NCBI GenBank assembly: GCA_002127285.1
Contig: NFUW01000002.1
Coordinates: forward strand, 505,744-569,743
Reading direction: 5' to 3'
Origin: Chitinophagaceae bacterium IBVUCB1
GTDB taxonomy: Bacteria > Bacteroidota > Bacteroidia > Chitinophagales > Chitinophagaceae
DNA: 64,000 bases
Below, in pieces: positions 1 to 64,000 of the stretch; within the stretch, counting starts at the first letter, position 1; every line of letters begins with the position of its first letter. The notes below the pieces were generated by a model that was not told where the DNA came from, searched no databases, and saw only the letters and a list, made by a program, of their open reading frames with translations. The translations under genes were made by a program, and so were the position numbers.

Positions 1-376
1 CAATGGCATCTAAACCATTGTAGCTACCACTTTCAAATAGTATAGCTGCTTCTTTTATGGCATATGGGCTTGTTTGCGATTGCATCCAGTTATTTCCATA
101 AGCTATTACTGCCGGGTGTATTATGGCATTCAGCTTTGTTAGTAAAACAGGATTTGCAAATACAAGTTTGGCTATATGCTGCCTGTCGGGTTGGTTATTG
201 TGATATACCTCGTTGCCCAACAATGCCTTTACTGCACCTATTACGGTAGCATCGTGTGCCAGCAGGTATTTGCCTGCATCATCAGCATTAAATACAGGTA
301 TGCCGAGTGTTTCAAACACCCGGCATACCACAGATTTTCCTGAGCCGATGCCCCCTGTAATACCTACTTTCAGCAT
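1..376 (-). CDS. coaE: Dephospho-CoA kinase, 3' part cut by window edge
   Basis: Phosphorylates the 3'-hydroxyl of dephospho-CoA with ATP, the last step of coenzyme A synthesis, in the cytoplasm. The ATG is at 376-374. The first residues read MLKVGITGGIGSGKS, a perfect CoaE P-loop, followed by FNADDAGKYLL, the usual substrate-site region. About 125 of the ~200 residues expected for the family are visible; the rest lies left of position 1. It begins 13 bases after the yajC stop, so it is probably the last gene of the nusB-DUF1573-yajC-coaE run. In many Bacteroidota a ybbR-like gene sits between yajC and coaE; none is present here. Confidence 0.95.
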   Translation of the reverse strand, partial: MLKVGITGGIGSGKSVVCRVFETLGIPVFNADDAGKYLLAHDATVIGAVKALLGNEVYHNNQPDRQHIAKLVFANPVLLTKLNAIIHPAVIAYGNNWMQSQTSPYAIKEAAILFESGSYNGLDAI

Positions 377-389
377 AGGTAATGGTTAA

Positions 390-731
390 TTATTTTGCTA
401 CTGCAACTGCTTCCGCTTTTTTGCGGGCAGCATTCGTCATTTCCATAGACACGGCAGAGCGGTCTATAGTCATAAACGTACCACGGCTTACTTCTATCTG
501 CAAAGTACCGTCGTCATTTACACGGTTTATTACTGCGTGTATGCCTGCAGTTGTTACAATTTTTTCGCCGGCAGTAATTGCTTCGCTAAACTTCTTTTGC
601 TCTTTGGCACGTTTAGCTTGCGGGCGTATCATAAAGAAGTACATTACGGCTATCATACCCACCATGAAAATCAAAGGGAACGTGGGGTTGCCTTGTGCCT
701 GCAATAGAATAGTCATCAGATTTACGAACAT
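390..731 (-). CDS. yajC: Preprotein translocase subunit YajC
   Basis: Small inner-membrane partner of SecDF, which assists Sec protein export. The protein has 113 residues: a short N-terminus, one transmembrane helix (about residues 17-36, ending FFMIRPQAKR, the family signature) and a basic cytoplasmic tail with GEKIVTTAGIHAVI, typical of YajC. The length is normal for the family. It lies 21 bases after the DUF1573 lipoprotein and 13 bases before coaE, so an operon is likely. No separate promoter was recognised. Confidence 0.95.
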   Translation of the reverse strand: MFVNLMTILLQAQGNPTFPLIFMVGMIAVMYFFMIRPQAKRAKEQKKFSEAITAGEKIVTTAGIHAVINRVNDDGTLQIEVSRGTFMTIDRSAVSMEMTNAARKKAEAVAVAK

Positions 732-752
732 TGTATTTGTATTTATTGAGTT

Positions 753-1262
753 TTACCTGTTTTTTGTATCAAGTGTAGTAGTTATTACGTTCGGGTCTTT
801 TTCACCAGCCTCTACATCTGCTTTAATATACAGCATATGTGTACCCCTGGCAGAGTTGGTGCTAATGGTAACTGATTTTTCCTGATGGTTGGGCTTGCCT
901 GCCGAGTTGAATTTTACTTTGATGATGCCTGTTTCACCCGGTTTTATGGGGTCGTGAGGATAATCGGGTGCCGTACAGCCACAAGAGCCATTGGCACTAC
1001 TGATGATAAGCGGTTTTTTACCATTGTTTTTAAATTCAAAATCATAGGTAACCACTTCGCCCTCTTTCATATTGCCGAAATTGTGCATGGTATCTGTAAA
1101 ATCCATGGTCGGCAGTTCGCTAAGTGTTTTTGCATCTACACCTTCTGCACTGGCAGGGTTGTTTACCAAGTCGGCAGATAATTTGCCATCTGTATTACCG
1201 CTGTTTTCTTTACATGCGCATAGTGTAGTTATTGCTGCTATCAACAGTAGTTGCTTCATCAT
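753..1262 (-). CDS. DUF1573 domain lipoprotein
   Basis: Predicted exported lipoprotein with one DUF1573 (Ig-like, ASH/HYDIN-type) domain; the function of this family is not established. The N-terminus MMKQLLLIAAITTLCACKEN is a signal peptide with a lipobox-like LCAC. The DUF1573 core is seen from about residue 53, with FTDTMHNFGNMKEGE, FEFKNNGKKPLII, SCGCTAPDYP and PGETGIIKVKFNS. The open frame extends two codons upstream to a TTG, but the ATG pair at 1262/1259 is the better start. It sits between nusB and yajC, a neighbourhood often seen in Bacteroidota. Confidence 0.85.
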   Translation of the reverse strand: MMKQLLLIAAITTLCACKENSGNTDGKLSADLVNNPASAEGVDAKTLSELPTMDFTDTMHNFGNMKEGEVVTYDFEFKNNGKKPLIISSANGSCGCTAPDYPHDPIKPGETGIIKVKFNSAGKPNHQEKSVTISTNSARGTHMLYIKADVEAGEKDPNVITTTLDTKNR

Positions 1263-1270
1263 GTGCAAAT

Positions 1271-2209
1271 TTATGATTTACGATTACGTTCTTGTTTGCG
1301 TATCAGGTTTTCTCTTTCAAGGTCTTTCAGTATGTTATCGAGCACGCCGTTTACAAACTGCCCGCTTTGCGGTGTGCTGTACTGCTTGGCTATTTCTATG
1401 TATTCGTTGATGGTTACTTTGGTAGGTATAGTAGGGAAGTAGAGCATCTCGCAAACACCCATGCGCAGTAGCAGCAGATCTATCAGCGCTACACGCTCTG
1501 CATCCCAGTTTATCAGTTTGGGCTGCACTAAAGTCATGCAATATGCCTCTTTTTCCAGCACCGTATGCATCAGGCTATGTGCATATTCACGCTTTTCGGC
1601 CGATATGAGGTTGAGGAAATTGATTTTGCTATTGCTTTTGAAAAAGTTATCCATCAGCATAGCCGCCATTTCTTTGTCATCTTCCCAGCCTGGCAGTTCT
1701 TCAGTAAAATGTTCCTGCAAGGTTTCGTTTTCCCAAATCAGCTTTTCCCAAATCAGTTGCAGGATTGCTTTTTCGCGAGCCGTTTCACGTTCTTTGGCGG
1801 TTGTGTATTTTTTGTATTCAGGATGTATTGTAAGCTGCTGATACATTTTTTTAATCCACTCTTCGTCTATATACTGCTCCAGTTTGGCTTCTTTTACTTT
1901 TTCTGTAAAAGTCTGGTTGTGCATTACATCCCACATAAACTCGTTGCCAGCAATTTTGGTGCTCACGTTCAGGTCGTCGGCAGTTGGCAGGTATTTAGAT
2001 GCGCGTTGCATGGCATTTGTTTCTGCAAACTGCGCAGTGCGAAAAGTGTATAGTATAGAAATGACAAAGAGGTCTAAAGAACGGTTCAGTTTGTCATTCA
2101 GTAAGTTTGAGCCATTCTTTTTGATTTGTTCCAAGTCTGCGGGCTCCATGCTTGCCAACGTATAGAGCGTTTGCATCACCTTCACCCGTATGTTTCTGCG
2201 GCTTATCAT
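1271..2209 (-). CDS. nusB: Transcription antitermination factor NusB, extended form
   Basis: NusB binds boxA RNA with NusE (S10) and promotes antitermination, chiefly at rRNA operons. At 312 residues the protein is about twice the size of E. coli NusB. The N-terminal half is a helical extension normal for Bacteroidota. The NusB fold is in the C-terminal part (about residues 180-305), with the recognisable LLLLRMGVCEMLYFP, TKVTINEYIEIAKQYS and QFVNGVLDNIL. It starts with ATG, MISRRNIRVKVMQTLY, also typical. It is the first gene of a probable operon with the DUF1573 gene, yajC and coaE, and a TAccTTTG box lies about 27 bases upstream. Confidence 0.95.
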   Translation of the reverse strand: MISRRNIRVKVMQTLYTLASMEPADLEQIKKNGSNLLNDKLNRSLDLFVISILYTFRTAQFAETNAMQRASKYLPTADDLNVSTKIAGNEFMWDVMHNQTFTEKVKEAKLEQYIDEEWIKKMYQQLTIHPEYKKYTTAKERETAREKAILQLIWEKLIWENETLQEHFTEELPGWEDDKEMAAMLMDNFFKSNSKINFLNLISAEKREYAHSLMHTVLEKEAYCMTLVQPKLINWDAERVALIDLLLLRMGVCEMLYFPTIPTKVTINEYIEIAKQYSTPQSGQFVNGVLDNILKDLERENLIRKQERNRKS

Positions 2210-2235
2210 AGATTGTTAAGAACCTGTTTGACGCG

Positions 2236-2243
2236 CAAAGGTA
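2236..2243 (-). promoter_or_regulatory. Probable nusB promoter -7 box
   Basis: Reading leftwards, TACCTTTG matches the Bacteroidota -7 consensus TAnnTTTG exactly. It would start transcription near 2229, giving a leader of about 20 bases before the nusB ATG. No clear -33 TTTG is seen, only a T-rich stretch at about the right distance. Prediction from sequence only. Confidence 0.5.
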
Positions 2244-2319
2244 AGGAATTCGGGGTTAAAAGTGGGTGTTATATGCAGATAAATGGCTATTTATTGCACA
2301 ACTAATACTAATTGTAAGG

Positions 2320-4404
2320 CTAACTGATTTTTGCCCAGTTATTAGCTACTTTTTCTTGCAGTAGTATGTTGCGGATGCCAGTATGTTGCGGGTTGGTGAG
2401 AGAGGGGTCGTTAGATATGATTTGTTGAGCTGCAATACGGGTTTGTTCCAGTATGGCGCTATCATCTACAATATCTGCCAATTTGAATTTGAGCAGCCCG
2501 CTTTGTCGGGTACCGGATAGGTCGCCGGGGCCACGCATGGCAAGGTCTTTTTCCGCAATCACAAAACCATTGGATGTGGATGTCATTATCTTCATCCTTT
2601 CTGCACTCTCATTTGATAGTTTATTGCCCGTAAGCAATATGCAGTAAGACTGCTCTGCGCCACGCCCCACACGCCCGCGTAGCTGGTGCAGTTGCGATAA
2701 TCCAAAACGCTCCGCGCTTTCTATAAGCATCACGCTGGCGTTGGGTACGTTTACACCTACTTCTATCACGGTAGTAGCTACCAGTATATGTGCATTGCCA
2801 CTTATAAAGCGTTGCATATTCCGTTCCCGCTCTGCGGCATCTTGCCTGCCATGCACCATGGCTATATTATACTTATGTTCGGGAAAGAAGACTTTAACCT
2901 GTTCAAAACCAGCCATCAGGCTTTCATAGTCCATTTTTTCAGACTCCTCTATCAATGGATATACAATGTAGGCCTGTCTACCCTTGTTTATTTCGTTCTT
3001 TATGAAATCCATTACATTGGCACGGCGCATCTCGTTGCGATGCACAGTTTTTATTTCCTGCCTGCCGGGTGGTAGTTCGTCAATTACTGATACGTCCAAA
3101 TCACCATACAATGTCATGGCAAGTGTTCGTGGTATGGGTGTAGCCGTCATGACCAATACGTGCGGTGGTGTGCTGTTCTTCTTCCATAAGCGGGAGCGTT
3201 GCGCAACACCAAAACGATGTTGCTCGTCTATAATAGCCATCCCTAAATTATTAAACACAACAGTATCTTCTAGCAGTGCATGGGTACCTACCACAATAGA
3301 AATGCTACCGTCTTGCAGTCCTGCCAATGTTTCTTTTCTTTCCTTGCCCTTGGTACTGCCAGTTAGTATAGCCACTTGAATATTCATAGGTGCTAAAAGC
3401 TCCCTTACACTTTGATAATGCTGCTGCGCCAATATTTCAGTAGGTGCCATCAGGCAAGCCTGAAAACCATTGTCCATTGCAAGTAGCATAGACATGACTG
3501 CTACCATCGTTTTGCCGCTGCCTACATCACCTTGCAGCAAGCGGTTCATTTGCTTTCCTGTAGCAGTATCTACACGTATTTCTTTCAGTACACGTTTTTG
3601 CGCACCTGTTAGTTGAAAAGGTAAGTGATGGTTGTAAAATCCATTGAAGTTGTCCCCTACTTTATCAAACTTCCAGCCCTGCTGTACGGTATGTTGCAGT
3701 CTTAGTTGCGCTATTTTCAGTTGCGATGCCAGCAGTTCTTCCCATTTCAGCCTGTACCTTGCTGCCTGCATCTGTTCTTCGCTATCGGGGAAGTGTATCC
3801 ACTTAATAGCATTGTAGCGATTGCATAGCTGGTATTGGCTTAACAAATAAGGTGGTAGTATTTCGGGTATATCACCTTGTTTTATTTTCTCAAAAAGGCT
3901 TTGTGTTATTTTGGCAAATGAACGGTTACTGATGCCTTTTGCGCGCAGCTTTTCTGTTGTAGAGTAAACGGGCTGCATACCGGGAATAGTGGTTTCGCTA
4001 TTTAATGGTTCTATTTCAGGATGGGCGATGTTGGGTGCACTGTTGAAGAAAGACACTTTGCCAAACAGTATATACCTGCCATGGTCAACCAAAGATTTCT
4101 TCATCCATTGCGCACCCTGAAACCATATCAGTTCTATTTGCCCTGTATCGTCGTAAAACGTTGCAACCAATCGTTTTTTTCGCCCTTCACCTTCTTCAAA
4201 TATGTTGATGATGGTACCGAGTAACTGTACATATTCCGTATTGGCATTAATAGCGGCTACTTTATCTACCTTGGTGCGGTCGAAGTAGCGGTAGGGATAA
4301 TGGTAGAGCAAATCTCCGAATGTTGCAATCTCCAGTTCTTTGCGCAGCATTTCGCCACGCTGCGGGCCAACACCTTTCAGGTATTCTATAGGAGAATCTA
4401 ATAT
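2320..4404 (-). CDS. recG: ATP-dependent DNA helicase RecG
   Basis: RecG remodels stalled replication forks and Holliday junctions. Visible are the wedge/OB region in the first ~250 residues, Walker A GDVGSGKT, the DEAD-box variant IIDEQHRFG, motif III MTATPIPRTLA and the C-terminal helicase half with QLRGRVGRG. The first in-frame ATG (4350) gives 676 residues but would drop the conserved N-terminus SILDSPIEYLKGVGPQRGE, which is encoded upstream in the same frame, open back to a TAG at 4435-4437. No ATG, GTG or TTG occurs in that stretch; ATA at 4404, ATC at 4422 or ATC at 4431 are the only conventional-like options. I place the start at the ATA (694 residues), where family members usually have Met. 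The divergent gene at 4544 leaves 139 bases for both promoters. Confidence 0.9.
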   Translation of the reverse strand: MLDSPIEYLKGVGPQRGEMLRKELEIATFGDLLYHYPYRYFDRTKVDKVAAINANTEYVQLLGTIINIFEEGEGRKKRLVATFYDDTGQIELIWFQGAQWMKKSLVDHGRYILFGKVSFFNSAPNIAHPEIEPLNSETTIPGMQPVYSTTEKLRAKGISNRSFAKITQSLFEKIKQGDIPEILPPYLLSQYQLCNRYNAIKWIHFPDSEEQMQAARYRLKWEELLASQLKIAQLRLQHTVQQGWKFDKVGDNFNGFYNHHLPFQLTGAQKRVLKEIRVDTATGKQMNRLLQGDVGSGKTMVAVMSMLLAMDNGFQACLMAPTEILAQQHYQSVRELLAPMNIQVAILTGSTKGKERKETLAGLQDGSISIVVGTHALLEDTVVFNNLGMAIIDEQHRFGVAQRSRLWKKNSTPPHVLVMTATPIPRTLAMTLYGDLDVSVIDELPPGRQEIKTVHRNEMRRANVMDFIKNEINKGRQAYIVYPLIEESEKMDYESLMAGFEQVKVFFPEHKYNIAMVHGRQDAAERERNMQRFISGNAHILVATTVIEVGVNVPNASVMLIESAERFGLSQLHQLRGRVGRGAEQSYCILLTGNKLSNESAERMKIMTSTSNGFVIAEKDLAMRGPGDLSGTRQSGLLKFKLADIVDDSAILEQTRIAAQQIISNDPSLTNPQHTGIRNILLQEKVANNWAKIS

Positions 4405-4543
4405 GGAAGCGAGTTGGCTGATTGGCTTGATTTGCTACAAATATAAAAAGAAGACAATCGCTTGACAAACCAATATGCTAAATGTATTGCAGCCGACAAT
4501 TGCTGCATTTTATGCTCTGTAATTTGCAGTCAAAACAGATAAT

Positions 4544-5524
4544 ATGAAATTTGGTTTATCAATATTGCATGTATTAGCATCTGGTATAATGGCTACAGCG
4601 CAGCCCGTATCTCAAACAGTAGTAGCAGAGCATTTTACAAATACCTATTGCAGTGTATGTGCATCCCGCAATCCGGGTTTGTATTCAAACCACGCTGCTT
4701 TTCCGCAAGTATTGCATATTGCATACCATCCAAGCTCGCCTTATGTAGCTTGCCCTCTCAATCAGCACAATAAATCGGAAAATGATGCAAGGGCAAATTT
4801 TTATGGCGTATTTGGTAGCACACCAAGATTGTTGATACAGGCAAAAGAAGTAACAGGTAGTTTTACGACCGCGTCTATTTTTCAAAACGAATTGGGTAAG
4901 ACAACTGCTTTTGAGGTATCAGCAAAACTAACAGAATCGGCTGGAAATATTGAAGTAAGGGTAGTAGTAACAAAGAAAGATGCCAGTTCGTTGACGAATC
5001 TTACGCTCTATGTACCGTTAGTAGAAGATACTTTGTTTTTCGCTGCCGCAAATGGTGAAAGCAAACACATGGATGTATTCAGAAAGAGTTTTTGGGGCAA
5101 TACACCTTTGGCAATAACTGCTCCTGCTAATGTCGGTGATTCAATAGTTTCTACCCAACAAATAACTGTAAACAGTGCGTGGAATAAGGGTAGGATATAT
5201 GCTATAGCTATTTTGCAAGATGGTAGTAAAAATCATGTTCAGGCAGCTAAGTCTAATAAACTGCCATATGCTACTGGTATTGTAAATACGAGTATTAAGC
5301 AGCTTAGCATCTTTCCCAATCCTTCTTCAGATCACATTCAGCTAAACGGAAATAATGCTTACAGGTATAATTTAAGTATTACTGACATGACTGGTAAAGT
5401 AATAAGCAGTTTGTCTATCAGCGGTCGCGATAAAATTGATGTATCAGCACTGCCAATAGGTACATATATAGTGCGTGTATCGCAAGATGATGATGTACAA
5501 TACGTGAAGTTTATCAAGAACTAA
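4544..5524 (+). CDS. Secreted Omp28-like thioredoxin-fold protein, T9SS type A
   Basis: Predicted to be exported by Sec (signal peptide about residues 1-19, cut near ATAQ-P) and then delivered or anchored by the type IX system. The N-terminal region VVAEHFTNTYCSVCASRNP carries a CxxC pair (C36, C39) like the Omp28/thioredoxin-like family. The last ~70 residues form a type A sorting domain: LSIFPNPSSDHIQL, then ITDMTGKV and IGTYIVRV. The enzymatic role is unknown; a surface thiol-disulfide role is inference. The Crp/Fnr gene starts 14 bases after its stop, so co-transcription is likely. Confidence 0.8.
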   Translation: MKFGLSILHVLASGIMATAQPVSQTVVAEHFTNTYCSVCASRNPGLYSNHAAFPQVLHIAYHPSSPYVACPLNQHNKSENDARANFYGVFGSTPRLLIQAKEVTGSFTTASIFQNELGKTTAFEVSAKLTESAGNIEVRVVVTKKDASSLTNLTLYVPLVEDTLFFAAANGESKHMDVFRKSFWGNTPLAITAPANVGDSIVSTQQITVNSAWNKGRIYAIAILQDGSKNHVQAAKSNKLPYATGIVNTSIKQLSIFPNPSSDHIQLNGNNAYRYNLSITDMTGKVISSLSISGRDKIDVSALPIGTYIVRVSQDDDVQYVKFIKN

Positions 5525-5538
5525 TGTAACTTAGAAAA

Positions 5539-6237
5539 ATGGGCTACGAAGACAATTTTCTGCTAATTAGGAAAAGTGATTTCCTTAATGAATTATCTGA
5601 CGAAGATTATGTAAGCCTCAATCTGGAGCATAACATTGTTGTGGCTGACAAAGGAACGTATGTATATTTTGATGCCCAAGCCCTTAACAGGCTCTATTTT
5701 GTAAAAGACGGATATATAAAAATAGGCTGTATTGATGATGAGGGGAATGATATTGTAAAAGAGATATTGCAGCCTGGCGATATATTCGGGCAGTTTACTT
5801 TAGAGCGTAATAATATGCAGGGCGAATACGCACAAGCATATAAGTGTACCACCAGTTTGTGTTCGTTTACATTAGAAGATTTTCAACGCTTGCTGATGTT
5901 GCGTCCTGATTTATCTGTTCAATATGCTAAAAAAGTAGGGCAGAAGTTGAGAAAAGTAGAGAACAGACTCATGAACCTGCTGCAAAAAGATGCGAGGAGC
6001 AGGCTGCTATACTTTTTCTGGACATTGCTGCCATTAGATAATGACGTGAATGACACATCGTACAGTATGGATAATTTTCTGACACATGAAGATATTGCGA
6101 GATTGACAGGCACAAGCAGACAGACGGTAACAACGTTGATAAACGAATTTGCTAACGAAGGTTTGCTTGATGTAGATAGGCGTACTATCGTTATTCACAA
6201 TATAAAATCGCTGCAAAAGCTGGCTAAAATCGGTTAA
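5539..6237 (+). CDS. Crp/Fnr family transcriptional regulator
   Basis: DNA-binding regulator of 232 residues. A cyclic-nucleotide-binding-like beta-barrel covers about residues 20-130, with LYFVKDGYIKIG and ILQPGDIFGQ typical of the fold. A dimerisation helix follows, then a C-terminal winged helix (about 170-220) with LTHEDIARLTGTSRQTVTTL as the recognition helix. No cysteine cluster of the FNR iron-sulfur type is seen at the N-terminus, so oxygen sensing by that route is unlikely; the ligand is unknown. It follows the Omp28-like gene by 14 bases and converges directly on exbD, whose stop abuts its own. Confidence 0.9.
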   Translation: MGYEDNFLLIRKSDFLNELSDEDYVSLNLEHNIVVADKGTYVYFDAQALNRLYFVKDGYIKIGCIDDEGNDIVKEILQPGDIFGQFTLERNNMQGEYAQAYKCTTSLCSFTLEDFQRLLMLRPDLSVQYAKKVGQKLRKVENRLMNLLQKDARSRLLYFFWTLLPLDNDVNDTSYSMDNFLTHEDIARLTGTSRQTVTTLINEFANEGLLDVDRRTIVIHNIKSLQKLAKIG

Positions 6238-6642
6238 TCATTTTCCCTCTTTATCTACTGCCAACACTGTTTTCAGGTTCAGCGATTTGGCTGCTTTCAT
6301 TACGCTTACAATACTTTCGGCATCTGCTTGTTTGTCTGCATTAATAACAACTGTAGGCTCCGCATCTTGCGATGCTGATACGATGCGGTTGATGGCAGCG
6401 GCGAGTGAATCTTTACCGGTTGCTTGCGTACCTACGAAAAATTGCTGCTCGGGTGTTATGGATACTACAACGGTTTGCTTAGCTTTCGTATCGCTTTTGG
6501 CACTAGGTATAGATAGTTTGATGACGTTGGGGTTTGCCAATGTAGATATGATAAGAAAGAACAACAACAGTATGAATAATATATCATTCAGTGCCGATGC
6601 ATGTGCTTGGGGTGTTTCCCTGAGTCTTTTTCTTAAATCCAT
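6238..6642 (-). CDS. exbD: ExbD/TolR family biopolymer transport protein
   Basis: Stator partner of ExbB that uses the proton gradient to energise TonB- or Tol-type outer-membrane processes. It has 134 residues: a short cytoplasmic N-terminus MDLRKRLRETPQAHASAL, one transmembrane helix with the essential acidic residue in ALNDILFILLLFFLI (the D of LND), then a periplasmic domain with VVINADKQADAESIVSVM. The length is standard. It starts 6 bases after the upstream exbB stop, so the two form an operon. No tonB is adjacent, so which TonB it serves cannot be told. Confidence 0.9.
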   Translation of the reverse strand: MDLRKRLRETPQAHASALNDILFILLLFFLIISTLANPNVIKLSIPSAKSDTKAKQTVVVSITPEQQFFVGTQATGKDSLAAAINRIVSASQDAEPTVVINADKQADAESIVSVMKAAKSLNLKTVLAVDKEGK

Positions 6643-6648
6643 ACAGGG

Positions 6649-7335
6649 TTATTTGGCTGGTTCGTGAAGAATATCGAGAAACTCAACGGATGCAGACTCC
6701 ATGCGGTTTACATTCTTATTTATCTGCGCATTCAGGTAATTGTAAGCTACATAAGAAAGCAAGCCAATAATAAGCCCAACGGCAGATGTAACCATTTTGG
6801 TGTAGATGCCGCTTGCAATACCCTCAATAGAAAAACCTTGATGCTGAATGTTGAAAAACAGGATTATCATACCCGCTATGGTACCCAAAAAGCCAAACAT
6901 AGGCGCTATACCTGCAATGGTAGAAAGTATCGAAAGGTTTTTTTCAAGCTGATATACTTCCAACTTACCTGCATTTTCCATAGACTTTTCGATGTGGTCT
7001 ATGGGTTTGCCAATGCGGCTAAGCCCTTTTTCTATCATACGTGCTACAGGTCCAGTAGTATTCTTAGATAATATTTTTGCCGCCTGTAAATTGCCATCTG
7101 TAATATGCTCTCTGATACGTGCCATAAATGTAGGGTCTGTTACTGATGCTTTGCGAATTGCCATCAGTCGTTCTACAAATACATATACCATTAATACAGA
7201 GCATATCAGCAAGGGTATCATCAATACACCGCCTTGCATCAGCAAATACCAAAGCGATATATCTTGTTGTTTTGAAGCCGCAGCAGCGGCATTTGTAAGT
7301 GTATCTGCCTGTAGCAATATGGAAATTATCGTCAT
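6649..7335 (-). CDS. exbB: ExbB/TolQ/MotA family proton channel protein
   Basis: Proton-conducting stator subunit working with ExbD. It has 228 residues with three hydrophobic helices: near residues 28-50 (LLMQGGVLMIPLLICSVLMV), 135-160 (IAGIAPMFGFLGTIAGMIIL, the family signature) and 180-200. A cytoplasmic loop lies between helices 1 and 2. The ATG start is clear. It is first in a two-gene operon with exbD. The ExbB/TolQ split cannot be made from sequence alone; the gene symbol follows the ExbD partner. Confidence 0.9.
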   Translation of the reverse strand: MTIISILLQADTLTNAAAAASKQQDISLWYLLMQGGVLMIPLLICSVLMVYVFVERLMAIRKASVTDPTFMARIREHITDGNLQAAKILSKNTTGPVARMIEKGLSRIGKPIDHIEKSMENAGKLEVYQLEKNLSILSTIAGIAPMFGFLGTIAGMIILFFNIQHQGFSIEGIASGIYTKMVTSAVGLIIGLLSYVAYNYLNAQINKNVNRMESASVEFLDILHEPAK

Positions 7336-7408
7336 AGCTAATAAATAGACTAACTGTAATAATAGTAAAATTTAACGTGTGGGGCGATGCAATATTGTTA
7401 AAATAAAA

Positions 7409-7432
7409 TAGCCGACATATATATGCCGGCTA
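7409..7432 (-). terminator. Hairpin terminator after the SlyD-like gene
   Basis: AGCCG-(N11)-CGGCT forms a hairpin flanked by A/T-rich runs on both sides. It lies just beyond the stop of the leftward isomerase gene (7453) and reads into a T-rich tract on the minus strand. Confidence 0.7.
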
Positions 7433-7452
7433 AAAAATAAATATGATAAGTA

Positions 7453-7881
7453 TTAACCAATAGATACCAGTTCCAAATCAAATATCAGGTCTTGCCCTGC
7501 CAACGGGTGGTTGGCATCCAGTATCACCACATCAGTTTTTACATCAGCTATCACAACAGGAAACACATTGCCCGTATTATCGCTCATGTGCAGTTCTAAA
7601 CCTACAACAGGTTGCATATCTGCTGGGAAATCACTCTTAGGGTATTCCATTAACATGTCATCCCTGCGTTCGCCATAAGCTTGGTCAACTGGTATCTGAA
7701 CCGTTTTCTTGTCGCCTATTTTCATGTCCAGCAGTGCGTCGTCAAAGCCTTTTATCACTTGTCCACTGCCAACGGTAAACTGTAGCGGGTCGCGGCCTTC
7801 AGAGCTATCAAAAGTAGAGCCATCTGTCAGCTTTCCGTGATAATGCACGCTTACAGTATCACCATTTTTCACTTGTTGCAT
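7453..7881 (-). CDS. FKBP-type peptidyl-prolyl isomerase, SlyD-like
   Basis: Catalyses cis-trans isomerisation of prolyl bonds. The 142 residues match the SlyD layout. An FKBP half is split by an insert-in-flap domain. N-terminal VSVHYHGKLTDGSTFDSS and IKGFDDALLDMKIGDK form the FKBP part; DMQPVVGLELHM onward is the flap insert; LDANHPLAGQDLIFDLEL closes the fold. The long histidine-rich metal-binding tail of E. coli SlyD is absent, as in many Bacteroidota. Probably cytoplasmic, as no signal peptide is present. Monocistronic, with its own hairpin terminator. Confidence 0.92.
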   Translation of the reverse strand: MQQVKNGDTVSVHYHGKLTDGSTFDSSEGRDPLQFTVGSGQVIKGFDDALLDMKIGDKKTVQIPVDQAYGERRDDMLMEYPKSDFPADMQPVVGLELHMSDNTGNVFPVVIADVKTDVVILDANHPLAGQDLIFDLELVSIG

Positions 7882-7952
7882 GTAATTTGTTTTAATAAAT
7901 ACTAATAATGATGCAAGTTAAGCCTTAATATCGGAAACGTGGAAGTATCTTT

Positions 7953-9191
7953 ATGCCAAATATTAAAAAATTAATGCTGAAAGCAATTTTATATTCGGTT
8001 TTGCTATCCTTCTGCTTTGTGCATGCTATCGCTCAAAATGCTAATGATAATAAACCCAAACCCCTGCGCTATGGTCATGATGTAGTTGTGGGTGCAGAGC
8101 GTACTGACAAATACCTGCCATTGCTAAAGGATAAAAAAGTAGCACTGCTAATTAATCAAACATCCAATGTTGCCAATGTTAGTTTATTAGATACATTGCT
8201 GCGTGTTGGTGTTAATGTGGTAAAGGTATTCGTACCAGAACACGGTTTTAGAGGCGAAGCAGAAGCTGGTGCAAAAGTAGATGATGGTACAGACAGCATT
8301 ACAAAGCTACCAATCATCTCTCTGTACGGAGATAATAAAAAACCTAAAGCAGAGCAGCTAACGGATGTAGATGTACTGATTTATGATTTACAGGATGTTG
8401 GAGTACGTTTTTATACATACATATCTACCATGCAATATGCAATGGAAGCATGCATAGAAAACAAAAAGAAATTCATCATTCTCGACAGGCCAAATCCCAA
8501 TGGTCATTATGTAGATGGACCTGTATTGAAACCAGAATATAAGTCGTTTGTAGGAATGCAACCAATACCTGTTATATATGGCATGACAGTAGGCGAATAT
8601 GCTAAAATGCTGGCAGGAGAAAAATGGGTATCTGGCGCTGATAAATTGGATATGAAAGTGATTACATGCGCCAATTACGACCACCTGACACAATATGATT
8701 TGCCCGTACGCCCATCTCCCAATTTGAAGACAATGGCTGCCGTATTAGCATATCCATCCGTTTGTTTGTTTGAGGGTACTGTAGTAAGTGTAGGTAGGGG
8801 CACATCTACACCTTTTCAGATGTTTGGCCACCCCGATTTTTCACAAAAAGCATCGTACAGCTTTCGCCCTGTACCTGTATGGGGCAAACCCGAACCATTG
8901 TATGCATACAAAGATTGCTTTGGTCAGATGATTGCTATGGATAAACAAGAAGTATTTACATTGATAGGCAGGCAACTACGTTTGCATTGGCTGATAAGGG
9001 CGTATAGTTGGTATCCTGATAAAAAGAAGTTCTTTAATCCGTTTTTTGAAAAATTGATTGGCAACGGCGATGTGCGCAAACAGATAGAAAGCGGAGCAAC
9101 TGAATACGCTATCGCTGCCAGATGGAAACCAGAGGTAGCCGCATTTAAGAAAATTCGAAAAAAGTATTTGCTATACCCCGATTTTGAATAA
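7953..9191 (+). CDS. DUF1343 / NamZ-like exo-beta-N-acetylmuramidase
   Basis: Likely exported glycoside hydrolase. Characterised NamZ (DUF1343) removes MurNAc from the non-reducing ends of peptidoglycan fragments. It has 412 residues. The N-terminal hydrophobic stretch, about residues 10-28 ending VHAIAQ, is a signal peptide. DUF1343 hallmarks are VFVPEHGFRGEAEAGAKVDD, LPIISLYGDNKKP, VDVLIYDLQDVGVRFYTYI, LDRPNPNG and RGTSTPFQMFG. Length and motifs are full, so it looks intact. A cell-wall recycling role is inferred from the family. The next gene starts 30 bases later on the same strand. Confidence 0.88.
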   Translation: MPNIKKLMLKAILYSVLLSFCFVHAIAQNANDNKPKPLRYGHDVVVGAERTDKYLPLLKDKKVALLINQTSNVANVSLLDTLLRVGVNVVKVFVPEHGFRGEAEAGAKVDDGTDSITKLPIISLYGDNKKPKAEQLTDVDVLIYDLQDVGVRFYTYISTMQYAMEACIENKKKFIILDRPNPNGHYVDGPVLKPEYKSFVGMQPIPVIYGMTVGEYAKMLAGEKWVSGADKLDMKVITCANYDHLTQYDLPVRPSPNLKTMAAVLAYPSVCLFEGTVVSVGRGTSTPFQMFGHPDFSQKASYSFRPVPVWGKPEPLYAYKDCFGQMIAMDKQEVFTLIGRQLRLHWLIRAYSWYPDKKKFFNPFFEKLIGNGDVRKQIESGATEYAIAARWKPEVAAFKKIRKKYLLYPDFE

Positions 9192-9221
9192 TAAGTATTG
9201 CCCCCCGATACATAGATTGAA

Positions 9222-12200
9222 ATGCAGGTAATTTTCGTTTCCATATATAACTTCTTTGCCCGTAATAAGAAGCTGTTTTGGCTTTTTTTTATTGGTAGTT
9301 TCCTGCTGCTTGGCTTTACTGCAAGCCGCATTAAGTTGCAGGACGATGTAACGAGTATGTTGCCTGATAGCAAAGCTATCAAAACCATGAACAGCGTAAT
9401 AAGTAATACACAAGCAGGTGAGCAAGTTGTGTTTATGGTTTCGTTGGTTGATAGCACTGTCACACTTCCTGATAGTTTGATAGCCGCGACGAATGATTAT
9501 GTTGACTATTTACAAACCAAATGCAATCAATGGATTGATACCATAATAATGCAGCCAAGTGGCGGGTACGAAGAAGCATTAGTTGATATTATTCAGCAAA
9601 ACCTGCCTTTATTTCTGAACGATAAAGACTATCAGGTGCTTGATACCTTATTGCAGCCTGAAAGAATTAACCAGACACTGGCTCAAAACAAAAAGCTATT
9701 ACTATCACCTGCGGGTAGTTTTTACAAAACATTGGTTGCTCAAGACCCTGTTGGTATGTCGGGCTTGGTGTGGACAAAGCTAAAAACATTGCAAGCAGAT
9801 GGTGAGTATGAAACTTATGAGGGGTATTTGTTTAATAATAATCAGCGAAACCTCAGTTTTTTCTTAAAGCCGAAATACAAGGCATCAGAAACGGGTAAGA
9901 ATGCAAAGTTATTTTCCACTATTGATGAACTGACTGAAACATGGCAAGCAAAACATAAGGGGGTTGAGATTACTTACTTCGGTGGGCCGGCTGTAGCAGC
10001 GGGTAATGCAAAACAATTACAAACAGATACAATTGTTACACTTTCCGTAACCGTAGTACTGTTGTTGCTACTTACCTATTATTTTTTCAGGAGAAAGCGA
10101 ACCTCACTACTAATGCTTGTACCCGTACTATACGGTGCAGTTTGCGGATTGGCAACAATGTATATAGTGCAGGGTAGTGTAGCCGTTATTGCATTAGGAG
10201 CTGGTGCTATTATATTAGGTATCGCAATAGATTTTTCCATTCATTTTTTATCACACACAAGGCATGCGGATAGCATAAGAGATGCTGTTAAGGAAATGGC
10301 AAGCCCGCTTACGATTGGTAGTTTTACAACTATTGCTGCTTTTCTTTCTTTACGGTTTGTATCAACACCCATCTTGCAGGATTTAGGACTTTTTGCAGCC
10401 AGTAGCCTTGCAGGTGCGGCTTTGTGTACGCTTATATTTTTACCGCACTTACCCATTGGCGGTTCTAAACAGCAGCATAATGTAACCATTTTTGATAGGA
10501 TTGGTAAATGGAAACCTGAAAAGAATAAATGGTTGGTGCTGGGCATCATACTGCTAACACCTGTTATGTACAAATGTATTGACGGTGTATCTTTTGATAG
10601 CAATTTGATGCACCTCAACTACCTATCTCCCAAACTGGAAAAGGCACAAGAAGAGATTAGTAAATACAATACCACCGCATTAAGCAGCATTTTTGTGGTG
10701 GCAAACGGTAATAGTAATGAAGAGGCATTGCAGCATTTAGAAAATACCACTCCGCTAATTGATAGCTTGATAAATACGGGTATTGTAAGAGGTGCATCTA
10801 ATCCTGTTGTGTTAATCCCATCTTTACAAGAGCAAGCACAACGAATAGAAAGGTGGAAAAACTACTGGACTGATGAAAAAACACAAGCAGTATCAGTGGC
10901 AGTAAGTACAGCATCTTCAGCTAATGGTTTTAGTAGCAATGCGTTTGTCAATTTTCATAGTACTATTGGTAAAGAGTATGCTCCTTTAGATACAGCTACA
11001 ACACAAATTCTATATTCTTTATTCCCAAGCGGTTTTGCCAGTGATGGCACTTCTTATCAATCTGTTGTATCACTAAAAGTAGCAAGTGAATACAGGCAGC
11101 TAGTGTTTGATATATTAAGCAGGTCAACAGATGTAACTGTTACAGACCGTCAACAAGGGGCTACACAATTAGTAGGCATACTGAACAAAGATTTTACAAA
11201 CATTGCATTGTATTCGTCCTTGATTGTATTCTTTGCATTGTTGATAGGTTACGGCCGAATTGAATTGGCTATTATCGCTTTTCTGCCAATGGCAATATCA
11301 TGGATATGGATATTGGGTTTGATGTCTTTACTCGGCTTGCAGTTCAATATTGTCAATATCATTATCTCGTCATTGATATTTGGTTTGGGAGATGATTATA
11401 CCATCTTTACGATGGATGGATTGATAGATAGATACAAAACAGGTAAACATAAACTTGAATCTACAAGGGCTGCTGTATATGTATCCGTACTAACAGTAAT
11501 TATTGGCTTGGGCGTTTTGTTGTTAGCCAAACACCCCGCACTCCGCTCGATAGCTTTCATATCTGTTACCGGATTGGTATGTGTGCTGTTTATTTCACAA
11601 GTGCTGCAGCCGTTCTTATTCAATTGGTTTATACAAAATCGGGCAGATAAAAAGTTTTTACCTTTTACACTTCGTAGCTTTTTTATCTCTGTATTTGCAT
11701 TTGCATATTTCTTTATAGGCTCTATGGTGCTTACGTTGCTTGGCGTGGTACTAACAAAACTATGGCCATTTAATAAAGAGAAGGCAAAATATTGGTTTCA
11801 TGCATGGGTGAGCAGATATACATGGAGCATGATGTATATTATGGGCAATGTAAAGAAACGGGTATATAATCTTAGCAATGAAGATTTTCAAAAGCCTGCT
11901 GTTTACATTGCTAACCATTCTTCATTTCTTGATATACTCATTACTACCATGTTGCATCCAAAACTGGTACTCATGACAAATAAATGGGTATGGCGCAGCC
12001 CTGTATTCGGTGCTGTTGTTCGCATGGCAGAATATTATCCCGTAGCAGATGGTGCGGAAGAAAGCCTTGAGCCATTGAGAGATTTGGTAAATCGTGGCTA
12101 TTCAATCGTTGTATTTCCTGAAGGTACGAGGTCTTATGACGATACGATAAAGCGGTTTCACAAAGGAGCGTTTTTCATTGCGGAGAAATTAGGCTTAGAT

Positions 12201-13055
12201 GTTGTGCCAATAGTATTGCATGGGGTAGGGTACACCATGCAAAAAGGAGACTGGTTGCTGAAAGACGGAACATCATCAGTTTATATTTATGATAGAATAA
12301 GCAATGATAACAGCACTTATGGCACTACCTATACTGAACGTGCTAAGTTGATTGGCCGATGGATGCGGAAAGAATTAGATACTATTAAAGTTAAAGACCA
12401 AACACCGGTTTATTTTAAAGAACAATTAATACGCAGTTATACCTATAAGGGGCCTGTTACAGAATGGTATTGCAGAATAAAAACGAAGCTTGAAAATTAT
12501 TACGAACCTTTTCATGCTTTACTGCCAAGACAAGGGTTGTATTATGACCTTGGTTGTGGTTATGGTTTCATGACTTATATGTTGCATTGGGCTGCACCAG
12601 ATAGGAAGTTTGTGGGAGTAGATTATGATGGCGAGAAAATTGAAACGGCACAAGGCAATTTTTTAAAGGATGATAATATCAATTTCGTTCAGGGAGATGT
12701 TACTAAACAAGATTTGCAACCTTGCGATGGTATAATTATCAGCGATGTGCTGCACTATCTATTGCCACATCAGCAAGAAGTTTTACTTGAACAATGTTTT
12801 AAGGCTTTGAACAATAACGGTACACTCATCATAAGAGATGGAGTTGCAGAATTGCAAGATAGGATTAAGGGTACGAAGCTGACTGAACTATTCAGCACCA
12901 AACTCTTTAAATTCAACAAAACACAAAATGATTTGCACTACATCAGCAAATCATTTATTGAAGATTTTGCTAAGAAGCATGATTTGCATTTACAGATTGT
13001 TGACAATGCGAAGTTGACAGCCAATCTGATATTTGTATTAAGAAAAAGCAGTTAA
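9222..13055 (+). CDS. MMPL transporter / lysophospholipid acyltransferase / methyltransferase fusion
   Basis: One 1277-residue protein with three parts. Residues ~1-840 are an RND/MMPL exporter module with two sets of membrane helices (LSVTVVLLLLLTYYFF near 270; GLGDDYTIFTMDG near 722) and large extracytoplasmic loops. Residues ~875-1070 are a PlsC-type acyltransferase with NHSSFLD (HX4D) near 900 and FPEGTRS. Residues ~1095-1277 are a class I SAM methyltransferase with YDLGCGYGF near 1107 and FVGVDYD. This three-part architecture is known in Bacteroidota and often lies in aryl-polyene/flexirubin lipid clusters. No such cluster is visible here, only the NamZ-like gene upstream. It probably makes and exports a modified lipid; the substrate is unknown. 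No frameshift is seen. Confidence 0.9.
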   Translation: MQVIFVSIYNFFARNKKLFWLFFIGSFLLLGFTASRIKLQDDVTSMLPDSKAIKTMNSVISNTQAGEQVVFMVSLVDSTVTLPDSLIAATNDYVDYLQTKCNQWIDTIIMQPSGGYEEALVDIIQQNLPLFLNDKDYQVLDTLLQPERINQTLAQNKKLLLSPAGSFYKTLVAQDPVGMSGLVWTKLKTLQADGEYETYEGYLFNNNQRNLSFFLKPKYKASETGKNAKLFSTIDELTETWQAKHKGVEITYFGGPAVAAGNAKQLQTDTIVTLSVTVVLLLLLTYYFFRRKRTSLLMLVPVLYGAVCGLATMYIVQGSVAVIALGAGAIILGIAIDFSIHFLSHTRHADSIRDAVKEMASPLTIGSFTTIAAFLSLRFVSTPILQDLGLFAASSLAGAALCTLIFLPHLPIGGSKQQHNVTIFDRIGKWKPEKNKWLVLGIILLTPVMYKCIDGVSFDSNLMHLNYLSPKLEKAQEEISKYNTTALSSIFVVANGNSNEEALQHLENTTPLIDSLINTGIVRGASNPVVLIPSLQEQAQRIERWKNYWTDEKTQAVSVAVSTASSANGFSSNAFVNFHSTIGKEYAPLDTATTQILYSLFPSGFASDGTSYQSVVSLKVASEYRQLVFDILSRSTDVTVTDRQQGATQLVGILNKDFTNIALYSSLIVFFALLIGYGRIELAIIAFLPMAISWIWILGLMSLLGLQFNIVNIIISSLIFGLGDDYTIFTMDGLIDRYKTGKHKLESTRAAVYVSVLTVIIGLGVLLLAKHPALRSIAFISVTGLVCVLFISQVLQPFLFNWFIQNRADKKFLPFTLRSFFISVFAFAYFFIGSMVLTLLGVVLTKLWPFNKEKAKYWFHAWVSRYTWSMMYIMGNVKKRVYNLSNEDFQKPAVYIANHSSFLDILITTMLHPKLVLMTNKWVWRSPVFGAVVRMAEYYPVADGAEESLEPLRDLVNRGYSIVVFPEGTRSYDDTIKRFHKGAFFIAEKLGLDVVPIVLHGVGYTMQKGDWLLKDGTSSVYIYDRISNDNSTYGTTYTERAKLIGRWMRKELDTIKVKDQTPVYFKEQLIRSYTYKGPVTEWYCRIKTKLENYYEPFHALLPRQGLYYDLGCGYGFMTYMLHWAAPDRKFVGVDYDGEKIETAQGNFLKDDNINFVQGDVTKQDLQPCDGIIISDVLHYLLPHQQEVLLEQCFKALNNNGTLIIRDGVAELQDRIKGTKLTELFSTKLFKFNKTQNDLHYISKSFIEDFAKKHDLHLQIVDNAKLTANLIFVLRKSS

Positions 13056-13057
13056 GA

Positions 13058-13675
13058 TTATTTATAATCTTCTATTGCAATAGTTTCTGTGCAAAAAAAG
13101 TACTCTCGTACGTCGTTAGACGCTACTATTACCAAACGACCTTTGGCGTATTGTTCTATCCAATTGGTATATTGTTCTACACCTTGTTGGTCAAGATTAG
13201 TGCACGGTTCGTCGAGCAGTAATATGGGTGTGTCTGAAAAAATAGCTTGTGCCAATTTCACCCTTTGTTTCATGCCGGAAGAATAATCACCAATAGGTTT
13301 GTTGGCAAATGACTCTAATCTGGTAAGGTTTATTATATCACTTATAGTAAGTCCCTGTAATGGTTTCTTAAAGCTGAAATGGAAATGAAGAAATTCAGCT
13401 AATGTCAACTCTTCTACTATTTCTTGTCCCGGTGCGGTAAAGCTGATGTAAGAAAAAATTTTATCTGCATTAATATTGACACCTTCGCTGCTGTACATTA
13501 CTTTCCCTGTACTTGGGGTTTGCATACCGGCAATGATGCGTAATAGTGTTGACTTGCCACTACCGTTTGCACCTAGCAAAGCATAGCTACCGGGCGAGGT
13601 AAAGGAATAGGAAATGTCCTTAAATATCCGGTGTTTCTGAAAACGTTTACCTATTTGCTCAAGAGATATCTTCAT
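13058..13675 (-). CDS. ABC transporter ATP-binding protein
   Basis: Stand-alone ABC ATPase of about 205 residues: Walker A LLGANGSGKST, signature YSSGMKQR, Walker B ILLLDEP, and the H-loop region apparently replaced by VASNDV, which is unusual (no switch histidine obvious). The frame opens at 13690, but the ATG at 13675 (MKISLEQIGKRFQ) is the natural start. It overlaps the end of lpxA by 17 bases, so it is the last gene of the lpx operon. No permease is adjacent, so the substrate is unknown; a link to lipid export is inference from context. It converges with the fusion gene, 2 bases apart. Confidence 0.85.
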   Translation of the reverse strand: MKISLEQIGKRFQKHRIFKDISYSFTSPGSYALLGANGSGKSTLLRIIAGMQTPSTGKVMYSSEGVNINADKIFSYISFTAPGQEIVEELTLAEFLHFHFSFKKPLQGLTISDIINLTRLESFANKPIGDYSSGMKQRVKLAQAIFSDTPILLLDEPCTNLDQQGVEQYTNWIEQYAKGRLVIVASNDVREYFFCTETIAIEDYK

Positions 13676-14459
13676 TGAATCTGCGGGCATAACCCTTCAT
13701 AATACCACGCCCTGTATCGCGTACGAAAGATATAATCTCATCGCGTTCGTCAGATACGGGTATTTCTGCTTCGATAATACTCAATGCTTTTGATACATTA
13801 TAACCACGTACGAATAAAATACGGTATATATCCAGTATGTGGTTGATTTTTGCAATGTCGTAACCACGACGTTTCAAACCAACGGAATTGACACCCACAT
13901 AAGACAGCGGCTCACGCGCAGCCTTTACATAGGGTGGTACGTCTTTTCGCACTAACGAACCACCTGTTATGAAGGCATGCGAGCCTATTCGTACAAATTG
14001 CTGCACTGCTGTAAGCCCTGCCAGCACCACATTGTCGCCTACAGTTATGTGCCCTGCCAATGTTGTGTTGTTAGAGAATATACAATAGTTGCCTACTTCG
14101 CAGTCGTGCGCAATGTGCGAGTATGCCATGATGAGGCAGTTATTGCCGATTTGTGTTTTTGTACGGTCAGATGTGCCGCGGTTGATGGTAACACACTCAC
14201 GAATTGTTGTGTTGTCGCCAATAACAGTAAGCGTTTCCTCACCTTTATATTTTAGGTCTTGCGGAATGGCTGATACTACAGAACTTGGAAAAATACGGCA
14301 ATTCTTACCAATCCTCGCACCTTCCATGATGGTTACATTGGAGCCAATCCATGTACCTTCACCTATTTCCACATTTTTATGTATTGTAGAAAAAGGATCA
14401 ATCTTTACATTAGGCCCTATTTTAGCATCCGGGTGGATGTACGTAAGTGGGTGAATCAT
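13659..14459 (-). CDS. lpxA: UDP-N-acetylglucosamine acyltransferase LpxA
   Basis: First step of lipid A synthesis: transfers a 3-hydroxyacyl chain from ACP to the 3-OH of UDP-GlcNAc. It has 266 residues. The N-terminal two thirds is a left-handed beta-helix of hexapeptide repeats. The catalytic region MAYSHIAHDCEVGN has H118 at the position of E. coli H125. A helical C-terminal domain follows (about residues 190-266, GVNSVGLKRRGYD). Length is normal. ATGA overlap with the lpxC-fabZ stop shows translational coupling; the ABC ATPase gene overlaps its 3' end. Confidence 0.96.
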   Translation of the reverse strand: MIHPLTYIHPDAKIGPNVKIDPFSTIHKNVEIGEGTWIGSNVTIMEGARIGKNCRIFPSSVVSAIPQDLKYKGEETLTVIGDNTTIRECVTINRGTSDRTKTQIGNNCLIMAYSHIAHDCEVGNYCIFSNNTTLAGHITVGDNVVLAGLTAVQQFVRIGSHAFITGGSLVRKDVPPYVKAAREPLSYVGVNSVGLKRRGYDIAKINHILDIYRILFVRGYNVSKALSIIEAEIPVSDERDEIISFVRDTGRGIMKGYARRFNEDIS

Positions 14460-15922
14460 CTTTTGTCTTTTCTTACAATTTGTGCTACTAATTCTGCCTC
14501 CGTAACCAATTTATTACCAACATATACCGTGCCCCTCATTTCGCATATGCCACGACGTATAGGGTTCATTAAATCCAGTTTAAGAATTAATGTGTCGCCG
14601 GGCAATACTTTATTCTTGAATTTTACTTTGTCTATTTTTAAAAAATAGGTATCGTAGTTTTCGGGGTCGCTATAGTTATTAAGTGCTAATATACCACCTG
14701 TTTGTGCTAAGGCTTCTATCTGCAATACGCCCGGCATGACGGGGTTACCGGGAAAATGCCCTTGAAAGAAGTGTTCATTATAGGTAGCATTCTTAATGCC
14801 TACCACATGGTTGTCACTTAATTCAATGATTTTATCAACTAATAAGAACGGGAATTTGTGCGGTAATGCTTTTTCAATTTGAGTAATGTCATATATCGCA
14901 GGCTGGTTTGGGTCGTAGTGAGGAACATCAGATAAGTGTTTGTTCTTCTTGATGTATTGTTTAATCTTTTTAGCAAACTCAACATTTGATGCATGGCCGG
15001 GGCGGCTGGCTATAATGTGCGCCTTGATATTGTAGCCAACTAATGCCAGGTCGCCTACCACATCCAATAGCTTATGCCTTGCCGGTTCATTAGTAAAATG
15101 CAGCTGAATGTTATTTAGTATGCCTTCCTGCTTTACTTGTATGTTTTGTTTGTTAAATACTTTTGAAAGGTGGTCTAATTCATCCTGGCTTACAACCTTA
15201 TCTACCACAACGATTGCATTACTTAAATCGCCTCCTTTAATGAGGTTGTTCTCTAACAGGTATTCTAATTCATGCAGAAAACAGAATGTTCGGCATGGAG
15301 CTATTTCACCTTTAAATTCCGCAATATGCTTTAGAGTAGCATGCTGCGTACCTAATACTGGAGAATTAAAATCAATCATAGTAGTTACCTGGTATTCGTT
15401 TGATGGAACAGCCAGCATATCTACATTTTTTATCGGGTCGTAGTAATGTATATTAGAGTCTATTGTATAAACAACTCTTTTGGCATCTTGTGCCTGTATA
15501 CCAACACTTTCTATTGCCTCAATAAATATCTTAGAACTTCCATCCATGATGGGTACTTCCGGGCCGTCAAGTTCTATCAATACATTATCAATGCCTAATC
15601 CTACTAATGCTGCAAGTGTGTGTTCTACTGTACTTACTTTAGCGCCGTTATGCTCTAATGTAGTGCCTCGTGAGGTGTCTACAACATAATCACAGTCAGC
15701 TTTAACTATGGGTTTATCAGGAAGGTCTACACGCTGAAACCTGATACCATAACCAGGGTTGGCAGGTTTTAATGTCATAGTTACAGGCTCACCAGTATGC
15801 AGTCCTACACCAGGTAGTGATACTGCATTTTTTACGGTATGCTGATATTCAGATGCAAAAGCAGCACTGCCTGCATCTGTTTTTTTCTTCATTTCAGTAT
15901 GCGTCATTGTATCCAAACTCAC
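14456..15922 (-). CDS. lpxC/fabZ: LpxC-FabZ bifunctional enzyme
   Basis: Fusion of UDP-3-O-acyl-GlcNAc deacetylase (committed step of lipid A synthesis) and 3-hydroxyacyl-ACP dehydratase (fatty acid elongation), standard for Bacteroidota. It has 488 residues. LpxC covers about 28-310, with zinc-site residues in TVEHTLAAL and [10 protein letters not shown]. FabZ covers about 340-485, with [11 protein letters not shown] and the catalytic [11 protein letters not shown] and [11 protein letters not shown]. The full frame starts with GTG at 15922, giving a GTGA overlap with lpxD; ATGs at 15907 and 15892 are alternatives that also keep both domains. Confidence 0.95.
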
Positions 15923-16992
15923 TGGTTTTCCTTTACTTGTTGTTTACTTAAGAGGGATGATAATTCAGCTACCATTTCTTCGAGCTTAAAGATACGTTGC
16001 TGCATTTCTGGCAAATTTCTAAAAATTGCCTGACTTTTTAATGAACTTTTATAATCGTATGCCGGAGAGCCGGTTATTGCTGTATTAGGGTCGCTGATAG
16101 TTTTGGAAACACCACTTTGTGCATTTATTTTAGTACCATCAGCAATTTGTATATGACCTACAATACCCACCTGTCCGCCTACAATACAGTTTTTGCCAAC
16201 TTTGGTACTGCCGGATATGCCTGTTTGTGCAGCAATCACTGTGTTCTTATTAATCTCTACATTATGGGCAATTTGTATTAGGTTATCCAGCTTTACTCCT
16301 TTTTTAATGATTGTCGAGCCCATTGTTGCTCTGTCTATGGTTGTATTTGCTCCTATCTCTACATCGTCTTCAATAACCACGTTACCGATTTGGGGCACTT
16401 TGCGGTATGTACCATCATTCTGCGGTGCAAACCCAAATCCATCGCCACCTATAACTGTACCTGAGTGTATCATAACTCTGCAGCCCAGTGAACAGCCATC
16501 ATATATCTTTACCCCTGCAAATATCTTCGAGTCTTCGCTGATAACCACATTGTCGCCGATATAGCAGCCGGGGTATATTTTTACATTATCGCCTACTATC
16601 ACATTGTCTCCTACATAGGTAAACGCTCCTATATATACATCTTTGCCTATGGATGCAGTTTTTGATACATACGATGGTTGCTCAATGCCGTTTTTCCCTG
16701 TTTTAGATATTATTTCATTGTATTTTTCAAGCAAGTAAGCGAAGCCACTATAAGCGTCTTTTACCCTTATGAGCGTAGGCTTAACTGTTTGAGTAACCTC
16801 AAGTGAATCGTTGATAATCAGGATACTTGCATTGGTAGAATACAGATATTCTTCGTATTTGGGATTAGCAATAAAGCTTAAAGCCCCATCGCCAGCTTCT
16901 TCTATCTTTGCAACTTTGCTAACCTTGGCATCAGGGTTTCCCTCTATACTGCCTTTTATCAATGTTGCTATTTGTAAAGCGGTAAACTGCAT
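15919..16992 (-). CDS. lpxD: UDP-3-O-(3-hydroxyacyl)glucosamine N-acyltransferase LpxD
   Basis: Third step of lipid A synthesis; adds the N-linked 3-hydroxyacyl chain. It has 357 residues. The N-terminal uridine-binding domain (about 1-100) contains [21 protein letters not shown]. Many hexapeptide turns follow (for example [13 protein letters not shown]). The catalytic histidine lies in [13 protein letters not shown]-terminal helix carries [14 protein letters not shown] start. First gene of lpxD - lpxC/fabZ - lpxA - ABC ATPase, all with overlapping ends. The HD-domain gene just upstream (70 bases) is on the same strand and may be co-transcribed. Confidence 0.96.
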
Positions 16993-17061
16993 TCTAACCG
17001 TTTAAATTTCAATGTAATTTACATTATCCTTTTAATATGGCTAATGTATTTGTATTTGTTT

Positions 17062-18288
17062 TTATATGAACTCTTCGACGTAGCATAAATAATTCTTATG
17101 TACAGACTTAGCTAATGCCTGATGTACTACAGGATTATCAATCTCTGAAATGTCTGATACATGACCGTTTTTCATCGCTATTTGTATACGTTCGTCATTT
17201 ACATTATAGGTATTGTTTGATGCCACACCGGTTGATATATAATAGTCAATAATATCATCGTTGATGTTATATTCTTGTTGAATTTTGTTTTTTGCAGCTA
17301 AGTATTGCTTTTCGAGCGATGATGTGCTTAATACAACTTTATACAATCTGCGTTCTGCAACCATACGGCATAGTTCTGATAAGATAGTATCCTCGTGTTT
17401 TTGCCACACTTTTATAGATGTCATGATGTCGTTGTCATCAAGTTCGCAATACAGAGATAATAACTCAGGGTTTGATACAAAATTGCCTCTATCACATTTG
17501 TTGTACAAAAAATAGCTTAGTGCAGGTGTTGCAAAGAGTTTTTGTCCTTGCTTGGCTAATTCTTTGGCTCTTTTTAAGATGTTAATCAACAATATCTCTG
17601 CTGAAAGGACTGTTTTATGCAGATATACCTGCCAGTACATCAACCTGCGGGCAATGATGAATTTTTCTACAGAATGAACACCTTTTTCTTCCACCATCAA
17701 TGCGCCGTCGTTTACGGTTAGCATCTGCAATATTCTGTCATAGCCTATTACACCTTCAGATACGCCAGTATAAAAACTATCACGGTTCAGATAGTCCATA
17801 CGGTCAACGTCTAACTGGCTGGAAACCAACTGATGCAGATAATGTTTGGGATAAGAGCTATTAAATATCTCTATTGCATCTGTTAGTAAGCCACCCATCT
17901 CTGCATTTAGCTTTTGCATGATGAGTTTAGATATTTCCTCGTGAGATATACCCTCTATCAATGTGTTTTCTAAAGCATGAGAAAAGGGCGCATGACCAAT
18001 ATCGTGCAGCAATATGGCAATACGTGCAGACAGATATTCTTCTTTGGATATTTCCAGCCCTTTTGCTTTCAGTTCATCCAGTGCCTTGCCCATTAAATGG
18101 CAAGCCCCCAATGAATGGTGAAAGCGTGTATGTACAGCGCCGGGGTAAACGAGTTGCGCCATACCCATCTGCTTTATGTTTCGCAGACGCTGAAACCAAG
18201 GGTGGTTGATGATTTGCAGTAATTCTTTTTCAGGAAACTTTATGAAGCCATAAACTGGGTCGTTAATAATCTTGCCTTTAATGTTCAT
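17062..18288 (-). CDS. HD domain phosphohydrolase, dGTPase/SAMHD1-like
   Basis: Metal-dependent phosphohydrolase of 408 residues. The HD motif set is complete: FHHSLGACHLMGKAL, then ILLHDIGHAPFSHALE (the HD pair), and a distal D in QLDVDRMDYLNRDSFYTG. That last motif is characteristic of the dNTP triphosphohydrolase/SAMHD1-like group, so a dNTP or nucleotide substrate is likely but not shown. ATG start. It is regularly found beside lpxD in Bacteroidota. It lies 18 bases after the PBP1A stop, so the four-gene lpx operon may be transcribed from further upstream. Confidence 0.88.
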   Translation of the reverse strand: MNIKGKIINDPVYGFIKFPEKELLQIINHPWFQRLRNIKQMGMAQLVYPGAVHTRFHHSLGACHLMGKALDELKAKGLEISKEEYLSARIAILLHDIGHAPFSHALENTLIEGISHEEISKLIMQKLNAEMGGLLTDAIEIFNSSYPKHYLHQLVSSQLDVDRMDYLNRDSFYTGVSEGVIGYDRILQMLTVNDGALMVEEKGVHSVEKFIIARRLMYWQVYLHKTVLSAEILLINILKRAKELAKQGQKLFATPALSYFLYNKCDRGNFVSNPELLSLYCELDDNDIMTSIKVWQKHEDTILSELCRMVAERRLYKVVLSTSSLEKQYLAAKNKIQQEYNINDDIIDYYISTGVASNNTYNVNDERIQIAMKNGHVSDISEIDNPVVHQALAKSVHKNYLCYVEEFI

Positions 18289-18306
18289 CTATATCTACAG
18301 TTAGGC

Positions 18307-20559
18307 TTACTCAAATTCTTCCATTATATCACCATCGCTGCTTACTTTTTCAGGCATATTGCCACTTGAGGGATAGGTACTACTACGCTGCATACTGGTT
18401 GGGTCGTACACATTGCAGTCGTCAAAATTTTCGGGTTCTTTAAAAGCTGCATCAGTTCGTATATCCAACGATTTATCAGCATATACTTTTTGCATAAAGA
18501 TACCCCATATAGGTAGTGCAGCAGCGGCACCTTGTCCTAATGCTTCGCTATTAAAACGCAAATACCTGTCGTCGCAACCTACCCAAGAGCCTGCTAATAT
18601 TTGCGGAGTATAACCTATGAACCAAGCATCTGCCTGATTGTTGGTTGTACCCGTTTTGCCTGCAATATCCGACTTGAAGCCATAACGGTAGCGTAGCCTT
18701 TTAGCCGTACCAAAGTCAACCACACCACGCATCAGTTTCACTACTTTAAATGCGGTGTTCGCGTTGATAATTTCTTTTTGCTCAGGCACAAAGCTCTTTA
18801 CCAATGCGCCGTTTTTGTCTTCTATTTTGGTTATAAAATAAGGCTGTACGTTCATACCACCATTAGGGAACATGGTATAAGCCCCCAGCATTTCGTATAG
18901 CGATATATCCGGTACACCAAGTGCTAATGCAGGTACTTTATCCAGCTTAGCTTTTACGCCGCATTTTTGCAAAAAGTCGGCAAATGCATCTACACCTACT
19001 TGTTTTATAAGGTATAGCGCAGCATTGTTTATTGACAAGGCTAAAGCCTTAGCCATAGGTAGCTGCCCGTATTTAGAGCCACCGGCATCGTACATACCTA
19101 CATAAGGAAATTGTTGCGGCATGGTAGATACAGAACCGCATGGCGAAAAGCCATTGTCAACTGCCAAACAGTAGAGTAGTGGCTTTATGGTAGAGCCTAC
19201 CTGCCTGCGTGTATTAACATTCACGTGATCGAACTGGAAATAGTTGTGGTCTATACCACCAACCCATGCTTTTACTTCACCCGTATAAGGGTCCATAGCC
19301 ATGAAGCCTGCCGTCAAAAACATTTTCATGTATTTGATGGAGTCGATAGGGCTCATGACGGTGTCTTTGTAGTGCTTTTCATTCCATGCAAACACTTTCA
19401 TTTTTACAGGCTTGCTTAGCTCTGCAATGATTTCGTTATGCTTTTTATCACGCTCTTTCAGTATCCTGTACCGTTCGCAGTCTTTGATGGATTGGTCTAA
19501 GTATTTTTTGTGCTTCGTCCATATACTACCATCACGATAGCCCGATTGCTGCACGAACAGTTTTTGTATTTCGCTGATGTGTTGCTCTACTGCCGCTTCT
19601 GCATAAGACTGCATTTTAGGGTTTAGTGTAGTATAGATTTTTAAGCCGTCTTTATAGATATTATAATGTGTGCCATCAGGCTTTTTCAGCTCTTTACATA
19701 TTTTCTTCACCTCTTGTTCCACCACTTGACGGAAATAGGGTGCCATACCCTCGTGATAGTCCAGTTTATGATAGTCAAGTACAATCGCTTCTTTCTTAAT
19801 CTTGTCACCATCCGCTTCTGTTATGTAGTCATAGTTTACCAACTGGTCTATCACTACATTCCGCCTTTTAAGTGCATTTTCAGGGTTGCGGCGGGGGTTG
19901 TAAAGGGTATTGCCTTTCAGCATACCTATTAATACCGCAGCTTCGTTGATGTTTACCTTATCAGGTGTTTTATTATAAAAAGTAAGTGAAGCATTGCGTA
20001 TGCCATACACATTATCGCCAAACGGCACGGTATTCAGGTACAGCGTTATGATTTCATTCTTCGTCAGGTTACGCTCCAGCTTTACAGCCATTACCCATTC
20101 TTTCAACTTTATGAATGGCAGGGTGAAGATATTTTGGTTCTCTCGCGGAAACAGGTTTTTGGCAAGCTGCTGGGTGATGGTGGATGAACCACGCTTTTTT
20201 CCTGTTAATACATAAAAAGGAATGGCTACGGTAGCTACAGGGTCTATGCCGGAGTGGTCGTAGAAACGCGCATCTTCGGTAGCTAACAATGCATTGAATA
20301 CATTGGGCGATATTTCTCTGTATTTACTGGTAGAACGGTCTTGCACATAATAGCGCCCGATGAGTGTACCATCAGCAGCATATACGTCAGACGATAATGC
20401 GCTGCTCGGGTTTTCAAGCTCCTTCATAGATGGCATATAGCCCAGCCAGCCAAGATTAATGAATATAATAAGCAGGTTGAACGCAACGACACCTATCCAA
20501 AAGGTTTTCCATAGTAATTTGACGCTGCGCTTTTTGCCTGTTTGATGTTGTTGCTGCAA
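18307..20559 (-). CDS. Penicillin-binding protein 1A, bifunctional transglycosylase/transpeptidase
   Basis: Class A PBP that polymerises and cross-links peptidoglycan. It has 750 residues. One membrane helix is at about 17-38. The GT51 domain has ATEDARFYDHSGIDP and GSSTITQQLAKNLF. The transpeptidase domain has SxxK in GSTIKPLLY, SxN in LSINNAAL and KTGTTNN. The tail is low-complexity and acidic. The start is TTG at 20559; the next in-frame ATG comes after the membrane helix, so TTG is needed for an anchored protein. A TAgcTTTG box sits 25 bases upstream. Confidence 0.95.
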   Translation of the reverse strand: MQQQHQTGKKRSVKLLWKTFWIGVVAFNLLIIFINLGWLGYMPSMKELENPSSALSSDVYAADGTLIGRYYVQDRSTSKYREISPNVFNALLATEDARFYDHSGIDPVATVAIPFYVLTGKKRGSSTITQQLAKNLFPRENQNIFTLPFIKLKEWVMAVKLERNLTKNEIITLYLNTVPFGDNVYGIRNASLTFYNKTPDKVNINEAAVLIGMLKGNTLYNPRRNPENALKRRNVVIDQLVNYDYITEADGDKIKKEAIVLDYHKLDYHEGMAPYFRQVVEQEVKKICKELKKPDGTHYNIYKDGLKIYTTLNPKMQSYAEAAVEQHISEIQKLFVQQSGYRDGSIWTKHKKYLDQSIKDCERYRILKERDKKHNEIIAELSKPVKMKVFAWNEKHYKDTVMSPIDSIKYMKMFLTAGFMAMDPYTGEVKAWVGGIDHNYFQFDHVNVNTRRQVGSTIKPLLYCLAVDNGFSPCGSVSTMPQQFPYVGMYDAGGSKYGQLPMAKALALSINNAALYLIKQVGVDAFADFLQKCGVKAKLDKVPALALGVPDISLYEMLGAYTMFPNGGMNVQPYFITKIEDKNGALVKSFVPEQKEIINANTAFKVVKLMRGVVDFGTAKRLRYRYGFKSDIAGKTGTTNNQADAWFIGYTPQILAGSWVGCDDRYLRFNSEALGQGAAAALPIWGIFMQKVYADKSLDIRTDAAFKEPENFDDCNVYDPTSMQRSSTYPSSGNMPEKVSSDGDIMEEFE

Positions 20560-20583
20560 GAGGTCTGATATTTAGTGCTATGG

Positions 20584-20591
20584 CAAAGCTA
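20584..20591 (-). promoter_or_regulatory. Probable PBP1A promoter -7 box
   Basis: On the minus strand the sequence is TAGCTTTG, an exact TAnnTTTG match. The predicted start near 20577 leaves about 18 bases before the TTG start codon. The -33 region is T/A-rich with no exact TTTG. Confidence 0.5.
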
Positions 20592-20681
20592 AAAAAATCT
20601 TGTTTGGCTTGCCTGCTATTTGATTTCTTTTCAGTTAAAATGAGATTAAGTTAGAGCAGTTAAATATGTTAATATTGAATA

Positions 20682-23288
20682 TTACTCATTGTCCGTAGGT
20701 TTTACAAAGAAACTAATCATCCTGACGGGGTTTATAAAACCTAAAAGACGTTTGCCAAATGGTGTTTTAGCTCTTACGGCTTTTATAAATGGTTTTAAGA
20801 ATGACGCTGCTGCATTCAATTCATTTGCGTTCAGTGCCTGATTAGCATATTTCTGTTTCAGGTACAGGTTCATAAATGCGGTAAACCCAGTGCCAAACAT
20901 AGGGTCCACCACTTTGCTTGCATATTGCATAGGCGTATCATTATCTCTTGCAATGCCGCATATATGCAGGTAATAACATGCAGCCCTGTAAGCCCAGTAA
21001 GGTTTATTGATTTCATTGGCGTATTTATGACGTGTCAAATAGTACATCCACACTAATGACGGCAACAACAGAATGAACAGCAACAAGGCTGAGGCAATAA
21101 TCAATATCCTTAATACTATTTCTTTAACCGTTAGTGGGGTATCAGTTTTTGCGGCAGCAGGTTTCTCGTCCGGTTTGCCAGTATCTTTTCGTTTCAGGTA
21201 CACTTCATCAATAGGAGCAGGTTTTGGGAAACGATTTAATAACGATAAACCTTTCTCGCCCGTTGTGGCTTCCATTTTTTTCATGGCTTCGGCATAAGAT
21301 ACGGCTGTTGCTTCATCTCCTTTTTGAATATTAGAGATAGGCACTTCCATACTATCTCTTTGTACTGTAGCAATTTTCAAGTCCATCAGTACAGGCTGCG
21401 CCTCTGCTACGTCATATTCCTTATCATGAAAAATAAAGTGTTTTACTTTGAGCGTCATCAGCTTTTTCAAAGTGTCTATACTTTCTACAATGCCATCTGC
21501 AGCCAACCAAGCACGGGGTGGTTGCATAGGTGGTGTGCCATCGGGCTTGGGGCTTTCTTGTGCATCACTATTGCCTACTGTCGTATCAAAATCGAGCCAG
21601 CCATATCCGGGGAAGTACACCTGCACCCATGCATGTGCCTGATCTGCATAATACCAATACCAGCCCTTGTTTTTGTCGCTGCGGTCAACCGTCATAAAAC
21701 CTACGGTAATGCGCGATGGTATGCCCAGCGAACGTAGCATAAACAATGTAGCACCTGCATAGTAGGCACAATAGCCCTTGCGGTTTTCAAACAGGAAATA
21801 CATCAGTTTGGATGCGCTCGGTATATCGGGTATGCCTGGGTTGTCTGTATAGCTATATAATGCTTCGCCGTTTTCGTCTTTTGATAAAAAATAATCGCGG
21901 ATGGCAATTACTTTATCTACGGGTGTTTTTGCATTTTGGGTAACACGGTGTGCCAATTCGCTAATGGAATTAAACTTAGCATCGCGGGGCATATAGGTGT
22001 AGTACCGCATAAAAGTAGAATCCGTACCATCATACCCTTTTACCTGTCTTAATACATCAAAACGCTGCTCCTGAAATTTTTTGATGGCAGGGTCTTGCGC
22101 ATTGTACACAAAGTAGGCGCTGTTCAGTTCAGATACATAACCCTTTGCCCTGAATGCCGATTTGAATTCATCCCTAAAGTCTTTTTCAACTGTTATGGGC
22201 TGCACAAAATAACCTACGTTGGGCGCAAGATAGGTGGTAGGGGATAGACCTTTGCTATACACCTCAATATCTATACTGCGCCTCAACTTGGTGGCAAGGC
22301 TGTTTCTGATAACATTGGTATCTATTTGTGTAAAAAAGACAGGCAGCTTAGACGGGTCGGGCTCAAAAAGGTCGTTATAGGGTATTGTCTTATCGCGCTC
22401 AAATGTTTCAGTCAGCGTATCAAACTTGGTGTAATAAAATGCGGTGAGGTATAATGGATTAGGTGTTTCCGTATTCGGGAAATAGTTATCTATATGTGCG
22501 CAAAACAACAACTCGTTGCTCCTGCCGAGGTTCGAGCGTAGTTTTGTATAATCTTTCAGGTCAAACGTGCCATCGCTGTTCTTTTTCAGCATACTGGTTT
22601 CGCCGTTTTGCCCTGCACCACCATAGTTGGCAACGGTTTCCTTTATCTCGCCACGCATACTATACACCACACCTGCCAATAGCAAAGCGGCTACTGCTCC
22701 AAATGCCAGTAACCTGCGTGTAAGAAACCACCAGAATTTGCCGCTTTTGTCTTTATAATTATATATCTGCTCTGTAGTGAAGATGATATATACGCTATAA
22801 ATAAGTGCAGGTGCGAAAGCCCTGAGCAGGGTATAAACACTATCCGTTTTTTCTTTGGCTATTATCAATATGCAACCCGTAAGTACGGATGCTGCTATTA
22901 ACACCGACCAGTACCTGAGCCTGATGAACCCCCAACCCAGCAGCCACCCTATGCTGAAGAGTATGGCAAATACAAGAAACTGAATAGATATAAAAAATGC
23001 ATCAAACTCGCCAACCGCGTATGCGTCCAGCCCTTTGTAAATGCTGAACAATACAAACACCAACAATGCAAACAAAGGCAGAAACCTGAAACGAAAAGCA
23101 TACAATACTGCCGATACACCCATGCCGATTGCTAAGTATATTACCTGCTTCACCGCCTCGTTGCGGGTAACGGAAAAATATTCATTGGCATTTTGCAGTA
23201 GAAAATAACCTGCAAATGCCGTTGGCAATAGCAAGAATAATACCTTGGCTAAAAACTCGTTGACAGGTGTGGCACGTTGAATACTCAT
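20682..23288 (-). CDS. Membrane transglutaminase-like protein
   Basis: Large membrane protein of 868 residues. About six hydrophobic segments occupy the first ~215 residues. An extracytoplasmic part follows, with a transglutaminase-like core near residues 490-570: NRKGYCAYYAGATLFML (catalytic Cys), DQAHAWVQVYFPGYGWLDFD (His and Asp). One more membrane helix lies near 750 (IVLRILIIASALLLFILL), followed by a cytoplasmic helical tail resembling DUF4129-type tails. The layout resembles TgpA-like proteins. The substrate is unknown; a protease or amide-bond role at the envelope is inference. It sits upstream of PBP1A, with 122 bases between. Confidence 0.82.
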   Translation of the reverse strand: MSIQRATPVNEFLAKVLFLLLPTAFAGYFLLQNANEYFSVTRNEAVKQVIYLAIGMGVSAVLYAFRFRFLPLFALLVFVLFSIYKGLDAYAVGEFDAFFISIQFLVFAILFSIGWLLGWGFIRLRYWSVLIAASVLTGCILIIAKEKTDSVYTLLRAFAPALIYSVYIIFTTEQIYNYKDKSGKFWWFLTRRLLAFGAVAALLLAGVVYSMRGEIKETVANYGGAGQNGETSMLKKNSDGTFDLKDYTKLRSNLGRSNELLFCAHIDNYFPNTETPNPLYLTAFYYTKFDTLTETFERDKTIPYNDLFEPDPSKLPVFFTQIDTNVIRNSLATKLRRSIDIEVYSKGLSPTTYLAPNVGYFVQPITVEKDFRDEFKSAFRAKGYVSELNSAYFVYNAQDPAIKKFQEQRFDVLRQVKGYDGTDSTFMRYYTYMPRDAKFNSISELAHRVTQNAKTPVDKVIAIRDYFLSKDENGEALYSYTDNPGIPDIPSASKLMYFLFENRKGYCAYYAGATLFMLRSLGIPSRITVGFMTVDRSDKNKGWYWYYADQAHAWVQVYFPGYGWLDFDTTVGNSDAQESPKPDGTPPMQPPRAWLAADGIVESIDTLKKLMTLKVKHFIFHDKEYDVAEAQPVLMDLKIATVQRDSMEVPISNIQKGDEATAVSYAEAMKKMEATTGEKGLSLLNRFPKPAPIDEVYLKRKDTGKPDEKPAAAKTDTPLTVKEIVLRILIIASALLLFILLLPSLVWMYYLTRHKYANEINKPYWAYRAACYYLHICGIARDNDTPMQYASKVVDPMFGTGFTAFMNLYLKQKYANQALNANELNAAASFLKPFIKAVRAKTPFGKRLLGFINPVRMISFFVKPTDNE

Positions 23289-23471
23289 AAATAGTGTAGA
23301 GGCTAATTTAGGGCAATAAATGCTTGCTGTTTGTTAAAATGCAATACATATTTAATGTGTTGATTATAAGTTGATAAGAAATCCACATTGTGTTGGATAA
23401 CATTTATGCTTTCAGCGTATGTTTTATCAATAAAATCTTACCTTAGGCACGTTTTAAAAATATTTAATTAA

Positions 23472-24458
23472 ATGATACAACAACAAACTGTTGATGCAGT
23501 GAAACTGGGTGACGCTGCTATTGACGAAAACACAAAAGCTATGTTGGAAAAAATTAAGGTTGTAACCGTTATCGGTTCGGGTACAATGGGCAATGGTATC
23601 TGCCACGTATTTGCGCAAAGCGGATTTAATGTTCACATGATGGATATTAATCAGGCTGCAATGGATAAGGCATTGGTAACTATCGGCAAAAACATGGACC
23701 GTCAGGTTGCTAAAAACACACTGACAGAAGATGCCAAACAACAAGCACTAAGCCGCATCACTACTTATACAGATATGGCAGAAGCTGTAAAGGATGCTGA
23801 TATAGTAGTAGAAGCCGCAACAGAAAATATAGACCTGAAAATCAAAATCTTTCAGCAATTAGACCAGTTGTGCCCTGAAAATTGCATACTGGCTACCAAT
23901 ACGTCTTCTATATCTATTACTCGTATCGGTTCATACACAAAGCGCCCCGGTAAAGTAATCGGTATGCACTTTATGAACCCTGTACCTGTAATGAAACTGG
24001 TAGAGATTATTAATGGTTATGCTACGGATGCTGATGTTACTAATACTGTACACGCATTATCATCTTATTTGGGTAAAGTACCTTGTATAGTAAACGACTA
24101 TCCCGGCTTTATCTCTAACCGCATACTGATGCCGCTTATCAACGAAGCGATTTTATCTTTGCAGGAAGGTGTAGCCGGTGTTGAGGAAATTGATACAATC
24201 ATGAAACTGGGTATGGCTCACCCAATGGGGCCGTTGCAACTGGCAGACTTTATAGGTTTGGATACTTGCTATTCTATCATGAACGTGCTGCACATGGGCT
24301 TTGGCAACCAAAAATATGCACCTGCTACACTGCTTGCCAATATGGTACAGGCAGGTTTCCTGGGTGTTAAGAGTGGGGAAGGTTTTTATAAATACACGCC
24401 CGGCAGTAAAGAACTGGTTGTAAGTGACCGTTTCAAAAACAAAGGCTGGAAGATATAA
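23472..24458 (+). CDS. 3-hydroxybutyryl-CoA / 3-hydroxyacyl-CoA dehydrogenase
   Basis: NAD(P)-dependent oxidation of 3-hydroxyacyl-CoA (beta-oxidation, butanoate metabolism). It has 328 residues. The Rossmann motif VIGSGTMGNGICHVFAQSG begins at about 34. The family motifs HFMNPVPVMKLVEII (catalytic His) and VNDYPGFISNRIL follow, then a C-terminal dimerisation domain with GVEEIDTIMKLG and HPMGPLQLADFIGLD. The first 23 residues are an extension; an internal ATG at about 23541 (MLEKIKVVTVIG) would give the usual 305 or so residues, so the start is uncertain. Monocistronic, with a downstream hairpin. Confidence 0.93.
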   Translation: MIQQQTVDAVKLGDAAIDENTKAMLEKIKVVTVIGSGTMGNGICHVFAQSGFNVHMMDINQAAMDKALVTIGKNMDRQVAKNTLTEDAKQQALSRITTYTDMAEAVKDADIVVEAATENIDLKIKIFQQLDQLCPENCILATNTSSISITRIGSYTKRPGKVIGMHFMNPVPVMKLVEIINGYATDADVTNTVHALSSYLGKVPCIVNDYPGFISNRILMPLINEAILSLQEGVAGVEEIDTIMKLGMAHPMGPLQLADFIGLDTCYSIMNVLHMGFGNQKYAPATLLANMVQAGFLGVKSGEGFYKYTPGSKELVVSDRFKNKGWKI

Positions 24459-24488
24459 CAGAGCAATTACCTTGCTCAATCCAATCAC

Positions 24489-24524
24489 AAGCCGTCCCTG
24501 CTTACTAAGTGGGGCGGCTTTTCT
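24489..24524 (+). terminator. Rho-independent-type terminator after the dehydrogenase gene
   Basis: Stem AGCCGTCCC / GGGGCGGCTT with a 12-base loop, followed by TTTTCT. It ends where the -7 box of the next gene begins. Confidence 0.75.
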
Positions 24525-24531
24525 AATTTTG
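24524..24531 (+). promoter_or_regulatory. Probable promoter -7 box for the DUF983 gene
   Basis: TAATTTTG matches TAnnTTTG exactly. Only five bases separate it from the ATG at 24537, so transcription would begin at or next to the start codon, giving a leaderless or nearly leaderless mRNA. Confidence 0.45.
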
Positions 24532-24536
24532 TTGCT

Positions 24537-24926
24537 ATGGTCGATGCTCAAAAACGATATTTGTTGCCCTCTTTGTTACAAATGAAATGCCCTAACTGCC
24601 GCAAGGGTAGGGTGTTTACAACAAAGCATATATTGCCCCTCAATACCTGCCTGCAAATGCACGAAAGATGTACCGAGTGTCATGTGAAATTTATAAAAGA
24701 GCAAAACCCCGGATATGGAATCAATTATGTGCTGACTGTAATGATGTTGTTCTTAAATCTCGTTTGGTATTATCCCATATTCGGCATCAGGTACGATGAT
24801 AATAGTCTGTATTATTTCCTGACGGTTAGCGTTATTATCACTTTGCTATTGCAGCCATGGTTTATGCGCTTGTCAAGAATCTTGTTTTTGTATTTTACTA
24901 TTTACTACCATAGTTATCGCAAATAA
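24537..24926 (+). CDS. DUF983 family membrane protein
   Basis: Small membrane protein of 129 residues; the function of the family is not known. The N-terminal zinc-ribbon-like pairs are CPNCRKG at about 19-25 and CTECHVKF at about 45. NPGYGINYV follows, then two hydrophobic segments (about 65-82, 90-110). This is the usual DUF983 layout and length. It is enclosed between two hairpins, so it is probably transcribed alone. Confidence 0.85.
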   Translation: MVDAQKRYLLPSLLQMKCPNCRKGRVFTTKHILPLNTCLQMHERCTECHVKFIKEQNPGYGINYVLTVMMLFLNLVWYYPIFGIRYDDNSLYYFLTVSVIITLLLQPWFMRLSRILFLYFTIYYHSYRK

Positions 24927-24928
24927 TA

Positions 24929-24950
24929 AAAGCGGCTATGAAAGCCGCTT
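24929..24950. terminator. Bidirectional hairpin terminator
   Basis: AAGCGGCT-atga-AGCCGCTT is a near-perfect hairpin between the rightward DUF983 gene and the leftward lipoprotein gene, with A-rich sequence before it that serves as a T tract on the minus strand. Confidence 0.75.
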
Positions 24951-24976
24951 CTGTACATCACTACACCCCAATTAAA

Positions 24977-25816
24977 TTACCTCAATGTTATTGTGCGTGT
25001 TTTGCCGTTATAATTTATAGTGGCTTGGTCGTCGCAAGTACCTGCACCAAAATCCAACGTCCTTGCACTTGATGCGCCGGCAGGGGTGATGGCTATTACA
25101 CCCTCTTTTATCCAGTTACAGTTCAGTGCTATCAGCAGCGGGCTTGTAATGGTATAGTTTACCACCTTGCCCGATGCCCTTGTATTAGTGCCACTGCCTG
25201 TAATCCGATATTCATCGTCGCTCAGCAGGGTAGTGCTTTCACCTTTTACCCAAGTGCGTGTACGGGTAGCTGTATGTTTTACCGTATCGCCTGTTGTACT
25301 CAGTATCATCATACCATTTACCACAATGCTATAGTATGACTGTCCACTGCTGTTTTTACCCATATTGGTTATCGTTTTGCTGCCCAGCACTTGGTTATTG
25401 TTTACATAATAACCATCAAAGCCAATAGTTTTTACACTGCCGCTATCTCTGTATTTGCCCGTATAGGTAATGATAATTTTGCCTCTCCGCAGCCTGCCGT
25501 CGTTGCATAAGCAATTAGTGCTGCCGAAATCAATTGTGATTTTGCGTGGGGTGCTGGTTGTATCTCTTGTAACGGTAGCGCAAGTGCCCAATATGCTGGG
25601 GCCACCTTTCATTTGCACATTACCCGTTTCGTAGGCTTGGTCTGCCAGTGTTTGCGCATCGTTGAATGATTGATCCATTCTTGCCTGATCATCGGCATAG
25701 TAGGTATCCTCGTCAACTTCTGTAGCATTGTTTTTATCGCGCTTGCAGGCTGTCATTATCAGCGTCAGTGCAAGTATCGCCATTGTGCCGATGTAAATTG
25801 TTCTTTTCGTTTGCAT
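24977..25816 (-). CDS. Hypothetical lipoprotein
   Basis: Not recognised as a characterised family. It has 279 residues. N-terminal signal MQTKRTIYIGTMAILALTL followed by lipobox IMTAC, so predicted lipid-anchored at residue ~24 and exposed in the periplasm or on the surface. The mature part is polar, Thr/Ser/Gly-rich and likely all-beta. Repeated-looking features are RKITIDFGSTNCLCNDGR and ARTLDFGAGTCDDQATI, two similar D-F-G-[ST/AG]-x-[NT]-C blocks that suggest an internal duplication. Similar lipoproteins are common in Chitinophagaceae. ATG start; single gene between hairpin 24929-24950 and rdgB. Confidence 0.7.
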   Translation of the reverse strand: MQTKRTIYIGTMAILALTLIMTACKRDKNNATEVDEDTYYADDQARMDQSFNDAQTLADQAYETGNVQMKGGPSILGTCATVTRDTTSTPRKITIDFGSTNCLCNDGRLRRGKIIITYTGKYRDSGSVKTIGFDGYYVNNNQVLGSKTITNMGKNSSGQSYYSIVVNGMMILSTTGDTVKHTATRTRTWVKGESTTLLSDDEYRITGSGTNTRASGKVVNYTITSPLLIALNCNWIKEGVIAITPAGASSARTLDFGAGTCDDQATINYNGKTRTITLR

Positions 25817-25892
25817 AAGTGTTAATTTGGTAATAAGACCTTGCAGGCAAGTAAAGGTTTAAATAGCCTAAAATATTTTTTAGTAGATGTTG

Positions 25893-25900
25893 TAGTTTTG
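25893..25900 (+). promoter_or_regulatory. Probable rdgB promoter -7 box
   Basis: TAGTTTTG matches TAnnTTTG. Five bases separate it from the rdgB ATG at 25906, the same geometry as at 24524-24537, so a leaderless transcript is predicted. Confidence 0.45.
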
Positions 25901-25905
25901 GTGGC

Positions 25906-26490
25906 ATGAAAGAGCTGGTCATAGCATCTAATAACAAAGGGAAAATAAAAGAGATAAGGGAGATGATAGCAGATGTAAACCTTTTATCGTTACAGGATAT
26001 TGGGTTTACAGATGAAATAGATGAGCCTTTCCAGACTTTTGAAGAGAATGCGCTGGTAAAAGCAAGTACGATATACAGGTTTTGCGGCAAAAACGTTTTT
26101 GCAGATGATAGTGGTATATGCGCTAATGCGCTGCATGGCGAGCCGGGCGTGAGTAGTGCCCATTACAGTGGTAGTAGACATGACGAAGCCAACCTGCATC
26201 AATTACTTACAAACCTGCATGGCAAAGACGATAGAACAGGTTATTACAAAGCAGTAATATGCCTGATATGGGATGACGAAACTTATTTTTTCGAGGGTAT
26301 TTGTGAGGGTACAATAATTGAAGAAAGCAGGGGACAGGGTGGCTTTGGCTACGACCCTATCTTTGTGCCCAATGGCTACGATAAAACTTTTGCAGAATTA
26401 CCGCCACATATAAAAAACGAAATAAGCCATAGAGGTAAAGCAGTTGCCCAAATGGTAGCGTTTATTAAAGACAAACTACAAGCAGAATAG
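25906..26490 (+). CDS. rdgB: XTP/dITP diphosphatase (Ham1 family)
   Basis: Hydrolyses non-canonical purine triphosphates (ITP, dITP, XTP) to monophosphates, cleaning the nucleotide pool. It has 194 residues with the complete family signatures ASNNKGKIKEI at the N-terminus, FADDSGICANALHGEPGV, GQGGFGYDPIF and SHRGKAVAQM. Length is normal. The Smr-domain gene follows after 2 bases, so they form an operon. Confidence 0.96.
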   Translation: MKELVIASNNKGKIKEIREMIADVNLLSLQDIGFTDEIDEPFQTFEENALVKASTIYRFCGKNVFADDSGICANALHGEPGVSSAHYSGSRHDEANLHQLLTNLHGKDDRTGYYKAVICLIWDDETYFFEGICEGTIIEESRGQGGFGYDPIFVPNGYDKTFAELPPHIKNEISHRGKAVAQMVAFIKDKLQAE

Positions 26491-26492
26491 GA

Positions 26493-27497
26493 ATGAAGTT
26501 TTCGATAGGAGATAGGATTATTCTGAAACAAACAGGCGAAGAGGGGCATGTTACCGCATACATCAATCAGGATATGTTTGAGGTGGAAGTAAATGGCGTT
26601 AGCTTCCCCGTTTATAAAGATGATATAGACCACCCATACCTGAAATGGTTTACGGAGAATAAGAAAAAGAAAACGGTGCAATCTATACCCGATGTATTGC
26701 CATTAGAAAAACAACAATTCAGAAAGCCTAAGCTGGCAAAAGGCGTATATCTATCCTTCATGCCTGAATATAAACCTGATGTGTTTGAGGACGAGGTGTC
26801 TTTTATTAAGATATACTTGCTGAACGAGTTGCCAAATGCTGTTTATTTTCAGTATCAGGTGGTTGACAGAAACCAGCAAACGGTTTTTAAGCACGAGGGA
26901 AAGCTGCATGGCTTCGGACATCTTTATTTACATGCACTTCCTTTTGAGGAAATGAGCGAACAACCAAGGTTTCGTTGGGAATTGACGGATGCAGACGATG
27001 CGGCTAACGCTGTTGCAACAGATACTTTAAAAATACGCCCACAAAAACTATTTGAGCATATCAATACATTGTTGCAGTCAAACGAACCTACGTTCAGCTA
27101 TTTGCTGATAGATACATTTTTGCCCAAACCCAAAGAAGAAAAGCCTGATAAGTTTGTTCCGCCTGTAAAGCACAACGTGGCTAAACCCGCTAAAGACTGG
27201 CGAGCATCGCTGCCAAGGTTTGAGATAGACTTGCACATTGAAAACCTTGTGCCCGATACCAAAGGCATGAGCAATGCAGATATGTTGCAAATTCAGCTAA
27301 AGGCATTAAGTAGTCATCTGCAGGCTGTCATCAGCAACAGGCAAGAGCGTACAATTATCATTCATGGTTTGGGTAAGGGTGTACTGCGCGATGAAGTACA
27401 CAAAGTATTGCGGCAGATACCCGAAGTATCTAAATTCTCTAATGAATGGCAGGGGCAATATGGTTTTGGTGCTACCGAGGTGTGGTTCAGGTACTAA
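26493..27497 (+). CDS. DUF2027 and Smr domain protein
   Basis: Protein of 334 residues. An N-terminal SH3-like/DUF2027 region (about 1-50, FSIGDRIILKQTGEEGHVTA) resembles a MutS2-associated fold. A middle DUF2027 part covers about 85-200. A C-terminal Smr domain lies at about 248-334, with IDLHIENL, IIIHGLGKGVLR and the terminal GFGATEVWF. Smr domains have nuclease activity in some MutS2 and eukaryotic proteins; activity here is unknown. Co-transcribed with rdgB; its last 11 bases overlap the 3' end of the opposing VOC gene. Confidence 0.85.
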   Translation: MKFSIGDRIILKQTGEEGHVTAYINQDMFEVEVNGVSFPVYKDDIDHPYLKWFTENKKKKTVQSIPDVLPLEKQQFRKPKLAKGVYLSFMPEYKPDVFEDEVSFIKIYLLNELPNAVYFQYQVVDRNQQTVFKHEGKLHGFGHLYLHALPFEEMSEQPRFRWELTDADDAANAVATDTLKIRPQKLFEHINTLLQSNEPTFSYLLIDTFLPKPKEEKPDKFVPPVKHNVAKPAKDWRASLPRFEIDLHIENLVPDTKGMSNADMLQIQLKALSSHLQAVISNRQERTIIIHGLGKGVLRDEVHKVLRQIPEVSKFSNEWQGQYGFGATEVWFRY

Positions 27498-27879
27498 TCT
27501 TTTCTGCAAAGGCAATGATATGTCCGTCGGGGTCAGCAAAATAAAATGCTTTATCACCCCAATCTCTTGTTTGCAGTGAACTGATAATGGGTATTCCTAA
27601 TGATTGTATGCGAGAATAGGTTTTGTTTATTTCGCTTACATATATGTATAACTCGCAGCGTGGTATTCCGTTTCCCGTTGAGGGGTGGGGCATAGCGGGT
27701 GTAATTATCTTCGCTATTCCTGTTTCGGGCATCAACCCTAAGCGGGTATTGGCACAAAGCTCAAATGATGTCATGCCCTGTACGTCCAGTATGGGTTCTC
27801 TACCAAGAATGCTTACATAAAAATCCCTGCTGTTCTTTTGGTCAGCAGCGTATAATATACATTCAACGGAAGCAATCAT
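27487..27879 (-). CDS. VOC (glyoxalase/bleomycin resistance) family protein
   Basis: Small metal-dependent-type fold of about 130 residues with the paired beta-alpha-beta-beta-beta modules of the VOC superfamily. Visible are ILYAADQKNSRDFYVSILGR at the start, an internal YIYVSEINKTYSRIQSLGIP, and the closing DKAFYFADPDGHIIAFAEK. The frame is open further upstream to 27921, but ATG 27879 (MIASVECILYA) fits the fold and avoids overlap with the upstream gene. The reaction is unknown; VOC members range from lyases to drug-binding proteins. Confidence 0.85.
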   Translation of the reverse strand: MIASVECILYAADQKNSRDFYVSILGREPILDVQGMTSFELCANTRLGLMPETGIAKIITPAMPHPSTGNGIPRCELYIYVSEINKTYSRIQSLGIPIISSLQTRDWGDKAFYFADPDGHIIAFAEKIST

Positions 27880-27880
27880 T

Positions 27881-29131
27881 TTAATACAAGTTGATTTTGT
27901 TGGTTTGTAAAACCTTGCCATCCGTGCTGCTGCAACGATAGATGTAGTTTCCTACGGCTATATCACTTTTGTTATATACTGTATTAGCTTGTATGCTGGT
28001 TTGGAAAACACGCCTGCCGTTTGTGTCAAATAATTCAAATAGTACAGCCATGCTGCCATTATGTAAAACATGAATTGTATTGCCATTGGAAAAGACCTGC
28101 AATGGCTGGTTTGTATTGTTTTGCAGTATGCTGGTAGTACCTATCACCACACTGTCTTTTTTAGTTTCCGTAAAGCAAGTGTTAGATGCTGTAAGAGTTA
28201 CCTGATATTTTCCATTTACGGCGTATGCTCTTGACGGACTTACCGCAGTGCTTGTACCGCCATCGCCAAATGTCCAGTAGTTGTTGGTTGAATAAACGGA
28301 TGTGTTGGTAAACGTAGCTGTTTTGCCTGCAACGGATTTATTGAAATTGGCATACGTATAGTTGCCATGCATATTCCATTTACTGAAACTGTCTAATACT
28401 ACTTTGCCTGCAATACGTTTCAGGTTATTAGCATCTGTAGCAGGCAGTCCGTTATTGAAAGTACTGGCTATCGGGTTTTTATGAAATATAGATGCATAGA
28501 ATACACATGCTGCCAGATACGTGCCGCTTACGCTCGGGTGAGATTCATCGGGAGAATACAGGTCAATGCTTGAGAAACTATCTCTTACTTGCTTCCATGC
28601 AGCACCTACGGGCGATACGATGGCATTATTATCCTGTGCCATTTGCAGGTAGCTTTCGCGCAAGCGTTGTTGCATACCTTCATAAGTGCATATTGGCGGG
28701 TAAGATGCGCAATTGGAAGCATCGCCGTTTTTTCGTCCCCATGTCATAAAAAACATGGTTTCAGTACACGCTTTATTATCTCTCACCAAGCTATCCAGTT
28801 TACGGGCAAAAGGGTATACATCTGTTGCAACCTGCCCCGGAGAGAATGCAGGACGTTGGCTCTGCTCCTGTAGTACTACTATATCCCATTGCTGCGCTTT
28901 TATCTTGGCAAGCGTATTGGCATCGGTACTATGCCCCTGAAAAGTGAAACCGCCGGGGACGCTTTCTTCATATATCAAGGTATCGCCCAATGATGTGGCT
29001 AATTGCTGCAATACCAATGGCATGTTATTGGTAAATACATAACTGTTGCCAATGAATAACACCTTTCTGGTGGTGGCAATAGCTAATATCGGTAGTATAA
29101 TAAACAATAGTATAAGTGTACTTTTTCTCAT
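27881..29131 (-). CDS. Secreted DUF4886 (SGNH-like) protein with PKD domain, T9SS type A
   Basis: Exported protein of 416 residues. A signal peptide covers about residues 1-19. The SGNH-hydrolase-like DUF4886 domain (about 20-240) has KVLFIGNSYVFTNNMP (block I GNS), WDIVVLQEQSQRPAF and DESHPSVSGTYLAA with the DxxH pair. A PKD domain (about 255-330) has NYWTFGDGGTSTAVSP. A C-terminal type A sorting domain (about 345-416) carries LQVFSNGNTIHVLHN and ends in YIYRCSSTDGKVLQTNKINLY-like strands. Probably a surface esterase or deacetylase; the substrate is unknown. It is two bases from the VOC gene start. Confidence 0.82.
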   Translation of the reverse strand: MRKSTLILLFIILPILAIATTRKVLFIGNSYVFTNNMPLVLQQLATSLGDTLIYEESVPGGFTFQGHSTDANTLAKIKAQQWDIVVLQEQSQRPAFSPGQVATDVYPFARKLDSLVRDNKACTETMFFMTWGRKNGDASNCASYPPICTYEGMQQRLRESYLQMAQDNNAIVSPVGAAWKQVRDSFSSIDLYSPDESHPSVSGTYLAACVFYASIFHKNPIASTFNNGLPATDANNLKRIAGKVVLDSFSKWNMHGNYTYANFNKSVAGKTATFTNTSVYSTNNYWTFGDGGTSTAVSPSRAYAVNGKYQVTLTASNTCFTETKKDSVVIGTTSILQNNTNQPLQVFSNGNTIHVLHNGSMAVLFELFDTNGRRVFQTSIQANTVYNKSDIAVGNYIYRCSSTDGKVLQTNKINLY

Positions 29132-29183
29132 AAATGCAATTCGTTGATAATTATGTTCCTGTATAAGACGGAATAAATAGGTA

Positions 29184-29291
29184 TTAGGCTTGGTTAATAG
29201 CAGATTTTATTTTCGAGGAGTTCATCATTTCATTTGTAATATCTTGTATGTATATATCTACACCGTTTACCAATATGCCTTTTAGTCCGCA
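29184..29291 (-). other. Possible short coding remnant or small ORF
   Basis: In the 183-base gap between the OmpA gene and the DUF4886 gene, one minus-strand frame is open and reads GILVNGVDIYIQDITNEM and onward to a TAA at 29184. A TTG at 29273 could start a 29-residue peptide. The amino acid pattern looks protein-like, but no ATG begins it and no family was recognised. It may be chance or a remnant of a lost gene. Confidence 0.2.
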
Positions 29292-29314
29292 TTACTTCAA
29301 GCATATTATGCTAT

Positions 29315-30184
29315 CTATTTAGCCGTTACCCGTATCTCCACACGCCTGTTTTTATCTTCGTCTTCAGTTGTCAATTCAGGTTTTATCAGTGGTTTGGTTC
29401 TGCCAAAACCTACATAATTCATCCTGTCTTTTTCTATGCCTTTTTGTGCCAGATAATCGTATATATACTTAGCTCTGTTTTCAGATAGCTTCATATCTTG
29501 GGTGTCTTCGTCAAGGGCATCATAACCGTACCTAAGGCAGCATATATGTCCCTCAATCTGTATTTTCAGGCTCGGGTTATTTTCCATGGTTTCGTACAGT
29601 TTATCCAATATAGGTAGCGAGTTGTCAGTTAATATATGCCTGCCCAATACAAAGTATATATTTTCCAGTCTTATCGTTTCGCCTACTTTCAGTTCGTTTA
29701 TCTGGTTTAGTTGTTTAGGGGCAGGCCTTGTTGCCTGTGCAGGTGTTTTAGCTTTTGTAAGTATTGGTTTATCAGCAAGGTTTTTTGTTTTCTTCTGCGA
29801 TACGACAACATCTACCCGCCTGTCTGTTGCATACCCGCCCTGTCTTTCTTTCAGCCTGCTTACTTCGCCTTTGCCTATACATAACTTGATGTTTTCTTCT
29901 GGTATCAATAAGGATGTAAGCAAATCCTTAATGGCTTTTGCCCTGCGTTTCGACAGGTCGATATTATATTCATTGCTGCCTAAATAATCGGCATAGCCAA
30001 TAATCAGTACATCCGTTTGTTTGTTGATGACATCTTCGTACACAAAGCCTTCCAGCAGCGTTTTGTTTGTTTTATTCAGCACATCTTTATCAAGGTCGAA
30101 ATGTATCTGTATAGTATCTGGTGTACCAGCTATGGAAGCACTGCCTGCAATGCAGGCAAATAGTATCAGCAACAGATGCTTCAT
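29315..30184 (-). CDS. Protein with two OmpA-like peptidoglycan-binding domains
   Basis: Exported protein of 289 residues. A signal peptide covers about 1-20 (LLLILFACIAGSASIA). The first OmpA/MotB-type domain (about 22-130) has DVLIIGYADYLGSNEYN and LSKRRAKAIKDLL. A Lys/Ala/Pro-rich linker (about 132-160) follows, then a second OmpA domain (about 165-289) with IQIEGHICC, LSENRAKYIYDYL, YVGFGRTKP and NRRVEIRV. Family knowledge: the domain binds meso-DAP peptidoglycan. No outer-membrane barrel is present, so it is probably periplasmic. Two tandem domains without a barrel is a less usual layout. Confidence 0.85.
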   Translation of the reverse strand: MKHLLLILFACIAGSASIAGTPDTIQIHFDLDKDVLNKTNKTLLEGFVYEDVINKQTDVLIIGYADYLGSNEYNIDLSKRRAKAIKDLLTSLLIPEENIKLCIGKGEVSRLKERQGGYATDRRVDVVVSQKKTKNLADKPILTKAKTPAQATRPAPKQLNQINELKVGETIRLENIYFVLGRHILTDNSLPILDKLYETMENNPSLKIQIEGHICCLRYGYDALDEDTQDMKLSENRAKYIYDYLAQKGIEKDRMNYVGFGRTKPLIKPELTTEDEDKNRRVEIRVTAK

Positions 30185-30336
30185 AGATGTGAGATGATAT
30201 ATAAATTTACATTATTATTCATTAGTTAAAAAATCATGCTCCATTATACATTCACTCGCAGGTTATCCACAAATGTGAAATATGTTTTTTGAACTGCATA
30301 TATGGATTGTATAATTTCATACAAACCCCATGCGAT

Positions 30337-30480
30337 ATGCAAACGTCGAATACATTAGAAACACTGCTCTGGATAATAGCAGGGCTTGTAACCGCAGGTA
30401 TGACAATTGTGCTGACATTAGGATGGTTCAAAGGGATATTTTGGGAGCACCAATTAAAAACCCGTAAGAAGGCAAGATAG
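30337..30480 (+). CDS. Small single-span membrane protein, hypothetical
   Basis: An open frame of 47 residues from ATG 30337, with a polar N-terminus, one hydrophobic helix (LLWIIAGLVTAGMTIVLTLG) and a basic tail KTRKKAR, consistent with an N-out/C-in small membrane protein. A longer start at 30289 is possible. It stops 2 bases before the stop of the converging mtgA. Function unknown; coding status rests on the membrane-protein pattern only. Confidence 0.45.
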   Translation: MQTSNTLETLLWIIAGLVTAGMTIVLTLGWFKGIFWEHQLKTRKKAR

Positions 30481-30482
30481 CA

Positions 30483-31208
30483 TTAACGTATTAATTCGGC
30501 TACGTCGGGGTCTCCATCCAGATTGTTCATCTGCCTTACTATCTGCGGGTATCGCCAGCCAACACGGCGGCTCATGGGCTTTACGGTAAACTTTTTAGGA
30601 TTGGGCAAGCAGGCAATTATCATAGCCGCTTCTGCACGAGACAGGTTTCTGGCAGATTTGTGAAAATAGGCTTGCGCTGCCGCTTCTATGCCAAATATAC
30701 CGGGGCCCATCTCTATCACATTCAGGTACACTTCCAGTATGCGTTTCTTACCCCATACCAATTCTATTGCTTCCGTATATACTACTTCGGGGGCTTTGCG
30801 TATGTAGCGGGTAATGCCGCTTCCTTGCCACAAGAATACGTTTTTAGCCGTTTGCTGGCTGATAGTACTTGCTCCGCTTCCCTTACCACGTTTCTTTTTT
30901 TTGCGCTTAGGTTTTTCTTCCATGCTTTTCTCAATAGACTTCCAGTCAAAGCCTGCATGGTCGGGGAATAGCTGGTCTTCACTGGCTATGGCAGCCAACT
31001 TTACATTGGGCGATATTTCGTTCCAGCTTACATAATCCCGTTTCAAGCCATAGCCATCTATTACTGCTCCTATTTGTGTAGCGGTAATAGGGGGCATCAG
31101 CCATTTGCATACCAACAGATAGAGTACAGATAACAATAACAAGTATAAAATGAACTTGAAAACGCGCTTCAATATGCTTGGTTTCTTTATCGCTGCATCC
31201 ATTGCCAT
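30483..31208 (-). CDS. mtgA: Monofunctional peptidoglycan transglycosylase
   Basis: GT51 glycosyltransferase that polymerises lipid II into glycan strands. It has 241 residues. An N-terminal membrane helix covers about 16-34. The GT51 motifs are AIASEDQLFPDHAGFDW, SGASTISQQTAKNVFLW, RYIRKAPEVVYTEAIEL, KKRILEVYLNVIEMGPGIFG and LSRAEAAMIIACLPNP. No transpeptidase domain is present. A Lys-rich insertion (about residues 96-107, KPKRKKKKRGKG) sits just before the STISQQ motif. ATG start. Confidence 0.95.
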   Translation of the reverse strand: MAMDAAIKKPSILKRVFKFILYLLLLSVLYLLVCKWLMPPITATQIGAVIDGYGLKRDYVSWNEISPNVKLAAIASEDQLFPDHAGFDWKSIEKSMEEKPKRKKKKRGKGSGASTISQQTAKNVFLWQGSGITRYIRKAPEVVYTEAIELVWGKKRILEVYLNVIEMGPGIFGIEAAAQAYFHKSARNLSRAEAAMIIACLPNPKKFTVKPMSRRVGWRYPQIVRQMNNLDGDPDVAELIR

Positions 31209-31297
31209 ACCGAAATATACAAACTGTTAACTGGCTTTTCATACACAATAGATGAATGGTAAACAGATATTGTAGTATTTTGCTGCAAACAGAAACT

Positions 31298-32533
31298 ATG
31301 GCTGATAAGCGCAATGCTGCTCTGGGTTTTATTTTCATCACACTGTTGATAGACTGTACAGGTATAGGGCTTATCATACCCGTTGTGCCTACACTTATTC
31401 AAAAAATGGTGGGTGGCGATTTAAGTACAGCGTCTGAATATGGTGGCTGGCTTACATTCTCTTACGCTTTTATCCAGTTTCTGTTTGCACCCATTATAGG
31501 TGGCCTTAGCGACAGGTATGGCAGGCGGCCTATACTTTTGATGTCTTTATTAGGTTTGGGTATTGACTATATATTTCTGGCATTAGCACCTACTATTGTA
31601 TGGTTGTTTGTAGGGCGCATCATAGCAGGCGTATTCGGTGCCAGTTTCACTACGGCTACTGCATATATAGCAGACATCAGCACACCCGAAAAACGCGCGC
31701 AGAACTTTGGCATGGTAGGCGCAGCCTTCGGGCTTGGCTTTATCATAGGCCCTGTAATAGGTGGTGTATGCAGCCAGTACGGAGATAGAATACCCTTTAT
31801 TGTTGCAGCCTGCCTTTCATTGCTCAACGCATTGTATGGCTATTTCATTTTGCCCGAATCATTATCAAAAGAAAACCGCAGGTCTTTTGACTGGAAGCGT
31901 GCCAACCCATTAGGCTCGCTGATGCACCTGAAGCGTTACCCTGCCATAGCGGGTTTGCTGGGTGCTATGTTTCTGCTATACATCGCTGGCCATTCTGCAC
32001 AATCTACATGGACGTATTACACAATGGAAAAATTTGGCTGGAACGAAGCAATGGTTGGTTATTCATTGGGTGCAGTGGGTATATTGGTAGCACTGGTACA
32101 GGGTGGACTGATACGCTATACCATACCCAAATTCGGGCAGAAGCGCTCTGTATATATCGGCTTTACATTATACCTCATTGGTTTCGTACTATTTGCATTT
32201 GCTACCGAAGGTTGGATGATGTTTGCCATATTAGTACCTTATTGCTTAGGGGGCATTGCGCCGCCTGCTATACAGGGCATCATGTCGAACCAGACACCAG
32301 CTAACGAACAAGGAGAACTACAAGGAGTGATGACGGGTATTATGAGTTTATCGTCTATAGCAGGGCCATTGCTGATGACTAATTTATTTGCATACTATAC
32401 ACGCCCCGGCAATCATATACACTTCCCCGGTGCGCCCTTTATAGCCAGCGCGGTGCTGACGGTTGTGGCTATTCTTATATCGGCAAGGTCGTTAATGAAG
32501 TATCATTCACCCGTCAAGGCAGATAATGAATAA
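31298..32533 (+). CDS. MFS transporter, TCR/Tet-like drug:proton antiporter family
   Basis: Twelve-helix inner-membrane exporter of about 411 residues from ATG 31298 ([13 protein letters not shown]); the open frame begins 14 codons earlier. Signatures are [18 protein letters not shown] in helix 1, the loop 2-3 motif [14 protein letters not shown], and [11 protein letters not shown] with [17 protein letters not shown], the pattern of TetA-like class members. Substrate unknown; similarity to tetracycline exporters in the family does not establish resistance. Its stop is 2 bases from that of the convergent small gene. Confidence 0.9.
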
Positions 32534-32535
32534 CA

Positions 32536-32850
32536 TCAGGCTTTGTCGCCGAAGTAGAACCTGTTTTTGTATAGCGTAGATACATGCTCGTACAGGTTGT
32601 TCAGCGTTTCGTGTCCTGTAAGGCCGTCGTGCCTCAACTGCTCGCCACGTACTACAAGCATAGCAGATGAGTGGCTTGTTTCAGGTATCATAATCTTATT
32701 GCCCAGTGGCTGATAGCTCTCGACAAATATCTTTATTTTATCGCCTTTAGATACCTTACCATTGATGGTAATGAAGTCGTTATAAAAAACGAATTTCCCT
32801 TCTTCTTTTACGGGCGATAATTTTAGCTCGCCAACCGATGTTTTCAGCAT
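32536..32850 (-). CDS. Hypothetical protein
   Basis: Not recognised. It has 104 residues, no signal peptide, no membrane segment, and is rich in beta-prone stretches (GKFVFYNDFITINGKV, DKIKIFVESYQP). A short helical C-terminus contains NNLYEHVSTLYKNRFYFG. Soluble cytoplasmic protein is likely. ATG start. Same strand as the 139-residue gene 68 bases upstream, but an operon link is uncertain. Confidence 0.65.
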   Translation of the reverse strand: MLKTSVGELKLSPVKEEGKFVFYNDFITINGKVSKGDKIKIFVESYQPLGNKIMIPETSHSSAMLVVRGEQLRHDGLTGHETLNNLYEHVSTLYKNRFYFGDKA

Positions 32851-32918
32851 GATGTGTATTTATCCTCTATGCAATATATTGAATAAACAGCACAAATTAC
32901 TAAGAGCATTGCCTGCTG

Positions 32919-33335
32919 CTATTTCTTTTTAGCCTGTCTTGTACGGGTTACGTTTTTCAGTTTGTTTTCTTCTACCTTCCAGTACCCCCATATTTTGGTA
33001 TCGGAATGCCGCCACATATCTACGCCTGCCTTCTCTGCCAGAAAATAGCAAAGGTGGTAACCAAAGTCTTTGTTTTCTGTATTGACGGGTGCCTGCATTA
33101 TCTCGTCCATGTGGCGGGCGATGATGGTTTTTAAGGCTGTTTTTGCGGCACGTTTGCTGCTTTCAATTTCAATAATCAATTCCTTACAGCACTTATCTAA
33201 TATACCACTGATGATGTCTTGCTGGTCGTCTGGGCTGTGAATGATGCCTGCCTGTGCTTTGCCAAATGTTGCATACTTATCTAACCCCCGAAAGGAGTAT
33301 AGTTTTGCCAGTATTTCTTTCTTCAACATTGCCAT
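32919..33335 (-). CDS. Hypothetical protein
   Basis: Not recognised. About 138 residues, helical and soluble, with IEIESSKRAAKTALKTIIARHM and FGYHLCYFLAEKAGVD, ending in a basic KNVTRTRQAKKK tail. It could belong to one of the small Bacteroidota-only DUF families of this length. The start may be ATG 33335 or ATG 33329. An exact TAgaTTTG box directly abuts the first ATG, so if that promoter is real the transcript would begin near 33329 and translation at the second ATG. Confidence 0.65.
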   Translation of the reverse strand: MAMLKKEILAKLYSFRGLDKYATFGKAQAGIIHSPDDQQDIISGILDKCCKELIIEIESSKRAAKTALKTIIARHMDEIMQAPVNTENKDFGYHLCYFLAEKAGVDMWRHSDTKIWGYWKVEENKLKNVTRTRQAKKK

Positions 33336-33343
33336 CAAATCTA
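33336..33343 (-). promoter_or_regulatory. Candidate -7 box abutting a start codon
   Basis: Minus-strand TAGATTTG, an exact TAnnTTTG match immediately before ATG 33335 and six bases before ATG 33329. The geometry resembles those at 24524 and 25893. Confidence 0.35.
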
Positions 33344-33496
33344 ATCCGTTTATTGATTTCTATCAATAAACATAAAATGATGAACGATTATTGAATATCC
33401 TATATTACATTTGCAAATAACAAATTATTCGTTTGTGATAATTTTGTTATATTATAATTAAGGGATAATTACCTGACCTAAATTTGCATAGTACGT

Positions 33497-33781
33497 ATGA
33501 TTCGTCATTTGATAGTAGAGCTTGGCCCATTCGCATTGATACTGATTGTTGTTGCTTTTTTTCTTACCAAATTATACATGATTTACTCCAAAGGATTGGG
33601 TAAACATTTTGGTGAGGTGTTTTATATATCGCTCATACCCATCAGCAAGCAAGGCATCAAAAATACGTTTCAAGACAAGGTAAAGAAGTATTACAGAGCC
33701 AGTAATGTGATTAATTATTTTTTCTATGGTGTATTTGCACTATCTGTATTGGTATATGCCATGATGAAGTCTATATCTTAA
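33497..33781 (+). CDS. Small two-helix membrane protein, hypothetical
   Basis: Ninety-four residues. Hydrophobic helix 1 is at about 9-28 (GPFALILIVVAFFLTKLYMI) and helix 2 at about 70-88 (NYFFYGVFALSVLVYAM). A basic soluble loop lies between them (IPISKQGIKNTFQDKVKKYY). Not assigned to a family. The csaA gene starts 1 base after its stop, so the two are probably one transcript. A TAaaTTTG box at 33479-33486 is a possible promoter. Confidence 0.65.
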   Translation: MIRHLIVELGPFALILIVVAFFLTKLYMIYSKGLGKHFGEVFYISLIPISKQGIKNTFQDKVKKYYRASNVINYFFYGVFALSVLVYAMMKSIS

Positions 33782-33782
33782 T

Positions 33783-34118
33783 ATGGAACTGATAAGCTGG
33801 CAAGATTTTGAGCGTGTTGGCTTGTATGCAGGTACGATATTGGAAGTACTGGACTTTCCAAAAGCTAAGAAGCCAGCCTACAAACTGAAGATAGACTTTG
33901 GGCAGTATGGAGTGAGGTGGAGTAGTGCGCAGATAACCACACTATATACCAAAGCAGAACTGACAGGCAGGCAGATAGTAGCCGTTATCAATTTCCCCGA
34001 AAAGCAGATAGCCGATTTCATGTCTCAATGCCTTGTAACAGGCTTTGCAGATGCCGATGGCAACATTGCACTCACTACCATAGACAAGCCCGTACCTAAT
34101 GGTACTAAGATAGGGTGA
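33783..34118 (+). CDS. csaA: tRNA-binding / chaperone-like protein CsaA
   Basis: Homodimeric OB-fold protein that binds tRNA; B. subtilis CsaA is reported to have secretion-chaperone activity. It has 111 residues, the normal length. Recognisable motifs are VGLYAGTILEVLDFPKAKKP, the SSAQIT turn (RWSSAQITTLY), GRQIVAVINFPEKQIADF and the C-terminal KPVPNGTKIG. It is the last gene before the repeat-rich accessory block beginning at 34120. Confidence 0.93.
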   Translation: MELISWQDFERVGLYAGTILEVLDFPKAKKPAYKLKIDFGQYGVRWSSAQITTLYTKAELTGRQIVAVINFPEKQIADFMSQCLVTGFADADGNIALTTIDKPVPNGTKIG

Positions 34119-34119
34119 A

Positions 34120-34310
34120 AGACACAACACAAGGCTTTGCATGAGGCAACACGAAGCAACCCCGTCATACCGAACGCAGAGAGGTATCTCCTGAGCATTT
34201 GTACTGCCAGTGATGGCGTTTCACCACTACCCCGTAGGTGGCTGAACATGGTACGCTGTTCCGTCCCTACAGGACGGGGATGGATTATGACAACCATACA
34301 GCTACAAAGC
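34120..34310. repeat. Left dispersed-repeat block, with 45-bp inverted-repeat arm
   Basis: Non-coding. It includes ACAAGGCTTTGC (34129-34140), whose reverse complement is at 37971-37982. The 45-base arm at 34161-34205 (from CCCGTCATACCGAACGC to GAGCATTTGTACT) recurs in inverted orientation at 38139-38183 with two mismatches. Small hairpins follow (CCAC-TAC-CCC-GTA-GGTGG; TCCGTCC-ctaca-GGACGGGGA). Intergenic palindromes of this kind are common in Bacteroidota genomes; their role is not settled. Confidence 0.75.
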
Positions 34311-34327
34311 TTTTGTTCTTACGGAAC

Positions 34328-34444
34328 ATCCCTATTATCCCTTCACAGCCTTCCATTCCTTCCATCTCTATTATCCCCATCATCCCTACTATCCCCATTA
34401 TCCCTTCTATCCCAACCATCCCTACTATCTCTCTTATCCAATCA
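34328..34444. repeat. Degenerate 9-bp minisatellite
   Basis: Thirteen consecutive units of 9 bases with consensus ATCCCNNNT/C; most units begin ATCCC or ATCTC and vary in the last four bases. Because the period is a multiple of three, one frame reads Ile-Pro-rich (IIPTIPIIPSIP), but no start or ribosome-binding context supports a gene. The stretch ends about 180 bases before the RepA-like ATPase start. Confidence 0.8.
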
Positions 34445-34578
34445 ACTAATCAACAAGTCATCCATCCACCACAATAATACATACTTGTTAATATTATGTT
34501 GATAACATTTTTACGTTTATTAATAAAATATTATTGTACATTTGTGCAAGAATTTATTGTTAACCAAACCCTACCGAA

Positions 34579-34613
34579 ACAACCCCTCCCTTTAGGGAGG
34601 ACGGGAGGGTTAA
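34579..34613. repeat. GC-rich hairpin before the RepA-like gene
   Basis: CCCTCCC-TTTA-GGGAGG followed by ACGGGAGGG, an imperfect palindrome just 14 bases before the ATG at 34627. It resembles the CCCCTCCT/AGGAGGGG hairpins at 38269 and 38398. It could influence translation or act as an attenuator-like structure; that is inference. Confidence 0.55.
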
Positions 34614-34626
34614 AAACTCATCACAC

Positions 34627-35703
34627 ATGGATTGGAGACAAGAAAAAGAAGAGGCAGAACGCCGTGCTGCCCAAGAACGCGAACGCCAAAGACTGCTAAG
34701 CGAAGAAACCATGCGGCTGGCTGTAGAAAACTACATGAGCCGCAAAAGCAACGGGGCTTTTATCATGAAACCCGCCATAGACTGGATGGCACAAGCCAGC
34801 CTGCGCCCCGTACCCAAAATGCTATTCAGCGAGCTATGGCACGAGGGCGAACTATGCATACTGTTTGCAGACACCAACACGGGCAAAAGCATACTGGCAG
34901 TGCAGATAGCAGACAGCATCAGCAAGGGCATACCCATAGAGGGCTTTAAGCTGGCAGCCAAAGCCCAGCCCGTTATCTATTTCGATTTTGAACTGTTCGA
35001 CAAGCAGTTTGAAGCCCGCTATAGCATAGACTATCAGCAGCACTACGCCTTTGCCCCAGACCTGCTGCGTGCCGAGCTGGACCCTGACCGAGAGATACCC
35101 AACCGCTACACCTGCTTTGAGGATTTTGTGTACGACAGTATAGAGCAGACCGTTGAAAACTCGGGTGCCAAAGTGCTGATAATAGACAACATAACCTACC
35201 TGCGCCAGGAAACCGAACAAGCCAAAGACGCGCTGCCACTGATGAAGCACCTGAAAGAACTGAAGAAACGCCACGGGCTAAGCATACTGGCACTGGCACA
35301 CACGCCCAAGCGCGATATGAGCAAACCCCTGACACTGAACGACCTGCAAGGCAGCAAGATGCTGATGAACTTTTGCGATAGCAGCTTTTGCATAGGCAAC
35401 TGCATGGGCGATACAGGGCTGCGCTACATAAAACAGGTAAAAGCCCGCAACACCGAAATCATCTACCACGACCGCAACGTAGCCCTCTGCCGCATACAAA
35501 AGCCCCACAACTTTTTGAAGTTTGTATTTACAGGTTGTGGCACGGAACAAGAGCACCTGAAAACGGTAGAAGATAAGAGTAGGGATTGGTTGGTGGGGGA
35601 GGTGAAGCGCATAGCGGATGATTGCCCTGATTGTAGTTATAGAGATATTGCAGACCATCTTGGCACAAGTAAAAGTACAGTAGCACGCATATTAAAAGAT
35701 TAG
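34627..35703 (+). CDS. RepA-like AAA ATPase (RecA fold) with C-terminal HTH
   Basis: Protein of 358 residues, similar in layout to AAA_25/RepA-type replicative ATPases of plasmids and phages. It has a charged helical N-terminus (about 1-40, EKEEAERRAAQERERQR). The Walker A region is CILFADTNTGKSILAVQ, with A81 where the first Gly is usual. A FDFELFDKQFEARY strand and Walker B VLIIDNITYL (about 180-190) follow, then LALAHTPKR. The C-terminal helix-turn-helix is CSYRDIADHLGTSKSTVARIL (about 337-357). No primase or integrase is adjacent. Base composition is strikingly GC-rich (162 of 300 bases in 34801-35100). It lacks a typical promoter box. Function is probably replication or mobility of a small element, or a repurposed chromosomal ATPase. 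Confidence 0.78.
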   Translation: MDWRQEKEEAERRAAQERERQRLLSEETMRLAVENYMSRKSNGAFIMKPAIDWMAQASLRPVPKMLFSELWHEGELCILFADTNTGKSILAVQIADSISKGIPIEGFKLAAKAQPVIYFDFELFDKQFEARYSIDYQQHYAFAPDLLRAELDPDREIPNRYTCFEDFVYDSIEQTVENSGAKVLIIDNITYLRQETEQAKDALPLMKHLKELKKRHGLSILALAHTPKRDMSKPLTLNDLQGSKMLMNFCDSSFCIGNCMGDTGLRYIKQVKARNTEIIYHDRNVALCRIQKPHNFLKFVFTGCGTEQEHLKTVEDKSRDWLVGEVKRIADDCPDCSYRDIADHLGTSKSTVARILKD

Positions 35704-35713
35704 CAGTAAGTAA

Positions 35714-35774
35714 CTGTCCCGCTTTGTCCCACTGTCCCAAATATTGTAACTGGTACGGTGGGACACTGGGACAG
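35714..35774. repeat. Left TGTCCC hairpin arm flanking the AIPR gene
   Basis: Sixty-one bases containing three TGTCCC and two GGGACA, arranged so the two ends can pair around a central AATATTGTAACTGGTA. It lies 10 bases after the RepA-like gene stop. A near-identical copy in inverted orientation lies at 37841-37903, just after the AIPR gene. The remaining gap up to 35949 is AT-rich and holds a small hairpin ATCTGC-gaat-GCAGAT at about 35821-35836. Confidence 0.85.
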
Positions 35775-35949
35775 ATTATGAACACTAAAAATTACTCACT
35801 CTTGTGTCATTGCAAGTAGTATCTGCGAATGCAGATATGTATGTGGCAATCTAAAGATAACATCGATTTATCCATTGCTTCCTTGCATATTTTATATGTA
35901 TGTTATGATGAAAAAGCACTTTATAATAAAGCTAAACTAAAGTATATTT

Positions 35950-37833
35950 ATGAAAACATTAAAACCTAATATTGTATTTATGAGAACACTGTTTAAAAAT
36001 CAAATCACTGAAGATTTAAAAATTATCGAAGAAGAATTTGTTACCAATGAACCAAAACTTGCTAAACCTGAATACGCTTTTAACTATTGGATTCTTAGTA
36101 GAATATACAACGTTGATGATGAGTTAATTCCAACACAGATTACAGACTACAACGATTCTGGTATTGATTGCTATGTACATTATGAAGATTCAAAAGAGCT
36201 ATTCATAATACAAAATAAGTATTATGATGATAATACTCCATTAGACAGAAAGTATGTATCAGATTTTTTAACAGCTCCACTAGCAGCTTTAAAGGCTGGA
36301 AAATATAAGAGAAGTAAAGATTTGCAAAATACTTTTGACAGAGCTATTGAAGACGAAGACTACAAAATATACTTGCATATGTATGTTACTAACAACAAAT
36401 CAAATACTGCTATAGATAATTTATTTAGCCAATTTAATATTAATGAAAATGGAAATAAAATTAGTAGTGCAATTGTTAGGAGTGAAATTTTCTATTTAGA
36501 TAAGATATATGATTTATACTATGGTAAGGCTTTTGAAGAACAGAAGAAGTTTCAGTTTGAATTGTCAACTATTAATAAAGGTACAATACTTAGGGTACTA
36601 CCAAATGAATATAAACTAGAGGGAATGTCACCAGCACATTATATAATGACGCCATTAAGTGTCATTTATAGGATGTATAGCTCAGCTCAACAAAAAGGAT
36701 ATCCTCTCTTTGAAGAAAATATACGTGAGTATCTCGGCCGCAGTCCTATTAATAACGGCATTATGAGAACTTTAAGAAGTGAAGAAGACAGAAAAAATTT
36801 CTTCTATTATAACAATGGAATTACAATAATATGTGAGAAGGCTGAATCGGATACTGGTACTGCATTTAAGTTAAATATTTCTCAACCGCAAGTAGTAAAT
36901 GGTTGTCAAACAGTTAACACTATTTACGAGGTTTTGAACGATTATGCTAAAAAAGATATAGCTTTAATAGACAAAGAATTTGGGAGTGTATATGTAATGG
37001 TTAAGGTATTAATCTTTAATACTCAAGTTAGTACTAAAAAACCAAATTTTTATAAGGATATTGTAAGGTTCACAAATAGTCAAAATGCGATTAATGAAAA
37101 AGCATTTGCATCAGACAAAGAAATATTTTCTAAACTACAACAAGAACTTGAAAATAGAGGATTTATTCTATTGGTTCAACATAGCGATAAACATAAATTT
37201 AAAGAAAAATATAAAGATAAGGCGGCATTTAATTCGTTAGTAAAAAAAGCTAATCGATATTCAAGTGCGCTTAATTTGGACTTAACTACTTTTTCAGATG
37301 TTACTATTCAGCTTGAAAAGTTATTACAGGTTTACTTAGCTTTCATGTTAGATGGATATTATGCTTACTCAAAGAAAAGTAAAATTCTAAATCCACAAAG
37401 TGAGTATTATAACAATTACTCCTTAAAAATGCATGATAACTTTACTTACGATAATTTACTAAGGTTATATTTAATACATAAAAAAGCAGAAGTTGATAGA
37501 ACATCAAGCCCAGATAAGAAAACCCCAATTCCTTATTACCTTATAGGCTTTTTAGGGCATATCACTGAAAGCAGGGATAACTACACAACAATAAATTCAT
37601 TTTTCAATAAACTATTTGAATTAAAACAATCTGATATCACTTTGTTTTATAACTTTTTTAGTGATTTAACTAATGCATATAAAATCGCATACAAGCAGTC
37701 ACACAATGAGGAGTATAATACAATGATTAAACAAAAAATTGATGAAAAATTAGTTCTAGCTCAAGTTGATTTCTTGCTTGTATTAGGTGGCCATAAAGAA
37801 TTTAAACGTATTTTACACGAGTTGAAAAGTTAA
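35950..37833 (+). CDS. AIPR-family protein with PD-(D/E)XK-like N-terminus, putative phage defence
   Basis: Protein of 627 residues. The AIPR (abortive infection phage resistance) core is recognised by FFYYNNGITIICEKA (about 283-297) and ISQPQVVNGCQTVNTIYEV (about 311-329), followed by RFTNSQNAINEKAFASD. The N-terminal ~130 residues have the pattern SGIDCYV (D73), then LFIIQNKYY (Q88, K90), resembling the D...QxK active site of Mrr-like restriction nucleases; this is inference. Very AT-rich (80 G/C in 300 bases, 36361-36660), with A/T-ending codons unlike its neighbours, a sign of transfer. It sits between inverted hairpin arms. No methyltransferase is nearby. A second Met at residue 11 is an alternative start. 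Confidence 0.82.
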   Translation: MKTLKPNIVFMRTLFKNQITEDLKIIEEEFVTNEPKLAKPEYAFNYWILSRIYNVDDELIPTQITDYNDSGIDCYVHYEDSKELFIIQNKYYDDNTPLDRKYVSDFLTAPLAALKAGKYKRSKDLQNTFDRAIEDEDYKIYLHMYVTNNKSNTAIDNLFSQFNINENGNKISSAIVRSEIFYLDKIYDLYYGKAFEEQKKFQFELSTINKGTILRVLPNEYKLEGMSPAHYIMTPLSVIYRMYSSAQQKGYPLFEENIREYLGRSPINNGIMRTLRSEEDRKNFFYYNNGITIICEKAESDTGTAFKLNISQPQVVNGCQTVNTIYEVLNDYAKKDIALIDKEFGSVYVMVKVLIFNTQVSTKKPNFYKDIVRFTNSQNAINEKAFASDKEIFSKLQQELENRGFILLVQHSDKHKFKEKYKDKAAFNSLVKKANRYSSALNLDLTTFSDVTIQLEKLLQVYLAFMLDGYYAYSKKSKILNPQSEYYNNYSLKMHDNFTYDNLLRLYLIHKKAEVDRTSSPDKKTPIPYYLIGFLGHITESRDNYTTINSFFNKLFELKQSDITLFYNFFSDLTNAYKIAYKQSHNEEYNTMIKQKIDEKLVLAQVDFLLVLGGHKEFKRILHELKS

Positions 37834-37840
37834 TATCATT

Positions 37841-37903
37841 CTGTCCCAAGTGTCCCAGAAAACCAGTTACAATATTTTGGGACAGTGGGACAAGCTGGGA
37901 CAA
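37841..37903. repeat. Right TGTCCC hairpin arm flanking the AIPR gene
   Basis: Sixty-three bases, the reverse complement of which aligns with 35714-35774 over its full length with a few substitutions and three one-base gaps. The shared core comprises TTGTCCCACTGTCCC, AATATTGTAACTGGT and TGGGACACT. It begins 7 bases after the AIPR stop, so it can also serve as a transcription-terminating hairpin. Confidence 0.85.
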
Positions 37904-38101
37904 AACCCTCACCCCGTGAGATGGCTTCGTGCCTCGCCATGACTCGTGTTGTGTCATTGCGCGGAAGCATAGCAAAGCCTTGTGCGTAGGCTGCTGACAA
38001 AGCAACTTTTCTCATGTAGCGAAGCGGAATAATCTCACATTATTAAGGCTCATGTTATCGTGAGATTGCTTCGTACCTCGCAATGACACACAACCACACC
38101 T

Positions 38102-38183
38102 GTCATGCTGAACGCAGTGAAGCATCTGCATCATCGGTAGTACTAATGCTCAGGAGATACCTCTCTGTGTTCGGTATGACGGG
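38102..38183. repeat. Palindromic dispersed repeat with right 45-bp arm
   Basis: An imperfect palindrome: GTCATGCTGAACGCAGTGAA on the left pairs with TCTGTGTTCGGTATGAC on the right. The right half (38139-38183) is the inverted partner of 34161-34205. The left-hand locus carries only one arm of the palindrome. Confidence 0.8.
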
Positions 38184-38220
38184 CGTTGGTTGGGCTGGCT
38201 CTACATGAGTAGTTATTAAC

Positions 38221-38260
38221 CGCAAAGACGCAAAGTCGCAAAGGGAAACGCAAAGGGGAA
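38221..38260. repeat. CGCAAAG short tandem repeat
   Basis: Four or more copies of CGCAAAG spaced by one to five bases (CGCAAAGACGCAAAGTCGCAAAG, then GGAAACGCAAAGG; given here in pieces). A motif of this type is a frequent intergenic repeat in Bacteroidota; no coding or structural role is evident. Confidence 0.7.
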
Positions 38261-38268
38261 AATTTAAA

Positions 38269-38421
38269 CTCCCCTCCTGTTTTTAGGAGGGGTGTCCGCA
38301 TAGCTATGTGCGGTGGGCGGACGGGGTGGTTATATACTCGCCACGAGCTTACCACCCCGATTGGCTTACGACAAGCTCCGCATGTCTGCGCCAATATCCC
38401 CTCCTAAAAACAGGAGGGGAG
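38269..38421. repeat. Inverted pair of CCCCTCCT/AGGAGGGG hairpins
   Basis: A 24-base hairpin at 38269-38292 (CCCCTCCT-gttttt-AGGAGGGG) and its exact reverse complement at 38398-38421 bracket about 105 bases containing GTCCGC/GCGGAC and CCACCCCG-type palindromes. Non-coding. Confidence 0.75.
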
Positions 38422-38434
38422 CTAAAGAACAAAC

Positions 38435-38590
38435 TCCCCTGTAAGGGCATATAGGGGTAACTACTCGCAACGAGCAAATCACTCATTTCACGAGATTGCT
38501 TCGTCGTTACCTCCTCGCAAAGACGGAAAGAGAACAAAAGTCCTCTGTAAGGGGATTTAGGGGTACTACTCGCAACGAGCAAATCACTCA
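38435..38590. repeat. Direct repeat, about 50 bp, two copies
   Basis: 38435-38485 and 38541-38590 share CTGTAAGGG, TAGGGGTA and an identical 23-base tail beginning ACTCGCAACGAGC and ending AAATCACTCA. The second copy ends just before the fourth GTGAGAT element. Together they look like duplicated repeat modules. Confidence 0.75.
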
Positions 38591-38634
38591 CCCCCGTGAG
38601 ATGGCTTTACTCTTCGCCATGACACTCAAATTTT

Positions 38635-39735
38635 TTACTTCTTTCCCAAATCCCTCAGCATACGGGCGTGTACCTGTAGTGCGGCTACAAAGTTGGGCTG
38701 CACATTGTAGGGCAGGTTGTGTTCCTGTGCGGTTTGTGCTACTATTTTTGATAATTGCGGATAGTGTATGTGGCATATATGCGGAAACAGGTGATGCTCT
38801 ATCTGATAGTTGAGCCCGCCTATAAACCAAGACATGATGGTGCTGCGTGGCGAAAAGTTGGCCGTATTCAGCAGTTGGTGTATAGCCCAGCTATTTTCCA
38901 TTTTATTCATCTCATCGGGCTCTGCATAGTCTGATGTATGCATTACGTGTGCCAGCTGAAATACGCAGGCAAGTACCAGCCCTGCCAGCATCTGCATCAG
39001 CACAAAGCCAATAATCACATGCTGCCATGCCATGCCCGAAAACAGCAATGGCAATACTACTACATAACCAAAGAAGATGAGTTTGTAAAAAGTAAGCTCT
39101 GCCAAAGCCCTGCCAAACGATACTTTCTCTTTTTTCAGCAGTCCTGTTTTGTGGTATTTTATCAGTCCTTTGTAGTCTTTCACCGTTACCCAGTATATGT
39201 TCATGATGCCATACAGCAACCATGCGTACCAGTGCTGATAACGATGAATGGCATACCTCTTTTTGTTGGGCGACATGCGGAGCAATATACCCGCTTCTAT
39301 ATCTTCATCCAGCCCGTCTACATTGGTATAGGTATGGTGCAGTATATTGTGCTGCATACGCCAGTTGCGGCTATAGCCACCCAGTATGTTGAGTGTGCCG
39401 CCAAACAGGGTGTTTACAAAGTTGTTATCAGAGTAGGCTTCGTGGTTGCTATCGTGCATTACAGACATGCCGAGGCTTGCCAAGCCAATACCCATTACAA
39501 GCCATAGGGCATAAAACAATACGATGTTTACGCTTGCCAGCCCGCTTACTATCAGGGCATAAGGCACAAAGTATATACATAGCAAGGCGGCTGTCTTAAT
39601 ATACATTTTAAGGTTGCCGTGCTTAGAAATACCATTATCTGCAAAGTATTGGTTAACCCTTGTTTTTACGTTGTCGTAAAAGCTATCTGCACCTTTAGGG
39701 GCAAATTTTACAAGGGGCAAAGATTGAGTGGACAT
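38635..39735 (-). CDS. Membrane fatty acid desaturase (type 1)
   Basis: Di-iron membrane desaturase of 366 residues, acting on acyl chains of lipids or acyl-CoA. All three histidine boxes are present: HDSNHEA (about 113-119), HNILHHTYTN (about 149) and QIEHHLFPH (about 310). Hydrophobic segments are at about 50-95 and 205-250. The C-terminus resembles linoleoyl-CoA/delta-6-type desaturases of Bacteroidota, but regiospecificity cannot be read from sequence. ATG start with an exact -7 box 22 bases upstream. Its 3' end abuts the dispersed-repeat nest. Confidence 0.9.
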   Translation of the reverse strand: MSTQSLPLVKFAPKGADSFYDNVKTRVNQYFADNGISKHGNLKMYIKTAALLCIYFVPYALIVSGLASVNIVLFYALWLVMGIGLASLGMSVMHDSNHEAYSDNNFVNTLFGGTLNILGGYSRNWRMQHNILHHTYTNVDGLDEDIEAGILLRMSPNKKRYAIHRYQHWYAWLLYGIMNIYWVTVKDYKGLIKYHKTGLLKKEKVSFGRALAELTFYKLIFFGYVVVLPLLFSGMAWQHVIIGFVLMQMLAGLVLACVFQLAHVMHTSDYAEPDEMNKMENSWAIHQLLNTANFSPRSTIMSWFIGGLNYQIEHHLFPHICHIHYPQLSKIVAQTAQEHNLPYNVQPNFVAALQVHARMLRDLGKK

Positions 39736-39756
39736 TAAATATTCAAACTATTTGCG

Positions 39757-39764
39757 CAAAGATA
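39757..39764 (-). promoter_or_regulatory. Probable desaturase promoter -7 box
   Basis: Minus-strand TATCTTTG, an exact TAnnTTTG match; the predicted start is about 15 bases before the ATG at 39735. No exact -33 TTTG is seen. Confidence 0.5.
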
Positions 39765-39899
39765 GGCTAAACATGGCTATTTTTTTCAATCTGTATATGT
39801 TATTTGTTTTATGCAATGGTATTGTTTTAACATTTGCTATCAAACCATCGTCTGGAAACAGGAGTCTGTAAGAACTTATTAGTTTCTATTTTTACAGGT

Positions 39900-40457
39900 A
39901 TGAAGCATATTCTTGTAGTATTCGTAGCATTGGTATCGTTGGCAGGCATTAAAGCATACGCGCAGCTTAGCCATCCTGATTGGTATATACTGGAAAAAGG
40001 GGCTACTGTGTCTATCATTAAGCCCGGTGTTAACGACCTGACCTATTATCTGGCTACAAGCGGCAACAAACCCATAGACCGTGCTGCGGTAGATAGCATG
40101 AATATGCGGGTGCGCTTTGCGGCTGGCAATGTAGTGCTGATATATGCCAAAGAAGGGGATAGCTACATAGCCCAAGATATGGAAGGGCGCAATCTGGTGA
40201 TAAAAGGAAACGTAACCAAAGCCATACATAATAACGGCTGCACGGTAGGGTATCTGAAAGCAAAGGCTACAAGTGGTAGTGTAAGCATTAACAAAGCCAG
40301 CTTTGTATGGATAAAAGAGAAAAAAGCGGGTGGTGCAGAGGTAGTGGTACAAGGGCCTGATAAGGTAGATATAACAGTACCTGCATCTCAGCTATATGAC
40401 ATTAACGCTACTACATTAGAGATGCTGCCGTCTGCTGCGCAAAAGATAGTGGAATAA
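39900..40457 (+). CDS. Hypothetical exported protein
   Basis: Not recognised. About 185 residues from ATG 39900; the signal peptide MKHILVVFVALVSLAGIKAYAQ is clear, which is why this start is preferred over an upstream one at 39834. The mature part is soluble and beta-rich, with short repeats of the type VNDLTYYLATSGNKP and KATSGSVSINKASFVWIKEK. Probably periplasmic. It converges on the csp gene; the hairpin at 40456-40482 follows its stop directly. Confidence 0.65.
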   Translation: MKHILVVFVALVSLAGIKAYAQLSHPDWYILEKGATVSIIKPGVNDLTYYLATSGNKPIDRAAVDSMNMRVRFAAGNVVLIYAKEGDSYIAQDMEGRNLVIKGNVTKAIHNNGCTVGYLKAKATSGSVSINKASFVWIKEKKAGGAEVVVQGPDKVDITVPASQLYDINATTLEMLPSAAQKIVE

Positions 40458-40482
40458 AAAAAGCACACCGTAAAGATGTGCT
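40456..40482 (-). terminator. Terminator of the cold-shock gene
   Basis: AGCACA / TGTGCT hairpin with a nine-base loop; read leftwards it is followed by seven T, the arrangement of a factor-independent terminator for the leftward csp gene. Confidence 0.75.
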
Positions 40483-40507
40483 GTGTACTAAAACTTAAAA
40501 GTATAAA

Positions 40508-40699
40508 TTAGATAACTTTAACGTTAACCGCGTTTAATCCTTTTTTACCATTTTGTACTTCGAAAGACACACGGTCGTTTTCGCGAACCTCGTCAATCAG
40601 ACCTGAAACGTGAACGAAAATGTCTTGTCCGCCGTTGTCGGGCTTAATGAAACCGAAACCTTTAGTTTCATTGAAGAATTTAATTGTACCTTCTTGCAT
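40508..40699 (-). CDS. Cold-shock protein, CspA family
   Basis: Single-stranded nucleic-acid-binding OB-fold protein of 63 residues. RNP motifs are GFGFIKP (RNP1) and DIFVHVSGL (RNP2); the C-terminus GPKGLNAVNVKVI-like (KKGLNAVNVKVI) is standard. The ATG at 40699 (MQEGTIKFFNETKG) is the real start; an extension to 40723 has no support. The leader is short, about 15 bases, so the long cold-responsive 5' UTR of E. coli cspA is not present. Confidence 0.95.
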   Translation of the reverse strand: MQEGTIKFFNETKGFGFIKPDNGGQDIFVHVSGLIDEVRENDRVSFEVQNGKKGLNAVNVKVI

Positions 40700-40720
40700 T
40701 TTAAAAAAATTAATAAGCCG

Positions 40721-40748
40721 CAAAGATAAGGCATATATATGTTACAAA
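40721..40748 (-). promoter_or_regulatory. csp promoter, -33 and -7 boxes
   Basis: Minus-strand TTTG (40745-40748), 16 bases, then TATCTTTG (40721-40728). Both match the Bacteroidota sigma consensus; the spacing is slightly shorter than the usual 17-20. Confidence 0.6.
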
Positions 40749-40774
40749 CCTAAAATACTTTTGTAAAATAATTG

Positions 40775-41014
40775 TTAGGATTGGTTGTCTCTCCACTCGT
40801 ACACCCAGCTCGATTGTATCATTTCAAGGTGTCCCTCGTTGCTGTCTTCGCGTTTGCCTTCAAAATTGGGTATTTCCATCACCCAGTCCAGCAGTTCGGT
40901 AAATCGTATGCGGTATATCTTGCTTTCCGTAAAGTCGTCTCCGAAACGCTCGTACAGTTTCAGTGCAATATCTTCGTAGTCTCCCCAGTTGATGGGTGGT
41001 TCGTAATGTGCCAT
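40775..41014 (-). CDS. iscX: Fe-S cluster assembly protein IscX
   Basis: Small acidic iron-binding regulator of cysteine desulfurase IscS. It has 79 residues with the characteristic INWGDYEDIALKLYERF, IRFTELLDWVMEIP and the closing IQSSWVYEW. Length is normal (E. coli 66). It follows the ferredoxin gene by 31 bases on the same strand. This matches the fdx-iscX order of isc operons, although iscS, iscU and hscAB are not in the window. Confidence 0.9.
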   Translation of the reverse strand: MAHYEPPINWGDYEDIALKLYERFGDDFTESKIYRIRFTELLDWVMEIPNFEGKREDSNEGHLEMIQSSWVYEWRDNQS

Positions 41015-41045
41015 GTTTGTTAAATAAAGTACTTGATAAATAATA

Positions 41046-41384
41046 TTATTCGCCGTGTATCAACGATTGGTCGGGGATGGTAACCTCAATACGTCCGCTA
41101 CCACCGTCATTCAGTACACACTGGCAACCGAGCCTGCTTTCTATTTTAGGGTTGCGGGCACGGTCTATAAAGTCTTCTTCCTTGTCTGTTAGTTCTGCTA
41201 CATGCTGTTCACCTTTTTCAAGATACAGGTGGCATGTGCTGCAAGCGCATACCATACCGCAGTTGTGGTGCAGTTCTATATTATTTTCTTCGGCAACTTC
41301 CAGTATGCTTTGTCCACCTGCAATATTGTCAATAGTTACAGGCTCTAATCCTTTTTGTTCAAACTTAAAATGTATAGTGTACAT
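41046..41384 (-). CDS. fdx: 2Fe-2S ferredoxin (ISC/adrenodoxin type)
   Basis: Electron carrier for iron-sulfur cluster assembly. It has 112 residues. Cluster ligands lie in HHNCGMVCACSTCHLYL (C-x5-C-x2-C pattern) and the distal LGCQCVL. EDFIDRARNPKIESRLGCQ is typical of Isc ferredoxins rather than plant type. ATG start, MYTIHFKFEQKGLEP. Probably co-transcribed with iscX from the TActTTTG box upstream. Confidence 0.92.
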   Translation of the reverse strand: MYTIHFKFEQKGLEPVTIDNIAGGQSILEVAEENNIELHHNCGMVCACSTCHLYLEKGEQHVAELTDKEEDFIDRARNPKIESRLGCQCVLNDGGSGRIEVTIPDQSLIHGE

Positions 41385-41410
41385 TACTGTGTAGGTTCAA
41401 TTTTTCAGCG

Positions 41411-41418
41411 CAAAAGTA
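41411..41418 (-). promoter_or_regulatory. Probable fdx-iscX promoter -7 box
   Basis: Minus-strand TACTTTTG, an exact TAnnTTTG match, about 20 bases from the expected start to the fdx ATG. Confidence 0.5.
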
Positions 41419-41547
41419 ATTAATGTAGCATGGATTAATGAAGTAATACCTAAAGAAGTATTCTATAGGGGTATTTGCCCGCTCTTTTTGAAAAACCAGT
41501 ATTGTTTATGATAATTTAAATATATATTGTGTTTAAACAGAAACATT

Positions 41548-42042
41548 ATGGTTCAGATAAATTTTCTCATTACTGCTTTGGCAGCATTAGTACCCCTGAT
41601 AACGGGTAGCATCTGGTACAATCCCAAGATAGGCTTTGGCAATGCTTGGATGAAATCTACAGGGCTTTCGGAAGAAGAGCTGCGAAAATCTAATATGGCA
41701 GTCATTTTCACATTGGTGATTGTATTTGCATTCATGATTGCACTTACTTTAAACACAATGGTGCGGCATGAATTCGGGTTGATGAGCATGATGGCAAACC
41801 ATGCGAAAGACGCGGATGCGCTGCAAATGTACAATGATGTAACAGGCAAGTATGGTGCAGAGTTTCACACCTTCAAGCATGGTGCTTTTCATGGATTTTT
41901 GATTGGGCTATTTGTTGCCCTGCCCATCTTAGGTACAAATGCTTTGTTTGAAAGAAAAGGCTTTAAATACATCGCCATCCATACAGGCTATTGGATGCTG
42001 ACACTGGCATTGATGGGCGGTATCATTTGCGGGTTTAGTTAG
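41548..42042 (+). CDS. DUF1761 family membrane protein
   Basis: Membrane protein of 164 residues from ATG 41548 (MVQINFLITALAALVPL); the frame also opens at 41527. It has four hydrophobic segments, the motif TGSIWYNPKIGFGNAWM and FKHGAFHGFLIGLFVALPIL, the DUF1761 pattern. Function unknown. Single gene, followed by a hairpin. Confidence 0.82.
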   Translation: MVQINFLITALAALVPLITGSIWYNPKIGFGNAWMKSTGLSEEELRKSNMAVIFTLVIVFAFMIALTLNTMVRHEFGLMSMMANHAKDADALQMYNDVTGKYGAEFHTFKHGAFHGFLIGLFVALPILGTNALFERKGFKYIAIHTGYWMLTLALMGGIICGFS

Positions 42043-42064
42043 CCAAGCATACTATACATATCGT

Positions 42065-42090
42065 AGCACCTCTTACAGGGGTGCTTTTAT
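42065..42090. terminator. Hairpin between convergent genes
   Basis: AGCACC-tcttacagg-GGTGCT followed by TTTTATTTT; terminator for the rightward DUF1761 gene, lying at the 3' end of the leftward transglutaminase-like gene. Confidence 0.7.
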
Positions 42091-43289
42091 TTTGGGGTAT
42101 ATTCAAATGCAATTTGATAACTGGCATTTTTGAATTCCGGTGCTACCTGCCCCACACGCAGGTCTTGCAGTTGCGGAGTAGGTTCGCATAGGGTATATAG
42201 TTGCCCTTTGTATGCTATTGTTTGACCGATAGGTTTGTCAAATTTTACCGCTACGGTAATGTGTGTAGGGTAGAGTATGGCAATCATAGGCAGGTTGTAC
42301 ACTTCTTTCACTAAATAGAAAAATAGTGCAGCCCTGTCATCGCAATCGCTGTATTTATTCAGCAATGTTTGTTCAGGGCTCATACGGTTCTCTTTGCCAT
42401 AAGATTGTTTGTCGTCTTCGTACAGAAAGGCATTACGGGTAAACTGCATCAGGTAGTCAACACCGTTTTTTTGCTTCATACCATCTACCGCCTGTTTCAG
42501 TACAGGTATTAGCGAACTGTAGGTAGTATGGCTCAGTGGTATGTTGAAATAAGATGCATAGTCGGTAACAGGATAGTTTGTAAATGCGGTTTGCACATCG
42601 TTACTCAGCTTTACTTTAAAGTGATACAGTTTGTTATTGTAGTTAAACTGTATTTCTTTTTCAGTGTAGTGGCTGGGGGTAAAGTCGGGCAGTTGGGTTA
42701 CTTTATAAGAAAAAGCTTTTTTTGCCTCGGGCACTACGATGTCTGTTGCGAATAAGCCTTTTTGTTGCAGGTTATAGGTAGCTGCATAGTCGTGCCTGTT
42801 GAGGCATACATACTGCTTTCCATTGCTCATATAGTATGGCACATCATATATGTTTTCATCGCAGTGAACATAGAAGAATAATTGATTGTCTTCACTAACC
42901 GCTATTGTTGCATCGTAGCCCGATTTTGACAGTAAAAACCATTTGTATAAAGTATAGCGTGGATAGTTTTCTGCTTTTGGGGCAATGGCTTGTGCAGTTT
43001 TGCGGATGAGTTGATAATACAGCCAGTCGTTCAGGTGGTGTTTGTCTTTGTATGCCAGCAGGGTATTTATGATAGGCTGGTAATTTAATGTGCTGATGAT
43101 ATCGTAAAACTGCTTTACGGTAGCTACATCGGGTTTTACTTTATAGACAACCATAGTAGCTGGTGTAGCAGGTATTGTTAGTGTATCTCCGTAATAATCA
43201 ATGTATATGGGCTTGCTACCAGCAAAAGCTATATGCGTTGTAATAGATACAACTATAAGCAGGATTGTTATATATAGCCTTTTTATCAT
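42087..43289 (-). CDS. Exported transglutaminase-like domain protein
   Basis: About 400 residues. A signal peptide is at 1-23 (LLIVVSITTHIAFA). A long region without an assigned family is followed by a transglutaminase-like stretch near 300-350: LLNKYSDCDDRAALFFYLVKEV-type (C at about 315), then PTHITVAVKF with a His. The S-D-C-D-D-R-A variant resembles the GDCKDKA motif of DUF3857-linked transglutaminases. Substrate unknown; periplasmic. ATG start. Confidence 0.7.
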   Translation of the reverse strand: MIKRLYITILLIVVSITTHIAFAGSKPIYIDYYGDTLTIPATPATMVVYKVKPDVATVKQFYDIISTLNYQPIINTLLAYKDKHHLNDWLYYQLIRKTAQAIAPKAENYPRYTLYKWFLLSKSGYDATIAVSEDNQLFFYVHCDENIYDVPYYMSNGKQYVCLNRHDYAATYNLQQKGLFATDIVVPEAKKAFSYKVTQLPDFTPSHYTEKEIQFNYNNKLYHFKVKLSNDVQTAFTNYPVTDYASYFNIPLSHTTYSSLIPVLKQAVDGMKQKNGVDYLMQFTRNAFLYEDDKQSYGKENRMSPEQTLLNKYSDCDDRAALFFYLVKEVYNLPMIAILYPTHITVAVKFDKPIGQTIAYKGQLYTLCEPTPQLQDLRVGQVAPEFKNASYQIAFEYTPK

Positions 43290-43491
43290 GTTTTGCTATA
43301 TAAAGTTACAATTACTTAACAATAAATTAATGTTAAGTTTTTCGGCTTTACAAGCAATTAACAGTGAGCAGGCAGTTGCAGTGGGTCATTGTATTTATTG
43401 CTGTACACTAATGAGGTTTAATAATTATATATGATAGGCTGTTGTATAAGGAATAGATTGCCTATATTAGTTAGTATATATAGCATAACGT

Positions 43492-43869
43492 ATGAAAAAA
43501 CTAAACATTGCTTATTGGATAGTAACCATTCTCTTTGCAGGCTTCATGATATTCTCGTCAATAGGCAATGTGATGAGTGATGCACAATCTGTAGAAATGA
43601 TACACACGCAAATGGGCTTTCCGAAATATATCATACCATTTTTGGGCGTAGCTAAGATACTGGCAGCTATTACCATACTCATTCCCAAATTGGATAGGAT
43701 TAAAGAATGGGCATATGCGGGTTTGGTGTTCGACCTCGTAGGGGCTACCTACTCGTTTATAGCATTGGGTAATCCTGCAAGCGGCTGGGCTATGATGTTT
43801 TTGTTTATCGGGTTTGCTTTTCTTTCTTACTACCTGCACCGCCGCAGGCAGCAATACACCAATGCGTAA
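43492..43869 (+). CDS. DoxX-like family membrane protein
   Basis: Four-helix membrane protein of 125 residues: helices at about 7-25, 48-66, 72-92 and 98-115, with MGFPKYIIPFLGVAKILAAI characteristic of DoxX-like proteins. Function not established; some relatives act in thiosulfate or quinone chemistry. ATG start. Upstream 43290-43491 is non-coding and AT-rich with no motif I could name. Confidence 0.8.
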   Translation: MKKLNIAYWIVTILFAGFMIFSSIGNVMSDAQSVEMIHTQMGFPKYIIPFLGVAKILAAITILIPKLDRIKEWAYAGLVFDLVGATYSFIALGNPASGWAMMFLFIGFAFLSYYLHRRRQQYTNA

Positions 43870-43959
43870 TTGTTTGTGATTGTAGTTTTCATAATGAATG
43901 TGCAGGGAAAAGTTATTTGTTGACTGCTAACCTGCCGCATAGTATGGCAAGTAGCAAGG

Positions 43960-44301
43960 TTAATATCCCGAATGTTTTTCTAAAGCAGTTTTTGCTACAA
44001 TATTGCCAACCGTATTTAGCAGGAACATGATTATCAGCAGCCATAAGGCTATCCTTGTTATGCGGGTATCTATATAGAAAGGCACCCAACGCATATGGGC
44101 AGCTACAATGAGTATAACGGTAATGTTAACGAGTATAGATACTGTTTCAAACCGAATCATATCCTCATAGCTTTTGAGCCTGCCACCCCATGTAATTTCA
44201 TAAGGTATTACCCCTGTAATGATGAGGATATGAAAAACGATGGTCAACAGCATGATGGCTATTATGCTGTAAGCTGCTGTTTTTAGATTAATAAGTCTCA
44301 T
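43960..44301 (-). CDS. Hypothetical three-helix membrane protein
   Basis: About 113 residues from ATG 44301 (MRLINLKTAAYSIIAIM). Hydrophobic helices are at about 8-30, 52-70 and 84-103. No family recognised. A longer frame from 44355 would overlap the upstream DUF1684 gene by 35 bases, so the internal ATG is preferred. Possibly co-transcribed with DUF1684 (19-base gap). Confidence 0.6.
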   Translation of the reverse strand: MRLINLKTAAYSIIAIMLLTIVFHILIITGVIPYEITWGGRLKSYEDMIRFETVSILVNITVILIVAAHMRWVPFYIDTRITRIALWLLIIMFLLNTVGNIVAKTALEKHSGY

Positions 44302-44320
44302 ATATAACTGACGAAATGAT

Positions 44321-44929
44321 TTATTCTTTATGCTTGCCTGCGTATAGCTTTTCACCTGCTTTTATAGCTACATCCATTCTGTTTTCTACTGGTGGTATAG
44401 GGCAGTTATATCCCGCTGCATATGCACAGTATGGGTTGTAGCACTTGTTAAAGTCTATTACTAACTCACCATTCTTTATATCAGTAGTTTCAAGGTCTAT
44501 ATACCTGCCACCTGCATAAGTTTCTATGTACGATGTAGCATCTGTAAAAGGGATAAACAAATGGTTTTTATGCGCAGTATCCTCAAGCAGTTTCAGGTTT
44601 TGATATATGCTAAGTGTGATGACGGTATCGTTGATAACAAACATAGCCGTACCATACTGCCTGAATGTTTTGGTTTTGCCACTATAGGTTGGCATTTCAA
44701 ACGCTTGGCTGGCGGGCGTAGCGTTGAATTTTGCAGTAACACTGTATCGTTTATCAATATCAAAGAAGCGTAGCATGGCAGTATCATTGCCTTTCAGCGG
44801 GCTTCGTTCTTCTTTTATAAATGCTTGCTTATACTCTTTACGCCATTTTTCAATTTCCGCTTTGTAAGTGGGTTGTGAAAATGATACTAGCGGATATAAA
44901 AAGCTAAGTACAAAGATTATTTTTCTCAT
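44321..44929 (-). CDS. DUF1684 domain protein, exported
   Basis: About 202 residues. Signal peptide at 1-18 (IIFVLSFLYPLVSFSQ). The DUF1684 pattern is complete: IEKWRKEYKQAFIKEERSPL, FFDIDKRYSVTAKF, IPFTDATSYIETYAGGRYID, and IDFNKCYNPYCAYAAGYNCP followed by PPVENRMDVAIKAGEK. Relatives lack a proven function. The conserved Cys pairs in the last block may bind metal or form disulfides. ATG start; 55 bases downstream of rpoD with a hairpin between. Confidence 0.88.
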   Translation of the reverse strand: MRKIIFVLSFLYPLVSFSQPTYKAEIEKWRKEYKQAFIKEERSPLKGNDTAMLRFFDIDKRYSVTAKFNATPASQAFEMPTYSGKTKTFRQYGTAMFVINDTVITLSIYQNLKLLEDTAHKNHLFIPFTDATSYIETYAGGRYIDLETTDIKNGELVIDFNKCYNPYCAYAAGYNCPIPPVENRMDVAIKAGEKLYAGKHKE

Positions 44930-44935
44930 AACAAA

Positions 44936-44962
44936 ACAGCCCTACCAAATCGGTAAGGCTGT
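44936..44962 (-). terminator. rpoD terminator
   Basis: ACAGCCCTACC-aaatc-GGTAAGGCTGT hairpin; leftward reading continues into TTTTGTT. It separates rpoD from the DUF1684 gene. Confidence 0.7.
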
Positions 44963-44984
44963 AAATATAAAAGTTTACGCTTTA

Positions 44985-45854
44985 TTAATTGCCAAGATAA
45001 GATTTCAGTAATTGGCAACGTGTTGCAGTACGCAGTTTGGTAATGGCTTTATCCTTTATCTGGCGTACACGTTCGCGTGTCAGGGAGAATTTCTCGCCTA
45101 TATCTTCCAAACTCATCGGATGTTCTACACCAATACCAAAGTACAGTTTTATAACATCGCGCTGACGGTCTGTCAATGTGCTTAACGAGCGCTCGATTTC
45201 GCAACGAAGTGAATCGTAGTGTTCCAATTCAGAGTCTGCTGATTCTGAATTCGGATTTTCCAATACATCCAGCAGCGTATTATCTTCGCTATCTACAAAC
45301 GGTGCGTCAACAGATACGTGGCGGGCAGCTACACCAAGTGTAGTTTCTATTTCTTCTGTACCAATCTCAAGCAGTTCTGCCAATTCTTCTGTAGATGGCT
45401 CACGCTCAAACTCTTGTTCCAGTTGAGAGTATGCTTTACTTATTTTGTTCGATAAGCCCACTTTGTTAAGCGGTAAGCGTACTATTCGCGATTGCTCTGC
45501 CAATGCTTGCAATATAGACTGACGTATCCACCATACGGCATAAGAGATGAATTTGAAACCACGTGTTTCGTCAAATCTTTGTGCCGCTTTGATAAGGCCT
45601 AAATTGCCTTCGTTAATAAGGTCGCTCAAAGACAAACCTTGATTTTGATATTGCTTAGCTACAGACACCACAAAGCGCAGATTGGCTTTTGTCAGTTTTT
45701 CAAGCGCACGCTGGTCGCCTTGTTTTATTTTGATGGCGAGTTGCACTTCTTCTTCGGGGGTAATCAAATCTACCTTGCCGATTTCCTGAAGGTATTTCTC
45801 TAAAGACTGGCTCTCACGATTTGTAATGGATTTCGTGATTTTTAGTTGACGCAT
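44985..45854 (-). CDS. rpoD: Primary sigma factor RpoD (Bacteroidota type)
   Basis: Housekeeping sigma-70 of 289 residues. It lacks region 1.1 and the non-conserved insert, as in all Bacteroidota, and starts at [16 protein letters not shown]. Region 1.2 [12 protein letters not shown]; region 2 with [20 protein letters not shown] and [15 protein letters not shown]; region 3; region 4 with [20 protein letters not shown]. An upstream TTG extension is unlikely. A leader of about 75 bases and an exact -7 box precede it. It recognises the TAnnTTTG boxes noted elsewhere in the window (established for the phylum). Confidence 0.97.
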
Positions 45855-45935
45855 TGACATAGGCAAATCAATTTTTTAATCGTTTGAGAATAGAAGTATA
45901 AATAATAGTAATGGTATTATTTTACATTGTTATTA

Positions 45936-45943
45936 CAAATCTA
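45936..45943 (-). promoter_or_regulatory. Probable rpoD promoter -7 box
   Basis: Minus-strand TAGATTTG, an exact TAnnTTTG match; a TTG lies 15 bases further upstream. The leader to the ATG would be about 75 bases, longer than at other promoters in the window. Confidence 0.45.
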
Positions 45944-46051
45944 TGGTTCAAGACAATTCAACCCAAAAAAAAATTAAGAAATCCTTAACAGCAAAAATCA
46001 AACCAATTTTCACGGTTTCAGAAAGTTTTTTTCTTTTTTTTCAATAATAAT

Positions 46052-46081
46052 TTTGATTGTTCATTCCTTTTTCTATTATTG
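46052..46081 (+). promoter_or_regulatory. Promoter of the START-like gene, -33 and -7 boxes
   Basis: TTTG (46052-46055), 18 bases, then TATTATTG (46074-46081), which is TAnnTTTG with one mismatch. Predicted start about 46088, leader about 25 bases. Confidence 0.5.
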
Positions 46082-46112
46082 CAGCAGCGTTTATTCCAAG
46101 CGATTATTATAG

Positions 46113-46496
46113 ATGAGTAAGAAAAAGACAATGTACACGCTCGAGTTCCCTATCAGGTGTTCTCCATCAATTCTTTATGAGTTTTTGTCTACCCCTGTGG
46201 GCTTGCAAGAGTGGTTTGCAGATAAGGTAGATCAGAGAGACCATACTTTTTATTTCAGTTGGAACGGTTCTACTGATGTTGCAGACGTATTAGAATATAC
46301 TGAAAATGAATATGTGAAGTATCGTTGGGATTATTACCACCCTGACGAGTTTTTTGAATTTCGTATAGAGCAAAGCTCAATTACAAACGAAACTATCTTG
46401 AAGATTACAGACTTTGCAGATAAAACTGATATTAAAGACCAAGAGCGTTTGTGGAATACGCAGGTCAGTGATTTGAAGCACCGTATTGGCAGTTAG
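46113..46496 (+). CDS. START-like domain (SRPBCC fold) protein
   Basis: Small soluble protein of 127 residues with the Bacteroidota START-like fold: LEFPIRCSPSILYEFLSTPVG, LQEWFADKV, KYRWDYYHPDEFFEFRIEQS. Probably binds a hydrophobic ligand; no ligand or partner is known. ATG start. It lies between rpoD (divergent) and the LPS-modification operon, a conserved neighbourhood in this phylum as far as I recall. Confidence 0.85.
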   Translation: MSKKKTMYTLEFPIRCSPSILYEFLSTPVGLQEWFADKVDQRDHTFYFSWNGSTDVADVLEYTENEYVKYRWDYYHPDEFFEFRIEQSSITNETILKITDFADKTDIKDQERLWNTQVSDLKHRIGS

Positions 46497-46626
46497 TATT
46501 TATTCACATACTTTTATTGGTAGCCTGCATTGCAGGCTATTTTTAGTTAAAACAAAGCTATAGAAACGCAACAAACAAGGCATTGCACACGTTTTTGTGT
46601 AGGTTTGTATAAACATAATACCCATT

Positions 46627-48072
46627 TTGCTTAAGAAGCTGGACATACTGATATTACGAAGCTTTATTGGCCCGTTTATAGTAACTTTTTTCATTACACT
46701 ATTCGTATTGGTTATGCAGTTCTTCTGGCTGTATATGGACGAATTGATAGGCAAAGGCTTGGGTATATGGATGATTATCCAGTTGCTATTTTACATGTCC
46801 ACCACCATGGTGCCGCTAGCTTTGCCATTGGGCATACTCTTAGCGTCTATTATGACATTTGGCAACATGGGCGAGAACTTTGAATTAGTAGCCATCAAAT
46901 CGGCAGGTATATCACTTTTGCGCTTTATGCGCCCGTTACTTCTGTTTATCATCCTGATTGGCGGGTTAGGATTTTTGTTTAATAACAACGTAATACCTTA
47001 TGCCAATCTCAAAGCATTATCGCTATTGTACGACTTACGCAATTCAAAGCCCACTTTTAATATCCGTGCAGGTCAGTTCAATAAAGATATAGATGGCTTT
47101 TCTATCAGGGTAGGAGAGAAAGATAAGGATGGGAAAACTATCAGAAACATCATGATATATGACCATACTTCGGGCCTAGGGAATGATAATGTAGTACTTG
47201 CTAAACAAGGAGAAATGATACCAAGTGAGGATAAACATTATTTAGTTTTCAGACTAAAAGACGGATGGAGGTATCAGGAAAAAGTCGGTTCGTCAAATAA
47301 TGGCAGCACTGCTTATCAGTATTATAGGATGCATTTTAAACAGTGGGATAAAGTGTTTGACTTATCGTCGTTTAAAATTAACAGAACTAATGAAAGTTTA
47401 TTTAAAGATGCCTATCAAATGATGGATGTATTCCAACTTACAGAAAGGATAGATAGCTTTAAAAGATACGAGCTAAAGCTATCGTTAAATTTAGGGGTGT
47501 ATTTGTCGCCCAATCTGTTTGTTATGGCCGAAGACAGCTTGCAAAATAAACTAATTAATAATCTGCCTTCCGCAGTTGCACGAAAGTATCAATCCTCATT
47601 CATTAACTGTGTACCAGATACAATACGTCAAAGAGTTATACAAGCTGCATTAGGCAATATACGCAATGGTAAAGGTGTGATAGATATATCTGCTAATGAT
47701 AAAAAAATACAACAGGATAACTATTTGCAGTTTAACATTGAGTGGCATAGAAAATTTACATTATCATTTGCATGTGTTTTGCTTTTTCTTATCGGCGCAC
47801 CATTGGGGGCAATAATAAGAAAGGGTGGTATCGGTATGCCGATAGTAGTTGCAGTATTGTTTTTTGTTGTTTTTCATATCATGTCTATTACTGGTGAAAA
47901 GCTTGCAAAAACCGAAACCTTGCCGGCATGGCTGGGTATGTGGTTGGCAACTGCTATGTTATTGCCTATCGCATTTGTACTGATAAACCAAGCAAGAAAT
48001 GACTCTCAATTATTCAATAAAGAGTGGTATATAAGATTATTGCAAAAATTGTCTTTTAAAAAACAGGCATGA
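46627..48072 (+). CDS. LptF/LptG family LPS export permease
   Basis: Inner-membrane permease of the Lpt pathway that extracts LPS for transport to the outer membrane. It has 481 residues. Three N-terminal helices (FIGPFIVTFFITLFVLVM at about 13, LPLGILLASIMTFG, LLFIILIGGLGFLF) precede a large periplasmic domain (about 115-385), then three C-terminal helices with GAPLGAIIRKGGIGMP, the family signature. The start is TTG at 46627 (LLKKLDILILRSFIG); the frame is open back only to a stop at 46600. Its last 4 bases overlap the PAP2 gene. Confidence 0.92.
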   Translation: MLKKLDILILRSFIGPFIVTFFITLFVLVMQFFWLYMDELIGKGLGIWMIIQLLFYMSTTMVPLALPLGILLASIMTFGNMGENFELVAIKSAGISLLRFMRPLLLFIILIGGLGFLFNNNVIPYANLKALSLLYDLRNSKPTFNIRAGQFNKDIDGFSIRVGEKDKDGKTIRNIMIYDHTSGLGNDNVVLAKQGEMIPSEDKHYLVFRLKDGWRYQEKVGSSNNGSTAYQYYRMHFKQWDKVFDLSSFKINRTNESLFKDAYQMMDVFQLTERIDSFKRYELKLSLNLGVYLSPNLFVMAEDSLQNKLINNLPSAVARKYQSSFINCVPDTIRQRVIQAALGNIRNGKGVIDISANDKKIQQDNYLQFNIEWHRKFTLSFACVLLFLIGAPLGAIIRKGGIGMPIVVAVLFFVVFHIMSITGEKLAKTETLPAWLGMWLATAMLLPIAFVLINQARNDSQLFNKEWYIRLLQKLSFKKQA

Positions 48073-48722
48073 AGCAGAAAATATATTATTCGTACAACCC
48101 TTATTTTTTTATACCTCTTGCCATATGGGCTATATTCGGTGCGTTTGTATTGTCATTATCTGATAAGGAAACTTTATTCAGGATTATTAACGGTAATAAT
48201 AGTGAATGGCTTGATTATTTAATGAGGGGTGCTACTTTGTTAGGAGAAGGTGTATTTATTACAGTTGTGTTATTGCTATTGTTGGGGTATAAAAGATTGC
48301 GTAATTGGTGGTATTTCATTTTGGCATTATCGGCGGTGTTACTACCCTCCATAGTAACACAAGTATTTAAAAGCATCTTCTCAGCAGACAGACCGCTCAA
48401 GTTTTTCCATGAGGCAGATTGGATACATATTTCACCGGATTGGCCCAGGCTAATGGAACGTAGTTTCCCGTCCGGCCATAGTTGTGGTGCATTTAGTATG
48501 TTTTGCCTGTTGTCTGTATTACTACCTTTTCGATTCAGAAAATTCGGGATTGTTTTCTTTTTTTTAGCGCTTATGGTAGGGTATTCACGCATTTATCTTG
48601 CTGCACATTTTTTTGAAGATGTATATGCAGGTAGTCTGTTAGGCGTATTATTTGTTGTTTTTGCAGTTATTATTATGACACGTTTTCAGCATATCTTTAT
48701 GCGTGCTGAAAAACAAGTATAA
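48069..48722 (+). CDS. PAP2-family membrane phosphatase, possible lipid A phosphatase
   Basis: Six-helix membrane phosphatase of 217 residues with the complete three-part active site: KSIFSADRP (KX6RP type), PSGHSCGAF and SRIYLAAHFFEDV (SRX5HX3D). LpxE/LpxF-type lipid A phosphatases belong here, as do undecaprenyl-PP phosphatases. The position between an LPS permease and an ArnT-like glycosyltransferase favours lipid A, but this is inference. ATGA overlap upstream and TAATG overlap downstream, so translational coupling is likely. Confidence 0.88.
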   Translation: MKQKIYYSYNPYFFIPLAIWAIFGAFVLSLSDKETLFRIINGNNSEWLDYLMRGATLLGEGVFITVVLLLLLGYKRLRNWWYFILALSAVLLPSIVTQVFKSIFSADRPLKFFHEADWIHISPDWPRLMERSFPSGHSCGAFSMFCLLSVLLPFRFRKFGIVFFFLALMVGYSRIYLAAHFFEDVYAGSLLGVLFVVFAVIIMTRFQHIFMRAEKQV

Positions 48723-50335
48723 TGCATATCATTAGTCGCTACGCTGTTATAATTATTGTTGGTGCGTTATTATTTATACCTTTTTTAGGTAATGTACATC
48801 TGTTTGATTGGGATGAAATAAATTTTGCAGAGTGTGCCAGGGAAATGATAGTATCAGACGATTATTTGCGAATGCAAATTAATTACAAGCCTTTTTGGGA
48901 AAAGCCCCCGCTCTTTATTTGGCTACAGGCATTAAGTATCAACATATTCGGCATTGGTGAGTTTGCTGCAAGATTGCCCAATGCTATCGCAGGTATTGCT
49001 ACGTTGGTATGTTTATTTTACACAGGTAAGAAAATATTGAATGAGAAGTTAGCCATGTGGTGGGCTATTTTATACATTGCTACATGGTTGCCGCATTTTT
49101 ACTTCAAATCCGGTATTATTGATCCCTTATTCAATTTATTTATTTTTCTTGCATTTGTTCAGTTTTACCTGCTGCAAGCTAATAACAAGGTATTTCATGC
49201 TTTGCTTTCCGGCACTTTTTTAGGATTAGCAGTTATGACAAAAGGCCCAGTTGCTATACTAATAGCCGTTTTAGCCTTAATGGTATATGTAATAAAAAAC
49301 AGAGGCTTGAATAATATACGTTTTTCGAGCTTACTCTTATTAATATTGATGTGTACCGCAACAACAGGTATTTGGTTTGCAGTAGAGATTTATAACCATG
49401 GTATATGGTTTGTAAAGGAGTTTATTGTGTATCAAATTAGGCTATTCAAAACTGAGGATGCAGGACACGGAGGCCCCTTTTTTTATCATTTTATCATTTT
49501 ATTGCTCGGTTGCTTTCCGGCTTCTGTTTTCTTATTCCAGTTTTTTAAAAAGCAAAGCTTCGAGAACAGATTATTGGCTGGGTTTACGTCTTTGATGTGG
49601 ATTATGTTTTGGGTGGTATTGATATTGTTTTCTGTTGTTAAAACTAAGATAGTCCACTATTCATCGTTGTGTTACTTTCCGCTAACCTACCTTGCTTCAC
49701 TTCAAATTTATTGGTTATCCGAAAAGAAAGTAGTTTTAACTGCATTTACAAAATCAGCTTTCATAATTATTGGGGTACTATTATCTATAGCAATTATTGC
49801 TATTCCCATAGTCGGAATAAATAAAGCCAAGCTTATTCCACTTATTAAAGACCCGTTTGCTGTAGCAAATTTACAAGCTGATATTTCATGGAGTTATTTA
49901 GAAGCAATATGGGGTACTTTGTATTTGGTTGGCATTGTCATTTCTGTATTATTACTCAGGAAGCGTTTTAGGTTGGGTATGATAGCTTTATGTGTATTGC
50001 AAGTAGTGATAATACAAGTTACAGTAATACACTTTACGCCAAAGATTGAAGCTTTTTCTCAAAGAGCAGCTATTGAATATTTTAAATCATTTCAGGGCAA
50101 AGATGTATATGTGCATGTACTGGGTTACAAAAGTTATGCGCACTTATTTTATACACATAAGCAACCACAATCAAATGATATGTATGACAATGAAGCGTGG
50201 CTGCTTGAAGGCAAAATTGATAAGCCTGCATACTTTATTTGCAAGATAATTGATGCTGATAAATATAAAGCTTATAAGGAACTTAGAGAAACTGGTAGAA
50301 AAAATGGTTTTGTATTTTTTGAAAGAATACCATAG
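48722..50335 (+). CDS. GT39/ArnT-like glycosyltransferase
   Basis: Membrane glycosyltransferase of 537 residues using a polyprenyl-phosphate sugar donor. The acidic DWDEINFAECAREM motif in the first periplasmic loop (about 30-43) and FWEKPPLFIWLQAL are hallmarks of ArnT/PMT-type enzymes. About 11 hydrophobic segments are followed by a C-terminal periplasmic part. The acceptor is probably lipid A or LPS given the LptF/G and PAP2 partners; sugar unknown. Last gene of the operon, closed by a strong hairpin. Confidence 0.88.
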   Translation: MHIISRYAVIIIVGALLFIPFLGNVHLFDWDEINFAECAREMIVSDDYLRMQINYKPFWEKPPLFIWLQALSINIFGIGEFAARLPNAIAGIATLVCLFYTGKKILNEKLAMWWAILYIATWLPHFYFKSGIIDPLFNLFIFLAFVQFYLLQANNKVFHALLSGTFLGLAVMTKGPVAILIAVLALMVYVIKNRGLNNIRFSSLLLLILMCTATTGIWFAVEIYNHGIWFVKEFIVYQIRLFKTEDAGHGGPFFYHFIILLLGCFPASVFLFQFFKKQSFENRLLAGFTSLMWIMFWVVLILFSVVKTKIVHYSSLCYFPLTYLASLQIYWLSEKKVVLTAFTKSAFIIIGVLLSIAIIAIPIVGINKAKLIPLIKDPFAVANLQADISWSYLEAIWGTLYLVGIVISVLLLRKRFRLGMIALCVLQVVIIQVTVIHFTPKIEAFSQRAAIEYFKSFQGKDVYVHVLGYKSYAHLFYTHKQPQSNDMYDNEAWLLEGKIDKPAYFICKIIDADKYKAYKELRETGRKNGFVFFERIP

Positions 50336-50340
50336 TACAT

Positions 50341-50372
50341 AAAAAAACGCTCCGGTTTGGAGCGTTTTTTTT
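50341..50372. terminator. Strong bidirectional terminator
   Basis: AAAAAACGCTCC-ggttt-GGAGCGTTTTTT; a perfect stem with A and T tracts on both sides, serving the GT39 operon and the leftward T9SS gene. Confidence 0.9.
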
Positions 50373-50386
50373 AAAGCAATATAATA

Positions 50387-52852
50387 TTACCTTACAAGTA
50401 TAAACTCGCCTTTTTCTTCCAGTATCTTGCCATCGCACCTGTAGTTGATATAGTAGAAATAACTACCCATATCCTGAGGTTTGCCGTTTAGTGTGCCATC
50501 CCAACCGCGGCGCTCATCAGCAGTTTCAAATACTATCTGACCATATCTATTTACCACTTTCAGGCTGCGCAAATCCAAATTACGCTGTTCGCCACCTGGA
50601 CGAGGTATCATTCGGAATAAATCGTTTTTACCATCACTATTTGGCGAAAAAGCAGAAGGGAATCGAACTTCACAACATCCTTTTGTCATTACCTTCATAC
50701 TGTCTGTATTAAAACAGCCATATTCGTCTTCTACTCTTAAAGCAATAGTAGTACTAAAGTCTAAACGGCTATATGTATTAGGCAGGTCGCTATAGTTGTC
50801 AAAGAACCTGGTTGGCGTCCATGAGTATTTACTGCTCGGAACGATTGTGTTAGCTGTCATACGAACGCTATCACCGCTACAGAACATTTTATTAGCAGCC
50901 CATCCATCAACCTTAAAGCTGGCATCAGGTTTAGGGTTTACAAATGTTTTTGCCGACATTGTATTTGAGCATAGTTTGTTAACAAGCCTTACGCGTACTG
51001 TTTTTTCGCCCGGAGTATTCCATGTAACGCCGTATGGACCTTGATCTGTAGAGAAGAATGATGTAGCACCGCCATCCCATGTCCAGAAGAATGAATCTGT
51101 AGAAATTGTGTATGAATTCAGAGATATAAGTTCTGTTTGTCCAACACATATATTAGGCCTAAGTGCAATGATTCCGGTAGGCAATGTATCTACACGTATG
51201 GGTTTTACAATCAGGTCGCTATAGCAGCCACCATTACCTACTTGTAATTCTATGTTGCGTATACCTGCACTATCAAGTTTTATTTGAATAGGGCCTGCAA
51301 AATTAGCGTCGTTTTGTAATAGGGTAGTACCTACCGGGAAAGTCCAGTTGTATGCAGAACCGGGGAATGCACTACCGTAATAATTTAGTGTCAGCGTATC
51401 GTTTTGACATAGTTTGTCTTTTGTAGCCAATACCAAGCCGTTTGGTTTGAAAGTAACAATTACATTGATGCGTGAGCGGTTACTTTCGCAGCCCCTGTTA
51501 CTTTGTGTTACATAGTACTCAAAAGTATCTTTAGCAGTAGTATTAGGTGTTGGTGCTATTACAGATGATATGCCACCAATGGGGTCGTAATACCATTTCA
51601 ATTGTGAACCAATTGCAGTCAGTTGGCTTGCAGGTGAATTTTCGCAATAGAACAATGGGCTTGTAACAATAGGAGGTGCAGGTTTTGCAGATGATTTGTA
51701 ATGTACTTTAGTTCTCAATTCACTTTCGCAGCCGAGAACCGTTTGGCTAACAAAGAATGTATCTTCATTAACCGTAGTAGTATTAAATGGTGGTACAAAA
51801 GGAATTGGAGAACCACCACTACTGCTGTAATACCATTTAGGATTAGTACCTAAAACTGTTACTGGTACAAATGGTTCGTTAAGGCAGAATTCAGTTTTAC
51901 CATCTATTTGTGGCGGACCAGGATTTTGTACGTCTAACTTAACTGAACCAGCGAATGAATATGCAGTTCCGCAATTCGGGTTTCTTACTTTCACTGTCCA
52001 AGTACCTGATTGTGAGGGCTGTATATTTACAATTGTGTAAGTACTGCCTGTTGCACCAGATACTATATTGCCGTTATTATCTCTCCATTCAAATTCCGGA
52101 TTTGTAATGTATGCGGGTACAGTAGCTGTAAGGGTAGGGCTGCTACCCTTACAGGGCTTTAAAGAAGTAGATGTAACAACAGGAGCTGCAGGTGCTGCGT
52201 TGCCTGCGTTGGTAAATATAACTCTGCCACAAAAGTGTGGGGTATTACCATTAACATTATTCTGACCGGGACCCGGCATTAACCCCCAAAAGCTAACTGC
52301 AGGAGATACATTTACTGTTACGCCATTTTGTACGAATGTAAATGGGTTTACATTTCTAAAAAAAGATACAGTATCTGTAGCTGCTAATGCAAATCGGTAT
52401 GTTGTAGCTGGAGGAATAGAAACATTTAATGAATTATTGAAAAGAGGTACAAAAGAGCCTGCAGAGGTTCCATTGTTAATTGTGTCACTAACGCCTTCAA
52501 CCACCCAGTTAGGTGCTTGCACATTAGGTGCACCAGTAAGGGATGATGATGAACGCCATAAAGTGTATCTGGCGCCATTCATGCTATGAGTATAAACCGG
52601 ACCTGTACCGTATGTGCCTAAGCCCACATGCCACCATTCCAACTCTGTAATGGTTATTGGACATACATTATTATTAGTTACAGTAAATGTTATGAATTGA
52701 GGAGCATTAACATTGGTAACAACTGTATGTCCTGGAGAATTGTTGAATGTAGTAGTGATGGTTGTAGATTGCGCCATTACATACTGGGTGCCAACAACTC
52801 CTGCCAACATAAAAGCTGATAACAAAAACCTGCTGAATAACTTTTTTACCAT
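50387..52852 (-). CDS. Secreted protein with Ig/PKD-like repeats and gliding-motility C-terminal domain (T9SS type B)
   Basis: Exported protein of 821 residues; signal peptide at 1-27 (LLSAFMLAGVVGTQYVMAQ). The mature part is built of beta-sandwich repeats, including at least two Ig-like modules with PP[IV]VTSPLFYCENSPASQL-type starts and a PKD-like FSTDQGPYGVTWNTPGEKTV. The C-terminal ~90 residues are the type B sorting domain: VRFPSAFSPNSDGKNDLFR, VVNRYGQIVFE, GWDGTLNGKPQDMGSYFYY. Probable cell-surface or adhesin-like protein. ATG start. No catalytic domain was recognised. Confidence 0.85.
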   Translation of the reverse strand: MVKKLFSRFLLSAFMLAGVVGTQYVMAQSTTITTTFNNSPGHTVVTNVNAPQFITFTVTNNNVCPITITELEWWHVGLGTYGTGPVYTHSMNGARYTLWRSSSSLTGAPNVQAPNWVVEGVSDTINNGTSAGSFVPLFNNSLNVSIPPATTYRFALAATDTVSFFRNVNPFTFVQNGVTVNVSPAVSFWGLMPGPGQNNVNGNTPHFCGRVIFTNAGNAAPAAPVVTSTSLKPCKGSSPTLTATVPAYITNPEFEWRDNNGNIVSGATGSTYTIVNIQPSQSGTWTVKVRNPNCGTAYSFAGSVKLDVQNPGPPQIDGKTEFCLNEPFVPVTVLGTNPKWYYSSSGGSPIPFVPPFNTTTVNEDTFFVSQTVLGCESELRTKVHYKSSAKPAPPIVTSPLFYCENSPASQLTAIGSQLKWYYDPIGGISSVIAPTPNTTAKDTFEYYVTQSNRGCESNRSRINVIVTFKPNGLVLATKDKLCQNDTLTLNYYGSAFPGSAYNWTFPVGTTLLQNDANFAGPIQIKLDSAGIRNIELQVGNGGCYSDLIVKPIRVDTLPTGIIALRPNICVGQTELISLNSYTISTDSFFWTWDGGATSFFSTDQGPYGVTWNTPGEKTVRVRLVNKLCSNTMSAKTFVNPKPDASFKVDGWAANKMFCSGDSVRMTANTIVPSSKYSWTPTRFFDNYSDLPNTYSRLDFSTTIALRVEDEYGCFNTDSMKVMTKGCCEVRFPSAFSPNSDGKNDLFRMIPRPGGEQRNLDLRSLKVVNRYGQIVFETADERRGWDGTLNGKPQDMGSYFYYINYRCDGKILEEKGEFILVR

Positions 52853-53114
52853 GGGTTACTATTTCTTGTTGTTTACTTTATACTTTTCTTAAGCTGCAAT
52901 TCAGTTTTCTATATTTGTTAATAGACATATATAACAGCGCAAATAGTTGGCTATTTTACCGTTATTAACAATAATCGTAGTTTACCGAATATTTGATGTA
53001 AAATATGGATTATTATCGGCATTACAAACACTATGTTAAAAAATATTGGTCGTCATAAATGCAACTAATTTTACATTAAATAAAATAGATTAATTAATAT
53101 TTACACTTGTTAAT

Positions 53115-53435
53115 ATGTATATAAAACAACAAAAATTCAGTGATGAGGAAACGCTCTATGAAGTTCTATATGACTTTGAAATAGGTACTCCATATACATA
53201 TGTAACTAATCTTCATGCAGAAATCAATCAAATTCTTCAGAACAATAAAGAAATACAAGAATATATATCTTCTATTGACGCAGAGGAAGCTGATGTTTTT
53301 ATTGATGACTGGAAACGTAGTCAAGTTGCAAAAGTGTTATTGGCAAATTTTGATACGTTCATAGTTACCAAAAATACATTCTCAGGAATCAATGGTAATT
53401 CGGAAACTCAATTTTACATCATTGATTTATTTTAA
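53115..53435 (+). CDS. Hypothetical small protein
   Basis: Not recognised. It has 106 residues, acidic, no signal peptide and no membrane segment; helical then beta with INQILQNNKEIQEYISSI and DTFIVTKNTFSGINGNSETQ. More AT-rich than its neighbours. It stands alone between two divergently arranged secreted-protein genes; the 262 bases upstream (52853-53114) are AT-rich without a clear promoter. Confidence 0.5.
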   Translation: MYIKQQKFSDEETLYEVLYDFEIGTPYTYVTNLHAEINQILQNNKEIQEYISSIDAEEADVFIDDWKRSQVAKVLLANFDTFIVTKNTFSGINGNSETQFYIIDLF

Positions 53436-53518
53436 ATCCCGCCTTTATTCACCCTTTATTCTTCATTTTCTATAAAATTGCTTTATACCTTTACTTAAAA
53501 TAATAACTTATATAATAT

Positions 53519-54694
53519 ATGAAGAAAAGTATATTGGTAATGCTTTTATTACCATTTCTGTCATTTGCTCAAGACGATTTAATTAAAAAAGTAGAAAGCA
53601 ATAAGAGCGATAGTGCAAAAAACAAATATAGGTTTACAGATAAAATAAATCTTGAGAATACAGCAGTGAAAAATCAAGGTAGCTCCGGTACATGTTGGAG
53701 TTACAGTACCAATTCTTTTTTGGAAAGTGAAATGGCGAGAATGGGTAAAAAGCCTGTAGATATTGCCGAAATATATACTGCCAGAAAAGTGTACGAAGAA
53801 AAAGCGGATAACTATGTACGAATGCATGGTGCTGTAAGCTGGGGTGATGGAGGTTCTTGCCACGACGTGATTAATATTTTTGCCAAATATGGTGCAGTAC
53901 CTCAAAGTGTATATAACGGGCTTAATTATGGTACTACAAAAAATAAATTTGGCGAGTTGCAAGCCATACTAAAAGGCATGCTGGATGCAATAGTCAGAAA
54001 TCCTAACGGCAAACTAACTCCCAATTGGAAACGTGCATTTAATGCTGTATTGGATGTGTACTTAGGAGAAGTTCCTCAGGAGTTTTCTTATAATGGCAAG
54101 CAGTATACACCGCAAGATTTTGCTAAAAAAGTAGTTGGTATTAATCCTGCAGATTACATTGAATTATCCTCATTTAACAATGTACCGTATTACAAGCAAA
54201 CGATACTAATGGTGCCGGATAACTGGAGTTGGGATAAAGTTTATAATGTAAAAATGAATGATATTACTGAAACTATCGATAATGCTTTGCAAATGGGGTA
54301 CACTGTAACATGGGCAACAGACGTTAGTGAAAAATATTTCAGTTGGAAAAACGGGGTTGCTTTTGTGCCAGAAAAAGAATGGGAAGATATGGATGAAGAA
54401 GAGCAAAAAGCATTGTTTAATGGTCCCAACGATGAAAGAAAAATAACGGCAGCCATTCGTCAGGAAGCTTTTGATAATTATAGTACTACAGACGATCATG
54501 GTATGCACATTGTTGGTTTGGCTACAGATCAGTCTGGCAAAGAGTATTACATTGTAAAAAACTCTTGGGGAGAAAAGAACGATTATAAAGGATACATGTA
54601 TGTTACTAAAGCTTATGTTAAATATAAGACTACAGCAATATTACTACATAAAGCGGCTGTCCCATCTGACATAAGAAGTAAATTAGGTATCTAA
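53519..54694 (+). CDS. Exported C1 peptidase (PepC/bleomycin hydrolase-like)
   Basis: Papain-family cysteine peptidase of 391 residues with a signal peptide (about 1-17, MLLLPFLSFAQ), so it acts outside the cytoplasm, unlike most PepC enzymes. The catalytic triad is complete: Cys in KNQGSSGTCWSYST (about residue 60), His in TTDDHGMHIVGLA and Asn in IVKNSWGEK. The helical insert and YTPQDFAKKVVGI are PepC-like. The usual C-terminal self-blocking tail is not identifiable; the end is AVPSDIRSKLGI. ATG start; single gene with hairpin terminator. Confidence 0.9.
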   Translation: MKKSILVMLLLPFLSFAQDDLIKKVESNKSDSAKNKYRFTDKINLENTAVKNQGSSGTCWSYSTNSFLESEMARMGKKPVDIAEIYTARKVYEEKADNYVRMHGAVSWGDGGSCHDVINIFAKYGAVPQSVYNGLNYGTTKNKFGELQAILKGMLDAIVRNPNGKLTPNWKRAFNAVLDVYLGEVPQEFSYNGKQYTPQDFAKKVVGINPADYIELSSFNNVPYYKQTILMVPDNWSWDKVYNVKMNDITETIDNALQMGYTVTWATDVSEKYFSWKNGVAFVPEKEWEDMDEEEQKALFNGPNDERKITAAIRQEAFDNYSTTDDHGMHIVGLATDQSGKEYYIVKNSWGEKNDYKGYMYVTKAYVKYKTTAILLHKAAVPSDIRSKLGI

Positions 54695-54720
54695 CAAAAA
54701 TTGGTTATAAGACAGTAATA

Positions 54721-54749
54721 AAAAAGCGCCATATCGAATGGCGCTTTTT
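54721..54749. terminator. Bidirectional hairpin terminator
   Basis: AAAAAGCGCCAT-atcga-ATGGCGCTTTTT between the rightward C1 peptidase gene and the leftward T9SS gene. A perfect stem with A/T tracts. Confidence 0.88.
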
Positions 54750-54766
54750 ATTTAATAATGATTTTG

Positions 54767-57733
54767 TTATCTTATTAGTGTAACATTACCTTGTTTGGTA
54801 AATCTTTTTCCATTGGCATTAATAGCGTCTATAGTATAAACATATACGCCCAATGGCTGTGGTTCGCCGTTATATGTACCGTCCCATCCCTTGTCTATGT
54901 CCGCAGTCTCAAATACTTTCACTCCCCATCTGTTGTAAATAACGAAATTTTTAAGAGTTGCATCTCCACGTCGTATTATTTTAAACTTGCCATTTGCCGA
55001 ACCCGGAGCAAATGCATTAGGCATATCCAATATACTTTCATCAGATACTAGTATTGTGATGGAATCTGTAGTAGTACAACCCGATTCCGTTGTCGCATTC
55101 ACAATGTACTTTGTATTAACGATTGGTTTTGCAACAGGGTTTGATATGTCAGCCCTTGATAATCCAAGTGGAGGAAACCAAGCAAAATATGTGCAATTGC
55201 CAGATGGATCCATCTGATAAGATTCACCGGGATATATTCTAATTGAATCGGGTAAGAATAAACGGCCTGCAGGTTTTACTATGATTTTTACCCGGCCAGT
55301 ATCATAGCATGAGTTTGTATCTACGGCATATACAAAATATTGCTGTGTATTTAGTGGTGTGGCTACGGGATTAGTAACAGTAGTACTGCTTATGCCAAAA
55401 TCAGGATACCACCTGAATGATTTAATGCCATTTCCTTTTACTGATAATGGTACTTTTTCTCCGGGGCAAATTATAGAATCGCCTGTAACAGTGATAAAGT
55501 CGGCTGGAAACACGGTTATTTTTACAGAATCTTGTGCAGTGCACCCAGCACTGGTAGAGGCAGTTAATGTAAGAGTTGTTGTTTGTTTTGCGGTAAATAT
55601 CGGTAACAGTATAGTAGCATTATTTAGTGATGAGCCAGGAGTCCAATTTAAATCAAAAGGATACGTTGATGGGAAAACGTACGCTTGTAGCCTGGTTGTG
55701 TCACCTTCGCACAAAGACTTATCATTACCCAGTGTTACGGTTGGCTGCGGCTGCACTTCAATGTCAAATTCCGCAATGCTGTCTTTGCCGGGACAATTGG
55801 GGTGTGTTGCGTTGATAATATATTTGTCTTTGCCTACGGGGCTTGGTGTAATAATCGGAGCCATGTCGTTTACATTACTGAATACGCCTGGTGTAGTTGA
55901 TGACCAAAGGAATGTATATCTGTTATCGCCTGTAACTCTTGTGTTTATAACGCTTCCTTCACATACTGCAGTGTCTACATTATGTAATACATAACCATCT
56001 AATACATCTACAAAAACAGTATCAAATGATTTACAGTTATTTAGAGATGAGCTAATTTCTACCGTATATGTAATATTGTTGGCAGGTATACATGTTGGAC
56101 CTTCTATTGTGTCCGAATTGAGGTAGGTTGCTGGTTTCCATTTGAACTTATAAGTTGTTCCCGGTTGTTTTACAACTCCAAGATTAAGCTTGAGGTTGTG
56201 AGCAGGGCATGTTAGTGTATCTTTTAGTTGTGTAAAGCCAGGACCATCTATCATGTTTACAATAACTGTGTCTTTATTTCTTTGGCAGTACGGGTTTATT
56301 GTGGATGTTACTACATATGTAGTTGTTAATCCGGGAGTAGCAATGGGGTTAGCAATGTTTGGGTTGCTAAGGCTTGTAATCGGAGAGCCCCCGGGCAATA
56401 CAGACCATAGAAAATTACCACCACCAGTTACATTAAGGTAGGCAGTTTGATTTTTACATATTGTAGTATCCTTAACAGCCTTCGTTACCGGCCATATGTA
56501 TATGGGGAGCGTAAAAGTTTGATACAATAATATTCCCGGAGGTCTGCATGTAGAGTCCTTTACTGTAATTATCAGGTTCTTTAAGCCAGAGTCTGCTACT
56601 GTTGGAGTCCATGAAAAGCAACCTCTGATAGAGTCGCTTATTTGGTTTGTATAGTTGATTGTTGCATTCGGAATGGAGAAGATGTGATTATCGTCGGCAA
56701 TCAATATTGCTCCGGTGTCTGTAGAACGTATTTCATAGCAAAAGTCTAATGTTTGTCCGGCACAACCATTTACCCTGTTTAGTGAATAATTGCCTCCTAC
56801 TATAGTGCTTAAAATCGGATTGACCGTAGGTACTACTGAACTGCATGCTAATACCTGAACCTGTACATCTCTCATAATAGAGCCTATGAGTGTGCCATTC
56901 CGGTATTCTTTTGTTCTTACAGTTACAGTACCCGGGCCAATTACTGCAGGTGTAAATGATAAGTTCCCCGTTACTGCATTAGTAACAAAAGTATTGTTGG
57001 TTTGAAAAGGATTACTCGGTATGCTTAATGGAGGTACTTGAGCAGGGGTAAGTAATAATGGGGTTGGTGCTGTAATACAACTACTTCCCGTCAGTGGATT
57101 CAATATTTCTGTTGATAAGGAATCACCATTCGGGTCAATAGCTCCATTGTTGTAAGTGGTTGCCTGATTAATACAGGCATATGGAACCGGTTTTATTGAA
57201 AAATACGGCGAGGAGTTGCCCTGGGCAATTTGATTATTAAATGTTGTTTCCAAATAAAGGTTTCCACCTGGTATATTTAAACTATAATTTCGTGCACTTA
57301 TCCAAATAGCAAACTTCCATTTCGTACATCTGCTTGGTAGCTGGACGACTGTTGTATACCACCATTCTCTGTAGCCGGGTATGGCAGACGATGTACTTTC
57401 GCATTTTGTAGGATAGCCTGAACAGCCTGCTGCTACTGGTGACCCATTAGGCCTGCCATCGGGTAGGTTGCCAGTCCATTTATTCATCACAACAGATGAA
57501 CTGAATGTACTGCAAGAATCATACATGCACAGGTTTTGTGTTGCATATGCATCAATCCCATTGCAATCTCTATAAAACTTTAATATAAAACGATATGTTG
57601 AGTCTGCTATCCATTCATATACCAATTCGCCACCTGCACAGTGGTCGGCTTTTGCCTCAAATGGATTGCTCGTTACTGAAAAAATTGTCAGAACGACGGC
57701 TAATATTAATTTACGGAGATTCATTGTTGGCAT
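54767..57733 (-). CDS. Large secreted gliding-motility C-terminal domain protein (T9SS type B)
   Basis: Exported protein of 988 residues. Signal peptide about 1-29. An N-terminal beta-sandwich begins DHCAGGELVYEWIADSTY and contains YRFILKFYRDCNG; this "H-x-A-x-G-E" start is shared with the next gene. The long middle consists of many Ig/PKD-like repeats, each ending in VVPTVNPI-, ITSLSN- or NPVATPL-type linkers. The C-terminal sorting domain is DMPNAFAPGSANGKFKI, FVIYNRWGVKVFE, GWDGTYNGEPQPLGVYVYT. Probably an adhesin or surface structural protein. ATG start at 57733; no enzyme domain recognised. Confidence 0.85.
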   Translation of the reverse strand: MPTMNLRKLILAVVLTIFSVTSNPFEAKADHCAGGELVYEWIADSTYRFILKFYRDCNGIDAYATQNLCMYDSCSTFSSSVVMNKWTGNLPDGRPNGSPVAAGCSGYPTKCESTSSAIPGYREWWYTTVVQLPSRCTKWKFAIWISARNYSLNIPGGNLYLETTFNNQIAQGNSSPYFSIKPVPYACINQATTYNNGAIDPNGDSLSTEILNPLTGSSCITAPTPLLLTPAQVPPLSIPSNPFQTNNTFVTNAVTGNLSFTPAVIGPGTVTVRTKEYRNGTLIGSIMRDVQVQVLACSSVVPTVNPILSTIVGGNYSLNRVNGCAGQTLDFCYEIRSTDTGAILIADDNHIFSIPNATINYTNQISDSIRGCFSWTPTVADSGLKNLIITVKDSTCRPPGILLYQTFTLPIYIWPVTKAVKDTTICKNQTAYLNVTGGGNFLWSVLPGGSPITSLSNPNIANPIATPGLTTTYVVTSTINPYCQRNKDTVIVNMIDGPGFTQLKDTLTCPAHNLKLNLGVVKQPGTTYKFKWKPATYLNSDTIEGPTCIPANNITYTVEISSSLNNCKSFDTVFVDVLDGYVLHNVDTAVCEGSVINTRVTGDNRYTFLWSSTTPGVFSNVNDMAPIITPSPVGKDKYIINATHPNCPGKDSIAEFDIEVQPQPTVTLGNDKSLCEGDTTRLQAYVFPSTYPFDLNWTPGSSLNNATILLPIFTAKQTTTLTLTASTSAGCTAQDSVKITVFPADFITVTGDSIICPGEKVPLSVKGNGIKSFRWYPDFGISSTTVTNPVATPLNTQQYFVYAVDTNSCYDTGRVKIIVKPAGRLFLPDSIRIYPGESYQMDPSGNCTYFAWFPPLGLSRADISNPVAKPIVNTKYIVNATTESGCTTTDSITILVSDESILDMPNAFAPGSANGKFKIIRRGDATLKNFVIYNRWGVKVFETADIDKGWDGTYNGEPQPLGVYVYTIDAINANGKRFTKQGNVTLIR

Positions 57734-57830
57734 CTTGAGATGTTTAAAAATACAACTTTACAGATATATTCTTGCTATATAGACTCTGTTTTATTCAAGT
57801 TTGTTGGGCATTTTTAAGCGTTTTTTAATA

Positions 57831-57858
57831 AAAAAAGCCGGTATTGAAACCGGCTTTA
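57831..57858 (-). terminator. Terminator after the 1073-residue T9SS protein gene
   Basis: AAAGCCGG-tattgaaa-CCGGCTTT; leftward reading continues into T6, so it terminates the gene ending at 57881. Confidence 0.85.
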
Positions 57859-57880
57859 AGTTTGAGTTAAAATATCTTTT

Positions 57881-60800
57881 TTATCTCACCAATGTTACAT
57901 CACCTTTGTAGGTTTCAACTTCACCATCGGGGTATGCTACACGTATCAGATATGTGTATGTGCCTGATTCCTGTGCCACACCACGCCATGTTCCATCCCA
58001 GCCTTTATTGCCGTTGTATACTTCTTGCCCCCAACGGTTGAATACCCTGAACTCTGCATAACGTTGGAATGTCATATTCGTTACTTTGAACAAGTCATTC
58101 TTACCATCGCCATTCGGGCTGAATGCTGTTGGTATGAACAGATTATCGCGATAGTCTATGCCTACACGTACTGTATCAAACGATACGCAACCATTAGTAG
58201 CAATACCACCTACTACATATTGTGTAGATTCCGTAGGCCTTGCTATAGGATAAGAAATATTCGGGTTGTTCAGTGATGATACCGGTGTCCAGTTGTAGAT
58301 GCGTGCACCGTTTACCATCAATTGTACACTCTGTCCGTACTTGATAACGGTATCTTTAGTCAGAATGTTTACAACTGGCAATGGCTTCACTTCTATGTAA
58401 GCATCAATTGTATCGTAGCAGAAGAGTTCGTCACCTACTTTTATTTTATAGAAAGTGCTCTTCTTAGGTTTAAGAACCGGGCTTGCACAGCGGTCGCAGC
58501 TTGCAGACTCGTGAGCAGATTTGAACTGTCCGTTCTCAAACTCAAACCATTCAAAGTAAGTACCGTTCTTAACAGACAACGGTGCTGTTTCACCAAAGCA
58601 TATTGAAGTGTCTTTGGGTAACACATAGAAATCGTGTACGGGTACTACGATGTCCATCGTGTCTTCTATCAAACAGCCACTATTACCAAATGTTTGGATT
58701 GTATAACGTGTTGACTTAGAAACATAAGACAATGGCTGCTTGCTTGTACTGTCTGACAAGTACTGACCAGGCCTCCATTTAAAATCGAATGGCAACCCTG
58801 GAGCTTTATTATAGAAGAACTTAAATACTGGACGTGCTGTTTTGGGTTTGATATTGGGATCTGCTGTAACATTACATACAGTCTGTACAGTATTGTTTAT
58901 AGCTTTTAATTCCAAACCTGAAACATATGTTGTTGGCATGTACTCTAAGATGGGAGGGTTACCAACCAGTGTGGAGCATGGGTCTGATGTTACTGCAGGG
59001 TTATTCGAATAACAAAATTCAATAATCAGATTTTTGGTTGTATCAATATCATACGGAGTGTCAAATGTAAACTTATGTGCACCGTTAGGGAAATATGTAG
59101 GACCTGTGGCTATAAATACAGGTATTAAGCCTGTTTCAAACCTGTTTGATGATAGTTGTTTGAAAGATGAATCAACACATTTTAATGAGATTGTGAAATT
59201 GGTAAACTCAAAGTTGGCTGGCAAAGTTGATTTTGCTGTTTCAAAAGATAGAGCACGAAGGGTTGCAGATTCGATACCATATTCTCTTAACTCGGTATTG
59301 CGAATTAAAAACTGATGCTTTGCAGTTCTGTTTTGGTAGGTATAAAACACAGAGGTATTAAGTCCTGCAGTATCATAAGAGAAACCACTACCAAAAATTG
59401 AAGAACCATAAATATCAATTGAATCCATAGTAGTTGGCAATGGCTGATTAGATGGGCCACAAGGTAAGTTATTTCGAGGACCACTACCTGTCAACAACAA
59501 ATCAAGTTGCAAATAGTCAGGGCGACACATTACAAATGGGTTTTGCTGAGGGAAGATATCTACTTTGTTAGTAGTGTCTGTAAATACGGTTACAGTATCT
59601 ATGCTTTTACAATTACCTGTTAATTCGGGAGAAGAAACGATGTATGATGTGGTGCTTGTAGGCGTTGCCAAAGGGTTATTAATATTGTCAGCAGATAAAA
59701 ACTTAGCTGGCCCTCCACTAATATCAGTCCATTTAAAAGAAGTAAGGTCTTCTGTACCTCTTACAAATAGCTGCTTTGGTTTAGGGTCAATATGGCATAT
59801 GGGTTGATCCTTGCCGGCATCAAGACCTGGTGTTACTCTTATTTTAACTACAACAAAATTCTTTTGTACAATAAGAGTACCCGTACTATTACATGTAGAG
59901 TCTTTTGAAACAATTGTTACAGAAAAATCACCTAATTGATTTGGCCCTGGTGTCCATGAAAATACACCTGTTGCAGTACTGGTTCCTTGTCCTGTAGCAT
60001 TAAACGTATAACCGGAAATATTAGAGTTTTCTGTGCTTAGATAAACTTTGCTTGTTGTATTGTTTGCAGTGCCTTTTACTGTAAAACTGATATTGCTACC
60101 AGGGCATGCCAATATGCGTTTCTTGTCTGTTTGCAAATATGCACCAGTAATACTTAATGGTGTAGTATCTATAGTAGGAGGAGGGTATGTACAGTTCAAT
60201 ACGTTTACCTCACAAGTACGGCGGATATAGCCAGTTAATACTTTCGATTTTGGGTCGTACTCATCGCACTGAAAGTCAAATGTATAACGACCTGCGTTAG
60301 TAGGTGTAAAGTAAGCAGCACCAGTCAAAGAGTCCATCCTCCAAGGGTTAGATGCGGCTGAACCAATAGGGTCGGCTAAAGTATATGGAGGAGTAAATGC
60401 TAACCAAGTAGGAGCAACAGTAGGATTGTTGTGTGTATAGTGTACAATATTATATGTACGCATTGAGTCATTATTCGGGTCGCCGGGGCCATTCAGGAAT
60501 ACTGATGGCTGATTGTTACACAAATAAGGCAAAGGCTCTGTTGTAAAGCGTGGTGTACTGTTGTTATACTTGACAACGTTATTCAGCATACATTCTATAT
60601 AAAATGGCTGATACCATGGTACGTTATTCAGGTTGTTTGAAGTACAACAACTCCAAAACCAGAAAGTCCAGTCTGGTTGAGCATAGGGTAGCGTAAATAT
60701 TGCAGATGAACGCACTCTCTCGAAGCCTATTGGTTGAGTTGTAATAGGTGTGTAGCAAGAGTTTAGCTTTTTAAATGTGTCACAAAGCTGGTCTAAAGTA

Positions 60801-61102
60801 TCTATAGATACTAAAGATAATGTAACCCCACCTTGTGCACCAGGCAAACCCTGTGTTACAGCTGTTTGGCTACGATAGCTTATTGTAACGCCCGGAAAGA
60901 GTGTAGCGAAGTTAATCACATCACAGGCTTTGTATTGGTCAAAGAATATTTCGTACTTATATTCTGTAGTACCTGTACATCCGTCAAGACCTTGACCAAT
61001 ATAGTTGATCCAAATGTCGCCGGCTGCAAAGTGGTCTGCCTTTGAAGTTTTGCCAAATAATATCAGCAATACCAGTAATAATAGCTTGTAACGAATCTGC
61101 AT
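57881..61102 (-). CDS. Very large secreted gliding-motility C-terminal domain protein (T9SS type B)
   Basis: Exported protein of 1073 residues. Signal peptide about 1-22 (LLLVLLILFGKTSKA). An N-terminal domain begins DHFAAGDIWINYIGQGLD, similar to the preceding gene. Ig-like repeats follow. A middle domain (about 600-720) contains AKHQFLIRNTELREYGI, LRALSFETAKS and HKFTFDTPYDIDTTKNLIIE, a module that recurs in Bacteroidota surface proteins. The C-terminal sorting domain is FIPTAFSPNGDGKNDLFKV, FRVFNRWGQEVYN, GWDGTWRGVAQESGTYTY. Likely surface adhesin. It is not separated from 54767-57733 by other genes, which fits a paralogous pair. Confidence 0.86.
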   Translation of the reverse strand: MQIRYKLLLLVLLILFGKTSKADHFAAGDIWINYIGQGLDGCTGTTEYKYEIFFDQYKACDVINFATLFPGVTISYRSQTAVTQGLPGAQGGVTLSLVSIDTLDQLCDTFKKLNSCYTPITTQPIGFERVRSSAIFTLPYAQPDWTFWFWSCCTSNNLNNVPWYQPFYIECMLNNVVKYNNSTPRFTTEPLPYLCNNQPSVFLNGPGDPNNDSMRTYNIVHYTHNNPTVAPTWLAFTPPYTLADPIGSAASNPWRMDSLTGAAYFTPTNAGRYTFDFQCDEYDPKSKVLTGYIRRTCEVNVLNCTYPPPTIDTTPLSITGAYLQTDKKRILACPGSNISFTVKGTANNTTSKVYLSTENSNISGYTFNATGQGTSTATGVFSWTPGPNQLGDFSVTIVSKDSTCNSTGTLIVQKNFVVVKIRVTPGLDAGKDQPICHIDPKPKQLFVRGTEDLTSFKWTDISGGPAKFLSADNINNPLATPTSTTSYIVSSPELTGNCKSIDTVTVFTDTTNKVDIFPQQNPFVMCRPDYLQLDLLLTGSGPRNNLPCGPSNQPLPTTMDSIDIYGSSIFGSGFSYDTAGLNTSVFYTYQNRTAKHQFLIRNTELREYGIESATLRALSFETAKSTLPANFEFTNFTISLKCVDSSFKQLSSNRFETGLIPVFIATGPTYFPNGAHKFTFDTPYDIDTTKNLIIEFCYSNNPAVTSDPCSTLVGNPPILEYMPTTYVSGLELKAINNTVQTVCNVTADPNIKPKTARPVFKFFYNKAPGLPFDFKWRPGQYLSDSTSKQPLSYVSKSTRYTIQTFGNSGCLIEDTMDIVVPVHDFYVLPKDTSICFGETAPLSVKNGTYFEWFEFENGQFKSAHESASCDRCASPVLKPKKSTFYKIKVGDELFCYDTIDAYIEVKPLPVVNILTKDTVIKYGQSVQLMVNGARIYNWTPVSSLNNPNISYPIARPTESTQYVVGGIATNGCVSFDTVRVGIDYRDNLFIPTAFSPNGDGKNDLFKVTNMTFQRYAEFRVFNRWGQEVYNGNKGWDGTWRGVAQESGTYTYLIRVAYPDGEVETYKGDVTLVR

Positions 61103-61357
61103 AAATTGCGATAATTAATGATGATTTACGAACTCTTAAAAATAAGTCATTTAACTCATTTCAGGTAATATAGACACAAATATTTACTACTGTGTTGGGT
61201 AAGTAGGGTAAAAATCTTGCTTTGTTAAGCATTTTTAGTAGTTAGGCTATATATATATAACGGTCTAATGTATTTTATATGGCTATCAAAAAACATAATA
61301 GTACAGGCTTATTTAGTATGCATTTTTCTGATAATTTGCCTCAAAATAGATTATAAC

Positions 61358-62002
61358 ATGAAAAAGATAGGCATATTAGGTTCTGGGGCAGTAGCCAAAG
61401 CATTGGGTAATGGTTTTTTACAGATGGGGCATCAGGTAATGTTGGGTACAAGAGATAGCAGCAAGCTGAATGAATGGAAAAATACAGCTGGCGAAAATGC
61501 AAGCATTGGCAGTTTTGAAGAAACGGCCAAATTTGGCGACTTGTTGGTATTGGCAGTTAGCGGCAGGGTAGCGGCGGATGTAATAGAAGATGCAGGGCCG
61601 CAGCACTTCTTGCACAAAACTGTGATAGACCCAACGAACCCCATAGCAGAAGCTCCGCCAACAGATGGGGTGTTGAAGTTTTTTACAACAGACGAATCGC
61701 TGATAGAAATATTACAGGCACGCTTTCCTGAAGTGCATTTTGTAAAAGCCTTCAATAGTGTAGGTAGCGCGTTTATGTTCAATCCATCTTTTAAAGAGGG
61801 TAAACCATCTATGTTTATTTGTGGTAATAATAATACAGCTAAACACGAAGTGAGTGGCGTACTCGATCAGTTTGGTTGGGAAGTAGAAGATATGGGCAAA
61901 GCAACAGCAGGCAGGGCTATAGAGCCATTATGTATGCTTTGGTGCATTCCCGGATTTCTGAATAACCAATGGTCTCATGCATTCAAGTTGCTGAAAGCAT
62001 AA
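61358..62002 (+). CDS. NADPH-dependent F420 reductase-like / NAD(P)-binding protein
   Basis: About 214 residues from ATG 61358 (MKKIGILGSGAVAKALGNGFL), a Rossmann GSGAVAK motif; the frame opens 30 codons earlier with a hydrophobic stretch that I do not believe is translated. Further motifs are MLGTRDSSKLNEW, LLVLAVSGRVAADVI, VIDPTNPIAEAPP and VKAFNSVGSAFMFNP, all F420H2:NADP+ oxidoreductase family. Bacteroidota generally lack F420, so another substrate is likely. Single gene with a hairpin after the stop. Confidence 0.85.
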   Translation: MKKIGILGSGAVAKALGNGFLQMGHQVMLGTRDSSKLNEWKNTAGENASIGSFEETAKFGDLLVLAVSGRVAADVIEDAGPQHFLHKTVIDPTNPIAEAPPTDGVLKFFTTDESLIEILQARFPEVHFVKAFNSVGSAFMFNPSFKEGKPSMFICGNNNTAKHEVSGVLDQFGWEVEDMGKATAGRAIEPLCMLWCIPGFLNNQWSHAFKLLKA

Positions 62003-62033
62003 ATCACCCCATACACGTTATTTTAGTTTATAT

Positions 62034-62070
62034 ATTCCCCCGTCTGGTATTTATGTACGGGGGAATTTTA
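62034..62070 (+). terminator. Terminator after the F420-reductase-like gene
   Basis: ATTCCCCCGT-(N13)-ACGGGGGAAT followed by TTTTAATTTT. Ten paired bases, a strong factor-independent terminator. Confidence 0.85.
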
Positions 62071-62083
62071 ATTTTACAACAAG

Positions 62084-62875
62084 ATGGAACCAATCATATC
62101 AATATCCAACCTCTGTAAGCAGTACGGAGAAAAGACCGTATTAAATAATATCAACCTCGATGTATATCCGGGGCAGGTGATAGGCTATATAGGACCCAAT
62201 GGCGCGGGCAAATCTACTACCGTAAAAGTGTTGACTGGTGTAATACAAGACTATACAGGCCATGTACAGGTAGCTGGCAAAGACCTGCGAGAGAACCTGA
62301 TGGACATCAAACGGATGATAGGTTATGTACCCGAACTGGCAGAACTGTATGACCTGCTGACACCACGCGAATACCTGCATTTTACTGGTACACTCTACGG
62401 TATGGAGGCAAGCCTGATTGAAGAACGTATGGTGAAGATGCTCGACTCTTTCGGGTTGGCAGATAATATAGACCAGCGTATGGATAGTTTTTCCAAAGGT
62501 ATGCGGCAGAAGGTGCTGCTGGCATCGGGCTTGCTGCACAATCCGTCTATTGTGATACTGGACGAACCCTTATCGGGCTTAGATGCGAATGCGGTGATAT
62601 TGGTTAAAGAGCTATTGCAACGCTTGAAGCAGGAAGGTAAGACTATCTTCTACTGCTCTCATATGATGGACGTGGTAGAAAAAGTTTCAGACACCATCGT
62701 GTTGATAGACAAAGGCACTATCATAGCCAATGGTACTTTTGCAGAACTGCGTGCAGGCAGTGGCGAATCGCTGGAGCAAATATTCTCGAAACTGACGATG
62801 GCAGATAACCTGATAGAAAAAGCTGGCAGTCTTGCATCAGCCATGACAAATAATAACACCAACGAACAACTGTAA
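62084..62875 (+). CDS. ABC transporter ATP-binding protein
   Basis: ATPase of 263 residues: Walker A IGPNGAGKST, Q-loop YVPELAELY, signature SFSKGMRQKV, Walker B IVILDEP, and H-loop CSHMMDVVEK (switch His). Most like the CcmA/NatA group of export ATPases (IISISNLCKQYGEKTVLNNINLDV). A weak TAATTTTA box is about 7 bases before the ATG. The permease gene starts 6 bases after its stop, so the two form one transporter. Substrate unknown. Confidence 0.92.
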   Translation: MEPIISISNLCKQYGEKTVLNNINLDVYPGQVIGYIGPNGAGKSTTVKVLTGVIQDYTGHVQVAGKDLRENLMDIKRMIGYVPELAELYDLLTPREYLHFTGTLYGMEASLIEERMVKMLDSFGLADNIDQRMDSFSKGMRQKVLLASGLLHNPSIVILDEPLSGLDANAVILVKELLQRLKQEGKTIFYCSHMMDVVEKVSDTIVLIDKGTIIANGTFAELRAGSGESLEQIFSKLTMADNLIEKAGSLASAMTNNNTNEQL

Positions 62876-62880
62876 GCGAT

Positions 62881-64000
62881 ATGAATAAAATACTGCTGTA
62901 TCTCATCATGTTGCCCGCAGGTTTGTGGAAACGGCTGGGTGCCGATGTAACGCAACTGAAAGCCATACTAAGCGTAAAGCTGAAGATGGACGACCGCAAG
63001 CCCTTGACAATGGGCCGTCCGCAAAGCGATGCCAAGAAGAGAAAAAACAAATTCAATTCTACACTCACTTTTATTGTTGGGTTGTTTATCGGCTTTATGT
63101 ATATCATGCCGATGATAATGTTCAGGAGTGAACCCTATATGGGCTTGTTCTCTTTCTACACCATGCTGACGGTATTATTGACGTTTGGTTTGATAAGTGA
63201 TTTCTCGAACGTATTGGTTGATACACGCGATAAACTCATCATTTTTCCTAAACCCGTTAATGACAGGACGATATTCCTGTCCCGTGCGCTGCACATCTTC
63301 ATCTACTTTTTCCGTAGTGTGTTCCCCATGTCTGTCATACCGTGGATTTTGTGGGGTTACCTGCATGGGTGGAAAGGAGCTTTGTGGTTTCCTATACCCA
63401 TGTTGTTTCTTACATTCATTTGCTTGTTTTTGGTGATGGGCTGTTATATGTTACTACTCAAGCTATCAAAGCCAGAGAGGTTTAAAGATATTATCGGGTA
63501 TTTTCAGATTGCATTCTCAATTATTGTATTTTCTACATTCTATTTAGGTATGCCTTATATGCGGCAGACATCTTTTTTGGAACAGTTTGATATACGCACG
63601 GTAGAGTGGATTAAATACACACCCACTTATTGGCTGGCTGCATGCTGGTATTGGGTAGAGCCTGCCACTGCTAAACTAAGCGGTACAGGATGGTTAAGCA
63701 TATTAGCAGTTATTACACCCTTTGCCATGCTATGGGTAACGGTAAAATTATTTGCCCCAAGTTTTGTCCGTAAGCTGAGTGCGATAGATGGGGTAGAGGT
63801 AGAGCCTGTAAAACGAAAAGTAAAACAAGGCAGCAAAAGCAAATTGCACCAGACATTGGGCAATATATTCAATCGCACAGACGCTGCAAAAGCAGGCTTT
63901 TCATTGGCATGGCTGCAAACAGCTCGTAGCCGCAGCTTTAAAATGAAAGTATACCCCGGCTTTGCATATGTATTTGTGTATTTCTTTTACTTATTCCTAA
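62881..64000 (+). CDS. ABC transporter permease-like membrane protein, 3' end beyond the window
   Basis: Partial: 373 codons visible from the ATG at 62881 (MNKILLYLIMLPAGLWKRL), still open at the window end. Hydrophobic segments begin at about residues 65 (LTFIVGLFIGFMYIM), 90, 145, 170, 210 and 290, separated by basic loops such as KRKVKQGSKSKL. No family name recognised with certainty. The pairing with the upstream ABC ATPase (5-base gap) supports a permease role. Confidence 0.8.
   Translation, partial: MNKILLYLIMLPAGLWKRLGADVTQLKAILSVKLKMDDRKPLTMGRPQSDAKKRKNKFNSTLTFIVGLFIGFMYIMPMIMFRSEPYMGLFSFYTMLTVLLTFGLISDFSNVLVDTRDKLIIFPKPVNDRTIFLSRALHIFIYFFRSVFPMSVIPWILWGYLHGWKGALWFPIPMLFLTFICLFLVMGCYMLLLKLSKPERFKDIIGYFQIAFSIIVFSTFYLGMPYMRQTSFLEQFDIRTVEWIKYTPTYWLAACWYWVEPATAKLSGTGWLSILAVITPFAMLWVTVKLFAPSFVRKLSAIDGVEVEPVKRKVKQGSKSKLHQTLGNIFNRTDAAKAGFSLAWLQTARSRSFKMKVYPGFAYVFVYFFYLFL

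Follow-up and report, generated by a model that had tools for sequence, protein, structure and literature searches.

We propose that a 4.5-kb insertion in the genome of Chitinophagaceae bacterium IBVUCB1 represents one slot in a system for exchanging gene cassettes bounded by palindromes, a reading to which we give a probability of roughly 0.6 on the basis of sequence comparison. In such a system, the HTH carried by a RepA-like helicase would recognise the boxes of both inverted palindromes, between which lies a single cargo gene; the HTH would be exchanged together with the palindromes and the cargo in one module, and just the cargo could also be swapped between the palindromes. The DNA analysed, hereafter the window, is a stretch of 64,000 nt (contig NFUW01000002.1, positions 505,744-569,743 of the forward strand).

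The insertion, its genes, and its repeats

In two collinear congeners (G152 and G148), csaA and the fatty-acid desaturase gene are directly convergent and abut each other, leaving an empty site; the interval that separates them in the window is therefore an insertion (Table 1). A sequence-only reading of the window had described this interval as a small, integrase-less inserted element with two genes, and all of this held: the genes encode an AAA_25 ATPase (domain scan) with a C-terminal HTH and an AIPR protein, the element is missing from the two collinear relatives, and no integrase, excisionase, relaxase, or transposase domain was found among 17 scanned proteins (26.5-43.3 kb of the window). 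The same neighbours include no IntI-type integrase beside the slot, and with no transposase domain among them the insertion does not class as a terminal-inverted-repeat transposon. No target-site duplication was established at its junctions, which abut stop codons and dispersed repeats.

Table 1. Features of the insertion (window coordinates)
Feature	Position	Strand	Description
Whole insertion	34119..38634	.	4.5 kb, between csaA (ends 34118) and fatty-acid desaturase (ends 38635)
Outer dispersed repeat, left	34161..34228	+	Contains GTCATACCGAACGCAGAGAGGTATCTCC; inverted partner 38116-38183, 84% over 68 nt
ATPase upstream region	34466..34553 (approximate, limits by eye)	+	Conserved upstream of the L008 ATPase, the second copy in this genome
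ATPase gene	34627..35703	+	RepA/DnaB-like RecA-fold, C-terminal HTH, recognition helix TSKSTVARILK
HTH-coding 3' end of ATPase	35563..35703	+	In other loci exchanged with palindromes; break ~105-150 nt before stop
Left palindrome	35714..35774	+	Three TGTCCC boxes, loop, two GGGACA boxes
AIPR cargo gene	35950..37833	+	PF10592; N-terminus candidate PD-(D/E)XK-type nuclease (weak)
Right palindrome	37842..37902	-	Inverted copy of left palindrome, 60/67 aligned
Outer dispersed repeat, right	38116..38183	-	Mirrored partner of 34161..34228

Judging from its matches, the ATPase is a RepA-like, putatively hexameric helicase with a putative unwinding activity: it matches the PHROG families DNA primase/helicase (2e-14) and DnaB-like (2e-13), and its structure matches (RSF1010 RepA, T7 gp4, and DnaB) place it in the RecA-like ATPase fold. 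Only two matches were found among phage records, both in unannotated faecal records. The upstream region of the gene holds what we take to be a Bacteroidota-type -7 element.

The AIPR protein belongs to PF10592 (E 2.5e-36; 126.4 bits against a gathering cut-off of 25), with a weak match to Mrr_cat_2 under the cut-off (8.5e-4). In PADLOC, it matches AbiU (2.6e-29) and MzaE (1.5e-11), the latter with 59.3 bits against an equivalog cut-off of 1050. At the level of models, the AbiU match agrees with the earlier proposal of a candidate defence gene, and the cargo would most likely be a stand-alone abortive-infection nuclease. The sequence-only reading had also treated ATPase and AIPR as a pair. This pairing is not conserved, as other ATPase slots hold other genes, and we reject a specific ATPase-AIPR defence system: in 147 genomes of the family, the ATPase search matched 10 and the AIPR search 5, overlapping only in the window's own genome. 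Two observations had been named as counting against the pair, namely an ATPase in the interval of all relatives, which is not what we found, the two collinear relatives having an empty site, and AIPR occurring without the ATPase, which is indeed the case. AIPR relatives (L170-L174) lie in loci of 3.2-3.5 kb, where the sole box cluster falls inside the segment of L174 that the search matched.

Flanking the AIPR gene are two multi-box TGTCCC palindromes in inverted orientation, the only ones of their kind within the window; the left one folds as a single strand with a z of -4.9. The TGTCCC motif recurs after ATPases with the same recognition-helix type. Two box types are named here, TGTCCC for the window ATPase and TGTTCGCG for the L008 ATPase. 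We rejected the palindromes as intrinsic terminators (hairpin plus T run), neither being called terminator-like in 34000-38700. The outer 68-nt repeat occurs just twice in the window and was also found in three of the 15 other loci checked for it (L147, L150, and L241); we rejected this pair as functional ends because it is dispersed, though mirrored here. The dispersed repeats said earlier to bound the element do include this outer inverted pair, but the ones that count are the inner, locus-specific palindromes missed there, and not (or not only) the outer ones. Other REP-like repeats, of the GTCATTGCGAGG type, are common around cassettes.

Palindromes, recognition helices, and cargos in other loci

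Behind the ATPase, 18 of the 100 loci examined hold a low-GC cargo that has copies of a palindrome particular to the locus on either side. Cargo GC is below flank GC in 18/18 (means 0.31 vs. 0.44), and none of 5000 permutations matched left to right palindromes as well as the true pairing within loci. A locus's own right palindrome ranked first in 14 of the 18, second for L030, and fourth for L035, whose degenerate palindromes were recognised by visual inspection, not by the palindrome search; for L032 and L022 (the latter with an additional 97-codon frame ahead of the right palindrome), it was unmatched in the 75 nt past the cargo. We did not count as cargo loci L027, where the second palindrome is in direct orientation and the intervening gene of ordinary GC, or L104, where palindromes surround DUF6371; nor did we count as a cassette a second low-GC gene of L150 (PADLOC PDC-S42, 1.1e-28) that lies outside the palindrome pair. 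Two loci are double (L040 = L153 and L071 = L157), and for some of the survey, gene calling simply took the longest frame, a crude criterion.

Eight solo cassettes (L007, L189, L190, L199, L239, L241, L242, and L243) lack an ATPase within the sequence retrieved; L241 has five or more concentric palindromes, and the outer palindromes of L242 and L243 are partly degenerate. Together, the 26 cargos of the 18 ATPase loci and 8 solo cassettes fall into 23 unrelated groups (TIR, SEFIR, SIR2, OLD, Fic, ApeA, AIPR, and unknowns). Defence models were matched by 11 of the 25 cargos scanned, several of them stand-alone systems such as bSEFIR, and 14 had no match at 1e-5; in a small PADLOC control of five housekeeping window genes, none matched at 1e-5 and one at 0.008. 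Four of six congeners (G000, G148, G152, and G155) have a cassette or an ATPase element upstream of recA, separated from recA by one gene in G148 and G152; L201 (G147) and L202 (G153) have no such palindrome.

A blind test of the 95 nt that follow the stop codon found multi-box palindromes for 50 of 98 ATPases, compared with 61 of 4900 random 95-mers; the other 48 ATPase loci had none by this test. Once these 48 and five redundant loci were dropped, loci with more similar recognition helices also had more similar motifs, after control for the ATPase body (partial r 0.53, reached by 0 of 2000 permutations; 45 non-redundant loci), and the motif was predicted better by the nearest helix (0.49) than by the nearest body (0.25). 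We strongly infer, from sequence comparison, that the HTH binds the palindrome boxes.

Four pairs of loci with closely related ATPase bodies (L033/L034, 95% identity; L035/L036, 94%; L187/L188, 90%; L008/L150, 87%) lose homology 105-151 nt before the ATPase stop, and HTH, palindromes, and cargo switch together. Between the sister genomes G148 and G152, cargo differs at the same site in three cases (L189/L199, L242/L243, and L187/L188); at L189/L199, a GldM-like cargo is found in place of a SIR2 cargo, with nested palindromes retained on both sides, and at the one shared site aligned base by base the difference begins exactly at the palindromes' inner edges. Window and L030 likewise have conserved palindromes, with AIPR in one and OLD in the other. 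By comparison of such loci, cargo exchange between palindromes at the same chromosomal site is shown, as are inverted locus-specific palindrome borders, helix-motif covariation, and ATPase-less cassettes. The earlier suggestion that the repeat locus of the ATPase serves a defence gene as landing site comes close to this picture.

A candidate primase and a possible replicative mechanism

For 60 of 91 ATPases, a DUF6371 gene follows within 400 nt with no cargo. It is missing within 6 kb at the window locus and at seven others of the 18 cargo loci, contig ends being possible at some; in the window's genome, a second locus, L008, has the ATPase-DUF6371 module. Zinc-ribbon cysteines and the motifs ESEKT, FPD, and DxxD are invariant or nearly so in 40 DUF6371 proteins, as in a DnaG-type primase, and Pfam matches are Zn_ribbon_16 and DUF6371. 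A sequence search of solved structures yielded nothing useful for DUF6371 or AIPR; the DUF6371 model matches T7 gp4 primase (1nui), Twinkle, and DnaG, the best few with E 1e-4 or better. By these model matches, DUF6371 is a Toprim/DnaG-like primase.

A replicative mechanism is our tentative proposal, with the odds somewhat against it. The two inverted palindromes would serve as a pair of initiation sites, comparable to ssiA/ssiB of IncQ plasmids; the DNA between them would be over-replicated by the ATPase and the DUF6371 primase, and the resulting copy would recombine by homology into other palindromes, so that no integrase would be needed. For the window's genome, L008 would supply the primase in trans. 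Going by the descriptions of IncQ/RSF1010 in PMC6925257 and PMC4434180, the likeness extends to a RepA-fold helicase, a primase, site recognition, and two opposed hairpin-capable initiation sites. In contrast to that replicon, the HTH is here fused to the helicase instead of being a separate RepC, the primase is Toprim/DnaG-like whereas RSF1010 RepB' is of archaeo-eukaryotic type, and the palindromes are chromosomal and flank a cargo gene. No cassette was seen in excised, circular, linear, or single-stranded form. The mirrored nesting of palindromes with different motifs is unexplained by the replicative model, and most of the comparative pattern could be obtained from homologous recombination alone.

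Known elements, rival explanations, and meaning

In integrons, single-gene cassettes with folded DNA sites are exchangeable at one slot, and the same can be said of the locus described here. Unlike in integrons, the two end sites are in inverted order, no gene for a tyrosine recombinase was seen among the scanned neighbours, and site sequences differ from slot to slot, with the neighbouring ATPase as the predicted reader.

A table in PMC13183296 describes Tn4555-type Bacteroides integrative mobilizable elements in which an AAA family ATPase gene precedes a DUF6371 gene, a helicase-primase module in common with our ATPase family. In the circular Tn4555-like record CP103138.1, only 3 nt separate the two genes, too few to accommodate a palindrome; eight plasmid records hold the ATPase at 42-44% amino-acid identity over 88-89% of length, and the module lies beside integrases at L043 and L078. 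Genes for an integrase, an excisionase, and mobilization are part of Tn4555, whereas the window locus has none among the scanned neighbours; conversely, the window locus has paired palindromes with cargo between them, and in Tn4555 no palindrome separates the ATPase gene from DUF6371.

The main competitor of an exchange system, though in our view unlikely, is that the palindromes are conserved regulatory or structural flanks serving as passive homology arms, RecA swapping the cargo after DNA uptake and the ATPase being an uninvolved IME remnant. Sister genomes do share nested arms (~90-98% identical, ~250 nt on each side of differing cargo), and solo cassettes do without an ATPase in the stretch fetched; left unexplained are the covariation of box and recognition helix at constant ATPase body, the joint exchange of HTH with palindromes, and the multi-box palindromic form and mirror order of the arms. 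Much less probable is a defence system of modular build in which the ATPase is the conserved sensor, the effectors are swappable, and the palindromes are operators or the sensed DNA: effector-like cargos also lie between palindromes in the eight solo cassettes, 60 of the ATPases adjoin DUF6371 with no cargo, and several cargos resemble stand-alone systems, even if one conserved protein adjoins many candidate effectors and its HTH covaries with the sites.

A degenerate integrative mobilizable element left with a single passenger gene, whose palindromes would be origin leftovers in functionless inversion, would fit the module's presence in the Tn4555-like record and beside integrases; we hold it to be very improbable, given ATPase frames that are intact, with no internal stops, in the copies found and exchange that is ongoing between sister genomes. 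We give hardly any credence to REPIN/RAYT-like palindromes spread by an HUH transposase elsewhere in the genome, a view favoured by the REP-like repeats near cassettes: REPIN/RAYT elements too are short intergenic palindromes, but those described here are multi-box, vary by locus, bound cargo, and covary with the helicase next to them.

Returning to the exchange system, no description of palindrome-bounded cassettes of this kind was found in the open-licence PMC literature within the terms tried. Its fullest version, somewhat doubtful in our eyes, is a new gene-mobility system in which a helicase-primase with a swappable site-reader would copy cassettes with cognate palindromes, concentric palindromes would allow uptake across specificities, and immune genes would rotate. 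If this is true, a cargo with several palindrome specificities would be open to ATPase loci of different specificity. The traffic of single anti-phage genes in chromosomes with no obvious recombinase is a long-standing open point, and our findings point to an undescribed route for swapping single immune genes without a known recombinase. Borders, likely reading protein, and recognition code can now be specified, making binding, replication, and exchange directly testable, and the palindrome pairs may offer a positional route to new defence genes, 14 of the 25 scanned cargos having no known model.

An insertion between csaA and the desaturase gene

Alignment of the window (G000:C2:505744-569743, from a 3.41-Mb genome in two contigs) with two congeners, G152 and G148, reaches the end of csaA and picks up again in the desaturase gene, and the two stop codons, read by eye, lie 0-1 bp apart. 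Because csaA and the desaturase gene adjoin at these empty sites, the 4.5 kb found between them here are an insertion, and the island that a sequence-only reading had suspected holds in this respect. In G155, G147 and G153, the csaA side of the site cannot be aligned, and these three say nothing on the insertion. GC content is 0.29 in the AIPR gene, 0.50 in the ATPase gene and 0.43 in the flanks.

The same reading had called the locus repeat-bounded; repeats do bound it, but the inner pair of TGTCCC palindromes (inverted multi-box sites) had been overlooked. A motif-blind detector finds exactly these two palindromes with at least four boxes in the 64 kb of the window. Neither is terminator-like, and as single-stranded DNA the left palindrome folds well (z -4.9).

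Features of the csaA-desaturase interval (window positions)
Feature	Position	Remarks
Insertion	34119-38634	two genes inside: ATPase and AIPR
Tandem array	34328-34439	C/T-rich, 9-bp, ATCCCTATT-like units, 5' of the ATPase promoter region
ATPase gene	34627-35703	
Left palindrome	35714-35774	three TGTCCC and two GGGACA boxes, directly 3' of the ATPase stop
AIPR gene	35950-37833	
Right palindrome	37842-37902	inverted copy of the left one, directly 3' of the AIPR stop
Inverted repeat	38264-38292 / 38398-38426	29 nt, 93% complementary, right of the cassette; one arm called terminator-like, minus strand

The ATPase family, its sites and its partner gene

Relatives of the ATPase, a RecA-fold protein with a C-terminal HTH, occur in 10 of the 147 family genomes (seven at E < 1e-100) and in 27 of the 396 genomes of the order. 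A further contig search gave 118 more places encoding a relative, the best 80 of which were kept; 98 loci were examined together, then L187 and L188 were added, making 100. In 18 of these (L035 being taken as a cargo locus by eye), a low-GC gene, the cargo, lies 3' of the ATPase and has on its far side another copy of the palindrome proper to that locus. The two palindromes of a locus match each other (0/5000 permutations; own partner ranking first in 14/18), the right one begins at most 75 nt past the cargo stop in 16 loci and further away in L022 and L032, and all 18 cargos are lower in GC than their flanks.

Among the 45 loci left once near-copies and loci without a detectable box were removed, motif similarity correlates with the similarity of the HTH recognition helix (r 0.56); with ATPase-body similarity held constant, the value is 0.53, reached by none of 2000 permutations (largest 0.18). 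At body identity below 65%, predicting the motif from the nearest helix gives a cosine of 0.49, versus 0.25 from the nearest body and 0.17 by chance. Helices KSTVxR or KTTVxR go with TGTCCC, SHMKVxR with TGTAACA, SLGAVNKYL with TGTTCAC and GLG(T/S)VNRYL with TGTTCC.

Of the first 91 loci, 69 have a DUF6371 gene 3' of the ATPase, on its strand and no more than 6 kb away, and in 60 the distance is at most 400 nt; 7 of the 22 loci without it end within 1.5 kb. Ten of the 18 cargo loci have this gene within 6 kb; the window locus, L022, L030, L032, L033, L034, L035 and L038 do not. DUF6371 proteins combine a zinc ribbon with a Toprim signature, and their predicted structure (pLDDT 84.6) has matches in T7 gp4 primase, Twinkle and DnaG; since the ATPase matches replicative helicases, in PHROGs and by fold, the two together have the appearance of a helicase-primase module. 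A 10,057-bp Tn4555-like circular record carries the same pair, which belongs to the Tn4555 gene order in an excerpted description (PMC13183296); an excerpt of a review states that the replication of excised IMEs has not been studied (PMC5704250). The single DUF6371 gene of the window genome adjoins its second ATPase, so that action at the window locus would be possible in trans only.

In L078, L092 and other Flavobacteriia-type loci, the ATPase is followed 3' by a small conserved frame and not by a palindrome, then by DUF6371 and restriction genes (MmeI-like, HsdR-like); L078 has an integrase upstream. Bacteroidota-type ATPase contigs filed under Azovibrio and Rhizobium MAGs (L033, L034, L086) are probably misbinned.

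Solo cassettes and the nature of the cargo

At eight places (L007, L189, L199, L239, L241, L242, L243 and L190), a palindrome pair surrounds one gene with no ATPase within the stretch fetched. Across four congeners, the pattern TGTCCCAN{0,6}TGTCCCA is matched exactly 51 times and, read backwards, not once. Nesting is frequent among these solo cassettes: the left side of L241 reads TGCCCA, TGCTCA, GTTCAC, TGTTCG, TGTAAC and TGTCCC from outermost to innermost, and the right side mirrors this order with small differences (one extra TGTCCC; TGCTCA not called), all being box types found 3' of ATPases elsewhere.

A cassette or ATPase element lies 5' of recA in four of six congeners (G000, L007; G148, L189; G152, L199; G155, L150); in G147 and G153, the box detector found no palindrome cassette upstream of recA. 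A single TGTCCC palindrome of G155 (L240 3501-3551), without cargo, among ordinary genes and close to other palindromes, is possibly an empty slot. L239 has four left palindromes in tandem (3635-4037) with REP-like repeats between them, the last three at a 114 bp period; REP-like GTCATTGCGAGG repeats also flank the cargo in inverted order on the inner side of the palindromes (L199 8513 and 9878; L239 3718-4873).

The cargos are diverse, with only two homologous sets among 26 (23 groups): L025/L037, 40% identical, and the GldM-like genes of L007, L189 and L190 (46 and 32%; L190 by tblastn). As the L025 and L037 cargos lie between ATTCC-type and TGTTTCA-type palindromes and that of L190 between TGTTCA-type ones, homologous cargos have differing palindrome types, and a cargo family is thus not bound to one motif. 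PADLOC models were matched at 1e-5 by 11 of the 25 cargos scanned, namely AbiU (window), bSEFIR (2e-96), Old, SpbK-TIR, TIR effector (6.6e-6), Fic PDC-S04, ThsA-SIR2, ThsB-TIR, PDC-S31, SIR2 and ApeA; the other 14 had no match at this threshold, nor had any of five control window genes.

Exchange between loci and a possible mechanism

In L033/L034 and L035/L036, each pair being two contigs of one MAG, the ATPase bodies share 99 and 97% protein identity, and yet helix, palindrome and cargo differ. L187 and L188 occupy one and the same site, in G148 and G152 respectively; their 90% homology ends 137 nt ahead of the ATPase stop and returns past the right palindrome. In L008/L150, homology breaks off 130 nt short of the stop. 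The pattern is reversed between the window and L030, with an HTH end and palindrome 94-100% identical (last windows), a body at 66-88%, and AIPR versus OLD as cargo. In solo cassettes, the cargo alone differs: L189 and L199 have flanks 92-94% alike and common nested palindromes on each side, around a GldM-like gene in one and an oppositely oriented SIR2 gene in the other. Their identity extends as far as the innermost TGTCCC palindromes and ends at the inner edges of these. In L242/L243, compared at the level of flanks and genes, flanks about 96% alike enclose a lipoprotein-like gene versus an ApeA-HEPN gene.

The presence of an HTH-bearing helicase and a primase, together with two inverted hairpin-forming sites flanking the cargo, suggests, by inference, that the stretch between the sites would be over-replicated and that its copy would recombine into matching palindromes. 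The main rival to this reading is that the palindromes act as passive homology arms. IncQ plasmids, in the excerpts seen of two papers, have a helicase, a primase and an iteron-binding protein, and their replication starts at ssiA and ssiB on two strands and proceeds by strand displacement (PMC6925257, PMC4434180).

The single parts are already known, and the searches made of open-licence PMC papers gave no account of their arrangement or of HTH, sites and cargo being exchanged together.
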